Assembly (NCBI GenBank): GCA_018241325.1
Contig: JAFEEB010000046.1
Span: 1 to 43,852, forward strand
Reading direction: 5' to 3'
DNA length: 43,852 bases
Source of the DNA: Pseudomonadota bacterium
GTDB lineage: Bacteria > Pseudomonadota > Gammaproteobacteria > Burkholderiales > Burkholderiaceae_C
The position numbers were made by a program, and so were the translations under genes. Below are positions 1-43,852 of the stretch, one piece after another. The notes beneath the pieces are model-generated. The model was not told where the DNA came from and did no database searches. It saw nothing but the letters and a program-made list of their open reading frames with translations. Position 1 is the first letter of the stretch. The number at the start of each line of letters is the position of its first letter.

Positions 1-650
1 GTCTCGCGGTCGCGGATCTCGCCCATCAGGATGACGTCGGGCGCCTGGCGCAGGCTGTTTTTCAGCGCGGCCTCCCAGTCGTCGGTGTCCAGCCCCACCT
101 CGCGCTGGGTGACGATGCAGTTCTTGTGCGGGTGCACGAACTCGACCGGGTCCTCCACCGTGATGATGTGGCCGAAGCTGTTGATGTTGCGCCAGTCCAC
201 CATGGCCGCCAGCGAGGTGGACTTGCCCGAGCCGGTGGCGCCCACCATGATGGCCAGGCCGCGCTTGCTCATGGACACGTCCTTGAGGATCTTGGGCAGG
301 CCCAGGCCGTCGATGGTGGGCAGCTCGGCCGGAATCACCCGCAGCACCATGCCCACGTTGCCCTGCTGCACGAAGGCGTTGACGCGAAAGCGCCCCACGC
401 CCGCCGGGGCCACGGCAAAGTTGCACTCCTTGGTGCGCTCGAACTCGGCGGCCTGCTTGTCGTTCATCACCGAGCGCACCAGCGCCAGCGTGTGCGCGGG
501 CGTGAGGTTTTGCGGCGACACCTTGGTGATCTTGCCGTCCACCTTGATGGCCGGCGGAAACTCGGCCGTGATGAACAAGTCGCTGCCCTGGCGCGTGAGC
601 ATCAGCTTGAGCAGGTCGTTGATGAATTTGCTGGCCTGGTCGCGTTCCAT
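1..650 (-). CDS. pilU: PilU, type IV pilus retraction ATPase (partial, 3' end outside window)
   Basis: This is a hexameric cytoplasmic ATPase of the PilT/PilU branch of the secretion ATPase superfamily. Such proteins power pilus retraction together with PilT. About 216 residues are visible, reading off the left edge without a stop. The N-terminal PAS-like region contains GSDLFITAEFPP (about 22-33). The Walker A motif GATGSGKST lies at about 137-145, followed by the Asp-box VEDPVEFVHPH and the Walker B region VILMGEIRDRE at the cut. The start ATG is the first in frame and MERDQASKFI is a usual PilU beginning. It lies 140 bases downstream of pilT on the same strand, the common betaproteobacterial arrangement. 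The choice of PilU over a second PilT rests on gene order and divergence from the pilT product next door. Confidence 0.93.
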   Translation of the reverse strand, partial: MERDQASKFINDLLKLMLTRQGSDLFITAEFPPAIKVDGKITKVSPQNLTPAHTLALVRSVMNDKQAAEFERTKECNFAVAPAGVGRFRVNAFVQQGNVGMVLRVIPAELPTIDGLGLPKILKDVSMSKRGLAIMVGATGSGKSTSLAAMVDWRNINSFGHIITVEDPVEFVHPHKNCIVTQREVGLDTDDWEAALKNSLRQAPDVILMGEIRDRE

Positions 651-734
651 ATGTGTCGTCCTTGGGTTTGTCGTGAGTCGGCACTCAATTTATCGGAGCC
701 AGCTGGCCGCCGCCGGGCCGCTCCCAAGGCGGCC

Positions 735-786
735 GGGGCCCCCTTGGGGGGCAGCGCAGCATGCGCAGCAGCGGAGCGTGGGGGCC
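735..786. repeat. Palindromic intergenic repeat between pilT and pilU
   Basis: A GC-rich imperfect palindrome with outer arms ggccccc and gggggcc and an inner segment rich in gcagcgc/gcgcagcagcg sits just after the pilT stop. Its CCCCC-TTGGGGGGC core matches a type of dispersed intergenic element that I recall from Comamonadaceae. On the minus strand it could form a strong hairpin and attenuate transcription from pilT into pilU. There is no U-tract, so an intrinsic terminator is not claimed. Confidence 0.55.
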
Positions 787-790
787 ATGT

Positions 791-1834
791 TCAACCCGGG
801 AAGTTTTCCGGAATCTTGGCTTTCCCCCGCGCCTCGGCCGAGCTGATGACGTTGCGGCGCACCAGGTCGGTGAGGGTCTGGTCCAGCGTCTGCATGCCCA
901 TGCCCTGGCCGGTCTGGATGGCCGAATACATCTGCGCCACCTTGGCTTCGCGGATCAGGTTGCGGATGGCCGGCGTGCCGACCATGATCTCGTGCGCGGC
1001 CACGCGGCCCGAGCCGTCCTTCAGCTTGCACAGCGTCTGCGAGATGACGGCCTGGAGCGACTCCGACAGCATGGCGCGCACCATCTCTTTTTCTTCGGCC
1101 GGAAACACGTCGATGATCCGGTCGATGGTCTTGGCCGCGCTCGAGGTGTGCAAGGTGCCGAACACCAGGTGGCCGGTCTCGGCCGCCGTCATGGCCAGGC
1201 GGATGGTCTCCAGGTCGCGCATTTCGCCCACCAGGATGGCATCCGGGTCTTCGCGCAGGGCCGAGCGCAGCGCGTTGGCAAAGCTGTGCGTCATCGGCCC
1301 CACCTCGCGCTGGTTCACCAGGCATTTCTTGGACTCGTGCACGAATTCGATCGGGTCCTCCACCGTCAGCACGTGGCCGTATTCCATCTCGTTGAGGTGA
1401 TTGACCATGGCCGCCAGCGTGGTGGACTTGCCCGAGCCCGTGGGGCCCGTCACCAGTACCAGGCCGCGCGGCTTGAGCGCCAGCTCGCCGAAGATCTTGG
1501 GGCAGTTCAGCTGCTCCAGCGTCAGGATCTTGCTGGGGATGGTGCGCAGCACGCCGGCGGCGCCCCGGTTCTGGTTGAAGGCGTTGACGCGAAAGCGCGC
1601 CAGGCCCTCGATCTCGAACGAAAAGTCCACCTCCAAGTTTTCTTCATACACCTTGCGCTGGGTGTCGTTCATGATGTCGTAGAGCATCGCGAACACCTGC
1701 TTGTGCTCCAGCGGCTCCACGTTCAGACGGCGCACGTCGCCGTGCACGCGGATCATGGGCGGCAGCCCGGCCGACAGGTGCAGGTCGGAGGCGTTGTTCT
1801 TGACGCTGAATGCCAGCAGTTGGGTGATGTCCAC
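791..1834 (-). CDS. pilT: PilT, type IV pilus twitching motility ATPase
   Basis: PilT is the hexameric motor that depolymerises type IV pili and so drives twitching motility and DNA uptake. The product is 347 residues, the usual length. The PAS-like N-terminal domain has SDLHLSAGLPPMIRVHGD (16-33). Walker A GPTGSGKST is at 130-138, the Asp box VEDPIEFVH near 158-166, the Walker B stretch DAILVGEMRD near 198-207, the His box GTLHTSSA near 226-233, and the retraction motif AIRNLIRE at 289-296. All catalytic elements are intact. I chose a GTG start because MDITQLLAFSVKNNASDLHLS is the conserved family N-terminus and AGAGG lies just upstream; the much longer open frame upstream is not coding-like. 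pilU follows on the same strand. Confidence 0.97.
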   Translation of the reverse strand: MDITQLLAFSVKNNASDLHLSAGLPPMIRVHGDVRRLNVEPLEHKQVFAMLYDIMNDTQRKVYEENLEVDFSFEIEGLARFRVNAFNQNRGAAGVLRTIPSKILTLEQLNCPKIFGELALKPRGLVLVTGPTGSGKSTTLAAMVNHLNEMEYGHVLTVEDPIEFVHESKKCLVNQREVGPMTHSFANALRSALREDPDAILVGEMRDLETIRLAMTAAETGHLVFGTLHTSSAAKTIDRIIDVFPAEEKEMVRAMLSESLQAVISQTLCKLKDGSGRVAAHEIMVGTPAIRNLIREAKVAQMYSAIQTGQGMGMQTLDQTLTDLVRRNVISSAEARGKAKIPENFPG

Positions 1835-1882
1835 GGTGCCTCTGCGTGCGGTTGGTTGGTTGCAGTTTGATACGCTCCGGCG

Positions 1883-1912
1883 ATTATGACGATGATTGGG
1901 CGCAATCTCCAA
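1883..1912 (-). promoter_or_regulatory. Candidate sigma-70 promoter for pilT
   Basis: Reading the minus strand, TTGGAG and CATAAT are separated by 18 bases about 50 bases before the GTG start of pilT. Each hexamer matches the consensus at four or five positions. The surrounding 251-base gap between pilT and the upstream small membrane protein holds no convincing gene. Confidence 0.35.
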
Positions 1913-2085
1913 CCGCTTCGTGCCGGAATCGCAACGGCTGGCCAGGCCAGCGGGCGAAATGTGCAGGATGTCGCGCTGGTGGCGGTCGGCGCCCATCCGT
2001 GACCGACGGGCAGCGTCCGTCAGCGCCGCATGGCTGGCGCGAACGGCGCACACGATGCGCCGTGCCGGGGCGTGTGCCAGGGGCA

Positions 2086-2307
2086 CTACCGCGAGGCGTT
2101 GGCGGGCAGCGTGGGCTTGTCGCCATTGCGCCCGCCGTCGTGCCACCGGCCACCGCAGTGGCGTGGGCGCCTGAGCAACAGGGCCGCGCCGAGCGCGATC
2201 AGCAACGCCGGGCCGATCAGCGCAAACATGCCGACCGGAATCAGGCCGAAGTACTTGGCGACGCCGAGCGAGCCAATGACGATCAGGGCAAGGGGAAGGA
2301 TTCTCAT
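2086..2307 (-). CDS. Small membrane protein, shortened paralogue of the upstream LiaI/LiaF-like protein
   Basis: A 73-residue protein with two predicted membrane segments (about 3-20 and 27-46), ending in an Arg/Gly-rich tail. Its first 45 residues are clearly related to the 119-residue product just upstream: both begin MRI(L/F)PLALI, share KxFGLI and continue with P-LLIA-G. The shape resembles the LiaI/LiaF transmembrane region family (DUF5668 type). It is the third gene of an apparent operon headed by an ECF sigma factor, which suggests an envelope-stress role. That role is inferred only. No catalytic motif is visible. Confidence 0.7.
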   Translation of the reverse strand: MRILPLALIVIGSLGVAKYFGLIPVGMFALIGPALLIALGAALLLRRPRHCGGRWHDGGRNGDKPTLPANASR

Positions 2308-2376
2308 GGTGTGCTCCAGTTGAGGTTGAACTGCGTGGTGAGGAGGTGTGTGCGCAAGGCGTGCCGCGGCGCGGCG

Positions 2377-2736
2377 TTAGCGGGGCCCGCCGGACGCGGG
2401 CGGCCCGCCGGGTGCGTCGTGGGGCTGGCCGCCGTCGCCACTGTTGCCATCGCGGGTGCGCCATTGGTTCATGCCCGCGCGAAAACGCTCTCGCTCTTCT
2501 TCGCTCAGGCTGCTCCAGCCAGGGCCGAAGCGGCGGTGCATGCGCCGCTCCCAGTGGTCTTGCATGCGCTCGTGCGCGCGAGCGCGCCAACGCGGGCCGG
2601 CCACCAGCATGGCCACGCCGATGGCGATCAGCAGCACGGGCCAGAACAGGCGCATGAACTCGGGGTCGATCAGGCCAAAGTGCTTGAGCACCCCGACCAC
2701 GCCGATGGCGATCAGGGCAAGCGGAAAAATGCGCAT
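2377..2736 (-). CDS. LiaI/LiaF-like small membrane protein with acidic/His-rich cytoplasmic tail
   Basis: A 119-residue protein with two membrane segments (about 3-20 and 28-47) followed by a soluble tail. The tail carries WERRMHRRFGPGW and then LSEEERERFRAGM (77-89), a charged helical motif, and ends in a Gly/Pro-rich, probably disordered stretch. The start ATG lies 29 bases after the sigma-factor stop, so the genes are almost certainly co-transcribed. The membrane part is of LiaI/LiaF-type. No zinc-binding anti-sigma motif is present. It may be a membrane regulator of the sigma factor or simply part of its regulon; the sequence does not decide between these. Confidence 0.72.
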   Translation of the reverse strand: MRIFPLALIAIGVVGVLKHFGLIDPEFMRLFWPVLLIAIGVAMLVAGPRWRARAHERMQDHWERRMHRRFGPGWSSLSEEERERFRAGMNQWRTRDGNSGDGGQPHDAPGGPPASGGPR

Positions 2737-2765
2737 GAGTCTCTCCAAAATGGTGCAAGAGCACG

Positions 2766-3341
2766 CTAAACAATGAGATCGCCGTATTCGGCCTGCAACT
2801 TGGCGCGCAGGGCGAGCACGGCGTAGCGCTTGCGCGCCAGCAAGGTGTTCTGCGGCACCTGCCATTGCGCCGCCATGTCGGCAAACGACAGGCCTTCGAT
2901 CTCGTGTGCCAGAAAAACGTCGCGCTGCTGCGGCGGCAGCGCTTGCAGCGCGGCATGGATGGACGCGAGCAGCGCCTGCCGGGCATACGCCGCATCGGGG
3001 CCGGCCGCCGGGTCGGGCAGCGCCTCTTGCAGCCACAGCCGGCTGTCGCCGTCCGGGTTCACGGGCGGCGGCTCTTCCTTCTTTTTGCGCGCGCGATCGA
3101 CGATGCGGTTCTTGGCCACCCGAAACAGCCACGCGCCGGCCTGCTCGACGGCGTCCGCGGCCAGGTAGAACTCCAGCAAGACGTCCTGCAGGATGTCTTC
3201 GGCATCGGCCGCGTTGCGCACCTGAGCGCGGATGAAGTTGCCAAGGCGGGCGCGCTCGCGCGTGACGATGTCGTTGAAGCGCGAGGCGTTGGTGGGCACG
3301 GCAAAAGGGGCTGACGGCGAGGGGCCGATCGAGGCGTCCAT
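2766..3341 (-). CDS. ECF-type RNA polymerase sigma factor
   Basis: A 191-residue sigma-70 family protein with only regions 2 and 4. Region 2 spans about 28-90 with AADAEDILQDVLLEFY, which fits the core-binding helix, and WLFRVAKNRIVDRARK, which fits the -10 recognition helix. Region 4 spans about 130-185 with LPPQQRDVFLAHEIEGLSF followed by the helix-turn-helix AAQWQVPQNTLLARKR. A Lys/Pro-rich linker separates them. It heads an operon with two small membrane proteins. No recognisable anti-sigma gene is adjacent, unlike most ECF loci. Which stimulus or regulon it serves cannot be read from the sequence. Confidence 0.9.
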   Translation of the reverse strand: MDASIGPSPSAPFAVPTNASRFNDIVTRERARLGNFIRAQVRNAADAEDILQDVLLEFYLAADAVEQAGAWLFRVAKNRIVDRARKKKEEPPPVNPDGDSRLWLQEALPDPAAGPDAAYARQALLASIHAALQALPPQQRDVFLAHEIEGLSFADMAAQWQVPQNTLLARKRYAVLALRAKLQAEYGDLIV

Positions 3342-3428
3342 GCGGGGTAGACGAACCGGCCGCGCAAATATTGTGCGCCGGCGGCAAAGGGGCCCGCGTG
3401 CCCGATCAGGGGGCCGCGGGCGGTCGCT

Positions 3429-4277
3429 TTACCGAAACACCACCGTGCGCTGCCCCGACAGCAGCACGCGGTGCTCGCTGTGCCACTTCACGGCGCGCGC
3501 CAGCACCTGGCTTTCGGTGTCGCGGCCGATGGCGGTCAGGTCTTCCACGGTCTTGCCGTGGTCCACGCGGGCCACGTCCTGTTCGATGATGGGGCCTTCG
3601 TCCAGGTCGGCGGTCACGTAATGCGCGGTGGCGCCGATCAGCTTGACGCCGCGCTCGTGCGCCTGCCCGTACGGCCTGGCGCCCTTGAAGCTGGGCAAGA
3701 AGCTGTGGTGGATGTTGATGGCGCGCCCGGCCAGGCGCTGGCACAGCTCGTCCGACAGGATCTGCATGTAGCGCGCCAGCACCACCAGCTCGGCGCCCTC
3801 GGCCTCGATGATCTCCAGCTGCCTTCCTTCGGCCTGCGCCTTGTTGGCCTTGGTTACCGCGATGTGGTGAAAGGGTACGTTGTAGCTGGCCGCCAGCTGA
3901 TAAAAATCGCGGTGGTTGCTGACGATGGCGGCAATGTGCAGCGGCAGCAGGCCCGACTTCCAGCGAAACAGCAGGTCGTTCAGGCAATGGCCCTCGCGGC
4001 TGACGAAGATCACCGTGCGCATGGGCTGGCTGGCCGCGTGCAGCTGCCAGCGCATGCCAAAGCGCTCGGCCAGCGCGGCCAGCTGGGCGCGCAGGGCGTC
4101 GGGCTCGGCCTGGGCACAGGCAAACTGCACGCGCATGAAGAACAGGCCGTTGCCCGCGTCGTTGAACTGCGCCGCCTCTTCGATGTTGCCGCCACGCTCC
4201 AGCAAAAAGCCCGAAACGGCGTGCACGATGCCCGGGCGGTCGGGGCACGACAGGGTGAGGATGTAGGTGTCTTGCAT
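3429..4277 (-). CDS. purU: Formyltetrahydrofolate deformylase PurU
   Basis: PurU hydrolyses 10-formyl-tetrahydrofolate to formate and tetrahydrofolate, balancing the one-carbon pool and feeding formate to PurT. The 282 residues match the usual length. An N-terminal ACT domain begins YILTLSCPDRPGIVHAVSGFL, and a formyltransferase-fold domain follows. The latter contains IVSNHRDF, LVVLARYMQILS, NIHHSFLPSFKGARPYGQA and the catalytic Asp in YVTADLDEGPII. The start follows a short gap after the divergent WXXGXW gene. Stand-alone on its strand; the sigma-factor operon downstream is separated by 87 bases. Confidence 0.96.
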   Translation of the reverse strand: MQDTYILTLSCPDRPGIVHAVSGFLLERGGNIEEAAQFNDAGNGLFFMRVQFACAQAEPDALRAQLAALAERFGMRWQLHAASQPMRTVIFVSREGHCLNDLLFRWKSGLLPLHIAAIVSNHRDFYQLAASYNVPFHHIAVTKANKAQAEGRQLEIIEAEGAELVVLARYMQILSDELCQRLAGRAINIHHSFLPSFKGARPYGQAHERGVKLIGATAHYVTADLDEGPIIEQDVARVDHGKTVEDLTAIGRDTESQVLARAVKWHSEHRVLLSGQRTVVFR

Positions 4278-4395
4278 CGGCGCCGATTGTCGCAGGGGCC
4301 TTGCCGGCGCGCCGGCTCATTCTTTTGCACGGCTTTGCCTGCCGTTTACGGCCGCTGCGCGGTTCATGCGTTGAAATGGGGCAAGATTGGTTCAC

Positions 4396-4402
4396 AAGGA
4401 GG
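4396..4402 (+). promoter_or_regulatory. Strong Shine-Dalgarno AAGGAGG of the WXXGXW protein
   Basis: A perfect AAGGAGG stands seven bases before the ATG and fixes that start against the much longer open frame running from upstream, which overlaps purU antisense. Confidence 0.75.
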
Positions 4403-4409
4403 TCCCACC

Positions 4410-4841
4410 ATGTTGCGCACCCTGATCAAACCCGCCCTGCTGTCCGCCGCCGTGCTGGCGGCCTCGATCGGCACCCTGGCGCTGCCCACCGCGGCGCGGG
4501 CCCAGGCCTACATCTCGGTGCAGATCGGCCCGCCCCCGCCGCCGCGTGTCGAGGTGATGCCGGTCGCGCGGCCCGGCTACGTCTGGGCGCCGGGGCACTA
4601 CGAGTGGCGGCATGGCAACTACATCTGGCGGCGCGGCTACTGGGTGGCGGCACGCCCGGGCTATGCCTACGTGGCGCCAGTCTGGGTGGCCGAAGGCCCG
4701 CGCTGGGTGTACCGGCCCGAGCGCTGGGAGCGGCGCCCCGTGCACGCCGGTCCGCCCCACTGGCGCCATCGCCACGACCGCGATGGCGACGGCGTGCCCG
4801 ATCGCCACGACCGGCGCCCGAACGACCCGCGCCGCTATTGA
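4410..4841 (+). CDS. Secreted YXWGXW/WXXGXW-repeat protein
   Basis: A 143-residue exported protein. A signal peptide of about 32 residues (MLRTLIKPALLSAAVLAAS, ending ARAQA) leads into a Trp/Tyr/Arg-rich region with the spaced motifs YVWAPGHYEW, YIWRRGYWV and WVAEGPRWVY. This is the pattern of the WXXGXW (BcpO-related) repeat family. The C-terminus is a His/Asp/Arg-rich tail with HDRDGDGVPDRHD, which resembles a calcium-binding thrombospondin type 3 or dockerin-like DxDxDG loop. Function of the family is unknown. The gene's 3' end overlaps by seven bases the convergent ChaN-like gene. Confidence 0.8.
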   Translation: MLRTLIKPALLSAAVLAASIGTLALPTAARAQAYISVQIGPPPPPRVEVMPVARPGYVWAPGHYEWRHGNYIWRRGYWVAARPGYAYVAPVWVAEGPRWVYRPERWERRPVHAGPPHWRHRHDRDGDGVPDRHDRRPNDPRRY

Positions 4842-5713
4842 TTCGGCTTGGCGTCCCGGACACGGGGCGCGCCGCCGCGCTCGAACTCGGCGCAATAGTC
4901 GCGCGGAGCCTGTGGCGGCGTGGGCCAGATCAGATCGGCGTCGTCGGCGGACGGGGTGGGTGTAGCTATTGAGTCAGTAGCTGCTTGCGCTTTGCTGGAG
5001 CGGGCAGAAGCCACTTTTGCCTTGACATTCGGTGGCAGATGGACCGGCACGCCCAGCCCGCGCTGCACATGGCCGTTGCCCGCCACCAGCAGCACGGTGC
5101 GCCCGGGCTGCAGCGCGTGCATCACGGTGTCGGCCATGGCCATGTCGCGCGCGATCTGCACCCGCGTCATCGGGGTGATCTGGCTTTCGGGCAGCAGGCC
5201 GCAGTGGCCTTCGCGGATGCGCTCGCGCTGCTCGGCCCAGGCGGCGGGCGGCAGGCGGGTGTCCAGCGCGCTGTCCTGCATGGCCGTGCGCATGCGCGTG
5301 CGCGGCAAGTTGCCGCCCAGCACCGGCACGCCGGCGCGCACGGCGGCCATCACCACTGGGCCGTAGTCGGCCCAGGGCCAGCCGCCGCCGTCCCAGGCCA
5401 GGGCGGCGCGCACCTGGGCCTGGCTGGCGCCGGGCGGCAGGCCGGCGGTGACGTGGCCCTGCTCGGCCATCTCCAGCACCAACGCCGCCAGTTGGCCGCG
5501 CGCGGCCAGCCACTGCACCGTGGCGCGCTCCAGTTGGTGGTGTTCGGGCGCGTCGTGCTGCTCGCCCAGCAGCAACACGTCGGTGGGCAACAGGGCGTTC
5601 AGGCGGGCGTCCAGCCGGGCCTGGTCGGCCGGGCTCAGCCGTGACGGTGCGGTGCAGGCGGCCACGAGCCCGGCGGCCAGGGCGGCAATGGCGAGCAGGA
5701 CGGGGCGGCGCAT
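4835..5713 (-). CDS. ChaN-like (haem-binding uptake family) lipoprotein
   Basis: A 292-residue predicted lipoprotein with lipobox LVAAC (Cys20). The family motif LLLGEQHDAPEHHQL occurs near 47-61, EMAEQGH near 81-87 and VLLVAGNGHVQRGLGVP near 207-223. These mark the ChaN/Tiki-related family, some members of which bind haem and act in iron uptake. The metal- or haem-site residues Glu51 and His53 and His215 are present. Residues 235-252 (ASARSSKAQAATDSIATP) are extra and are encoded by a dispersed repeat. The 3' end overlaps the WXXGXW gene by seven bases. Alternative name: DUF399-type protein. Confidence in family is good, in haem transport low. Confidence 0.8.
   Translation of the reverse strand: MRRPVLLAIAALAAGLVAACTAPSRLSPADQARLDARLNALLPTDVLLLGEQHDAPEHHQLERATVQWLAARGQLAALVLEMAEQGHVTAGLPPGASQAQVRAALAWDGGGWPWADYGPVVMAAVRAGVPVLGGNLPRTRMRTAMQDSALDTRLPPAAWAEQRERIREGHCGLLPESQITPMTRVQIARDMAMADTVMHALQPGRTVLLVAGNGHVQRGLGVPVHLPPNVKAKVASARSSKAQAATDSIATPTPSADDADLIWPTPPQAPRDYCAEFERGGAPRVRDAKPNQ
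4958..5024. repeat. ATAGCTGC-type dispersed repeat inside the ChaN-like gene
   Basis: The stretch contains tagctattgagtcagtagctgcttgcgctttgctggag in short pieces: TAGCTATT, then CAGTAGCTGCTTGCGCTTTG, then AGCGGGC and CACTTTTGCC. It follows the layout of a Comamonadaceae repeat that I know (AT-rich edge, AGCTGCTTGCGC core, AGCGC arm, TTTT edge). It is in frame with the gene and adds about 18 residues. Confidence 0.65.
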
Positions 5714-5732
5714 GGCGCCATACTAAGCCGAT

Positions 5733-6842
5733 ATGGCGGGGACGAATCACGGGGACGCTGGACACTGGCCGCGCGCGGGCCTGACGCTGGTGCTGGCCGC
5801 TGGAGCCGCATTGCTGGCCGCGCGCGCACGCGTGCCGGTGCCGTGGATGATCGGCCCGCTGCTGGTCACGGCGGCGGCCCGCATGGCCGGCTGGCAGGCC
5901 GTCAGCAGCACCGGGCTGCGCAACGCCGGGCAATGGGTCATCGGCGGGGCGCTGGGCCTCTATTTCACGCCACAGGTGACGGCGCTGGTGCTGGGCCTGT
6001 GGTGGGCGGTGGCGTTGGCGGTCCTGTTTGCGCTGGGCTTGGGCGTGCTGTTCGGTGGCTGGATGAACCGCGCGCTGGGCACGGCCGGGGCCGAGCTGAC
6101 GCCCCTGCAGCGGCGCGCCACGGCCTGGTTTGCCAGCTCGGTCGGCGGCGCGTCGGAGATGACGCTGCTGGCTGAGCGCGCCGGTGCCCGCGCCGACCTG
6201 GTGGCGGCCGCACACAGCGTGCGCATGACGGTGGTGGTGCTGGTGCTGCCCTTTGCCATGCAGTGGGCGCGCCTGCACTGGCAGCTGCCGGCGTTGGACG
6301 CCACGCCGCCCGGGCGTGCCGCCGCCGAATGGCCGGGCCTGCTGTGGCTGGGCCTGGCCACCGGGGCGGGCGCCTGGCTGATGAGCCGCACGCGCCGCGC
6401 CAACCCCTGGTTCATTGGCCCGCTGCTGGTGGCCATGGCGTTGACCATGGCCGATGTCCATCTGTCGGCCGTGCCCAAGGCGCTGACCAATGCGGCCCAG
6501 CTGGTGATCGGCGTCAGCTTGGGCGTGCGCTTTTCGCGCCCGTTCCTGCGCACCGCGCCGCGCTGGCTGGCGGCTGCGGCCGTTGGCACGTTGGGCATGA
6601 TCGCGCTGTGCGCGGGTTTTGCCGAGCTGCTGGCGGGACTGACCGGGCTGCATCCGGTGACGTTGATGCTGGCCACGGCACCCGGCGGCATCGCCGAGAT
6701 GGCGATCACGGCGCAGGTGTTGCAACTGGGCGTGGCGGTGGTGACCGCCTTTCAGGTGTGCCGGCTGGTGGCCGTGCTGCTGCTGGCCGAACCCCTGTTT
6801 GGCTGGCTGGAGCGCCGCCGCTGGCGGCGCGCCGCGCCGTGA
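5733..6842 (+). CDS. AbrB-family integral membrane protein
   Basis: A 369-residue, highly hydrophobic protein with about ten membrane segments. It shows an internal duplication: VPVPWMIGPLLVTAAARMAGW in the first half (begins near 26) and RANPWFIGPLLVAMAL in the second (near 223). Each is followed by a G-Q-VIG-LG motif (NAGQWVIGGALGLYF; NAAQLVIGVSLGVRF). This twofold repeat defines the AbrB/putative ammonia monooxygenase family (TIGR03082 type), whose transport or regulatory role is unsettled; the name does not mean the DNA-binding AbrB. It is divergent from the ChaN-like gene with only 19 bases between starts. Confidence 0.87.
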   Translation: MAGTNHGDAGHWPRAGLTLVLAAGAALLAARARVPVPWMIGPLLVTAAARMAGWQAVSSTGLRNAGQWVIGGALGLYFTPQVTALVLGLWWAVALAVLFALGLGVLFGGWMNRALGTAGAELTPLQRRATAWFASSVGGASEMTLLAERAGARADLVAAAHSVRMTVVVLVLPFAMQWARLHWQLPALDATPPGRAAAEWPGLLWLGLATGAGAWLMSRTRRANPWFIGPLLVAMALTMADVHLSAVPKALTNAAQLVIGVSLGVRFSRPFLRTAPRWLAAAAVGTLGMIALCAGFAELLAGLTGLHPVTLMLATAPGGIAEMAITAQVLQLGVAVVTAFQVCRLVAVLLLAEPLFGWLERRRWRRAAP

Positions 6843-6846
6843 CACG

Positions 6847-6869
6847 AAAAAGGGGCCGCTCGGGCCCCT
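6847..6869 (-). terminator. Rho-independent terminator of the DUF3567 gene
   Basis: On the minus strand a perfect seven-base stem (aggggcc pairing with ggcccct) with a five-base loop is followed by five T residues. It sits between the convergent AbrB-family gene and the DUF3567 gene and points to the latter. Confidence 0.75.
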
Positions 6870-6888
6870 GGTCTGGGTGCGAGCGGGG

Positions 6889-7170
6889 TCAGTGCAGCAC
6901 GACCGGGTTTTGTGCCAGCTCGGCGTAGCCTTCCAGCGTGTCTTCCACCTCTTCCTGCGTGGGCGTGTTTTGCTGCCACTCGGTGATGCGACGCTGAAAC
7001 AGCTCGGCCCACAGGCCGTCCAGGTAGACCTCCTTGCCCGAGCGCTTGTCCACGATCTCAAAGCCGTGGCGCGCCAGCGTCGGCGTGCCCGCGGGCGCGT
7101 CGGCGTCGTGGGGCTCGTCGGGCAGCAGGTGCACCACCACAAAGCTGTCGGAGTCGTAGAGCGTGTTCAT
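6889..7170 (-). CDS. DUF3567 family protein
   Basis: A 93-residue cytoplasmic protein of a family restricted largely to Burkholderiales, with unknown function. Visible hallmarks are MNTLYDSDSFVVVHLLPDEP at the N-terminus, the centre RHGFEIVDKRSGKEVYLDG, and an acidic helical end TQEEVEDTLEGYAELA. An in-frame ATG 21 residues upstream exists, but the conserved family start is MNTLYDSD. A clear intrinsic terminator follows the gene. Members are often linked to cell-cycle or PHA genes in my recollection, but nothing here supports a particular role. Confidence 0.82.
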   Translation of the reverse strand: MNTLYDSDSFVVVHLLPDEPHDADAPAGTPTLARHGFEIVDKRSGKEVYLDGLWAELFQRRITEWQQNTPTQEEVEDTLEGYAELAQNPVVLH

Positions 7171-7293
7171 GTCGATGGATTGGCCTTTCACCATTGTGCC
7201 CTGTGAATATGGCAACGATCGAGCCCGTTTCAAGGCCGACAGGGTTTTCCTGCCCCTGCGGGGCGGCGGGCGCTGCCCCTACACTTGCCGGCC

Positions 7294-8304
7294 ATGAAAC
7301 TGGCAACGTACAAGGATGGCTCGCGCGACGGGCAACTGGTGGTCGTCTCGCGCGACCTGGCGACGGCCCACTACGCCACCGGCATCGCCAGCCGGCTGCA
7401 GCAGGCGCTGGACGACTGGAACTTCATGGCCCCGCAGCTGCAGGACTTGTCCGACGCGCTCAACCGCGGGCAGGCGCGCCACCCGTTCCCGTTCGAGCCC
7501 GCGCGCTGCATGGCGCCGCTGCCGCGCGCCTACCAGTGGCTGGACGGCTCGGCCTCCCTGAACCACGTCGAGCTGGTGCGCGCCGCCGGTCACAGCGACG
7601 TGCCCGAGCGCTTCTACACCGAGCCGCTGATGTACCAGGGCGGCAGCGACGATTTTCTGGGCCCCTGCGACGCCATCGTGGTGCCCGACGAGGCCATGGA
7701 CATCGACTTCGAGGCCGAGCTGGCCGTCGTTACCGGCGACGTGCCCATGGCCGCCACCCCCGAGCAGGGGCTGGAGGCCGTCCGCCTGATCCTGCTGGCC
7801 AACGACGTCAGCCTGCGCGCCCTGATCGCGGGCGAGGTCGAAACCCGCCTGGGCCTGGTGCAGGGCAAGCCCGCCACCGCCTTCAGCCCGGTGGCCGTCA
7901 CCCCCGACGAGCTGGGCGATGCCTGGCAGGGCGGGCGCGTGCACCTGAGCTTGCAGACCCGCTGGAACGGCCGCAAGGTGGGGATGTGCGACGCGGGGCC
8001 CGACATGCGTTTTCACTTCGGCCAGCTGATCGCGCACGCGGCGCGCACGCGGCGCCTGGGCGCGGGCACCCTGGTGGGCAGCGGCACGGTCAGCAATCCG
8101 GGCGTGGACAAGAACGGCCGCCGCGACTGGCCCCGGGGCTACGGCTGCATCGCCGAAAAGCGCGCCATGGAAACCCTGCAGGACGGCGCGCCCAAGACCG
8201 AGTACATGCGCTTTGGCGACACGGTGCACATCGAGATGAAGGGCCGGGCGGGCGAGTCGATCTTCGGCGCGATCGACCAGAAGGTGTGCCCGCTGGCGCC
8301 GTGA
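7294..8304 (+). CDS. Fumarylacetoacetate hydrolase (FAH) family protein
   Basis: A 336-residue protein with the FAH C-terminal fold, a metal-dependent hydrolase/decarboxylase/isomerase group. The metal ligand motif is seen as MDIDFEAELAVVTGD (about 138-152), followed by LLANDVSLRALI and KPATAFSPVAVTPDELG. A late Gly-rich motif GTLVGSGTVSNPG fits the family's active-site loop. Start chosen at MKLATYKDGSRDG, the normal beginning of this subfamily. A Bug-type receptor gene follows 43 bases downstream, suggesting uptake and catabolism of one aromatic- or dicarboxylate-derived acid. The true substrate cannot be inferred; homogentisate pathway partners are absent. Confidence 0.88.
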   Translation: MKLATYKDGSRDGQLVVVSRDLATAHYATGIASRLQQALDDWNFMAPQLQDLSDALNRGQARHPFPFEPARCMAPLPRAYQWLDGSASLNHVELVRAAGHSDVPERFYTEPLMYQGGSDDFLGPCDAIVVPDEAMDIDFEAELAVVTGDVPMAATPEQGLEAVRLILLANDVSLRALIAGEVETRLGLVQGKPATAFSPVAVTPDELGDAWQGGRVHLSLQTRWNGRKVGMCDAGPDMRFHFGQLIAHAARTRRLGAGTLVGSGTVSNPGVDKNGRRDWPRGYGCIAEKRAMETLQDGAPKTEYMRFGDTVHIEMKGRAGESIFGAIDQKVCPLAP

Positions 8305-8347
8305 TCAAACCCGTTTATTTCCAACCACCCCACGAGGAGACACCCGC

Positions 8348-9319
8348 ATGCAGCGCCGACACTTCATCTCACTGGCCCCCGCCGCGCTGGCCGCACCTTG
8401 GGCGCGCGCGCAAGGCAGCTGGCCCAGCCAGCAAATCCGCTGGGTCGTGCCCTATCCGGCCGGCGGCGGCACCGACGCGCTGGCGCGCAGCATCTCCGAG
8501 GCCATGCGCCCGGCGCTGAACAACCAGGTGCTGGTGGTGGACAACCGCCCCGGCGCCTCGACCAACATCGCCGGCGAGTTGGTGGCCGCGGCCAAGCCCG
8601 ACGGCTACACCGTCATGTCGGCCGACAACGCCATCCTGGCCTACAACGAATACCTGTTTTCCAAGCTGCCGTTCAGCCCGGCCAAGAGCTTCACCTACAT
8701 CGGCGCGTTCGGGCGCTTTCCGCTGGCGCTGGTGGTCACGCCGAAGTTTCCGGCGCACACGCTCAAGGAATTCCTGGCCTACGTGCACGCCAACCCGGGC
8801 AAGGTCAACTACGCCTCGCCCGGCAACGGATCGCCGCACCACCTGGCGATGGAACTGTTCAAGAACCGCACCGGCACCTTCATCACCCACATCCCTTACC
8901 GCGGCGCGGCCCCGGCCATGCAGGACGTGATGAGCGGGCAGGTCGAGTGCATGTTCCTCGATTTGCCCGCGGGCCTGCCCACCATCGAAAGTGGCAAGGT
9001 GCGCGCGCTGGCCATCGGCTCGGCCCGGCGGGTGCCGCAATTGCCCAATCTGCACACGCTGGCCGAAAGCGGTGTCAAGGACAGCGAGGTCTATGCCTTC
9101 CAGGGCCTGCTGGGCCCGGCGGGCATGCCGCAGGACGTGGTGGCCAAGCTCAACGGCGCCATCAACAGCGCGCTGAAGGCGCCCGAAGTGGTCAAGCGCA
9201 TGCAGGACTACGGCATGGAGGCCCAGCCCGGCACGCCGCAGCAGTTCTTCGACATGGCACGGGCTGAGGCCAGGCGCTGGGGACCGGTCATCAAGGCGGC
9301 CGGCGTCAAGCTGGATTGA
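8348..9319 (+). CDS. Bug family (TctC-like) tripartite tricarboxylate transporter substrate-binding protein
   Basis: A 323-residue periplasmic receptor. The N-terminal signal MQRRHFISLAPAALAAPWARAQG has an RR motif, so Tat or Sec export is possible. The mature part shows Bug hallmarks: IRWVVPYPAGGGTDALAR (near 29-46), NQVLVVDNRPGASTNIAGE, ADGYT-like KPDGYTVMSADN, the Asp-containing VNYASPGNGSPHHLAMELF and HIPYRGAAPAMQDVMSGQVE. Such orphan receptors are greatly expanded in Burkholderiales, and usually no TctAB genes lie beside them, as here. GAGGAGA precedes the ATG. Probably co-transcribed with the FAH hydrolase, hence perhaps that enzyme's substrate supplier. Confidence 0.92.
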   Translation: MQRRHFISLAPAALAAPWARAQGSWPSQQIRWVVPYPAGGGTDALARSISEAMRPALNNQVLVVDNRPGASTNIAGELVAAAKPDGYTVMSADNAILAYNEYLFSKLPFSPAKSFTYIGAFGRFPLALVVTPKFPAHTLKEFLAYVHANPGKVNYASPGNGSPHHLAMELFKNRTGTFITHIPYRGAAPAMQDVMSGQVECMFLDLPAGLPTIESGKVRALAIGSARRVPQLPNLHTLAESGVKDSEVYAFQGLLGPAGMPQDVVAKLNGAINSALKAPEVVKRMQDYGMEAQPGTPQQFFDMARAEARRWGPVIKAAGVKLD

Positions 9320-9320
9320 C

Positions 9321-9416
9321 TCCCCCTGCGTCGCTTCGCGCCTTCCCCCTCTCTCTGCGGGAGGGGGGCAACGCCAGTGGCCGGCGCAGGTCCGGCCACG
9401 GCGTTCGCTGGCGTGG
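9321..9416. repeat. Palindromic repeat element in a convergent intergenic gap
   Basis: The gap between the Bug gene and marC opens with CCCCTGCGTCGCTTCGCGCC and a pyrimidine-rich run, then a strong imperfect hairpin (aacgcc and tggccgg pairing with ccggcca and gcgtt). The first part is repeated almost exactly, inverted, in the gap between the liv receptor and livH. The hairpin may end transcription from either side. The remaining bases of the gap show nothing recognisable. Confidence 0.6.
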
Positions 9417-9502
9417 CCTGGTCCGCGGCCGTCGGATCAAGGGGGTTCAAGCGCAGGTCGTGCCTTGGTGGGCGCTGCCGTGTGGCCTGCAGCTGTGTTG
9501 CG

Positions 9503-10096
9503 CTACAGCTGCTGCGCCAGCGACTTGATCGCGCGCAGCAGCATCTCCACCGCCACGGCCACCAGCACCAGGCCCATCAGGCGCTCGAAGGCCTGCAGCA
9601 CGCGCGGGCCCACCCATTGCTGGATGCGCTCGGCCAGCACCAGCACCAGCGCGCACACGGCCATGGTCACGCTGAGGGCGGCCACCCATTCCCAGCGCCG
9701 CTCGGGCGCCTGGCTGACCAGCAGCAGCACGGTGGCCAGCGCCGAGGGGCCGGCCAGCGCGGGCACGGCCAGCGGCACGATCAGGGGCTCGGTCGTGGTC
9801 TCCTCGGCCGGCGCGGGCGGCGGCGGAAACACCATGCGCAGCGCGATCAGGAACAGCACCACCGCGCCGGCCAGTTGCAACGACAGCTGCGACAGGTTCA
9901 TCACGCGCAGAAAGCCGTCGCCCAGAAACATGAAGGCCAGCAGCAGCACGAAGGCGATCAACACCTCGCGCAGGATCACGCGCGGGCGCCGCGCGATCGG
10001 CACGCTCTTGAGCGCGTTGGCGAAGATGGGAATGTTGCCCAGCGGATCCGTGATCAGGAGCAGCAAGATGGTGGCGGAGACGAAGGTGTAGGTCAT
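9503..10096 (-). CDS. MarC family integral membrane protein
   Basis: A 197-residue protein with six predicted membrane segments. MarC family signatures are visible: the N-terminal [14 protein letters not shown] (about 10-23), [30 protein letters not shown], and the second-half repeat [20 protein letters not shown]. Once thought to be involved in multiple antibiotic resistance, the family has no settled function. The start is set at [13 protein letters not shown]; an in-frame ATG 12 residues upstream would add a non-family extension. An acidic Pro-rich loop ([14 protein letters not shown]) separates the two halves. Confidence 0.9.
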
Positions 10097-10203
10097 GGCA
10101 AGACGCGCGGGCAGGGATGCGCAGCCCGGCATTGTGCAGGTTGCGCGCGCGCCGGTACGATGGCGGCCACATGGATCATTTCAACCCAGCCAGGAGACCG
10201 CCC

Positions 10204-11013
10204 ATGAACCCCGCGTCCGTTGACTACAGCCGCTACAAGACCTTGGCCATCACGCGCCGCGGCGAGGGCGGGGCCGTGATCGACCTGCAAATGAAGGCGG
10301 CCAACGGCAAGCTGCCCACCGCCGGCCACGACGGCCACTGGGAGCTGTCCGAGATCTGGCGCGACATCGACCGCGACGAGAGCGTGCGCGTGGCCGTGCT
10401 GCGCGGCGAGGGCATGGGCTTTTCGGGCGGGGGCGACCTGGCCCTGGTGCAGGACATGGCCAGCGACTTCGCCGTGCGCACGCGCGTGTGGAAAGAGGCG
10501 CGCGATCTGGTCTACAACGTCATCAACTGCGACAAGCCCATCGTCAGCGCCATGCACGGCCCGGCCGTGGGCGCCGGCCTGGTGGCGGGCCTGCTGGCCG
10601 ACGTGTCGATTGCCGCCAAGTCGGCCAAGATCGTGGACGGCCACACCCGCTTGGGCGTGGCCGCGGGCGATCACGCCGCCATCTGCTGGCCGCTTTTGTG
10701 CGGCATGGCCAAGGCCAAATACCACCTGATGTTGTGCGAGGCCGTCAGCGGCGAGGAGGCCGAGCGCATCGGCCTGGTGTCGCTGGCGGTGGACGACGAC
10801 CAGCTGCTGCCCAAGGCCTACGAGGTGGCCGACCGGTTGGCCGCCGGCAGCCAGAGCGCGATCCGCTGGACCAAGTACTCGCTCAACAACTGGTACCGCC
10901 AGGCGGGGCCCAGCTTCGACACCTCGCTGGCGCTGGAATTCATGGGCTTTGCCGGGCCCGACGTGCGCGAAGGCGTGGCCAGCTTGCGCGAGCGGCGCGC
11001 GCCCAAGTATTGA
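10204..11013 (+). CDS. Enoyl-CoA hydratase/isomerase family protein
   Basis: A 269-residue crotonase-fold protein. The first oxyanion-hole segment is [18 protein letters not shown] (about 67-84) and the second is [22 protein letters not shown] (about 116-137), followed by FV-like [21 protein letters not shown]. Position-specific catalytic Glu residues of true hydratases are not obvious: an Asp-His pair (GDHA) sits in the region. Isomerase, decarboxylase or another crotonase activity is therefore possible. An AGGAGA ribosome site fixes the start MNPASVDYS, although an ATG 11 codons upstream is open. A dispersed repeat lies directly at its stop codon. Confidence 0.88.
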
Positions 11014-11080
11014 ACACTATCAAATAAATAGCTGTCCACGCTTGACAGACAAGCGCTGGAGCGCTGTTTGAGACAAAGCC
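11014..11080. repeat. ATAGCTGC-type dispersed repeat, intergenic copy
   Basis: Immediately after the enoyl-CoA hydratase stop: ACTATCAAATAAATAGCTGT, then CTTGACAGACAAGCGCTGGA and GCGCTG with a TTTGAG edge. AAGCGCTGGAGCGCT can fold into a short hairpin. It has the same design as the copies within the ChaN-like, hemE, lipoprotein and uvrA genes and serves as a reference for the intergenic form. It fills most of the gap to the convergent GST gene. Confidence 0.7.
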
Positions 11081-11087
11081 TGGCGAG

Positions 11088-11738
11088 TCAAGCCTTGCTC
11101 TGGTAGCGCGCGAGCATGACTTCCGTACCGGCCTTGCGATCGGCGTTGACCTTCTGCACCGCGGGGCGCTCGCCCACCCGCTTGAGATAGTCCTTGACCG
11201 GTAGTGCCGCGAGCAGGTCTTCGCCGTAGATGATCTTGCAGGCGCCGCCCAGCACCGGCAGATGCATGGCGGCGGCGCAGTCGGCCAGCGTGAAGCGCTC
11301 GCCGGCGATGAAGGGCGAGAACCTCGCCAGCTTGCCGAAGGCGGCGATGTTTTTCTCCAGCTGCGGGCGCAGCTTTTGCTTCAGGCTGTCGCTCACCTTG
11401 CCGCCAAAGAACGCCTCGGGGTAGAGGTTGCGCGCCGTCAGCTCCAGGTGCAGCTCGATGTAGCGCAGCAGCTCGCGCACCTTGGCCGCCAGGTACGGGT
11501 CGGCCGGCAGCAGCGGGCGCTCAGGGTAGCGCGCCTCGACGTATTCCAGGAGCACGGTGGACTCGCTGATGGGGCCGTGCTCGGTGATCGCGTAGGGCAC
11601 CTTGCCCAGCGGACTGGCCGCCGGGTCGGTCTCGCCCAGCCAGGCCAGTTGCTCCTCGAAGGGTACGCCCTTTTCAAGCAGCGCGAGCTTGACGACGTTG
11701 TAGTAGTTGCTGGCGGCAAAGCCGGCGAGTTTGAGCAT
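11088..11738 (-). CDS. Glutathione S-transferase family protein
   Basis: A 216-residue cytosolic GST. The N-terminal thioredoxin fold has MLKLAGFAASNYYNVVKLAL, the cis-Pro motif GKVPYAI (about 45-51) and the glutathione gamma-Glu binding ISESTVLLEYVEARYP (57-72). The helical C-terminal domain contains the N-capping/hydrophobic staple motif FTLADCAAAMHLPVL. The catalytic residue is probably the Ser or Tyr of SNYY. Detoxification or stress substrate unknown. It is convergent with the hydratase gene and single in its transcription unit. Confidence 0.92.
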   Translation of the reverse strand: MLKLAGFAASNYYNVVKLALLEKGVPFEEQLAWLGETDPAASPLGKVPYAITEHGPISESTVLLEYVEARYPERPLLPADPYLAAKVRELLRYIELHLELTARNLYPEAFFGGKVSDSLKQKLRPQLEKNIAAFGKLARFSPFIAGERFTLADCAAAMHLPVLGGACKIIYGEDLLAALPVKDYLKRVGERPAVQKVNADRKAGTEVMLARYQSKA

Positions 11739-11999
11739 GATGCGATCCTTTGCGCGAACGGTTGAATGACAGTGCGAGCGTAGCGCGCTTCGATCAAGGC
11801 GGCCGTCGCGGACTCGACGTACGGGCGGCGCGCGGACGATGCTTTTTCACGCACGCATGATCGTATGGATGCCGGCCAAGGCTGAATGCGAGGCGTGTTG
11901 CAGCGCCACGGCCCCCCGCGGAGCGCGCGATGGGTTAAGCTGCGCGCCAGGCCCTGCGCGCCGTGCGGGGCCGCTTCAGCCACCGCGAGGAGAGAGAGC

Positions 12000-12848
12000 A
12001 TGAGCGATGCCACGCCGTTTGCCTTCGGCAAACTGATTCCCGGTTTTGACTTCCTGCAAAAGCTGGCCACCGGTGGTGGCGCCGGCAGCGCGTCCGGCCT
12101 GGGGCACTGGGTGGCGCCGACCGTGAACGTGGAAGAGCTGGAGCAGCGCATCACCGAGCTGAAGGCCGTGCAGTTCTGGCTGGAGCAGAACCTGCTGGCC
12201 CTCAAGGCCACCGTGCAGGCCCTCGAAGTGCAAAAAATGACCCTGGCCACCTTGCGCGACATGAACCTGAACGTGGCCGAAGTCGCGCGCGCATTCACCT
12301 TGCCGACCGTTGCCGACGCACCGGCCGAGCCCGCGCCGTCGGCGCCGTCAAAAGCCGAAGGTTGGCCCTACGCTTCCGCACCCGCCAGCGCGCCGGCGGA
12401 GCCCGCCGTGGTGCCGGCGCCCCCGGCTGACGCGGCGCCCGCACCGTCGGCCCCGCGCAAGGCCACCAAGGCGCCACGCAAGCCTCCGGCGGCCGAACCC
12501 AAACCGGCCGCTGCACCCGCTGCGGGCAGCGGCGTCGCCGACGCCATGCAGTGGTGGGGCGCGCTCACCCAGCAGTTCCAGCAGATTGCCAGCGACACCT
12601 TGCGCCAGGCAGCGCGCGCCATACCCGCCGACGCATCGCCGGCCACCCCGTCAACCGCGCCAGAGGCCGGCGCTGGCGAGGCGGCGGTCCCAACGAAGAA
12701 GGCGGTGGCTGCGAAGAGGCCGGCGGCGGCCAAGAAGGCCAAGCCGCGCAAGGCCGCGGCCAAGAAAAAACCCCGCGCTGGCAGTGCCGCCAAGCCGGCG
12801 GCGGCCGGCTGGCCTTTGCCGATGCCGTTCAAGCTCCCGCGGAGCTGA
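12000..12848 (+). CDS. phaM: PhaM family polyhydroxyalkanoate granule multifunctional regulator
   Basis: PhaM links PHA granules to the nucleoid and activates PHA synthase in Ralstonia. The 282-residue product shows the conserved N-terminal helical region with FGKLIPGFDFLQKLA, then the coiled coil VEELEQRITELKAVQFWLEQN (39-59) and VQALEVQKMTLATLRDMN. A long Ala/Pro-rich linker follows, then a middle helix DAMQWWGALTQQFQQIASDT. A histone-H1-like, Lys/Ala/Pro-rich C-terminal tail (KKAVAAKRPAAAKKAKPRK) suits non-specific DNA binding. It is preceded by GAGGAGAGAGAGC. Stand-alone gene, with no phaC, phaA or phaB in view. The tail length is typical. Confidence 0.9.
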   Translation: MSDATPFAFGKLIPGFDFLQKLATGGGAGSASGLGHWVAPTVNVEELEQRITELKAVQFWLEQNLLALKATVQALEVQKMTLATLRDMNLNVAEVARAFTLPTVADAPAEPAPSAPSKAEGWPYASAPASAPAEPAVVPAPPADAAPAPSAPRKATKAPRKPPAAEPKPAAAPAAGSGVADAMQWWGALTQQFQQIASDTLRQAARAIPADASPATPSTAPEAGAGEAAVPTKKAVAAKRPAAAKKAKPRKAAAKKKPRAGSAAKPAAAGWPLPMPFKLPRS

Positions 12849-12887
12849 GCGGCGCGGCGGTGCGTCCGGGGACGACGGGCGGGCCGC

Positions 12888-13880
12888 TTACAGCGACTTC
12901 TTGAGAAGCGCCCCGAGTTCGCCGACGATGCCGCGGCGAAACACCAGCACGCAGACGACGAAAATCGCCCCCTGCACGACGGTGACCCACGAGCCCAGCT
13001 CGGCCAGGTAGTTCTGCATGGTCACGATCACGGCGGCGCCCACCACGGGGCCGAAGATCGTGCCCATGCCACCCAGCAGGGTCATCAGCACCACCTCGCC
13101 CGACATGCCCCAGTGCACGTCGGTGAGCGACGCGAGCTGGAACAAGATGGCCTTGGTTGCACCGGCCAGGCCCGCCAGCGCGGCCGACAACACGAACGCG
13201 CGGTGCTTGAACTTGTCGGCGTCGTAGCCCAGCGAAATGGTGCGCGGCTCGTTTTCACGGATGGCCTGCAGCACCTGGCCGAAGGGCGAATGCACGATGC
13301 GGTAGATCAGCGCGAATCCGCCCAGGAAGATGGCCAGCACGAAGCAGTACATGGCGAAGGGCTGGCTCAGGTCGATCAGGCCGAACAGATGGCCACGCGG
13401 CACGGCCTGGATGCCGTCCTCGCCGTGCGTGAACGGCGCCTGAACGGCGAAGAAGTAGACCATCTGCGCCAGCGCCAGCGTGATCATCGCAAAGTAGATG
13501 CCCTGGCGGCGAATCGCCAACAGGCCGGCGACCCAGCCCAGCGCCGCGGTGCACAGCGTGGCAAACGCGATGGCCAGCTCGGGTGTCCAGCCCCAGACCT
13601 TGGCGGCATGCGCCGCGGCATAGCCGGCCCCGCCCAGAAACATGGCGTGACCGAACGACAGCAGCCCGCCAAAGCCCAGCAGCAGGTTGAAGGCGCAGGC
13701 AAACAGCGCAAAGCACATCACCTTCATCATGAACACCGGGTACACCCCCAGCAGGGGCGCGCCCACCAGGACGACGACCATGATGGCGAAGACCAGGGCA
13801 TGCGCGCGCGTGGAGGCCCCGGTCGGTGCGGCGCCGCCGGATGCGGCGGCCTCGGTGGGGGGGGTGGCGACAGCGGTCAT
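12888..13880 (-). CDS. livM: Branched-chain amino acid type ABC transporter permease LivM
   Basis: A 330-residue inner membrane permease with an Ala-rich 25-residue N-terminal extension and about nine to ten membrane segments. LivM signatures are FNLLLGFGGLLSFGHAMFLGGAGY (begins near 65), RRQGIYFAMITLALAQMVYF and the EAA-like cytoplasmic loop AIRENEPRTISLGYDADKFKHRAFVLSAALAGLAG. It is the last gene of the operon, four bases after livH. Substrate may be an amino acid, urea, amide or aromatic acid; LivM proteins do not distinguish these by motif. Confidence 0.94.
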   Translation of the reverse strand: MTAVATPPTEAAASGGAAPTGASTRAHALVFAIMVVVLVGAPLLGVYPVFMMKVMCFALFACAFNLLLGFGGLLSFGHAMFLGGAGYAAAHAAKVWGWTPELAIAFATLCTAALGWVAGLLAIRRQGIYFAMITLALAQMVYFFAVQAPFTHGEDGIQAVPRGHLFGLIDLSQPFAMYCFVLAIFLGGFALIYRIVHSPFGQVLQAIRENEPRTISLGYDADKFKHRAFVLSAALAGLAGATKAILFQLASLTDVHWGMSGEVVLMTLLGGMGTIFGPVVGAAVIVTMQNYLAELGSWVTVVQGAIFVVCVLVFRRGIVGELGALLKKSL

Positions 13881-13884
13881 GGTG

Positions 13885-14763
13885 TTACTTCTGGGCGCCG
13901 AACAGCCCGGCGGGGCGGATCAGCAGCACGATGGTCATGATGATGAAGATGGCGGTGGTCGACGCCTCGGGGTAGAACACCTTGGTGAGGCCTTCGATCA
14001 AGCCCAGGCCGAACCCGGTGACGATGGCGCCCATGATCGAGCCCATGCCGCCGATCACCACCACGGCGAACACGACGATGATGATGTCGGCGCCCATCAG
14101 CGGGCTGACCTGATAGATCGGCGCGGCCATCACGCCGCCCAGCGCGGCCAGCGCCACGCCGAAGCCGAAGGTCAGCGTGACCATGCGCGGCACGTTGATG
14201 CCGAAGGCCTGCACCAGCTGCGGGTTTTCGGTGGCCGCGCGCAGGTAGCCGCCCAGGCGGGTGTGCTCAATGACGAACCAGGTCAGCAGGCACACCACCA
14301 GCGAGGCCACGATGACCCAGGCACGGTAGTTGGGCAGGAACATGAAGCCCAGGTTTTGTCCGCCTTGCAGTTGCGGCGGAATGGCGTAGGGCAGGCCGGA
14401 GGAGCCGTATTCGTTGCGGAACAGCCCCTGGATGATGAGGGCCAGGCCGAAGGTCAGCAGCAGGCCGTACAGGTGGTCGAGCTGGTACAGGCGCTTGAGC
14501 ATGGTGCGCTCGAGCGCCATGCCGATCGCGCCGATGGCCACGGGGGCAATGATCAGCGACCACCAGTAGTTCAATCCGAGCTTGCTCAGCAGCAGATAGG
14601 CGCCGAACGCGCCCATCATGTAGAACGCGCCGTGCGCGAAGTTGATGATGTTGAGCAGGCCGAAGATGACGGCCAGCCCCAGCGACAGCAAGGCATAGAA
14701 GGAGCCATTGATCAGCCCGATGAGGAGCTGTCCCATCAGGGCCTGGATCGGGATGTCAAACAT
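13885..14763 (-). CDS. livH: Branched-chain amino acid type ABC transporter permease LivH
   Basis: A 292-residue permease with about eight membrane segments. Family signatures: GLINGSFYALLSLGLAVIFGLL (begins near 17), NFAHGAFYMMGAFGAY, the loop TRLGGYLRAATENPQLVQAFGINV and VFAVVVIGGMGSIMGAIVTGFGLGL. It couples to LivM, the two ATPases and one of the two receptors encoded upstream on the same strand. A 203-base gap with a repeat element separates it from the nearest receptor gene, so read-through or an internal promoter is likely. Confidence 0.94.
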   Translation of the reverse strand: MFDIPIQALMGQLLIGLINGSFYALLSLGLAVIFGLLNIINFAHGAFYMMGAFGAYLLLSKLGLNYWWSLIIAPVAIGAIGMALERTMLKRLYQLDHLYGLLLTFGLALIIQGLFRNEYGSSGLPYAIPPQLQGGQNLGFMFLPNYRAWVIVASLVVCLLTWFVIEHTRLGGYLRAATENPQLVQAFGINVPRMVTLTFGFGVALAALGGVMAAPIYQVSPLMGADIIIVVFAVVVIGGMGSIMGAIVTGFGLGLIEGLTKVFYPEASTTAIFIIMTIVLLIRPAGLFGAQK

Positions 14764-14850
14764 GCGCGAAAACCTTCATGTCTTGCTCTGTGGGGTCGGG
14801 TGTCATGAGGCTTGTTGATTGCCCGTGGCGCTGTGCAACAAACTGGCGCG

Positions 14851-14957
14851 GCCCAGGCGCGGGCAGCCGCGCAAGGGCCGCCCCGCAGCGCAGGCTGCGT
14901 CCCCCTTCCCACGCGCAGCGTGAGAGAAGGGGAAAGGCGCGAAGCGACTCAGGGGCT
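14851..14957. repeat. Palindromic repeat element between receptor and livH
   Basis: This gap holds a purine/pyrimidine-asymmetric palindromic stretch (cccccttcccacgcgcagcg pairing with gagagaaggggaa and neighbours). Read on the minus strand, one end gives CCCCTGAGTCGCTTCGCGCC, nearly identical to the element beside marC. It may dampen transcription between receptor and permease genes, which would raise receptor stoichiometry. Confidence 0.6.
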
Positions 14958-14966
14958 TGTCTCATT

Positions 14967-16187
14967 TCAAGACTTCACCAGGGGGCAGTTGCCTTCGTTG
15001 AGCGGGCGGAACGCCTTGTCGGCCGGAATGGTCTGCTGCAGCTTGTACAGATCCCACGGGCCCTTGGACTCGCTGGGCTTTTTCACCTCGAACAGGTAGG
15101 CGGGGTGAATCTTGCGGCCGTCCACGCGGATCATGCCCTTGCCGAACAGCGGATCGTCGGTGGGCAGCTTTTTCATTTCGTTCACCACCTTCACGCCGTC
15201 GGTGTCGTCCTGGATGGCGTCCACCGCCTTCAGGTAATGCAGCATGCCGGCGTAGACGCCTGCGTGCACCATGGTGGGGTACTTGCCGTTGTTGGCTGCC
15301 GCGAAGCGCTTGGACCAGGCGCGGGTGCCGTCGTCATGGTCCCAGTAGAAGGTCTCGGTCAGGTTCAGGCCCTGCGCGGTCTGCAGGCCCAGACCGTGCA
15401 CGTCGGTGATGAACACCAGCAGGCCGGCAAGCTTTTGGCCACCCTTGACGATGCCGAATTCGGCCGCCTGCTTGATCGAGTTGGTGGTGTCGGCGCCGGC
15501 GTTGGCCAGGCCGATGATCTTGGCCTTGGAGGCCTGCGCCTGCAGCAGGAAGGACGAGAAGTCGCTGGTGCCCATGGGGACCTTGACGCTGCCCAGCACC
15601 TTGCCGCCGGCGGCCTTGACGACCTCGGAGGTGTCGCGCTCCAGCGCCTGGCCGAAGGCATAGTCGGCGGTCAGGAAGAACCAGCTGTCGCCGCCGTTCT
15701 TGACCACCGCGCTGCCGGTGCCGTGCGCCAGCATCCAGGTGTCATAGGTCCAGTGCACGGTGTTGGGCGAGCAGGCCTTGCCGGTCAGGTCGGACGAGCC
15801 GGCGCCCGAGTTGACCATCACCTTGTTCTTTTCCTTGGTCACGTCGTTGACGGCCAGGGCCACCGAGGAAGTCGGCACGTCGAAAATGGCCTGCACGCCT
15901 TCGGAGTCATACCACTTGCGCGCGATGCTCGAGCCCACGTCGGGCTTGTTCTGGTGGTCGGCCGAAACGATATCGACCTTCAGCTTGGACTTGGTGGCCT
16001 TCAGGTAGTCCTCCACCGCCATCTTGGCGGCCAGCACCGAGCCCTGGCCCGCCAGGTCGGCGTAGGGGCCGGACATGTCGCTCATCACGCCCACCTTGAC
16101 CACGCCGTTTGGAATGGCGGCTTGCGCGGCTCCTCCGGCGACGAGGCCCAGTCCAGCGATCAACGAGCAAAGCAGTTTGCGTTTCAT
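14967..16187 (-). CDS. Periplasmic receptor of the liv-type ABC transporter (copy nearer the permeases)
   Basis: A 406-residue family 6 periplasmic binding protein. Signal peptide MKRKLLCSLIAGLGLVAGG to AQA, then VVKVGVMSDMSGPYADLAGQGS at the start of lobe 1, DHQNKPDVGSSIARKWYDSEGVQ, NSGAGSSDLTGKACSPNTVHW and YFLT-like SWFFLTADYAFGQALERD. It is very similar throughout to the next gene upstream, from signal peptide to the C-terminal PSESK-P-D-YKL region, so the two arose by tandem duplication. ORF extensions upstream of MKRK are ignored because the signal peptide fixes the start. Ligand unknown; the acidic and aromatic composition does not identify it. Confidence 0.92.
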   Translation of the reverse strand: MKRKLLCSLIAGLGLVAGGAAQAAIPNGVVKVGVMSDMSGPYADLAGQGSVLAAKMAVEDYLKATKSKLKVDIVSADHQNKPDVGSSIARKWYDSEGVQAIFDVPTSSVALAVNDVTKEKNKVMVNSGAGSSDLTGKACSPNTVHWTYDTWMLAHGTGSAVVKNGGDSWFFLTADYAFGQALERDTSEVVKAAGGKVLGSVKVPMGTSDFSSFLLQAQASKAKIIGLANAGADTTNSIKQAAEFGIVKGGQKLAGLLVFITDVHGLGLQTAQGLNLTETFYWDHDDGTRAWSKRFAAANNGKYPTMVHAGVYAGMLHYLKAVDAIQDDTDGVKVVNEMKKLPTDDPLFGKGMIRVDGRKIHPAYLFEVKKPSESKGPWDLYKLQQTIPADKAFRPLNEGNCPLVKS

Positions 16188-16310
16188 GGTGATATTCCTC
16201 ACGAGTGATGAAGGGTTCGAAACGGACGGAGCAACAGCCCGTCCATGGGCATGCCGGTACTGATCGAGGTCATCACTCAACATCGAAACTCGTCAATCCG
16301 TGCAATGGGT

Positions 16311-17534
16311 TCACTTTTTCGCGACCAGCGCGCAGCCGCCCTGGTCGATCGGGCGAAACGCCTGGTCGGCCGGAATGGTCTGCAGCAGCTTGTAGTAGTC
16401 GTAGGGGTACTTGGACTCGCTGGGCTTCTTGACCTCGAACAGGTAGGCGGGGTGGAGCTTGCGTCCGTCTTCACGGATCGTGCCCTTGCCGAACAGGATG
16501 TCGTCGGTCGGAATGGCCTTCATCTTGGCCACGATGGCCTTGCCATCGGTGTCGTCCTGCAGCGCGTCCACGGCCTTCAGGTAGTGCAGGACGCCGGCGT
16601 ATACGCCGGCATGGTCGGCCCCGGGATACTTGCCGCCGTTGGCCGCCGCAAAGCGTTTGCTCCAGGTGCGCGTCTGGTCGTTCAGGTCCCAGTAGAAGGT
16701 CTCGGTCAGGTTCAGGCCCTGCGCGGTCTGCAGGCCCAGGCCATGCACGTCGGACAGGAAGACCAGCAGGCCGGCCAGTTTCTGGCCGCCCTTGACGATG
16801 CCGAATTCGGCCGCCTGCTTGATCGAGTTGATGGTGTCGGCGCCGGCATTGGCCAGGCCGACGATCTTGGCCTTGGACCCCTGGGCCTGAAGCAGGAAGG
16901 ACGAGAAGTCGGCGGTGCTCAGCGGCACCTTGACGCCGCCCAGCACCTTGCCGCCAGACGCCTTGACGACGTCGCTGGTGTCGCGCTCCAGCGCCTGGCC
17001 AAACGCGTAGTCGGCAGTCAGGAAGAACCAGGTGTCACCGCCGCTCTTGACCACCGCGCTGCCGGTGCCATGCGCCAGCATCCAGGTGTCGTACAGCCAG
17101 TGCACGAAGTTGGGCGAGCAGGCCTTGCCGCTCAGGTCGGACGAGCCGCCGCCGGTGTTGACGTTGACCTTGTTCTTGTCGGTCGTCACCTGGCTCACGG
17201 CCAGCGCGACCGACGAGGTGGGCACGTCGGTGATCATGTCCACGCCTTCGGCGTCATACCACTTGCGCGCGATGCTCGAGCCGACGTCGGGCTTGTTCTG
17301 GTGATCGGCCGAGACAATCTCGATCTTCAGCTTGGAGCCGGTGGCCTTGACGTAGTCCTCGACAGCCATCTTGGCGGCCACCACCGAACCGGGACCTGTC
17401 ACATCGGCGTACGGCCCCGACATGTCGTTCATCACGCCGATCTTGACCACCCCGCCCGAAATGGCGGCCTGGGCCGCGCCCGACAGCGCCAGGCCCATGC
17501 CGGCGATCAGTGCGCAAAGCAGTTTGCGTTTCAT
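16311..17534 (-). CDS. Periplasmic receptor of the liv-type ABC transporter (copy nearer the ATPases)
   Basis: A 407-residue paralogue of the neighbouring receptor, with signal MKRKLLCALIAGMGLALSG and mature start at about 24. The same blocks occur: GGVVKIGVMNDMSGPYADVTG, DHQNKPDVGSSIARKWYDAEGVD, NTGGGSSDLSGKACSPNFVHW and TWFFLTADYAFGQALERDTSD. Differences cluster in lobe-surface loops (for example ATGSKLKIEI against ATKSKLKVDI, and DLNDQTRTW against DHDDGTRAW). The pair may therefore broaden ligand range with one permease set. It follows livF by 43 bases and is separated from its paralogue by 123 bases. Confidence 0.92.
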   Translation of the reverse strand: MKRKLLCALIAGMGLALSGAAQAAISGGVVKIGVMNDMSGPYADVTGPGSVVAAKMAVEDYVKATGSKLKIEIVSADHQNKPDVGSSIARKWYDAEGVDMITDVPTSSVALAVSQVTTDKNKVNVNTGGGSSDLSGKACSPNFVHWLYDTWMLAHGTGSAVVKSGGDTWFFLTADYAFGQALERDTSDVVKASGGKVLGGVKVPLSTADFSSFLLQAQGSKAKIVGLANAGADTINSIKQAAEFGIVKGGQKLAGLLVFLSDVHGLGLQTAQGLNLTETFYWDLNDQTRTWSKRFAAANGGKYPGADHAGVYAGVLHYLKAVDALQDDTDGKAIVAKMKAIPTDDILFGKGTIREDGRKLHPAYLFEVKKPSESKYPYDYYKLLQTIPADQAFRPIDQGGCALVAKK

Positions 17535-17577
17535 GCGGGGGTTGCTCCTTGAGGTTGGTTTGACATGCCAGGAAAAA

Positions 17578-18291
17578 TCAGACGCCGAGGTACTGGTGCA
17601 GCATCTCCATGTTGTCTTTCAGTTCGGCGGCGGTGAACTCGCGCAGGATCAGGCCGCGCTCCATGATGTAGAAGCGGTCGGCCAGCGGCGCGGCGAAGCG
17701 GAAGTTCTGCTCGACCATCAGCACGGTGAAGCCGCGCGCGCGCAGCTCGCGGATCATCCGGGCCAGGGCTTGCACGATGACCGGTGCCAGGCCCTCGGAG
17801 ATCTCGTCCAGCAGCAAAATCTTGGCGCCGGTGCGCAGGATGCGCGCCACCGCCAGCATTTGCTGCTCGCCGCCCGACAGGCGCCCGCCGGGGCTGCCCC
17901 GGCGCGTCTTCAGGTTGGGGAACATGGCGTAGATCTCGTCCACGCTCATGCCGCCCTCGGCCACCTTGGGGGGCAGCATCAGGTTTTCTTCGCAGCTCAG
18001 CGAGGTCAGGATGCCGCGTTCTTCGGGGCAGTAGCCCACGCCCAGCTTGGCAATGTGGTGTGGCGCCAGGCGCACCGTGTCCTGGCCGTTGATCTCGATG
18101 GCGCCGGTGCGCTTGCCCACCAGGCCCATCAGGGCGCGCAGGCTGGTGGTGCGGCCCGCGCCGTTGCGCCCCAGCAGGCTGACGACCTCGCCGGCCTTGA
18201 CCTCGAAATTGACGCCGTGCAGGATGTGCGACTCGCCGTACCAGGCGTGGACATCCTTGAAGCGGATGGCGGTGGAGACGGGGGTGTTCAT
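17578..18291 (-). CDS. livF: ABC transporter ATP-binding protein LivF with Arg in Walker A
   Basis: A 237-residue ATPase of the LivF class. The Walker A loop reads GRNGAGRTT (41-49): the usually invariant Lys is Arg47, encoded by CGC. All other elements look intact: GRLSGGEQQMLAVARIL signature, ILLLDEISEGLAP Walker B with catalytic Glu, and the MVEQNF switch region, in which Gln in place of His is usual for LivF. The start follows livG by 13 bases. It partners LivG as the second ATPase. The substitution could lower ATP affinity, making LivG the main motor, or be a lineage feature; I cannot separate these. Confidence 0.93.
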   Translation of the reverse strand: MNTPVSTAIRFKDVHAWYGESHILHGVNFEVKAGEVVSLLGRNGAGRTTSLRALMGLVGKRTGAIEINGQDTVRLAPHHIAKLGVGYCPEERGILTSLSCEENLMLPPKVAEGGMSVDEIYAMFPNLKTRRGSPGGRLSGGEQQMLAVARILRTGAKILLLDEISEGLAPVIVQALARMIRELRARGFTVLMVEQNFRFAAPLADRFYIMERGLILREFTAAELKDNMEMLHQYLGV

Positions 18292-18304
18292 GCGCGGTGG
18301 CCCT

Positions 18305-19081
18305 TCATTCGCCAATGCCTTCGAGTGCTTCCTCGGCGCTGCCCATGTAGGCCTCCAGCACCTGCGGGTTGCGCGAGACCTCGGCATACGCGCCTTCGGC
18401 AATCATCTGACCGAACTGCAACACGGTGATGGTGTCGGCAATGGAGCCGACCACGCTCATGTTGTGCTCGACCATCAGGATCGTGCGGTTGGCAGAGACC
18501 TTCTTGATCAGCTGCGTCACCAGCTCGACGTCTTCGTGGCCCATGCCCTGCGTGGGTTCGTCCAGCAGCATCAGCTTGGGTTCCATGGCCAGCGTGGTGG
18601 CGATCTCGAGCGCGCGCTTGCGGCCGTAGGGCAGCTCGATGGCTTGCAGATGCGCGAACGAGGCCAGGCCCACGTGGTCGAGCAACTCCATGCAGCGGCC
18701 ATTGAGCTGGTCGAGCGTGCGCGAGGACCGCCAGAAGTTGTAGGCCGTGCCCAGCGTGGGCTGCAGCGCCACGCGCACGTTCTCGAGCACGCTCATGTGC
18801 GGAAACGTGGACGAGATCTGGAACGAGCGCACCATGCCGCGCCGCGCCACCTGCGCCGGCTTTTCACGCGTGATGTCCGCGCCTTCCAGCAGGATCTGGC
18901 CGCGCGTGGGCTCCAGAAACTTGGTCAGCAGGTTGAAGCAGGTGGTCTTGCCCGCGCCGTTGGGGCCGATCAGCGCGTGGATGGTGCCGCGCTGCACTTT
19001 CAGGTTGACGTCGTTGACCGCCACGAAGCCCTTGAACTCCTTGACGAGCCCGCGGGTTTCCAAAATGATGTCTGAACTCAT
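18305..19081 (-). CDS. livG: ABC transporter ATP-binding protein LivG
   Basis: A 258-residue ATPase of the LivG class and the first gene of the liv operon. Walker A GPNGAGKTT is at 39-47 with the normal Lys, then the Q-loop RSFQISSTFPHMSVLENV. The signature is the LivG-type LPYGRKRALEIATTLA, and Walker B is LMLLDEPTQGM, with the switch LMVEHNM and the LivG-typical VLQFGQMIAEG near the C-terminus. The mid-domain insert YNFWRSSRTLDQLNGRCMELL is usual for the family. The gene lies at the head of six same-strand genes whose order is ATPase, ATPase, two receptors, permease, permease. Confidence 0.94.
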   Translation of the reverse strand: MSSDIILETRGLVKEFKGFVAVNDVNLKVQRGTIHALIGPNGAGKTTCFNLLTKFLEPTRGQILLEGADITREKPAQVARRGMVRSFQISSTFPHMSVLENVRVALQPTLGTAYNFWRSSRTLDQLNGRCMELLDHVGLASFAHLQAIELPYGRKRALEIATTLAMEPKLMLLDEPTQGMGHEDVELVTQLIKKVSANRTILMVEHNMSVVGSIADTITVLQFGQMIAEGAYAEVSRNPQVLEAYMGSAEEALEGIGE

Positions 19082-19235
19082 GCGCGCGATCAGCCCGTTG
19101 ACGTGGCCCCGAGGGGCGCTGGTTGAAACCGGTTGATTATGCGCGAGCGATTTTCAGGCACTTGTCAGGGTTTTCACTCGACGGCGCAACCCCGCGCGCA
19201 GGCCGATCGGCGCAAGCGCGGCGGGCGGTGGTGGC

Positions 19236-19745
19236 TTACAAGCGCGCGTTGTCGGCTTTCAAGCGCGCCGTGTCATGCGCGATGGCCTGCTCCTGTCCCT
19301 TGATGGCTTGCCGGTCCTGGAAGATTTTTTCTCCGTCGGCCGAGGTGGCGGCCATGCGCCCGTGTTGGCGGTCCTGGTCGAGCCGTTGCTCGTCGGTTTT
19401 CAGCTGGGCTTGTTCTTGCCTGCGGTCCGCGCGGTCCATCCGGCGCTGCGGCGTTCCGGGCTGGTCGGCCTTGATGTCCATCGCCTCGCCCTGGATGGCC
19501 AGGCGGTCGTGATCGACGCGCAGCGCGTCACGCGACTCGGCGGCCATCTTGCCCTCGGCGTGGTCGGCCTTGCGGGCCTGCGTGTCGGTGCTCAGTTGCG
19601 CGCGCTCGAGCGCCAGCGAAGCCAAGTCGGCGTTCAGTTGTGCGCGGTCTTCCTGCCGTGGCGTGGTCTGGGCCAGGGCCAATGAGGGACCCAGGGCCAG
19701 CATGGCGGCGATGGCGATCAAGGGGGTGTGCATGCGAAAAGTCAT
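19236..19745 (-). CDS. Predicted periplasmic coiled-coil protein of unknown function
   Basis: A 169-residue exported protein I do not recognise. A signal peptide (MTFRMHTPLIAIAAMLALG to LALA, about 25 residues) is followed by an almost wholly helical, Asp/Gln/Arg/Ala-rich region without Cys, Trp or long hydrophobic runs. Heptad-like spacing appears in DRAQLNADLASLALERAQL and DRRQEQAQLKTDEQRLDQDR, and DxxAIxGxExA/AxDxAR motifs recur (LAIQGEAMDIKAD; QAIKGQEQAIAHD), suggesting internal duplication. AGGAG lies eight bases before the chosen ATG; a second ATG four codons later is possible. Soluble periplasmic coiled coil is the most that can be said. Confidence 0.7.
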   Translation of the reverse strand: MTFRMHTPLIAIAAMLALGPSLALAQTTPRQEDRAQLNADLASLALERAQLSTDTQARKADHAEGKMAAESRDALRVDHDRLAIQGEAMDIKADQPGTPQRRMDRADRRQEQAQLKTDEQRLDQDRQHGRMAATSADGEKIFQDRQAIKGQEQAIAHDTARLKADNARL

Positions 19746-19953
19746 GGTTCGTGCTCCTGGTTGCGGCGCCGGCAACACGCTGGCGGCCGATGGCGAAATC
19801 CAGGTGATTTCGTGCCGGTCATGCTAGGGCGGCCGGGCGTGCGATCACAGTGCTGTCCGTCACCTTCTTGCGGGTGACCTTCGTCATGAAACGGGACTTG
19901 CGCCGGGCGCCACGCGCGATGCGCGCCGTCGGGGCCGCGCAAGGGCGCAACGG

Positions 19954-20454
19954 CTATCGCGGCGCAACGCCGGCGCGTGGCGCGTCCAGCGGCAGTTCGG
20001 TGACGAACTTGGCGCGCTGGGTGGAAAAAAATGTCCGCACGTTGCGCACGTTGGCGTCCTGGGTGAACAGGCGCTCGGCCAGGGCCTGATAGGCCGGCAT
20101 GTCGCGCACCCGCAGCACCAAAATGAAGTCGGGCCCCGGCGCCACGCGCCAGCATTGCTGCACGGCCGGCTCCAGCACGGCACGGCGCTCGAAGGCGTCC
20201 AGGTGTTCGGCGCCCTGGCGGTCCAGCGACACCTCGGCCAGCGCGCTCAAGCCATGGCCTTGCAGGGCGGCCAGCCGGTCTTCGTCCAGCAGCGCCACGG
20301 TGCGCATGATCAGGCCCGCCTCGTGCAGGCGCCGCACGCGGCGCAGCGCCGTGGGCGGCGAAACGCCGGTGCGCTCGGCCAGCGCCAGGTTGCTCAGGCT
20401 GGCGTCGGTTTGCAGCAAGGCCAGCAGATCCCAATCAACGTCATCGAGCTCCAT
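19954..20454 (-). CDS. Lrp/AsnC family transcriptional regulator
   Basis: A 166-residue regulator. The N-terminal winged helix-turn-helix contains DWDLLALLQTDASLSNLALA and the recognition region VSPPTALRRVRRLHEAGLI (about 32-50). The C-terminal RAM/AsnC ligand domain has LSALAEVSLDRQGAEHLDAFE, VQQCWRVAPGPDFILVLRVRD and FLTQDANVRNVRTFF-like sequence. Lrp-type proteins form octamers that sense amino acids or other small molecules. The gene is divergent from glmS across a 140-base AT-rich region, so glmS is its natural candidate target along with itself. A -10-like hexamer lies so near the ATG that a very short or absent leader is possible. Confidence 0.92.
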   Translation of the reverse strand: MELDDVDWDLLALLQTDASLSNLALAERTGVSPPTALRRVRRLHEAGLIMRTVALLDEDRLAALQGHGLSALAEVSLDRQGAEHLDAFERRAVLEPAVQQCWRVAPGPDFILVLRVRDMPAYQALAERLFTQDANVRNVRTFFSTQRAKFVTELPLDAPRAGVAPR

Positions 20455-20460
20455 TTCGAG

Positions 20461-20508
20461 ATCATATTTGAATCAATATTTCTCTTCATTCGTTAAGCGA
20501 AATATAAA
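20461..20508. promoter_or_regulatory. Divergent promoter/operator region between the Lrp-type regulator and glmS
   Basis: This is the most AT-rich stretch of the window. A perfect seven-base inverted repeat, ATATTTC (20476-20482) and GAAATAT (20499-20505), has a 16-base spacer. Its right arm overlaps a -10-like TATAAA on the plus strand, and a -10-like TATGAT lies at 20461-20466 on the minus strand. The placement fits control of both genes by the Lrp-type protein. Promoter hexamers at -35 are poor on both strands, consistent with regulation. Confidence 0.4.
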
Positions 20509-20594
20509 TTTAAAAATTGTAAAACAAATATCACAAATTTCTCTCTTCGTTTCCTACCATCGGCACCTACAGGCAACAACACAGAGGTTTGACC

Positions 20595-22484
20595 ATGTGC
20601 GGAATCGTCGGCGCGGTGTCCACGCGCAACATCGTGCCCATCCTGGTGCAGGGCTTGCAGCGGCTGGAGTACCGCGGCTACGACTCATGTGGCGTGGCGG
20701 TGCACGCCATGGCACCGGCGGGCGGCCTGCGGCGGGTGCGCGGCATTGCCCGCGTGGCCGACCTGGCGGCGCAGTGCGAGCAAGAGCACCTGCAGGGCAG
20801 CACCGGCATCGCGCACACGCGCTGGGCCACGCATGGTGCGCCGGCGCTGGCCAACGCGCATCCGCACGCCAGCTGGGGGCCCGGGGCGCCGCAGGCCGAC
20901 GAGCGCGCGCCGCGCCTGAGCCTGGTGCACAACGGCATCATCGAGAACCACGAGGCGCTGCATGCCGAGCTGGCCGCGCGCGGCTACGCTTTTGACAGCC
21001 AGACCGACACCGAGGTCATCGTGCACCTGATCGACAGCCTGTACGAGGGGGATCTGCTGGCCGCCGTGCAGGCCGCCGTGCGGCGCCTGCGCGGCAGCTA
21101 TTCAATCGCCGTGCTGCACCGCGACGAGCCGCAGCGCCTGGTGGGCGCGCGCCAGGGCTCGCCGCTGGTGCTGGGCGTGGGAGCCGACGGCAAGGAAAAC
21201 TTTCTGGCCAGCGACGCCATGGCCCTGGCTGGCGTGACCGACCAGATCGTGTATCTGGAAGAGGGCGACGTGGTGGACGTGCAGTTGGGCAAATACTGGA
21301 TTTGCGATGGCGCGGGCCGCGCCGCCCAGCGCCCCGTGCGCACCGTGCAGGCCATGAGCGGCGCGGCCGAGCTGGGGCCTTATCGCCACTACATGCAGAA
21401 AGAAATCTTCGAGCAGCCGCGCGCCGTGGGCGACACGCTCGAAGGCGTGGCCGCGGTGATGCCCGAGCTGTTCGAGGCCGCCGCCCAGCACGCGCCGGGC
21501 GATGGCGCCTACCCCACGTTTGCGCGCGTGCGCCAGGTGCTGATCCTGGCCTGCGGCACCAGCTACTACGCCGGCAGCGTGGCCAAGTACTGGCTGGAGG
21601 CCATTGCGGGCATCCCCTGTCAGGTCGAGATCGCCAGCGAATACCGCTACCGCAGCTCGGTGCCCGACGCCGACACGCTGGTGGTCACCATCTCGCAGTC
21701 GGGCGAAACGGCCGACACGCTGGCCGCGCTGCGCCACGCGCAGGGCCTGGGCATGCGCCACACGCTGACGGTGTGCAACGTGGCCACCAGCGCCATGGTG
21801 CGCGAATGCAAGCTGGCCTTTCTCACGCGCGCCGGCGTCGAGATCGGCGTGGCCAGCACCAAGGCCTTCACCACCCAACTGGTCGGCCTGTTCTTGCTCA
21901 CGCTGTCATTGGCCCGCGCCCGCGGCCGTCTGACGGATGAGCAGGAATCCGAGCACCTCAAGGCCCTGCGTCACCTGCCCGTCGCCCTGCAAGCCGTGCT
22001 GGCGCTGGAGCCGCAAATCATCGGCTGGGCCGAGCAGTTCGCCGCCAAGGAGCACGCGCTGTTTTTGGGTCGCGGGCTGCACTACCCCATCGCGCAGGAA
22101 GGCGCGCTCAAGCTGAAGGAGATCACCTACATCCACGCGGAGGCCTATGCCGCTGGCGAACTCAAGCACGGCCCGCTGGCCCTGGTCACCAGCGCCATGC
22201 CGGTGGTGGTGGTGGCGCCCAACGACGCGCTGCTGGAAAAGCTCAAGAGCAACATGCAGGAGGTGCGCGCGCGCGGCGGCGTGCTCTACGCCCTGGCCGA
22301 CGCCGACAGCCGCATCGAAAGCAGCGAAGGGCTGCACGTCATCCGCATGCCCGGGCACTACGGCCTGCTTTCGCCCATCCTGCACGTGGTGCCGCTGCAG
22401 CTGCTGGCCTATCACACCGCCGTGGCGCGCGGCACCGACGTGGACAAGCCCAGGAACCTGGCCAAGAGCGTGACGGTCGAATGA
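20595..22484 (+). CDS. glmS: Glutamine-fructose-6-phosphate aminotransferase GlmS
   Basis: GlmS makes glucosamine-6-phosphate from fructose-6-phosphate and glutamine, the entry step to cell wall amino sugars. The 629-residue product starts [12 protein letters not shown]; Cys2 becomes the N-terminal nucleophile after Met removal, which fixes this start over an ATG two codons earlier. The glutaminase domain shows [38 protein letters not shown] and [11 protein letters not shown]. Two SIS isomerase domains follow, with [33 protein letters not shown] and [11 protein letters not shown], ending LAKSVTVE. It is about 20 residues longer than common GlmS, mostly from a short loop before LVHNG. It stands apart from glmU and is divergent from an Lrp-type regulator, so it may be a second, regulated GlmS. 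Confidence 0.95.
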
Positions 22485-22488
22485 TGGT

Positions 22489-23004
22489 TCAAGTCGCCTT
22501 GGACAGGCGGCGCGCATCCTTGAGCAGCAGGATCAACTGGCGCTGCTGGTGCGGCGTGGACTCGAAGCCGAAGCGGCGGTAGAACGCCGCGGCGTCAGTG
22601 TCGATCGGGTGCGTCAGCAGGGCCCGGATGCCGGCCTCTTCTGACACCGCGACGGCTCGAAGGACGGCGTCTTGCAACAAGCTCCAACCCAGCCCGCGCC
22701 CTTGGTGGTCGCGGTCGACGGCCAGCCGCGCCAGAATGACCACGGGAATCGGATACTGTCCCATGCCCTTGCGCACCCGCTCGGGGGCGTCGAGTGTGTC
22801 GATCTGTCCGACCGTCAGGCTGTGGTAGCCCGCGACGCGACCGCCCCCATCCTCACCCTCGACAGACACGAAGGTTCTGGCCGAGCCGCGGCCTTGGGCT
22901 TGCCGGGCATGGCGCAACAGCCAGTCGGTGAGCGCTGGCTTGCCGCAATCAAACGCGTCCACGCGATGGCGGGCATCGAGTGGACGCGGACCGGACAGCT
23001 TCAC
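22489..23004 (-). CDS. GNAT acetyltransferase toxin (TacT-like)
   Basis: A 171-residue GCN5-related acetyltransferase. Acetyl-CoA motifs are VVILARLAVDRDHQGRGLGWSL (near 89-110, with the Q/RxxGxG/A pattern) and the late AAFYRRFGF containing the catalytic-type Tyr. FDCGKPALTDWLLRHA near the N-terminus is typical of the TacT/AtaT toxin subgroup, which blocks translation by acetylating aminoacyl-tRNA. The GTG start overlaps the antitoxin stop as GTGA, indicating translational coupling. The ORF upstream of that GTG has no coding logic. Target tRNA cannot be told from sequence. It ends five bases from the convergent glmS stop. Confidence 0.88.
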   Translation of the reverse strand: MKLSGPRPLDARHRVDAFDCGKPALTDWLLRHARQAQGRGSARTFVSVEGEDGGGRVAGYHSLTVGQIDTLDAPERVRKGMGQYPIPVVILARLAVDRDHQGRGLGWSLLQDAVLRAVAVSEEAGIRALLTHPIDTDAAAFYRRFGFESTPHQQRQLILLLKDARRLSKAT

Positions 23005-23288
23005 TTTGTGGCCCAGACCGGGCGACGGGACAACAGGTCGGCCAGGCCAGGATTGTCGGATTCGGGCCGATCCAGCAGGTCCAGAATGGCTTGGTACTGA
23101 TCGCCTGACACCATGAACAGACGTTGGTCGAGCAGCGTCTGTTCGGCGGCCAGATAGGCCGCATCCAGAATGAAATCCGTGAGCGATTTGTGCGCCACTT
23201 CGGCGGCGCGGCGCAACACGGCTTCTTGCATGGGGGTGGCGCGCAGCCCAAGCCGTGCGGAACGAGCGGGTAGTGGTGCGATGGTCAC
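23001..23288 (-). CDS. DUF1778 ribbon-helix-helix antitoxin (TacA-like)
   Basis: A 95-residue antitoxin. The RHH DNA-binding part is ARLGLRATPMQEAVLRRAAE followed by HKSLTDFILDAAYLAAEQTL (residues about 12-52). The C-terminal toxin-neutralising arm holds FMVSGDQYQAILDLLDRPE and a final LLSRRPVW. These match TacA/DUF1778. I prefer the GTG start because GGAGA lies ahead of it and the predicted transcription start falls near the alternative ATG eight codons upstream. It is followed by the GNAT toxin with a four-base overlap, the normal order for this type II module. Confidence 0.88.
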   Translation of the reverse strand: MTIAPLPARSARLGLRATPMQEAVLRRAAEVAHKSLTDFILDAAYLAAEQTLLDQRLFMVSGDQYQAILDLLDRPESDNPGLADLLSRRPVWATK

Positions 23289-23316
23289 GGCGAATCTCCA
23301 GCTTGCGTACATCAGA

Positions 23317-23349
23317 CGTCATGTTAGTACAAATGACGCACAATGTCGA
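23317..23349 (-). promoter_or_regulatory. Promoter and inverted-repeat operator of the toxin-antitoxin pair
   Basis: On the minus strand TCGACA and TAACAT stand 17 bases apart. A perfect inverted repeat CGTCAT-10 bases-ATGACG (23317-23338) covers the -10 and most of the spacer. Ribbon-helix-helix antitoxins of this kind repress their own operons by binding such palindromes over the promoter, so this is the expected operator. Initiation would fall about 25 bases before the GTG start of the antitoxin. Confidence 0.55.
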
Positions 23350-23451
23350 GCCGCGCGCTCTGCGGGAGCGGGGGTCTCATGCATGGCCGGTCAAGGCTCT
23401 TGAACGGCGCAGCGCCCGGGTGACTATCATGGCTTGCAGGAGATTCCGACC

Positions 23452-23772
23452 ATGAAACTGACCACCTCCCAACTCTCCCCCTTGCTGCCCACGCTGCCCG
23501 ACTGGCGCTTCGACGCCGCGCGCGGCGGCCTGATCGCGCGCGAGTTCAAATTCCACGACTTCGCGCAGGCCTTCGGCTTCATGGCCCAGATCGCCGTGAT
23601 CGCCGAAAGCCGCAACCACCACCCCGAGTGGTTCAACGTCTACAACCGCGTGCAGGTGACGCTGACCACGCACGACGCGGGGGGCCTGACGATGAAGGAC
23701 ATCGAACTGGCGCGCACCATGGACCGCGTGGCCGCGGCGCTGGCGCAGCAAGCCCCGGAGAAGACGCCATGA
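23452..23772 (+). CDS. phhB: Pterin-4a-carbinolamine dehydratase PhhB
   Basis: A 106-residue enzyme that dehydrates the 4a-hydroxy-pterin formed by phenylalanine hydroxylase to the quinonoid dihydropterin. The family core is seen as [21 protein letters not shown] (begins near 37), then [28 protein letters not shown] with the catalytic His pair NHHPEW, and [15 protein letters not shown] precedes the ATG. The stop overlaps the phhA start (ATGA), so both are translated together. First gene of a three-gene operon. Confidence 0.95.
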
Positions 23773-24659
23773 ATTCGCCCACCCCCGCGCCCAAGCACGG
23801 CCTGGCCGCTGGCGCGCAGGCGCCCTCGGCCGACTGGACCATCGAGCAGGGCTGGGATCGCTACACACCCGCCGAGCACGCGACCTGGAAGACGCTGTTC
23901 GAGCGCCAGAGCCGTCTGCTGCCAGGCCGCGCCTGCGACGACTTCATGAGCGGGTTGAAGGACCTGCCCTTGCGCCACGACGAAATCCCGCACTTCGAGC
24001 AGCTGTCCGACGTGCTCGAAAAGCGCACCGGCTGGCGCATCGTGGCGGTGCCGGGCCTGGTGCCCGACGAGGTGTTCTTCGACCACCTGGCGCATCGGCG
24101 CTTTCCGGCCGGGCAGTTCATCCGCAAGCCCGACCAGCTGGACTATCTGGAAGAGCCCGACGTCTTTCACGACGTGTTCGGCCACGCCCCCATGCTGATG
24201 AATCCGGTGATGGCCGAGTTCATCCAGGCCTATGGCCAGGGCGGGCTGCGCGCCCAGCAGCTGGGCGTGCTGGAGCAGCTGGCGCGCGTGTACTGGTACA
24301 CGGTCGAGTTCGGCCTGGTGCAGCAGAGCGATGGCCTGCGCATCTATGGCGCGGGCATCGTGTCGTCGGCGACCGAATCGATTTTTGCGCTGGAGGACGC
24401 CTCACCCAACCGCATCGGGTTCGATCTGGAGCGCGTGATGCGCACGCGCTACCGCATCGACGATTTTCAGGAGAGCTACTTCGTGCTGCACGGGCTTCAT
24501 GAATTGCTGGCGCTGGCGCAGATCGAGTTCAAGCCCTACTACGAGCGCGTGTCCGCCGCGCCCACCCTGGTGCCGGGCGACGTGCTGCCCACCGACGAGG
24601 TCTTTGCCCGCGGCAGCGGCCGCTATCACGCCGCCCAGCGCGGCAAGGAGCCGGTATGA
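23769..24659 (+). CDS. phhA: Phenylalanine 4-monooxygenase PhhA
   Basis: An iron- and tetrahydropterin-dependent enzyme converting phenylalanine to tyrosine. The 296-residue single-domain bacterial form lacks the regulatory and tetramerisation domains of animal enzymes. The iron triad is visible: His134 and His139 in [16 protein letters not shown] and Glu180 in [10 protein letters not shown]. Substrate- and pterin-site blocks [18 protein letters not shown] and [16 protein letters not shown] are intact. It overlaps phhB at its start and the SDR gene at its end, each by four bases. This arrangement couples hydroxylation to both steps of cofactor regeneration. Confidence 0.96.
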
Positions 24660-25357
24660 GCGCAGACCGCCCCGTCGTCTTGATCACCGGCGCCGCCGGC
24701 CAATTGGGCACGGCCGTGGCCGCGCATTTTGCGCAGCAGGGCGCGCGCCTGCTGCTGCTGGACCGCGACGCCAAGGCCTTGCAAGCCCACGCCGGTGCCC
24801 TGGGCGATGCGGCGCTGATTGAGGCCGATTTGCTCAACCGCGAGCAAGTGGCTGCGCGCGTGGATGCGGCACTGGCCAAAGCCGGCCGCGTTCAAGTCCT
24901 GTGCCACCTGGCCGGCGGCTTTCACATGGGCGAGCCGGTGCATGCCACGCCCGCCAGCGCCTGGGACTTCATGATGAATCTCAACGCCGCCAGCTTCATC
25001 CACGTGGCGGCGGCCGTGGTGCCGCGCATGCTGGCGCAGGGCAGCGGACGCATCGTGGCCGTGGGGGCGGGCGGCGGCCTGAAGGGCGGCGCGCAAATGG
25101 GCGCCTACAGCGCGTCCAAGAGCGCGCTGATGCGGCTGGTCGAATCCATGTCGGCCGAGCTGCGCGACGACGGCGTCAACGTCAACGCCGTGCTGCCCTC
25201 CACACTCGACACGCCGGCCAACCGCGCGGCGATGCCCGATGCCGACCCCGCGCGCTGGGTCGCGCCGGCGGCGCTGGCCGAGGTGATCGGTTTTCTCGCG
25301 TCGGACGCGGCGCGCGCCATTCACGGCGCGTTGATTCCGGTGTTTGGGCGGGTGTGA
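24656..25357 (+). CDS. SDR oxidoreductase, candidate quinonoid dihydropteridine reductase
   Basis: A 233-residue short-chain dehydrogenase fold. The cofactor loop is GAAGQLG (12-18) and the active-site pair is Tyr151/Lys155 in YSASK. The usual catalytic Ser, 13 residues before the Tyr, is Ala138. The stretch VLPSTLDTPANRAAMPDAD (179-197) plus a following W matches, from memory, human dihydropteridine reductase (VLPVTLDTPMNRKSMPEAD), as do the Ala at the Ser position and an AGGF/AGGW motif (86-89). It overlaps phhA by four bases. I infer that it reduces quinonoid dihydrobiopterin (or a related pterin) with NADH, closing the cofactor cycle. Generic SDR is the conservative call. Confidence 0.85.
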   Translation: MSADRPVVLITGAAGQLGTAVAAHFAQQGARLLLLDRDAKALQAHAGALGDAALIEADLLNREQVAARVDAALAKAGRVQVLCHLAGGFHMGEPVHATPASAWDFMMNLNAASFIHVAAAVVPRMLAQGSGRIVAVGAGGGLKGGAQMGAYSASKSALMRLVESMSAELRDDGVNVNAVLPSTLDTPANRAAMPDADPARWVAPAALAEVIGFLASDAARAIHGALIPVFGRV

Positions 25358-25415
25358 TCCTGCACGGCCCGAACGATCGGCGAGAGCACGAGTGCTCGCC
25401 GGTGTCGGGTCGCGA

Positions 25416-26264
25416 TCAGGCGTGCGGGCCCGCCGATCCATCGCTCGCCATCCAGCCGCCGTGCCCCGGCGCCAGCCGCGTGCCGGGTGGCAGCATGATG
25501 CCGAACACGCGCTGCAGCACGTCGATCAACGCGTCGCTGCCGTCGATGGGCTGGCGCTGCTCGGTGCCGTCGGCCGCGCGCCGCGTCACGTGGTCGGCGG
25601 TCAGCGTCAGGCGCACGCCGCCGGGCTGGGCCAGTGCCACGCGCGGCCCGTGTCGAAACACCGAATCGGGGTGCGTGCTGGTGTACCAGTTGGCGACGGT
25701 GCGGTCGATGGCGGGTGCATCTTCGAGCGTGAACTCGACCACGTCCACCCAGTCGGGCCCGCGCCGCATCTGGTGGTACCAGCGCTCGCCTTGGCGCTGC
25801 AGGCGGCGCCTGTCGTGCGGGGTGGTTTGCTCGGGGCCGTCGTGCAGACGCAGCGCGGCGGTGAGCGATGCGGCGCCCACGCCGACGTCGGTGATCCACG
25901 GCTGGCCGTCCAGCAGCACTTCGATCAGCATGTGCGTGCGTTGGGTGGCGATGCGGCGGTCGGGCTGGCCCAGGCGCACGCGGGCGGCCAGGGCGCGGGC
26001 GGCAAAACCCAATTGGGTCAGCACGGCCAGCAGCAGCCCGTTTTGCTCAAAACAATAGCCACCGCGCCGCTCGGCCACCATTTTTTGTTGCAGCGCCTGC
26101 GGCTCCAGCCGGATAGGGCGGCCCAGCAGCACGTCGATGTTCTCGAACGGGATGGCCTGGCTGTGTGCCGCCGTCAGCGCGTGCAGCACGTTCCGCGTGG
26201 GCGTGCGCGGGCCGGGGTAGCCGATGCGCTCGAAATAGCGGTCCAGCTCGATCGTCTCGTTCAT
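25416..26264 (-). CDS. nat: Arylamine N-acetyltransferase
   Basis: A 282-residue cytoplasmic enzyme transferring acetyl from acetyl-CoA to arylamines and hydrazines such as isoniazid. The catalytic triad is visible: Cys71 in RRGGYCFEQN, His111 in RTHMLIEV and Asp126 in ITDVGVG. The N-terminal FERIGYPGPRTPTRNVLHAL and the IPFENIDVLLGRPI block are typical. The end with LPPGTRLAPGHGG is normal for the family. It is the last of four same-strand genes after rep, DMT and the lipoprotein, 34 bases from the latter. Symbol used in the general family sense. Confidence 0.94.
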   Translation of the reverse strand: MNETIELDRYFERIGYPGPRTPTRNVLHALTAAHSQAIPFENIDVLLGRPIRLEPQALQQKMVAERRGGYCFEQNGLLLAVLTQLGFAARALAARVRLGQPDRRIATQRTHMLIEVLLDGQPWITDVGVGAASLTAALRLHDGPEQTTPHDRRRLQRQGERWYHQMRRGPDWVDVVEFTLEDAPAIDRTVANWYTSTHPDSVFRHGPRVALAQPGGVRLTLTADHVTRRAADGTEQRQPIDGSDALIDVLQRVFGIMLPPGTRLAPGHGGWMASDGSAGPHA

Positions 26265-26298
26265 CGGCGCAGCTTAGCGCCGGGCGCCCGCGTCCGCA

Positions 26299-26847
26299 TC
26301 ACCAGGCGCTGCCAGACCCCGCGCGCCGCAGCACGAAGGGGCTGTCCAGCGCCGGCTGCCCCGGCTGCGGCAACTGCTGCCAGGTGCCGCGGATCTCGCG
26401 CCCGCACCGGGCGACAACCAGGTGACCGGTCCAGAAGGCGTACAGGCTTTTGCCGTCGCGCGACTCGTCCAGGTTCAGCTCGCCCTCGTCCAGGTCGCCC
26501 GAGGCGATGGAGGTGTGGCCGCCGTAGCTGAACTCGCCGCGCAGGCTTTCGCTGAACTCGGGGTGCTGGCGCAGCAGCAAGGTGCCGTGCTGGCCGAGCG
26601 CCGGCAGATCGAGTTCCCAGGCGCCGTAGAGCTGGCGCGCGCCCCAGCGGGCCAGGTCGGGGCAGGCCGGATTGACCGGGCTGGCGGCGGTCTGGGCCTG
26701 GGGGGCGGTTTTTGAATCGATCGGGCCTGTAGCGCAGGCGGACAGGGCGCAAGCAGCTATCAAAAAAATAGTATGCCGGACAAACGGCGTGGCGACCGGG
26801 GTCGGGCGCGTGCGGCGCGCGTCAGTGCGGGTGGCGGTGGTGGGCAT
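26299..26847 (-). CDS. Predicted lipoprotein with repeat-encoded signal sequence
   Basis: A 182-residue product I do not recognise as a known family. Residues 25-38 (HTIFLIAACALSAC) form a hydrophobic lipoprotein signal with two possible lipidated cysteines, Cys33 (IAAC) and Cys38 (LSAC). The n-region of about 24 residues with several Arg is unusually long. The mature part has YGAWELDLPALGQHGTLLL, SLRGEFSYGGHTSIASGDL and EIRGTWQQL, suggesting a small beta-rich domain. The DNA for the signal is a copy of the ATAGCTGC-type repeat. The only in-frame ATG overlaps the end of the upstream DMT gene by 26 bases. It lies between the DMT and nat genes on the same strand. Confidence 0.72.
   Translation of the reverse strand: MPTTATRTDARRTRPTPVATPFVRHTIFLIAACALSACATGPIDSKTAPQAQTAASPVNPACPDLARWGARQLYGAWELDLPALGQHGTLLLRQHPEFSESLRGEFSYGGHTSIASGDLDEGELNLDESRDGKSLYAFWTGHLVVARCGREIRGTWQQLPQPGQPALDSPFVLRRAGSGSAW
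26707..26772. repeat. ATAGCTGC-type dispersed repeat forming a lipoprotein signal
   Basis: On the minus strand: TTTTTTTGATAGCTGCTTGC, then GCCCTGTCCGCCTGCGCTAC, AGGCC and a TTCAAAA edge. This is the clearest copy in the window, with both AT-rich edges, the AGCTGCTTGCGC core and the GCGCTACAGGC arm. It is translated in the frame that yields IAACALSACATGPIDSK. Confidence 0.75.
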
Positions 26848-27877
26848 CGGGAAAGTGCGGGTGCGTGTGCGTCAGGGCGTCGTGCCGGTGCCAGTGGCTG
26901 TGCCGGGTGCCGGGCGGGACGGGCGGATCATGCCGGTGCAGATGATGCGCGTCGTGCACGTGCGGGTGCTCGTGCGCCAGCGGCTCGTGCGTGTGCTCGT
27001 GGCTGTGGCGCTCGGTCAGGTGCAGCCAGATGCCCACGGCCATCAGCGCGCCGGCCAGCAGCAGCGGCACCGTGACGGTTTCGCCCAGCACCACGGCCAG
27101 CAGGGCGCCGAAAAACGGCGCGATGCAAAAGTACGCCCCCGTGCGCGCCGTGCCCAGGTGCCGCAGGCCCAGCACGAACCACGTCAGGCTGACGCCATAG
27201 GCCAGAAACCCCACCAGCAGCGACGCGGCGACGACGGGCGCGGCCGGCAGCGTGGCCCCCAGCCCGAAGGCCAGGGCCAGGTTGATCGAGCCGGCCGCCA
27301 GGCCCTTGACCGCGGCGATCCAACTCGCGTCGGCCAGCGACACCTTGCGCGTCAGGTTGTTGTCCAGCGCCCAGGCCAGGCAGGCGCCCAGCACCGCCAG
27401 CGCCGGCCAGGCACCGGCAAAGCGGGCCTCGCCGGGCCAGCTCAGCACCACGGCGCCCAGCGCGATGGCGGCCATGCCCAGCGCAATGCGGCGGTCGAAG
27501 TTTTCCTTGAAGGCCAGCCACGCCAGCAGCGCGGTGAACACGCCTTCGGCATTGAGCAGCAGCGACGCGCCCGATGCCGGCATGCCGGTCAGGCCCAGCA
27601 TCAGCAGCACGGGGCCCGCCACGCCGCCGGCCACCACGGCGCCGGCAAACCAGGGCCACTCGACGCGCGACAGGCGGACCGCCGGCGCACGCCGCAGACA
27701 GCGCACGGCGGTGAGGCCCAGCCCCGATCCCAGGTAGAGCAAGCCGGCCAGCAGCCACGGGCTGGCCTGCGCCAGCAGCAGCTTGGCCAGCGGCGTGCCG
27801 GCGCCAAACAGCAGCGCGGCGCCCAGGGCGGCGGCCACGCCCGGCTGGCGCAAACCCGTGGTCCATGGCGTGTTCAT
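26822..27877 (-). CDS. DMT/EamA family transporter with histidine-rich C-terminal tail
   Basis: A 351-residue protein with ten predicted membrane segments in two EamA repeats (AALGAALLFGAGTPLAKLLL near the start; VLGACLAWALDNNLTRKVSLAD opening the second half, and LGTARTGAYFCIAPFFGALL near its end). The last roughly 65 residues are extraordinarily His-rich (HSHEHTHEP, HEHPHVHDAHHLHRHD, HSHWHRHDALTHTHPH, HHRHPH) and should bind divalent metal. The start is at MNTPWTTG; the longer frame into rep is ignored. It is 40 bases downstream of rep. Drug, metabolite or metal export is possible. The tail suggests nickel, cobalt or zinc sensing or buffering, which is inference. Confidence 0.88.
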   Translation of the reverse strand: MNTPWTTGLRQPGVAAALGAALLFGAGTPLAKLLLAQASPWLLAGLLYLGSGLGLTAVRCLRRAPAVRLSRVEWPWFAGAVVAGGVAGPVLLMLGLTGMPASGASLLLNAEGVFTALLAWLAFKENFDRRIALGMAAIALGAVVLSWPGEARFAGAWPALAVLGACLAWALDNNLTRKVSLADASWIAAVKGLAAGSINLALAFGLGATLPAAPVVAASLLVGFLAYGVSLTWFVLGLRHLGTARTGAYFCIAPFFGALLAVVLGETVTVPLLLAGALMAVGIWLHLTERHSHEHTHEPLAHEHPHVHDAHHLHRHDPPVPPGTRHSHWHRHDALTHTHPHFPDAHHRHPH

Positions 27878-27917
27878 CGTGGTGCGGCAAAGCGGGCGGA
27901 TGGCCCTGCACGAGACT

Positions 27918-29981
27918 CTACGCCGCCTCGCCCGCGGGCGCGACGCCGTCGGCCGTCGCCGCGCGCCGGGCAAATTCGGCGCGCAAGGCCTTGAGCTTTT
28001 CGCGCGGGTCTTCGCGCACGGTGGCCGTGTCCAGCGCCATCTCGGCGATGAAGCGGCTGGGCTGCGCGGCCACCACCTCGCGGCCCTTCTTGCGCCGGCG
28101 CGTCCAGCTCACGGCCAGGGTTTGCTTGGCGCGCGTGATGCCAACATACATCAGGCGGCGCTCTTCCTCGATGCGCGCGGCCTGCGCGGCGGCGCCCGCG
28201 TCCTCGTCGGGGCGAAAGGGCAGCAAGCCTTCGTTGACGCCGGCCAGGATGACGTGCGGCCACTCCAGGCCCTTGGCGGCGTGCAGGGTGGAGAGGGTGA
28301 GCACGTTGGGGTCCTGCTCGCGCTCGTTCAGGGTGGAGATGAGCGAGATGGTCTGCGCCACCTCCAGCAGGCTCTTGGGCTCCTGCCGCAGGCTGACGCC
28401 GGCCGCGTCCTCGATCTGGCCGCCGCAGCGCCCGGCCATCCAGTCGCAGAAGTCGATCACGTTGCTCCAGCGCGCGGCGGCCTGGGCGGGGCTGTCGGCG
28501 CTGTCATGTAGGTGCTGCTCGTAGGCGATGTCTTTCAGCCAGTCGGTCAAGAATGTGCGTGCCGCCTCGTGCCCATGCGTGTGGCCGGCGCGGTGGCGCA
28601 AGTCGTTGAGCTGGCGGCCGAACTCGTGCAGGCCGGCGATGGCGCGTGCCGGCAGCGCGGCCGGCAGGCTGTGGGCAAACAGCGCGCCAAACAGCGACAG
28701 ATGCGCCTTGCCGGCAAAGGCGCCCAGGGCGCCCAGCGTCTGGTGGCCGATGCCGCGCTTGGGTGTGGTGACGGCGCGCAAGAAGGCCGGGTCGTCGTCC
28801 TCGTTGATCCACAGGCGCAGCCAGGCGCACAGGTCCTTGATCTCGGCGCGGTCGAAAAAACTCTGTCCGCCCGACACCTTGTACGGAATCTGCGCGCGCC
28901 GCAGCGCCTGCTCAAACACGCGCGCCTGGTGGTTGGCGCGGTACAGGATGGCGAAGTCGCGCCAGTCCTTGGCTGTAGAGGTTTGCCGCAGCGACTGGAT
29001 GCGTGCCACCGCACGCTCGGCCTCGTGCGCCTCGTGGTCGCAGTCCACCACGCGCACCGGCTCGCCCTCGCCCAGCTCGGAATAGAGCCGCTTGGGAAAC
29101 AGCTTGGGGTTGGGGCCGATGACGTTGTTGGCCGCGCGCAGGATGGAACTCGTGGAGCGGTAGTTCTGCTCCAGCTTGATGACCTTCAGCTGCGGGTAGT
29201 CCTGCGGCAGGCGCCTCAGGTTGTCCAGCGTGGCGCCGCGCCAGCCGTAGATGCTTTGGTCGTCGTCACCCACGGCGGTGAAGGCGCCGGCTTGGCCCAC
29301 CAGCCGCTTCATCAACTCGTACTGGGTGGCGTTGGTGTCCTGGTATTCGTCCACCAGCACATGGGCCAGGCGCGCTTGCCATTTGTGCGCCACCTGCTCG
29401 TTATTTTGTAGCAAACGCAGCGGCAGGCCGATCAGGTCGTCGAAGTCCACGCTTTGATAGGCCGTCAATCTCTCTTCGTAGCGCGCCATCAGCAGGGCGG
29501 TCTGGCGTTCGCCCTCGCCCTTGGCCTGCGCCAGGGCGGCGGCGGCGTTCAGGCCCGCGTTCTTCCAGCCGCTGATGGCCCATTGCCACTGGCGCGCGGT
29601 GGCGGCGTCCGTCGTCGTGCCGCAGTCCTTCAGCAGGCTCAGCACGTCGTCGCTGTCCAGGATGCTGAACTGGGGTTTGAGGCCCAGCGCGGCGCCGTCC
29701 TCGCGCAGCAGGCGCACGCCCAGGGCGTGAAAGGTGCAGATCAGCACCTCGCCCGCGGCCTTGCCCACCAGGGCGCGCGCGCGCTCGCGCATCTCGGTGG
29801 CGGCCTTGTTGGTGAAGGTGATGGCGGCGATGCGCGCAGGCGCCACCCCGGTCTGGATCAGGCGGGCGATTTTTTGCGTGATGACGCGCGTCTTGCCCGA
29901 GCCCGCGCCGGCCAGCACCAGGCACGGCCCGCGCAGGTGGTTGACGGCGTCTTGCTGGGCGAGGTTCAGGCGGTCGGACAT
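27918..29981 (-). CDS. rep: ATP-dependent DNA helicase Rep (UvrD/Rep family)
   Basis: A 687-residue superfamily 1A helicase that unwinds 3' to 5' and helps forks through obstacles. Motifs in order: Q-motif LNLAQQDAV, motif I AGAGSGKTRV (24-33), Ia ITFTNKAATEM, II VDEYQDTNATQYEL, III VGDDDQSIYGWRGA, IV LEQNYRS, V TLSTLHAAKGLEWPHVIL, VI EEERRLMYVGITRAKQTL. Start MSDRLNLAQQDAV is the family beginning. The call of Rep over UvrD rests on length and MNxxNPxQxxAV-type N-terminus. The tail after motif VI is shorter than in UvrD. Downstream DMT gene follows within 40 bases. Confidence 0.92.
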   Translation of the reverse strand: MSDRLNLAQQDAVNHLRGPCLVLAGAGSGKTRVITQKIARLIQTGVAPARIAAITFTNKAATEMRERARALVGKAAGEVLICTFHALGVRLLREDGAALGLKPQFSILDSDDVLSLLKDCGTTTDAATARQWQWAISGWKNAGLNAAAALAQAKGEGERQTALLMARYEERLTAYQSVDFDDLIGLPLRLLQNNEQVAHKWQARLAHVLVDEYQDTNATQYELMKRLVGQAGAFTAVGDDDQSIYGWRGATLDNLRRLPQDYPQLKVIKLEQNYRSTSSILRAANNVIGPNPKLFPKRLYSELGEGEPVRVVDCDHEAHEAERAVARIQSLRQTSTAKDWRDFAILYRANHQARVFEQALRRAQIPYKVSGGQSFFDRAEIKDLCAWLRLWINEDDDPAFLRAVTTPKRGIGHQTLGALGAFAGKAHLSLFGALFAHSLPAALPARAIAGLHEFGRQLNDLRHRAGHTHGHEAARTFLTDWLKDIAYEQHLHDSADSPAQAAARWSNVIDFCDWMAGRCGGQIEDAAGVSLRQEPKSLLEVAQTISLISTLNEREQDPNVLTLSTLHAAKGLEWPHVILAGVNEGLLPFRPDEDAGAAAQAARIEEERRLMYVGITRAKQTLAVSWTRRRKKGREVVAAQPSRFIAEMALDTATVREDPREKLKALRAEFARRAATADGVAPAGEAA

Positions 29982-30201
29982 GCGGGCGTCGATGATAGCG
30001 ACCCCTTCGCGCGGCTGCCGAGCAGGAACGTCGGATGCATCGAGCGAGACGCTCGCATTTTCAGCAGATTTCGTGCAGTCCTTCACCGATGCTTGGCGCG
30101 GCCATGCATGAAATGCCGCTCTTTGGTGTCCAATCCCGGCGTTGTCGGGACGCTGCGCCGGGTGCGACGCGGCAGTTGAAGTTTTCAGGGATGCAAGAGC
30201 G

Positions 30202-30804
30202 ATGAAAAACCCATGGACGCGCGCCGTGCTGATGAGCGCCGTGCTGGTGCTGGGCGCAAGCGCCGCAAGCGCAGAAACTAACTTTCCGGCCACCGTGCAG
30301 CTGGGCGGGCAAACCCTGGTGAAGAACGGCCAGGGCACGCGCTATCGGGCGGTGTTCAAGGTGTATGACATGGCGCTGTACCTTCCGAGCAGGACCCAGG
30401 ATGCGGCGCAGGTGCTGGCCATGCCCGGCGCCAAGCGCGCCAGCTTCGTGGCGTTGCGCGATATCCCGGGGGATCAGTTCGGCTTGTCGTTGGTCAGTGG
30501 CATGCGCGAAAACATCAATCCGCAACACGCGGCCGAGGTGGTGCGCCACATGAATGATGTGATTGCCGTGTTCAGCACCGAGACGACGATCAGGGCTGGC
30601 CAGAGCTTCCGCGTGGATCACGTGCCGGGCAAGGGGACGTCGTTTTTTCTGGACGACAAGCAAAAAGGTCCCACGGTGGCCAATCCGCTGTTTGCCGAAG
30701 CGGTGTTCAGCATTTGGATGGGCCGCAAGCCGGTCGAGACGCAGCTCAAGGACGGTCTGCTTGGCAGAGCGGCCCCGGCCGTGAACGCGCAGTTGTCCAA
30801 CTGA
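30202..30804 (+). CDS. Chalcone isomerase-like exported protein
   Basis: A 200-residue protein with a signal peptide (MKNPWTRAVLMSAVLVLG to ASA, about 24 residues). The chalcone-isomerase-like domain shows LGGQTLVKNGQGTRYRAVFKVYDMALYLP (starts about 36), in which VYDMALYL is the hallmark. It continues to RASFVALRDIPGDQFG and a C-terminal NPLFAEAVFSIWMGRKPVE. Bacterial members are periplasmic and their ligand is unknown; flavonoid isomerase activity should not be assumed. Divergent from rep across 220 bases that hold no other gene I can support. Confidence 0.9.
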   Translation: MKNPWTRAVLMSAVLVLGASAASAETNFPATVQLGGQTLVKNGQGTRYRAVFKVYDMALYLPSRTQDAAQVLAMPGAKRASFVALRDIPGDQFGLSLVSGMRENINPQHAAEVVRHMNDVIAVFSTETTIRAGQSFRVDHVPGKGTSFFLDDKQKGPTVANPLFAEAVFSIWMGRKPVETQLKDGLLGRAAPAVNAQLSN

Positions 30805-30850
30805 TATCGGCGCCGGGCGAGGGGTACGCCTTTGTTACCCTTGCGGCCTC

Positions 30851-31825
30851 ATGCAAGCGCTCGCCGGCATCTTTGCCGTCACCTTTCCGTTCTTTGCCCT
30901 GGTGTTGTGCGGCTATGGGGCCGCGCGCTCGCGCCTGCTGCCGCTGGACGCGGTGGCGGGGCTGAACATGTTCGTGCTGTACTTTGCGCTGCCCTGCATG
31001 CTGTACCGCTTTGGCCGCAGCACACCGGCGGCGCAGCTGTTCAGCCCGGCGGTGGCCGGGGTGTGGCTGGCGGTGGGACTGCTGCTGGTGGCGGTGTCGG
31101 CGGCGTGGGCGCGCCGGCAGGGCGCCCCCTGGCCCGATGCCGCCATGGGCGCGCTGGTGGCGGCGTTTCCCAACTCGGGCTTCATGGGGGTGCCGCTGAT
31201 CCTGGCCCTGCTGGGCGAAGGCGCGATGGGCCCGGTGATGGCCAGCCTGCTGGTGGACCTGGTGGTGACCAGCTCGCTGTGCATCGGTTTGTCGCAGTGG
31301 GGCGCCGCCGGCGAGCACGGCGTGGCGCGCGCGGTGGGCGGCGCGCTGCAAGGCGTGCTGCGCAACCCCATGCCCTGGTCGATTCTGGCCGGGGCGCTGG
31401 CGGGGGCGGTGGGCTTCGATTTGTGGGCCCCGGTGGGCCGCACGGTGGCGCTGCTGGCCGATGCGGCGTCGCCGGTGGCGCTGTTCACGATCGGCGCGGT
31501 GCTGGCGCGCGCGCAAATGCAGGCAGCCGTGCCCGCGGCCGCCGCGCGGCCCGCGCTGCAGGACGTGGGCGTGATCACGGTGCTCAAGCTGCTGGTGCAG
31601 CCGGCCCTGGTGTGGGCCGGTGCCGCGTGGGCGGTGCGTGCGGGCGTGCTGCCGCAGGCCCTGCTGGCGCCGCTGGTGCTGACCGCGGCGCTGCCCTCGG
31701 CCGCCAACGTGTCGCTGCTGGCCGAGCGCTTCGGGGCGGACAACGGGCGCGTGGCGCGCGTCATCCTGTATTCGACCGTGGCGGCGTTTTTCAGCTTCTC
31801 GGCCGCCGTGGCGCTGCTGCGCTGA
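30851..31825 (+). CDS. AEC (auxin efflux carrier) family transporter
   Basis: A 324-residue inner-membrane protein with ten predicted segments. Family features: the N-terminal FPFFALVLCGYGAAR, LNMFVLYFALPCMLYRFG in the first bundle, FPNSGFMGVPLILALLGEGA (near 101-120) and, in the second bundle, TAALPSAANVSLLAERFGAD near the end. Bacterial AEC proteins export or import malonate, malate or other organic anions. Substrate unknown here. It starts 47 bases after the chalcone-isomerase-like gene and may share its transcript. It is convergent with the small secreted protein. Confidence 0.9.
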   Translation: MQALAGIFAVTFPFFALVLCGYGAARSRLLPLDAVAGLNMFVLYFALPCMLYRFGRSTPAAQLFSPAVAGVWLAVGLLLVAVSAAWARRQGAPWPDAAMGALVAAFPNSGFMGVPLILALLGEGAMGPVMASLLVDLVVTSSLCIGLSQWGAAGEHGVARAVGGALQGVLRNPMPWSILAGALAGAVGFDLWAPVGRTVALLADAASPVALFTIGAVLARAQMQAAVPAAAARPALQDVGVITVLKLLVQPALVWAGAAWAVRAGVLPQALLAPLVLTAALPSAANVSLLAERFGADNGRVARVILYSTVAAFFSFSAAVALLR

Positions 31826-31843
31826 CCCGGGGCGCAGCGCGCG

Positions 31844-32239
31844 TCACTTGCGCGCGGGCTGGCGCTGCGGCGGCAGCGGCTTGGCGAAGTTCATTTCCTG
31901 CGGGTTGCTTTCCAGCGACCGCAACTCGGACGCGGGCATGGTGGTGACGGTTTCGCGAATGATGCCGCCGCCGATCACGCTGCCCGACTCCTGGCCGGCC
32001 TGGCCGCGCACGCGCGCCTCGCAGTCGGTCTTGTAGAACGGCGGCAGGTTGGCGCAGCGCCGCAGTTCGTTGGCCTGCGCCTGTTCAGGCGTCACGGTGG
32101 TGAGCTGGGCGCCGCGGGCATTGCGCGCTTCCATGCGGGCCGCGGCCGGGTCCTGATTGGTTTGCGCGGGCGTCATCTGCGCGAAGGCGGGCAGCGCGAA
32201 GGCACTGCACAGCGCGAGCAGGGCGATGGGGCGTTTCAT
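31844..32239 (-). CDS. Small secreted protein of unknown function
   Basis: A 131-residue exported protein with signal peptide MKRPIALLALCSAFALPAFA. The mature part begins QMTPAQTNQDPAAARMEARN and has a helical charged region with two Cys: LRRCANLPPFYKTDCEARVRGQ (about 74-95), which could form a disulphide. A Gly/Val segment, ESGSVIGGGIIRETVTTMP, follows. I recall similar small Comamonadaceae proteins with the CANLPPFYKTDCEARV motif but no function. A longer frame upstream is discarded because the signal peptide sets the start. Confidence 0.75.
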   Translation of the reverse strand: MKRPIALLALCSAFALPAFAQMTPAQTNQDPAAARMEARNARGAQLTTVTPEQAQANELRRCANLPPFYKTDCEARVRGQAGQESGSVIGGGIIRETVTTMPASELRSLESNPQEMNFAKPLPPQRQPARK

Positions 32240-32372
32240 GGACGAACTCCTTTCAAGGTGGCCGCGGCGCAAGGCACAGCGCCCGCGTCCGGGACGATGT
32301 CCCACTATAAGCAGTTCGGGCGCGGCGCGCTGTCGGACAAGGCCGCGTGATGCGGCGCTGCCGTTTCCAGGT

Positions 32373-34520
32373 TCAAAGGCTTTGCGGATCGACGTCCACC
32401 GCCCAACGCACGATGGCGCGATGCGCGGGCGCCGCCCGCAGCGCGTGCAGCAGCGGCTGGCACGCGGCCAGCACGCGTTGCAGAGCGGGGCGGTGGGGGC
32501 TTTCCAGCAGCATCTGGGCGCGCTCGATGCCGGCCACGCGCTGCACCGCCAGCGGCACCGCCGGGTACCAGCGGACCTGCGCCAGAGCTTCGGCGTGGGC
32601 CGCGTCCTGCGCCGGCAGGGCGGCGGCCTGTGCGGCCAGGGCGGTCAGGAAGGCCTGCGCCGCGTCCTGGCTGCGGGCCTCGGCGCGCAGCAGGGCCAGG
32701 TGGGTGAAGGGCGGAAAACCGGCCTGCTGGCGCTCGGCCAGTTGCCGGGCGGCAAAGCCGGGGTAGTCGTGCGCCTTGAGCGCGACAAACAAGGGGTGCT
32801 GCGGGTGCTGGGTTTGCACCCACATCTGGCTGTCGGCGCCCACGGCCGCGTCGCGCCCGGCGCGGCCGGCCGACTGCATGAGCAGGGCAAACAGCCGCTC
32901 GGGCGCGCGAAAGTCGCTGGAGAACAGCGCCGCGTCGGGGTTGATGGCGGCCACCAGCGTCACGCGACGAAAGTCGTGCCCCTTGGCGATCATCTGCGTG
33001 CCCACCAGCACGTCCACGTCGCCGGCGTGCACGGCGGCCAGGGCGCCCTCCAGCCGGCCCTTGCCGCGGGTGGAGTCGGCGTCGATGCGGGCGATGCGCA
33101 CGGCCTCGCCCCCAGGACGCTGCACGCCGGCCAGCAGCTCGGTGATGTGCTCTTCCAGCTGCTCGGTGCCGCGCCCCTGGGTGCCGATGTCCAGGTTGCC
33201 GCAGGCCGGGCAGGCGCGCGGCACGCGCTCGGTCAAACCGCAGTGGTGGCAACGCAGCGTGCGGTCGATCTTGTGGAACACGCGGTAAGCGCTGCAGTGC
33301 GGGCATTCGCTTTTCCAGCCGCAGTCGGCGCAGTGCAGCACCGGCGCCCAGCCGCGGCGGTTGAGCAGCAAGAGCGCCTGCTCGCCGCGCGCCACGCGCT
33401 CGGTGATGGCGGCCAAGAGCGGCGGGGCGATCAGCGTGCCCTTGGGCTGGCGGCCCATGTCCACGCGCAGCACGCGCGGCAGGCCGGCGTGCTCGCCCGC
33501 GGCGCCCACGCGGTGGGTCATGGCCAGGCGCTGGTAGCGCCCCGCGCCGCCCTCGGCCACGGGCGCGCTGGCGTGCCAGCTTTCCAGCGATGGCGTGGCC
33601 GAGCCCAGGATGACCTTGGCCCCGCTGATGTGCCCCCGGTACAGCGCCAGGTCGCGCGCCGAATAGCGGGCGCCCTCTTGCTGCTTGTAGCTGGCGTCGT
33701 GCTCCTCGTCCACCACGATCAGCGCCAGGTGCGGGATGGAGGCCAGCACCGCCACCCGCGTGCCCAGCACGATGCGGGCTTGGCCGGTGTGCGCCGCCAG
33801 CCAGGCCTTCAGGCGCTGCGCGGGCGTGAGGCCGCTGTGCAGGCAGGCGATGGCGGCGGCGCCAAAGCGCTCGGCAAAGCGCGCCTGCAGCTGCGGGGTG
33901 AGGTTGATCTCGGGCACCAGCACCAGCACCTGGGCGGCGGCGCCTTGCGCCAGCGCGGCTTGCGCGGCGTGCATGTACACCTCGGTCTTGCCGCTGCCGG
34001 TGGCGCCGAACAGCAGGAAAGGGCCCGGATTTTGGTCGATTTCGGCCAGGGCCAGCGTCTGCTCTGCGGTGAGCGCTATCGTTTTTGATTGATGTGCCGG
34101 GGCGTCGGCGCCGGCCGCGGGTGCACGCTTGAGGCGCCTGGCCATCTGCACCGCGTCCAGCGTGCGCAGCTGGGGCGGCAGGGCGGCCAGCGCCACCTCG
34201 CCCAGGGCGCGCTGGTAATAGCGGGCGGTGAAGGCGACCAGCGCACGCCAGGCGGCGTCCAGCGCCGGCACGTCGGCCAGGGCGCCGGCGATGGCCCGCG
34301 TGCGCTCGGCCAGGGCGGCGGGCGGCGGCGGCTGCGCGCACCACACCACGCCCAGCACCTCGCGGCGGCCCAGCGGCACGCGCACCAGGGTGCCGGGCGG
34401 CAGGGGCTGCGCGCTGCGGTAGGTCAGCGGCTCGGCCACCGAGCTGTGCGCCGGCGTGGGCACGGCGACCGCCAGCCAATGGGTTTGGGCGGCCGCATCC
34501 GGGCCGCAATCGACTTTCAA
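32373..34520 (-). CDS. priA: Primosomal protein N' PriA (replication restart helicase)
   Basis: PriA recognises stalled forks and reloads the replisome. With a TTG start the product is 715 residues. The N-terminal DNA-binding part begins THWLAVAVPTPAHSSVAEPLTY. Helicase motifs: LLFGATGSGKTEVY, VVDEEHDASYKQQEG, LGSATPSLESW, QMIAKGHDF and QSAGRAGRD. The zinc-binding insert has eight Cys, in CADCG, CPHC, CHHCG and CPACG. No in-frame ATG lies between the upstream stop-free extension and the conserved start, so TTG is chosen, with AGGG eight bases before it; a more distant ATG would add 55 unmatched residues. KTIAL just before the helicase domain derives from a partial dispersed repeat. Confidence 0.92.
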   Translation of the reverse strand: MKVDCGPDAAAQTHWLAVAVPTPAHSSVAEPLTYRSAQPLPPGTLVRVPLGRREVLGVVWCAQPPPPAALAERTRAIAGALADVPALDAAWRALVAFTARYYQRALGEVALAALPPQLRTLDAVQMARRLKRAPAAGADAPAHQSKTIALTAEQTLALAEIDQNPGPFLLFGATGSGKTEVYMHAAQAALAQGAAAQVLVLVPEINLTPQLQARFAERFGAAAIACLHSGLTPAQRLKAWLAAHTGQARIVLGTRVAVLASIPHLALIVVDEEHDASYKQQEGARYSARDLALYRGHISGAKVILGSATPSLESWHASAPVAEGGAGRYQRLAMTHRVGAAGEHAGLPRVLRVDMGRQPKGTLIAPPLLAAITERVARGEQALLLLNRRGWAPVLHCADCGWKSECPHCSAYRVFHKIDRTLRCHHCGLTERVPRACPACGNLDIGTQGRGTEQLEEHITELLAGVQRPGGEAVRIARIDADSTRGKGRLEGALAAVHAGDVDVLVGTQMIAKGHDFRRVTLVAAINPDAALFSSDFRAPERLFALLMQSAGRAGRDAAVGADSQMWVQTQHPQHPLFVALKAHDYPGFAARQLAERQQAGFPPFTHLALLRAEARSQDAAQAFLTALAAQAAALPAQDAAHAEALAQVRWYPAVPLAVQRVAGIERAQMLLESPHRPALQRVLAACQPLLHALRAAPAHRAIVRWAVDVDPQSL
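34066..34096. repeat. Partial ATAGCTGC-type repeat inside priA
   Basis: GAGCGCTATCGTTTTTGATT keeps only the AGCGCTATC plus TTTTTGAT edge of the repeat. It lies in the linker between the N-terminal and helicase domains and encodes SKTIAL. It could be a decayed copy or chance. Confidence 0.35.
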
Positions 34521-34825
34521 TTTCAGCCCTAAGTGCTTGATTCGAAAACCGCTTGGACAGTCATGCCCAAAATCTGTGGATAATTTTGTTGAAAACCCGC
34601 GGAAACCGGCCGCCAGCCCTTGCCAATCAAGGCTTTCAACGGGTTGCCCATCCAAGCGGCATGGTGTTGCATCCAATAAAATCAATCACTTGCAACGCTT
34701 TCGGGGGTGACCGCCGGCCGCCGAGGAAGGCGCTCCGAATTTGTGCATAAGTCAATTCCGGCACGTCGTTTTTTTGCTTCAAACGCTGGATTTTTCGACT
34801 TGACGAGGGCCGCGGCGTGCGCTAG
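34521..34825. promoter_or_regulatory. Gene-free priA-hemE gap with two DnaA boxes
   Basis: No gene is seen in these 305 bases. Two nonamers match the DnaA box TTATNCACA exactly, both on the minus strand: TTATCCACA (34575-34583) and TTATGCACA (34742-34750). Around them are A/T-rich patches (ataattttgttgaaaac; aataaaatcaatcac; cgtttttttgcttc) in otherwise GC-rich DNA. The gap must also hold the priA promoter. It may be a DnaA-controlled promoter, a DnaA-titrating site or part of an origin-like region. Confidence 0.45.
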
Positions 34826-36004
34826 CTACCCCGCCGCGCGCAAGCGCCGCGAATCGGCATGCACCTCGTCCACCAGGTGCGCCACGTGCTCGGGCGGCGT
34901 GAACTGGCTGATGCCATGGCCCAGGTTGAACACGTGGCCGACGCCGCGCGTGGCCGCATCGGCGTGCGGCGGGCCAAAGCGCTCCAGCACGCGGCGCACC
35001 TCGGCGCGGATGGCTTCGGGCGGCGCGAACAGCACGTTGGGGTCGATGTTGCCCTGCAGGGCGGTGGGTTTGGGATGTTCCAGGTCCGATGCGGCGCTGG
35101 CGCTTGTGGAATGAGCGTCACCAGCTATCGAATTTGTAGTGCCTGGACGCTCCAGCACGCGCCGCGCGCGGCCCAGGTCCATCGTCCAGTCCAGGCCCAG
35201 CACGTCGCAGGCCAGCGCTTGCATGTCGTGCAGCCACAGCCCGCCGCCCTTGGTGAAGACGATGCGCGGCACCACGGCGCCGTCCACGCCGGTCCGTTTG
35301 AGCTGGCCCAGCACACGCGCCGTATAGGCCAGGCTGAAAGCTTGAAATGCCCCGTCGGCCAGCACGCCGCCCCAGCTGTCGAACACCATCACGGCCTGCG
35401 CGCCGGCGTCGATCTGGGCGTTGAGGTAGTGGGCCACGCTGTCGGCGTTGACGGCCAGCACGCGGTGCATCAGGTCGGGCCGGGCGTACATCAGCGTCTT
35501 GACGTGGCGATAGTCCGAGCTGCCGCCGCCCTCGACCATGTAGCAGGCCAGCGTCCAGGGGCTGCCCGAAAAGCCGATCAGCGGCACGCGGCCGGCCAGG
35601 GCTTTGCGGATCGACGTGACGGCATCGAACACGTAGCGCAGCCGATTCATGTCGGGCACGGCCAGTTGGTTGACGGCCGCCTCGTCGCGCACCACACGCT
35701 CGAACTTGGGGCCCTCGCCCTGCTGGAAGGACAGGCCCAAGCCCATCGCGTCGGGCACGGTGAGGATGTCGCTGAACAGGATCGCGGCGTCCAGCGGGTA
35801 GCGCGCCAGGGGTTGCAGCGTGACCTCGGTGGCGAAGTCCACGTTCGTAGCCAAGCCCATGAAGCTGCCGGCGCGCGCGCGCGTGGCGCAGTACTCCGGC
35901 AGGTAGCGGCCGGCCTGGCGCATCAGCCAGACGGGGGTGTGGTCGGTGGCCTGGCCCAAGCAGGCGCGCAGGAAAGTGTCGTTTTGAAGCGGGGCGAAGG
36001 TCAT
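34826..36004 (-). CDS. hemE: Uroporphyrinogen decarboxylase HemE with a repeat-encoded insertion
   Basis: HemE decarboxylates four acetate groups of uroporphyrinogen III to give coproporphyrinogen III in haem synthesis. The product is 392 residues against a usual 350-370. Core motifs are intact: [15 protein letters not shown] (24-38), [12 protein letters not shown] with the catalytic Asp, [23 protein letters not shown] and the late [15 protein letters not shown]. Residues about 285-314 ([20 protein letters not shown] and on) are extra and fall on the loop before [11 protein letters not shown], at a repeat. Since all active-site segments remain, the enzyme should still work. HiPIP is upstream, priA downstream, all on one strand. 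Confidence 0.95.
35063..35150. repeat. ATAGCTGC-type dispersed repeat inserted in hemE
   Basis: The minus strand holds CACTACAAATTCGATAGCTG, then GTGACGCTCATTCCACAAGC and GCCAGCGCC with a flank TCCGATCTGG-like edge. It matches the repeat layout AT edge, GATAGCTG, arm with AGCGC. It is in frame and adds about 25-30 residues on a surface loop. Confidence 0.65.
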
Positions 36005-36065
36005 GGGGCGATTGTCTCAGGCGCCGACCCCCACGCCTCGTGGCGCTCGCTCCCGCGCCAGGCGG

Positions 36066-36383
36066 CTACTTCTTGGCCTGAAAGCCGCTGCACCAGCCCT
36101 TGGCGTTGACGTCGAAGCCGGGGAACAGGGCGCAGGGCCCGTAGGCGTCGCCGGCCTTGCCCTGGTAGTGCACGCAGGCCAGGCAGTCCTGCCCCGCCTT
36201 GTGCGGCGCCGGGGCTTTGGTGTCGTCCTCGACGTAGTTCAGGGCCTTGGCGGTGGCGTTCTTGTCCACGCTCAGGTGTGGCAGCGCGGCCCAGGCGCGG
36301 CGCGGCAACGAGCCCAGCAGGACGGCCGCGGCGGCCGCGAGCTGGAAGAAACGACGACGATCGGAAGTGACTTCGAATTTCAT
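36066..36383 (-). CDS. High-potential iron-sulfur protein (HiPIP)
   Basis: A 105-residue periplasmic electron carrier with one [4Fe-4S] cluster. The Tat signal has SDRRRFFQLAAAAAVLLGSL and ends near AWA (32). Cluster ligands are Cys67 and Cys70 (QDCLACVHY), Cys84 (YGPCALFPG) and Cys98 (KGWCSGF), the HiPIP pattern. Such proteins carry electrons from oxidoreductases, including sulfur or photosynthetic chains, to cytochromes or terminal oxidases. It is 62 bases upstream of hemE and downstream of the tsd-like cytochromes, so a link with thiosulfate oxidation is conceivable. Confidence 0.95.
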   Translation of the reverse strand: MKFEVTSDRRRFFQLAAAAAVLLGSLPRRAWAALPHLSVDKNATAKALNYVEDDTKAPAPHKAGQDCLACVHYQGKAGDAYGPCALFPGFDVNAKGWCSGFQAKK

Positions 36384-36548
36384 GTGCGTGCTCCTTGGCA
36401 GGCCTTGCATCCAGGCACTGCGGGGACCAGCGTACGGCGCTTGACGGGTGTCAATGCGGCGCGCCAGCGGTAACCACGCGCGCGGCATCTGTATTGGCTG
36501 CGTTTGCCAACGTCCGGGCGCAAGACCTCGACCCCGTCGCGGCGCCGC

Positions 36549-36776
36549 TCACGCCTGGGCCGGCCGGTGCACCGCAACGCCGGCCATCACCAGCGCAATG
36601 CCGAGGCCGTCGCGCGCACTGGGAACCTGCGCCAGCACCAGGGCCGCGATCAGCGTGGCGGCGGCCGACCTGGAGCGCATCATTGACTCGATGATCCCTT
36701 GGGCCATGACCAACACGGCCATCGTGCAGTCGTCGCCGGTCCGGCCCCGGCCGCCGCCGATCGTGCCGCCCGCCTA
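36549..36776 (-). pseudogene. C-terminal remnant of a DMT/EamA transporter
   Basis: Between the HiPIP and the cytochrome gene the minus strand encodes ATLIAALVLAQVPSARDGLG and then IALVMAGVAVHRPAQA before a stop. This is the usual end of an EamA/YedA-like exporter (last two membrane helices with the L-x-x-VPSARD-GxxLVxxGV linker). Upstream, MAVLVMAQGIIESMM continues the frame briefly before a stop codon about 75 codons from the end; no complete transporter remains. The 5' part is lost or scrambled. Nothing else is visible in this 390-base gap. Confidence 0.5.
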
Positions 36777-37940
36777 ACGCCGGCCCTGACCGAGAACCCG
36801 GCCATCCACGCGGGTGCCGTACAGCGAGTACTCGCTGTCATGAAACTGGGCCCGGGTCTGCGCCACGTCGCCGGTGAAGCGCGGGTCCTGCGGGCGCTCA
36901 TGGCTGTTCATGAACGTGGCCACGTCCCAGGCTTGCTGGTCGGTCAGGGTGCCGCCCAGGCCCAGCGGCATGTTGGCCTTGATGAAGCCGGCGGCGTTGT
37001 TGGTGTTGGCCATGCCGGCGCCCCAGTTGAAGGACCGCGCGCCCCACAGCGGGGGAAAGACCTGCACCTCGCCCGCACGCTGGCCCTGGCCGTCTGCGCC
37101 GTGGCACAGCGCGCAGTGGGCTTCGAAGACGGTTTGGCCGCGTGCCCGGTCGGGCGCCTGAGACGGTTTGTCCAGCTTGAGAAAGCCCGCGCCGGGCAGG
37201 CGCTCGCCCACCGGCGCGCCCTTGGCCATCCAGTACGAGTAGGCCTCCAGCGCCACCAGCACGTCGTCGCCGAAGGGGGGCGCCTTGCCGTTCATGCTGT
37301 AGGTGAAGCAGCCGCGCAAGCGTTCGGCAAAGGTGTCGACGTGTTTGGTCTTGTTGCGGTAGGCGGGGTACAACAGATAGGCGCCCCACATGGGCGCGGA
37401 GTCGGCCAGGCGCCCGGCGTCGAGGTGGCAGTTCACGCAGTTGAGCGCGTTGCCGACGAACGCCTTGGCGTTGACGCCGGTGTGCAGAAAAATCCGCTCC
37501 CCGGTGCGAATCACCTCGCCCATGGGGGTGTCCGCAATGTCGTCGGCTGCCGGCGGCCGAAAGCCCGTTTGACTCGCCCCGGATGCGGATCGGCCGGTGT
37601 CGGCCTGCGCCGCTGTGGCCGCTTGCGCGGTTGCCGATACTGGCGCGGAGGCCGATGCTGGCGCGGAGGCCTTTGCGGATGCAGGTGCCGCAGCCGAGGC
37701 GGTGGCATCGGGGTCGGACGCGGCTGCCGCGGGCGGCGACGCAGGGGCCGGAGCCGAAGCGGCATCGGTCGTGGCGGGGCGCATGATGCCGGCAACGCGC
37801 ATGTCGAAGACCGCCACGACAATCAGCAGCAGCAACACCATCAGGCTGGCGAACCAGACCAGCCCCTGGACCGAACCGAGCCGCGTGCGGCCGAAGCGGC
37901 GTGGTTCAGCTTGGGTGTGCGGGTTTTGTTGGGACGACAT
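36774..37940 (-). CDS. tsdA: Membrane-anchored dihaem cytochrome c, TsdA-like thiosulfate dehydrogenase
   Basis: TsdA oxidises two thiosulfate to tetrathionate (or the reverse) in the periplasm. The 388-residue product has one N-terminal membrane anchor (27-48), a roughly 75-residue Ala/Pro/Ser linker and a catalytic part. Haem sites: CVNCH (168-172) and CALCH (276-280). Cys211 in RLRGCFTYSMNGK sits where TsdA uses Cys as the axial ligand of the active-site haem. The block FPPLWGARSFNWGAGM (295-310) with FIKANMPLG and QQAWDVATFMNSHERP is the TsdA hallmark. A tandem dihaem cytochrome directly upstream fits TsdB. The anchor and linker are unlike the soluble Allochromatium enzyme. A generic cytochrome c is the fallback. 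Confidence 0.87.
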   Translation of the reverse strand: MSSQQNPHTQAEPRRFGRTRLGSVQGLVWFASLMVLLLLIVVAVFDMRVAGIMRPATTDAASAPAPASPPAAAASDPDATASAAAPASAKASAPASASAPVSATAQAATAAQADTGRSASGASQTGFRPPAADDIADTPMGEVIRTGERIFLHTGVNAKAFVGNALNCVNCHLDAGRLADSAPMWGAYLLYPAYRNKTKHVDTFAERLRGCFTYSMNGKAPPFGDDVLVALEAYSYWMAKGAPVGERLPGAGFLKLDKPSQAPDRARGQTVFEAHCALCHGADGQGQRAGEVQVFPPLWGARSFNWGAGMANTNNAAGFIKANMPLGLGGTLTDQQAWDVATFMNSHERPQDPRFTGDVAQTRAQFHDSEYSLYGTRVDGRVLGQGRR

Positions 37941-37952
37941 CCGCGCTCCGGC

Positions 37953-38639
37953 TCAGGGTGTGGCGGCGCTTGCAGGCCGCTGCGCGTAGTACTGCGCGAC
38001 GGCGCTGATGTCGTCGCGACTCAATTTCGTGGCGATGCCCTGCATCAGGCCCAGCGGGCCGGGCGGACGTTGACCCCGCTTCCAGGCGTCGATCTGCTCC
38101 TGCATGTAGGCCGCGCCGAGCCGGGCAAGCGCCGGAAAGTGCTCGCCCACGCCGGCGCCGCCCGGTCCGTGACAGGCGTTGCAGGCCGGGATGCCATCGG
38201 CCCAGCGGCCGCGCTCGGCCAGCCATGCGCCCTTGTCCTTGGGATCGGCCATGCCTGGCTTGGGCGCAATGCCCGAGGGCAGGCTGGCAAACCAGGCGGC
38301 CACGTCGGCGCGCGCCTGCGCGTCCAGGCCCTTCGCAATGGGGGCCATGACGGCGTTGGCGCGCGTGCCTTCGGCAAATGCCTCCAGTTGCGCCCGTGTG
38401 TAGGCGGCGCCGTTGCCGGCCAAGGGCGGGAATGCCCCGCTGCCCTCGCCCTTGGCGCCGTGACAGGTCGCGCACGCCGCCACGGCGGGCGGCAGGCCGG
38501 TGGCTGAAATGGAGGCGCCCTTCCGGGCGTCCGCGGTGACGGCTGACACAGCGGGGCAAAAGCTCGCCAGCCCCACGGCGACCCATGCGAAGCGCCAACG
38601 GGAGACCCGCGTTTCAACGGAGGGCGGTGCGTGGTTCAT
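37953..38639 (-). CDS. tsdB: Dihaem cytochrome c4-type protein, TsdB-like electron acceptor
   Basis: A 228-residue exported cytochrome with a signal segment WRFAWVAVGLASFCPAVSAV and two class I haem domains: CATCH (56-60) and CNACH (153-157), each followed by a Met-bearing region (NAVMAPIAKGL; GLMQGIATKL). The twofold architecture FPPLAG-N-AAYTRAQLEAF and FPALARLGAAYMQEQIDAW is that of cytochrome c4. It lies 12 bases upstream of the TsdA-like gene on the same strand, the tsdBA order. TsdB takes electrons from TsdA and passes them to a terminal oxidase. Without experiment a general c4 carrier role is equally safe. Confidence 0.85.
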   Translation of the reverse strand: MNHAPPSVETRVSRWRFAWVAVGLASFCPAVSAVTADARKGASISATGLPPAVAACATCHGAKGEGSGAFPPLAGNGAAYTRAQLEAFAEGTRANAVMAPIAKGLDAQARADVAAWFASLPSGIAPKPGMADPKDKGAWLAERGRWADGIPACNACHGPGGAGVGEHFPALARLGAAYMQEQIDAWKRGQRPPGPLGLMQGIATKLSRDDISAVAQYYAQRPASAATP

Positions 38640-38758
38640 GGCCTCGATGTCTGATGCGATGCATCGATCTTAGGCGACCCGGCTGCGTCGTGGTGTAGGC
38701 CGAATCCCCCAACGGCGTCGTGCCGGCCCGGGCGTGCCTGGCCGGCGTGGCGTCGTGC

Positions 38759-41700
38759 TCAGCGCGCCAGCACCGGTGCCAGCGCCACGCCGGTGTGCGT
38801 GCCCGCGCGCACCACGTCCTGCGGCGTGCCGGCGGCGACGATGCGCCCGCCGCCGGCGCCGCCTTCGGGGCCCAGGTCGATGATCCAGTCGGCCTCGGCG
38901 ATCAGGTCCAGATCGTGCTCGATCACCAGCACGCTGTGGCCGCCATCGACCAGGCGGTGCAGCACGCGGATGAGCCTTTCAACGTCCTGCATGTGCAGGC
39001 CGACGGTGGGCTCGTCCAGCACATACAGCGTGTGCGGGGCCTTCTGGCCACGGCGGGTTACGTCGTCGCGGACTTTTGACAGTTCGGTCACCAGTTTGAT
39101 GCGCTGCGCTTCACCGCCGGATAGCGTGGGCGAGGGCTGGCCCAGGGTGAGGTAGCCCAGGCCCACGTCCTGCAGCAGCTGCAGCGGGTGCGCGATGGCC
39201 GGCATGCTGGCGAAGAAGCCCACGGCCTCGTCCACCTCCATGCGCAGCACGTCGCCGATGCTCTTGCCGCGCCAGGTGACGGCCAGGGTCTCGGGGTTGA
39301 AGCGCGCGCCGTGGCAGGCCTCGCAGGGCACCTTGACGTCGGGCAGAAAGCTCATGGCGATGGTGCGCATGCCCTGGCCTTCGCAGCTGGTGCAGCGGCC
39401 GGCGCCGGTGTTGAAGCTGAAGCGCCCGGGCAGGTAGCCGCGCGCCTTGGCCTCCAGCGTTTCGGCAAACAGCTTGCGGATGGCGTCCCAGAAGCCGATG
39501 TAGGTGGCGGGGCAGGAGCGCGGGGTTTTGCCGATGGGCGTCTGGTCGACTTCGAGCACGCGGTCGATGCCCTCGAAGCCGCGCAGGCCGGTGCAGCCCA
39601 CCAGCGGTGGCGCCTTGCCCGCGTCCATGGCAGCGCGCCCGGCCTGGGTGCTGCGCTGGCCGACCCAGGCGGCCACGTTGGCCAGCAGCACGTCGCGCGC
39701 CAGCGTGGACTTGCCCGAGCCTGAGACTCCGGTGATGGCGACCAGGCGGCCCAGGGGGACGCGGACGTCGACGTCTTGCAGGTTGTGCAGCTTGGCGCCC
39801 GTGAGCGTGAGCCATCGGGTTACTCCCTCTCCCTCTGGGAGAGGGTTGGGGTGAGGGCCGACGGCCTGTCTAGCGGCAGCGGTCTTTTTCAAGCCCTTCT
39901 TGACCCTGGCGCTTGCTGATATTGCGGTGGGCGCTATCAAATCAGAAGTATTGATGCCTGTTGTTGCTGGCTGCGCGGTGCTTGTGGCCTGCGCCGCGCC
40001 CCCACCCCCGCCCTCCCCCAAAGGGGGAGGGGGCAAGACCGCACGACGTGCTTGCAACGGGTGGCGCATGGCATGCAGCAGATAGCGCCCGGTGGCCGAG
40101 TCGGGCGCGGCCTGCACGTCGGCCACGCTGCCCTCGGCCACCAGCCGCCCGCCACGCAGGCCGGCGCCGGGGCCGATGTCGATCAGGTGCTGGGCGGCGC
40201 GGATGGTGTCCACGTCGTGCTCGACCACGACCAGGGTGTTGCCCTTGTCGCTCAGATCCTTCAGCGCGTGCAGCAGGATGCGGTTGTCGCGCGGATGCAG
40301 GCCGATGGTGGGCTCGTCCAGCACGTAGCACACGCCTTGCAGGTTGCTGCCCAGCTGCGCCGCCAGGCGGATGCGCTGCGCCTCGCCGCCGCTGAGCGTG
40401 GGCGCGCCGCGGTCGAGGGTGAGGTAGCCCAGGCCGACTTGTTCGAGGAACTGCAGGCGACCCTGGATTTCGGGCAGCAGGTCGCGCGCGATGTCGGCGC
40501 TGCGGCCGGCGAGCTGCAAGGTGTTGAACCACTGGTGCAAGTCCTTGACGGACAGGCGGGCCAATGCGGTGATGGAGACGCCGCTGCCCTCACCCCAACC
40601 CTCTCCCGCAAGCGGGAGAGGGGGCAAGAGCGCCCCTTGGTTTTGCTCCCTCTCCCCCGCGGGGAGAGGGTGGGGGTGAGGGTGCTCCCTCCCCCTTTGG
40701 GGGAGGGTTGGGGTGGGGGCCAGCGGCGTGTCCATGGTGACCGCCGCTGGCCCCCCTCCGAGCCTCGGTGCGGGCAGCGAGACGCCGCCGCCCTTCAGGC
40801 CGTCCCCTTGCACACTGGCGAAAGCGGAGCCGCGGCCTTCAGCCCCAAAGGGGGGAGGAGCAAAGTCCAGCAGCACCGCGCGCGCGATCGCGTTCAGCCG
40901 TGTGCCCTGGCACGTCGGGCAGGGTTGGTCGGCCAGGTCCTCCACCTCGGGCTCGGCAAAGCTCTGCTCGCGGCCCTTCTCGTCGGCGGCCAGCACCGAG
41001 TCGTCCAGCGCCTTGCGCTGCTCGCGCGTCAGCTTGACGCCGGTGCCCACGCAGTCGGGGCACCAGCCGTGCTTGCTGTTGTAGGAAAACAGGCGCGGGT
41101 CCAGCTCGGCGTAGCTGGTGGCGCACACCGGGCAGGCGCGCTTGGTCGAGAACACCTCGACGCGGCCGATGCGCGCCGTCGATGCGCCCGTTTCCATCGC
41201 GTTGCGCAGGCCGGCGATGTCGTGCAGCACGTGCACCACGCCCTTGCCGTGCTCCAGCGCGCGCGCCAAGGATTCGCGCAGCTGCGCCTCGTTGCCGGGG
41301 GTGACGGGCAGGCTCATCACCGGCAGCTCGATGGTGTGCTCCTTGAAGCGGTCGATGCGCGGAAAGCCGGTGGTGGGCAAGAACTCGCCATCGACCCGCA
41401 GGTGCGTGAAGCCGCGCGGGCGCGCCCAGTCGGCCAGCTCGGTATAGACGCCCTTGCGCGCGACGACCAGCGGCGCCAGCAGCCCAATGGTCTGGCCGCG
41501 ATAGCGCGTGAGGATTTGGGCGGCGATGCGCTCGGGCGTCTGCGGCTGCACAGCGGCGCCGTCGTGCACGCAGTGCTGCACGCCCAGCTTGACGAAAGCC
41601 AAGCGCAGAAAGTGCCACACCTCGGTGGTGGTGCCCACGGTGCTCTTGCGCCCGCCGCGCGACAGGCGCTGCTCGATCGCCACCGTGGGCGGAATGCCAT

Positions 41701-43852
41701 ACACCGCATCCACGTCGGGGCGCCCCGCCGGCTGCACGATGGAGCGCGCGTAGGCGTTGAGCGACTCCAGGTAGCGCCGCTGCCCCTCGTTGAACAGGAT
41801 GTCGAAAGCCAGCGTGGACTTGCCCGAGCCCGACACGCCCGTGACCACGCTGAATTGGCCGCGCGGCACCTGCACGCTGAGGTTCTTCAGGTTGTGTTCG
41901 CGCGCCCGCAGGATCTGGATGGCGCCTTCCCCCTGGCTTGCTCCCTCTCCCTCTGGGAGAGGGTTGGGGTGAGGGCCGGCGGCGGTCGATGGGGATACGC
42001 CGCTGGCCCCCACCCCTGCCCTCCCCCAAGGGGGGAGGGTTTCAGCGGCCTTCAGCACGCCGTGGCTCAGTGCCGCCTCGTAATCCCGCAGCGCCGCCCC
42101 CGTGTGCGACGTGGGGTGCTGCGCCACATCCGCCGGCGTGCCCTGCGCCACGATGCGCCCGCCCGCGTCGCCGCCCTCCGGCCCCAGGTCGATCAGCCAG
42201 TCGGAGGCAGCGATGACGTCCAGGTTGTGCTCGATCACGATCAGCGAGTGACCCGCGTCCAGCAGCTTCCTCAGCGCGCGCATCAGCTTGGCGATGTCGT
42301 CGAAGTGCAGGCCGGTGGTCGGCTCGTCGAACAAAAACAGCTGGCCCTTGCGCGCCATGGCCTGGCGGCTGGCACTTTGATTGCGCGCTGCCTCGGCCAA
42401 GTGCCCGGCCAGCTTCAGCCGCTGCGCCTCGCCGCCGCTCAGCGTGGGCACCGGCTGGCCCAGGCGCACATAGTCCAGCCCCACGTCCACGATGGGCTGC
42501 AGCGCACGCACCACGTCGCGGTCGCGCGCGAAGACCTGCACCGCCTCGGCCACGGTCAGCTCCAGCACGTCGGCCACGTTGAGCAAGCGCGCCCGAAAAT
42601 TGGGGTCAGATGACAATTTCTGGCTGCTGCCCAAGGCGGCCAGCGCGTCGGCGGCTTGCTGCAAATCGTGATTTGACGCCGATTTTCGGTCGATGCGCAC
42701 CTCCAGAATTTCGGGGCGATAGCGCTGGCCGTTGCAGTCGGGGCAGCGCAGGTACACGTCGCTCAAGAACTGCATCTCCACGTGCTCGAAGCCCGAGCCG
42801 CCGCAGGTGGGGCAGCGCCCGTCGCCCGAGTTGAAGCTGAACTTGGCGGCGGTGTAGCCGCGCTGGCGGGCCAGCGGCGCGTCGGCGAACAGCTTGCGAA
42901 TGGCGTCCCAGGCGCCGACGTAGCTGGCGGGGTTGGAGCGCGCGGTCTTGCCGATGGGCGACTGATCGACGAACACCACGCCACTCAATTGCTCGGCGCC
43001 CAAGAGGCGCTCATGCGCGCCGGGTGACTCAGTGGCCTGGCCGAAGTGGCGCATCAGCGCGGGCGCCAGCACGTCCTGGATCAGCGTGGACTTGCCCGAG
43101 CCCGACACACCCGTCACGGTGACCAGGCGCTGCAAAGGAAAGGCGACGTCAATGCCCTTGAGGTTGTGCTCGCGCACGCCTTCCAGGATCAGGCGCGGCG
43201 TGTTGTCCTGTACCAGGCGGCTGAAGCCCAGGCCGATGGACTTGCGCCCGCCCAGATAGGCGCCCGTCAGCGTGTCGGCGCCGCGCAGGGCGTCGGGCGT
43301 GCCGTCGAAGACGATGCGGCCCCCCGCCGCGCCGGGGCCGGGGCCGAAGTCGAGCACGCGGTCGGCGGCCAGCATGACGGCCGGGTCGTGCTCGACCACC
43401 ACCAGCGTGTTGCCGGCGTTTTTCAGGCGCTGCATGGCCTGGGTGATGCGATCCATGTCGCGCGGGTGCAGGCCGATGCTGGGCTCGTCCAGCACGAACA
43501 GGGTGTTGACGAGGGACGTGCCCAGCGCGGTGGTGAGGTTGATGCGCTGCACTTCGCCGCCGCTGAGCGTGCGGCTTTGGCGGTCGAGCGTGAGGTAGCC
43601 GATGCCGACGTCGCAGAGGTATTTCAGGCGGGTCTGGATTTCGTCCAGGATCAGCTTGCGGGCCATCGCATCCGCGCCGTGGGTGTTGGGGCGGTGGCCC
43701 TCACCCCGGCCCTCTCCCGCAAGCGGGAGAGGGAGAAAGTCGTCCCCGGCTGTTGCTCCCTCGCCCCTCTGGGGAGAGGGCTGGGGTGAGGGGCCGGCGG
43801 CGTCTGCAGGAGGCGCTGCCGGCCCCCACCCCAACCCTCCCCCAGAGGGGGA
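38759..43852 (-). CDS. uvrA: Tandem (double) UvrA excinuclease subunit, 5' end outside window
   Basis: UvrA is the damage-recognition ATPase of nucleotide excision repair. Nearly 1,700 residues are visible in one open frame running off the right edge; a normal UvrA has about 950. Four ABC modules appear: the end of one (LSGGEVQRINL, VLDEPSIGLH), then three full ones, each with GVSGSGKST, LSGGEAQR and DEPT-GLH. The second copy starts anew at LRAREHNLKNLSVQVPRGQF. So two complete UvrA units are fused, a form known in Burkholderiales. Zinc sites are seen, e.g. CPTCGGSGFE/CPDCNG and CTSCEGQG/CEACHG. At least four low-complexity inserts (HPNPLPEGEG, PLPLAGEGWGEG, PQPSPQRGEG types) are translated palindromic repeats. 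The frame stays open, so the gene looks functional. Confidence 0.93.
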   Translation of the reverse strand, partial: SPSGGGLGWGPAAPPADAAGPSPQPSPQRGEGATAGDDFLPLPLAGEGRGEGHRPNTHGADAMARKLILDEIQTRLKYLCDVGIGYLTLDRQSRTLSGGEVQRINLTTALGTSLVNTLFVLDEPSIGLHPRDMDRITQAMQRLKNAGNTLVVVEHDPAVMLAADRVLDFGPGPGAAGGRIVFDGTPDALRGADTLTGAYLGGRKSIGLGFSRLVQDNTPRLILEGVREHNLKGIDVAFPLQRLVTVTGVSGSGKSTLIQDVLAPALMRHFGQATESPGAHERLLGAEQLSGVVFVDQSPIGKTARSNPASYVGAWDAIRKLFADAPLARQRGYTAAKFSFNSGDGRCPTCGGSGFEHVEMQFLSDVYLRCPDCNGQRYRPEILEVRIDRKSASNHDLQQAADALAALGSSQKLSSDPNFRARLLNVADVLELTVAEAVQVFARDRDVVRALQPIVDVGLDYVRLGQPVPTLSGGEAQRLKLAGHLAEAARNQSASRQAMARKGQLFLFDEPTTGLHFDDIAKLMRALRKLLDAGHSLIVIEHNLDVIAASDWLIDLGPEGGDAGGRIVAQGTPADVAQHPTSHTGAALRDYEAALSHGVLKAAETLPPWGRAGVGASGVSPSTAAGPHPNPLPEGEGASQGEGAIQILRAREHNLKNLSVQVPRGQFSVVTGVSGSGKSTLAFDILFNEGQRRYLESLNAYARSIVQPAGRPDVDAVYGIPPTVAIEQRLSRGGRKSTVGTTTEVWHFLRLAFVKLGVQHCVHDGAAVQPQTPERIAAQILTRYRGQTIGLLAPLVVARKGVYTELADWARPRGFTHLRVDGEFLPTTGFPRIDRFKEHTIELPVMSLPVTPGNEAQLRESLARALEHGKGVVHVLHDIAGLRNAMETGASTARIGRVEVFSTKRACPVCATSYAELDPRLFSYNSKHGWCPDCVGTGVKLTREQRKALDDSVLAADEKGREQSFAEPEVEDLADQPCPTCQGTRLNAIARAVLLDFAPPPFGAEGRGSAFASVQGDGLKGGGVSLPAPRLGGGPAAVTMDTPLAPTPTLPQRGREHPHPHPLPAGEREQNQGALLPPLPLAGEGWGEGSGVSITALARLSVKDLHQWFNTLQLAGRSADIARDLLPEIQGRLQFLEQVGLGYLTLDRGAPTLSGGEAQRIRLAAQLGSNLQGVCYVLDEPTIGLHPRDNRILLHALKDLSDKGNTLVVVEHDVDTIRAAQHLIDIGPGAGLRGGRLVAEGSVADVQAAPDSATGRYLLHAMRHPLQARRAVLPPPPLGEGGGGGAAQATSTAQPATTGINTSDLIAPTAISASARVKKGLKKTAAARQAVGPHPNPLPEGEGVTRWLTLTGAKLHNLQDVDVRVPLGRLVAITGVSGSGKSTLARDVLLANVAAWVGQRSTQAGRAAMDAGKAPPLVGCTGLRGFEGIDRVLEVDQTPIGKTPRSCPATYIGFWDAIRKLFAETLEAKARGYLPGRFSFNTGAGRCTSCEGQGMRTIAMSFLPDVKVPCEACHGARFNPETLAVTWRGKSIGDVLRMEVDEAVGFFASMPAIAHPLQLLQDVGLGYLTLGQPSPTLSGGEAQRIKLVTELSKVRDDVTRRGQKAPHTLYVLDEPTVGLHMQDVERLIRVLHRLVDGGHSVLVIEHDLDLIAEADWIIDLGPEGGAGGGRIVAAGTPQDVVRAGTHTGVALAPVLAR
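39822..40036. repeat. Composite repeat insertion in uvrA, second copy, between ABC modules
   Basis: Two GC-rich palindromic units (ccctctccctctgggagagg at one end; ccctcccccaaagggggagg at the other) flank an ATAGCTGC-type piece, GGGCGCTATCAAATCAGAAG with GCGCTTGCTGATATT (about 39908-39955). Together they encode some 80 residues with GPHPNPLPEGEG and GINTSDLIAPTAISAS, ahead of LTLTGAKLHNLQDVDV. Confidence 0.75.
40578..40862. repeat. Composite repeat insertion in uvrA, second copy, inside ABC module 1
   Basis: Several copies of the ccctcnccc/gggnnaggg palindrome in tandem and opposite orientations (for example CCCTCTCCCGCAAGCGGGAG, CCCTCTCCCCCGCGGGGAGA, CTCCCCCTTTGGGGGAGG). They encode about 95 extra residues (PTPTLPQRGREHPHPHPLPA, PPLPLAGEGWGEG) between LNAIARAVLLDFA and ITALARLSVKDLHQWF, where other UvrA have only a few residues. 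Confidence 0.8.
41937..42043. repeat. Palindromic repeat insertion at the junction of the two UvrA copies
   Basis: CTCCCTCTCCCTCTGGGAGA and CCCTCCCCCAAGGGGGGAGG with ggttggggtgagggcc between. They encode LPPWGRAGVGASGVSPSTAA and GPHPNPLPEGEG, forming most of the linker between ALRDYEAALS and ILRAREHNLK. Confidence 0.75.
42597..42688. repeat. Probable ATAGCTGC-type repeat in uvrA copy 1
   Basis: ATGACAATTTCTGGCTGCTG, then GGCCAGCGCGTCGGCGGCTT and CAAATCGTGATTTGACG have the repeat's AT edges and GCTGC/AGCGC cores but are diverged. They encode KSASNHDLQQAADALAALGS and SQKLSSDPNFRARLL, absent at the matching place in the second copy (VTWRGKSIGDVLRMEV). Confidence 0.45.
43698..43852. repeat. Palindromic repeat insertion in uvrA copy 1, reaching the window edge
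   Basis: Three units: CCCTCTCCCGCAAGCGGGAG, CCCTCGCCCCTCTGGGGAGA and CCCTCCCCCAGAGGGGGA, joined by ggggtgagg-type arms. They encode GPSPQPSPQRGEG and LPLPLAGEGRGEGHRPN just before MARKLILDEIQTRLKYL, i.e. inside the first ABC module ahead of its signature motif. Confidence 0.75.

Follow-up and report, generated by a model that had tools for sequence, protein, structure and literature searches.

How a gene for a DNA repair protein comes to be read without a stop through repeated blocks of palindromic DNA is the question raised by the end of the window, i.e. the whole stretch of 43,852 bases analyzed here, which covers bases 1-43852 of a 50.6-kb contig. The answer favored here is that the blocks are most probably copies of the BoxC/PIT element that have multiplied in this Comamonadaceae-type genome, in genes as well as between them. 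The family placement is drawn from same-genus genomes whose tandem gene is identical to that of named contigs, e.g. L066/L146 of a Comamonadaceae bacterium.

The tandem uvrA gene and its palindromic blocks

On the minus strand a single open reading frame of 1,697 codons with no stops runs from 43852 to 38759 and encodes most of a double UvrA with its two copies head to tail, to which NCBIfam UvrA models match as five stretches and which also matches PDB sequences. Two UvrA copies should contain each of the Walker A and ABC signature motifs four times, and four GSGKS and four LSGGE were found in the translations, with one GSGKS past the window end. The NCBIfam equivalog NF001885 (1,809 positions) likewise describes UvrA copies head to tail, and the window part of the protein scores 952 bits against its cut-off of 3054. 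The gene extends to about 45280 on the contig, across a run of 14 Ns (contig 43853-43866) that follows the window's last base directly and lies within a palindromic element, and in the contig translation the N-terminal part beyond this gap is in a different frame. In G005, the nearest relative, about 22 residues occupy the gap position, for which 14 bases do not suffice; the N run is therefore too short a placeholder that neither proves nor disproves a frame break, and the full-length frame cannot be judged from it. The first-pass annotation described the gene as having no frame break; with the window stopping at the gap and another frame beyond, this holds inside the window, and some relatives are in fact broken at their inserts. 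It also called the repair gene essential, which does not follow for the tandem gene because a second, canonical uvrA is present on a separate contig of the same genome (G000:C88). Among the matches listed, a tandem gene match of at least 67% identity occurs in 28 of 29 same-genus genomes, and G015 (76% complete) has canonical-level uvrA matches only. The gene is split across two contig ends in G005, and in G025, a single-contig genome, it is an intact frame of 2,096 codons containing BoxC blocks.

Four palindromic blocks with 10 units, each block roughly 40 to 100 residues long, lie in frame within the tandem gene (Table 1), between and inside modules as first described, and the peptides named at that time (e.g. 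HPNPLPEGEG and PQPSPQRGEG) do recur in various frames and both orientations. Searching with a profile built from 36 distinct copies of the own genome placed all units between 39807 and 43852, with none in the other 38 kb of the window, and Rfam gave no match anywhere in the window at the gathering threshold. When folded with Watson-Crick pairs only, three of the four blocks beat 200 of 200 shuffles and the fourth was equalled by 3 of 200. The inter-copy pair folds as three stems (z -5.96), and G005 has a different sequence at that site. The three-unit block (fold z -5.85, pLDDT about 25-28) passes into degenerate repeat DNA that continues to about 40860, giving an insert of 89 residues, and the last unit of the end block, truncated by the window end, is weak at 14 bits. 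A 21-base signature of the unit has 87 exact copies in the genome and its reversed-pattern control has none, which rules out chance GC-richness as the source of the repeats; with up to 3 mismatches the contrast falls to 162 vs 98. Other palindromes also occur in this gene. The short AAATTGGGGTCAGA type has 3 exact copies genome-wide, and a second family, TTCGCTGCCCCCCGAGGGGGC (which reads SGGSEPRAAGSVG), is read in frame within the N-terminal half of the tandem gene (L003 ~6628-6720, contig 44627-44719), is also found at window 738-758, and occurs at 46 places in the genome at no more than 2 mismatches, with a reversed control of 0.

Table 1. Features of the tandem uvrA region in window coordinates.
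Feature	Position	Strand	Basis or remark
Tandem UvrA, C-terminal ~3/4	38759..43852	minus	ORF, contig translation, NCBIfam, PDB sequence matches
Linker block between ABC halves of second UvrA copy, after core position 1563	39807..40049		profile units
BoxC type I unit of linker block	39807-39867	minus
Type II unit of linker block	39989-40049	plus
Block of three BoxC units, loop of second UvrA copy	40577..40764		profile units, fold, pLDDT
Unit of three-unit block	40577-40639	plus
Unit of three-unit block	40630-40685	minus
Unit of three-unit block	40681-40729	minus
Inter-copy linker block, inverted pair	41925..42049		profile units, fold
BoxC type I unit of inter-copy linker	41925-41985	minus
Type II unit of inter-copy linker	41997-42049	plus
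Separate short palindrome, AAATTGGGGTCAGA type	42595..42625		in frame, core-817 loop
BoxC block truncated by window end	43688..43852		profile units; gap at contig 43853-43866
Unit of end block	43688-43751	plus
Unit of end block	43741-43802	minus
Unit of end block	43813-43852	plus

Judged by sequence layout, the window palindromes are the BoxC/PIT/TM(ECO) intrastrand-triplex motif and not a GTAG/CGTC REP. The unit is about 45 bases long, often occurs as inverted pairs, and is laid out as CCCTCACCCC-NN-CCCTCTCCC-loop-GGGAGAGGG-AGCAA; its reverse strand, CCCTCTCCC-loop-GGGAGAGGG-TT-GGGGTGAGGG, equals the BoxC/PIT/TM motif as described in PMC4666352. The pattern CCCTC[TG]CCC-loop-GGGNGAGGG, NN, GGGGTGAGGG is present exactly at window 39825-39857 and 41943-41975, and the positional consensus of the 87 copies likewise fits when Table 1 of PMC4666352 is taken as reference. 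BoxC/TMECO of E. coli shares the arrangement of pyrimidine arm, short loop, purine arm and second purine tract (GGGGTGAGGG), is about equal in length, and also forms inverted pairs. As expected of a dispersed family, a 43-base window copy matches 5,350 of 5,426 E. coli genomes at a median of 16 places. The GTAG/CGTC tetranucleotide is absent from the stem end in the consensus of the 87 copies. A type II variant (CCCTCCCCC ... GGGGTGGGGG), which lacks TGA, is found in every block of the tandem gene. BoxC/PIT is reported to form an intrastrand triplex in vitro (PMC4666352, Holder et al. 2015), which makes the window units putative triplex formers. The same source describes every copy in E. coli MG1655 as intergenic, whereas about one third of the clusters examined here are genic and in frame; we take intergenic location to be a property of the host and not a sequence criterion.

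Genome-wide spread and lineage-specific insertion

Exact signature copies range from 0 to 119 across the 29 same-genus genomes, in which the reversed-pattern control again gives 0. From stretches taken around exact signature sites and some one-mismatch sites, excluding clusters less than 250 bases from the end of a stretch, 82 clusters of the own genome were classed by the coding signal on both flanks under a codon-usage model built for this analysis. There were 26 in frame without a stop, which may include a few gene ends, and 5 in the same phase with a stop, the rest comprising 19 on the same strand but shifted, 5 between opposite strands, 24 with one side coding and 3 noncoding. The model misses three tandem uvrA clusters, calling two "one side coding" and one, at the N gap, "phase-shift". 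Co-directional coding flanks share a phase in 46 of 75 cases vs one third expected (P 6e-7), and in two single-contig relatives 6/23 and 7/25 clusters are in frame, the classing in G027 having used 30 of 38 sites.

The 26 in-frame clusters fall in 23 distinct genes, so that such insertion reaches well beyond the tandem gene. By Pfam and NCBIfam, with names beyond the titles of those models assigned by us, hosts include both UvrA genes, MutS, a UvrD-type helicase, CobQ, PurL, a PbpC-type protein, Tex, RsgA, ThiD/ThiE, a ThiL-type protein (AIR synthase domains), a lipoyl-dihydrolipoamide dehydrogenase, HsdM, two MmeI and a SpoU methylase. Single Pfam domains may be spanned or split by an insert, e.g. 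MutS_III, UvrD_C, DegT, N6_Mtase and RsgA. In cobQ the cluster (G000:C44:111704-112217, L175) consists of 514 bases of repeated BoxC-derived peptide units in frame, which suggests local expansion following insertion. A unit in G027 (C1:1964329-1964392, L330) is in frame in a candidate NAD-dependent DNA ligase, as the gene reads from its flanking peptide, which would be a further repair gene. The own genome also has a second MutS-like gene (G000:C75:3317-5776), a frame of 954 codons with three matches 52-59% identical.

The tandem gene is a hotspot. In the six genomes with complete site positions it holds 15 of 302 exact copies vs 0.48 expected (6 in the own genome, 3 each in G001, G005 and G025, and 0 in G027 and G006). 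Among 81 near-complete tandem UvrA frames of at least 1,850 codons (65 named loci and 16 same-genus), 25 carry at least one unit and 56 carry none. Merged profile hits over these frames numbered 79 in the gene vs 5 in approximately equal flank, a count that is possibly too high, since similarity to the insert-bearing query determined the ranking of the named loci and since four genes were counted twice (L065/L151, L066/L146, L076/L145 and L120/L164); without L145 the in-gene hits drop to 74.

Comparison with relatives bears out the earlier suggestion that the palindromes insert, since they vary by lineage as inserted DNA would. Matches to mutS were found in 28 of 29 genomes, and the own insert (residues ~396-446) is missing in all 25 relatives with both flanking matches listed, in which the flanking matches abut with an overlap or a gap of at most about 36 bases (e.g. 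G005 50186/50181). No target-site duplication was readable at this insert, where the nucleotide alignments are gappy, the loop is variable and the boundaries are ragged. The unit in canonical uvrA is present in the own genome and G005 and in 0 of 19 other loci examined, two of them truncated by contig ends. In the tandem gene, insert loops lie at core positions ~144-244, 466-481, 814-818, 1004-1023, 1379, 1404-1407 and 1563-1584. A graded series comes from nine Variovorax tandem UvrA proteins, 90-99% identical, in which the 471-481 loop is empty (L134, L119, L127, L140), filled with a BoxC pair (L103, L070) or filled with a type II pair (L142, L072, L071). Outside the loop, the empty L134 and the filled L103 are 98.0% identical, and the differently filled L070 and L072 are 98.5% identical. 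Over the shared core, the tandem UvrA of G005 is 91% identical to our own. Across relatives, then, loops are empty, differently arranged or occupied by other sequence, with no conserved non-repeat insert, and a single ancient conserved insert is ruled out because relatives differ at the same loops. Breaks of the frame occur at inserts of G019 (core 1563) and G027 (core 1379), and G001 (89% complete, 6% contamination) is broken at several places, so that sparing the frame is no built-in property of the blocks.

The same loops hold other peptides in L118, L123, L141, L105, L106 and L135 (core 817) and in L116 (core 1009), the lineages being Hydrogenophaga, Pseudacidovorax, Limnohabitans, Rhodoferax and a Comamonadaceae MAG. 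Among these peptides are the putatively repeat-encoded SPVRAELVEA, RHSERSEEE, RFARDDGG and SLRGTKQS, and several unrelated repeat families may thus use permissive loops of one gene, the tandem uvrA. In Polaromonas sp. CG9_12 (L068) the insert at core 1379 has a (DT)n run beside BoxC units.

Frame use, constraint and competing explanations

Of the three frames on the reverse strand of the unit, two are open and the third contains TGA. Favored and other open frames were used 20 to 2 by reverse units in the own in-frame clusters (P 1e-4) and 23 to 1 in tandem uvrA (P 3e-6), counting one of each duplicate gene pair and with P values that ignore kinship of related genes; zero use of the stop-containing frame is by construction, as only open frames were counted. 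The favored frame gives PLPLAGEGRGEG, and a peptide rich in Arg and Val results from the rare one. In forward units all three frames are open, and the bias is weaker or mixed (7, 3 and 3 in the own clusters; 10, 11 and 1 in tandem uvrA). The reverse-frame bias speaks for translation and filtering of the segment and suggests selection at the level of the peptide.

The tandem uvrA core is under purifying selection. Compared with G005, dN/dS is 0.17 in the core and 0.64 in the shared insert (36 codons) of tandem uvrA, and 0.21 in the core and 0.39 in the shared insert (32 codons) of canonical uvrA; a third insert comparison was left out, being of 24 codons, saturated (dS 2.16) and not homologous. 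An AlphaFold model of the second UvrA copy matches UvrA structures with moderate confidence (mean pLDDT 67.6), and over most of residues 378-468 and 658-721, which correspond to two blocks, pLDDT is about 25-32, with mostly no secondary structure predicted. The first-pass view that the double UvrA tolerates large disordered loops agrees with this predicted disorder, and the inserts would form floppy loops that seem to be tolerated and not of use.

These patterns are consistent with a process in which BoxC insertion or local copying would be roughly blind to reading frame, selection on the host gene would purge readings that contain stops, shift the frame or are basic or hydrophobic, and the surviving product would be a disordered loop rich in Pro, Gly and Glu at a loop or domain linker. 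Tandem uvrA may collect most units because it offers several such loops and because a canonical uvrA is also in the cell. An alternative explanation, improbable to us, is that the inserts are functional and alter the activity of repair proteins, e.g. to produce mutators, so that repair genes are targeted. By raw count 4 of the 23 in-frame hosts are DNA repair genes (tandem uvrA, uvrA, mutS and the uvrD-type helicase), other palindrome classes in other lineages are also described in uvrA, uvrB, UvrD/REP helicase and ligase (PMC3733652), and a change of activity by intragenic GTAG/CGTC REPs in repair genes is offered there as speculation. This would not account for the majority of in-frame hosts, which are unrelated to repair, nor for inserts shared with G005 being less constrained than the core, and most of the relatives examined lack the inserts of mutS and canonical uvrA. 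Decidedly improbable is the idea that triplex palindromes accumulate in genes of the machinery for distorted DNA (uvrA twice, mutS and the uvrD-type gene) as a convergent, selected feedback. If it were true, element-bearing repair proteins would change the handling of the elements or the mutation rate, and the feedback would have arisen independently of the known REP cases, which involve another palindrome class and an unrelated lineage.

That the units are removed or skipped at the RNA or ribosome level, leaving a protein without them, is exceedingly improbable: the blocks do form strong hairpins on folding, but 43 of 46 reverse units lie in the favored open frame, which is unexpected if the segment is skipped, and ribosome skipping is rejected on this bias. 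An assembly artefact or pseudogene is very unlikely. One block does contain a scaffold gap, the G005 gene lies over two contig ends and some relatives are frame-broken at inserts, but the intact G025 frame with its BoxC blocks, the purifying selection on the core and the 25 unit-bearing frames of at least 1,850 codons all speak against it. As to how BoxC copies move, mobilization by a REP/RAYT-type transposase of the Y1 family is possible but unlikely. A Y1 open frame of at least 200 aa is present in 13 of 13 same-genus genomes with 14 or more copies and in 5 of 16 with 12 or fewer (6 of 16 counting one below the family cut-off), an association (P 0.0001-0.0004) that ignores relatedness and genome completeness and uses a dividing line set after the copy counts had been seen. 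Despite this correlation, linkage to a RAYT-type gene was not found: none of the 20 Y1 loci examined has an adjoining unit, one having a unit about 1.4 kb off, and the unit ends lack a GTAG or CGTC tag. No inverted repeats of 14 or more bases were found within 60 bases of the own Y1 gene. The flanking test is a weak one, as some RAYT genes are described without flanking REPs (PMC3733652). Contig C1 of the single-contig genome G027 has 20 Y1-transposase matches, many of which are short and score identically, the pattern that recent IS200-type copies should give.

Relation to known in-gene palindromes

Palindromes within uvrA are already known for other classes. Two sites of the Thioalkalivibrio uvrA and both uvrA genes of O. 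terrae are interrupted by GTAG/CGTC REPs (PMC3733652, Di Nocera et al. 2013), and, as here, these REPs are described as in-frame palindromes within genes, often dimers, and in many repair genes. They are a different palindrome class, our units having no GTAG/CGTC tag, and the present case adds a hotspot in tandem uvrA, biased use of reading frames, and close allele pairs of which one is empty and the other filled. The word boxC is absent from the main text of that paper; BoxC is listed in PMC2267715 with no class, genic or intergenic, assigned to it, along with a genic family read in different frames; and no earlier report of in-gene BoxC was found among the titles and abstract openings of the open-licence papers listed. 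The odd preference for repair genes such as uvrA and uvrD that was described for palindromes in 2013 recurs here with another element.

The likeness to Rickettsia palindromic elements drawn in the first-pass annotation is fair for behavior, as judged from published descriptions, while the units themselves match BoxC/PIT triplex motifs. Rickettsia elements are described as in-frame palindromic DNA in unrelated conserved genes (Ogata et al. 2000, 2002, via PMC10969869 and PMC3733652), and they and the Coxiella QMITE fusions are summarised in PMC10969869 and PMC5896051; in-frame insertion into conserved genes is likewise found here. As originally described, the Rickettsia elements measure about 150 bp and carry a conserved peptide, whereas the present units are about 45 bp and are read in several frames. 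The close Variovorax proteins, among which one loop is either empty or has one of two fillings, provide a testable system, and the frame bias points to selection on the peptide from sequence alone. In-gene palindromes would extend, on this evidence, from Rickettsia elements and REPs to BoxC, a very widespread element described as intergenic in E. coli.
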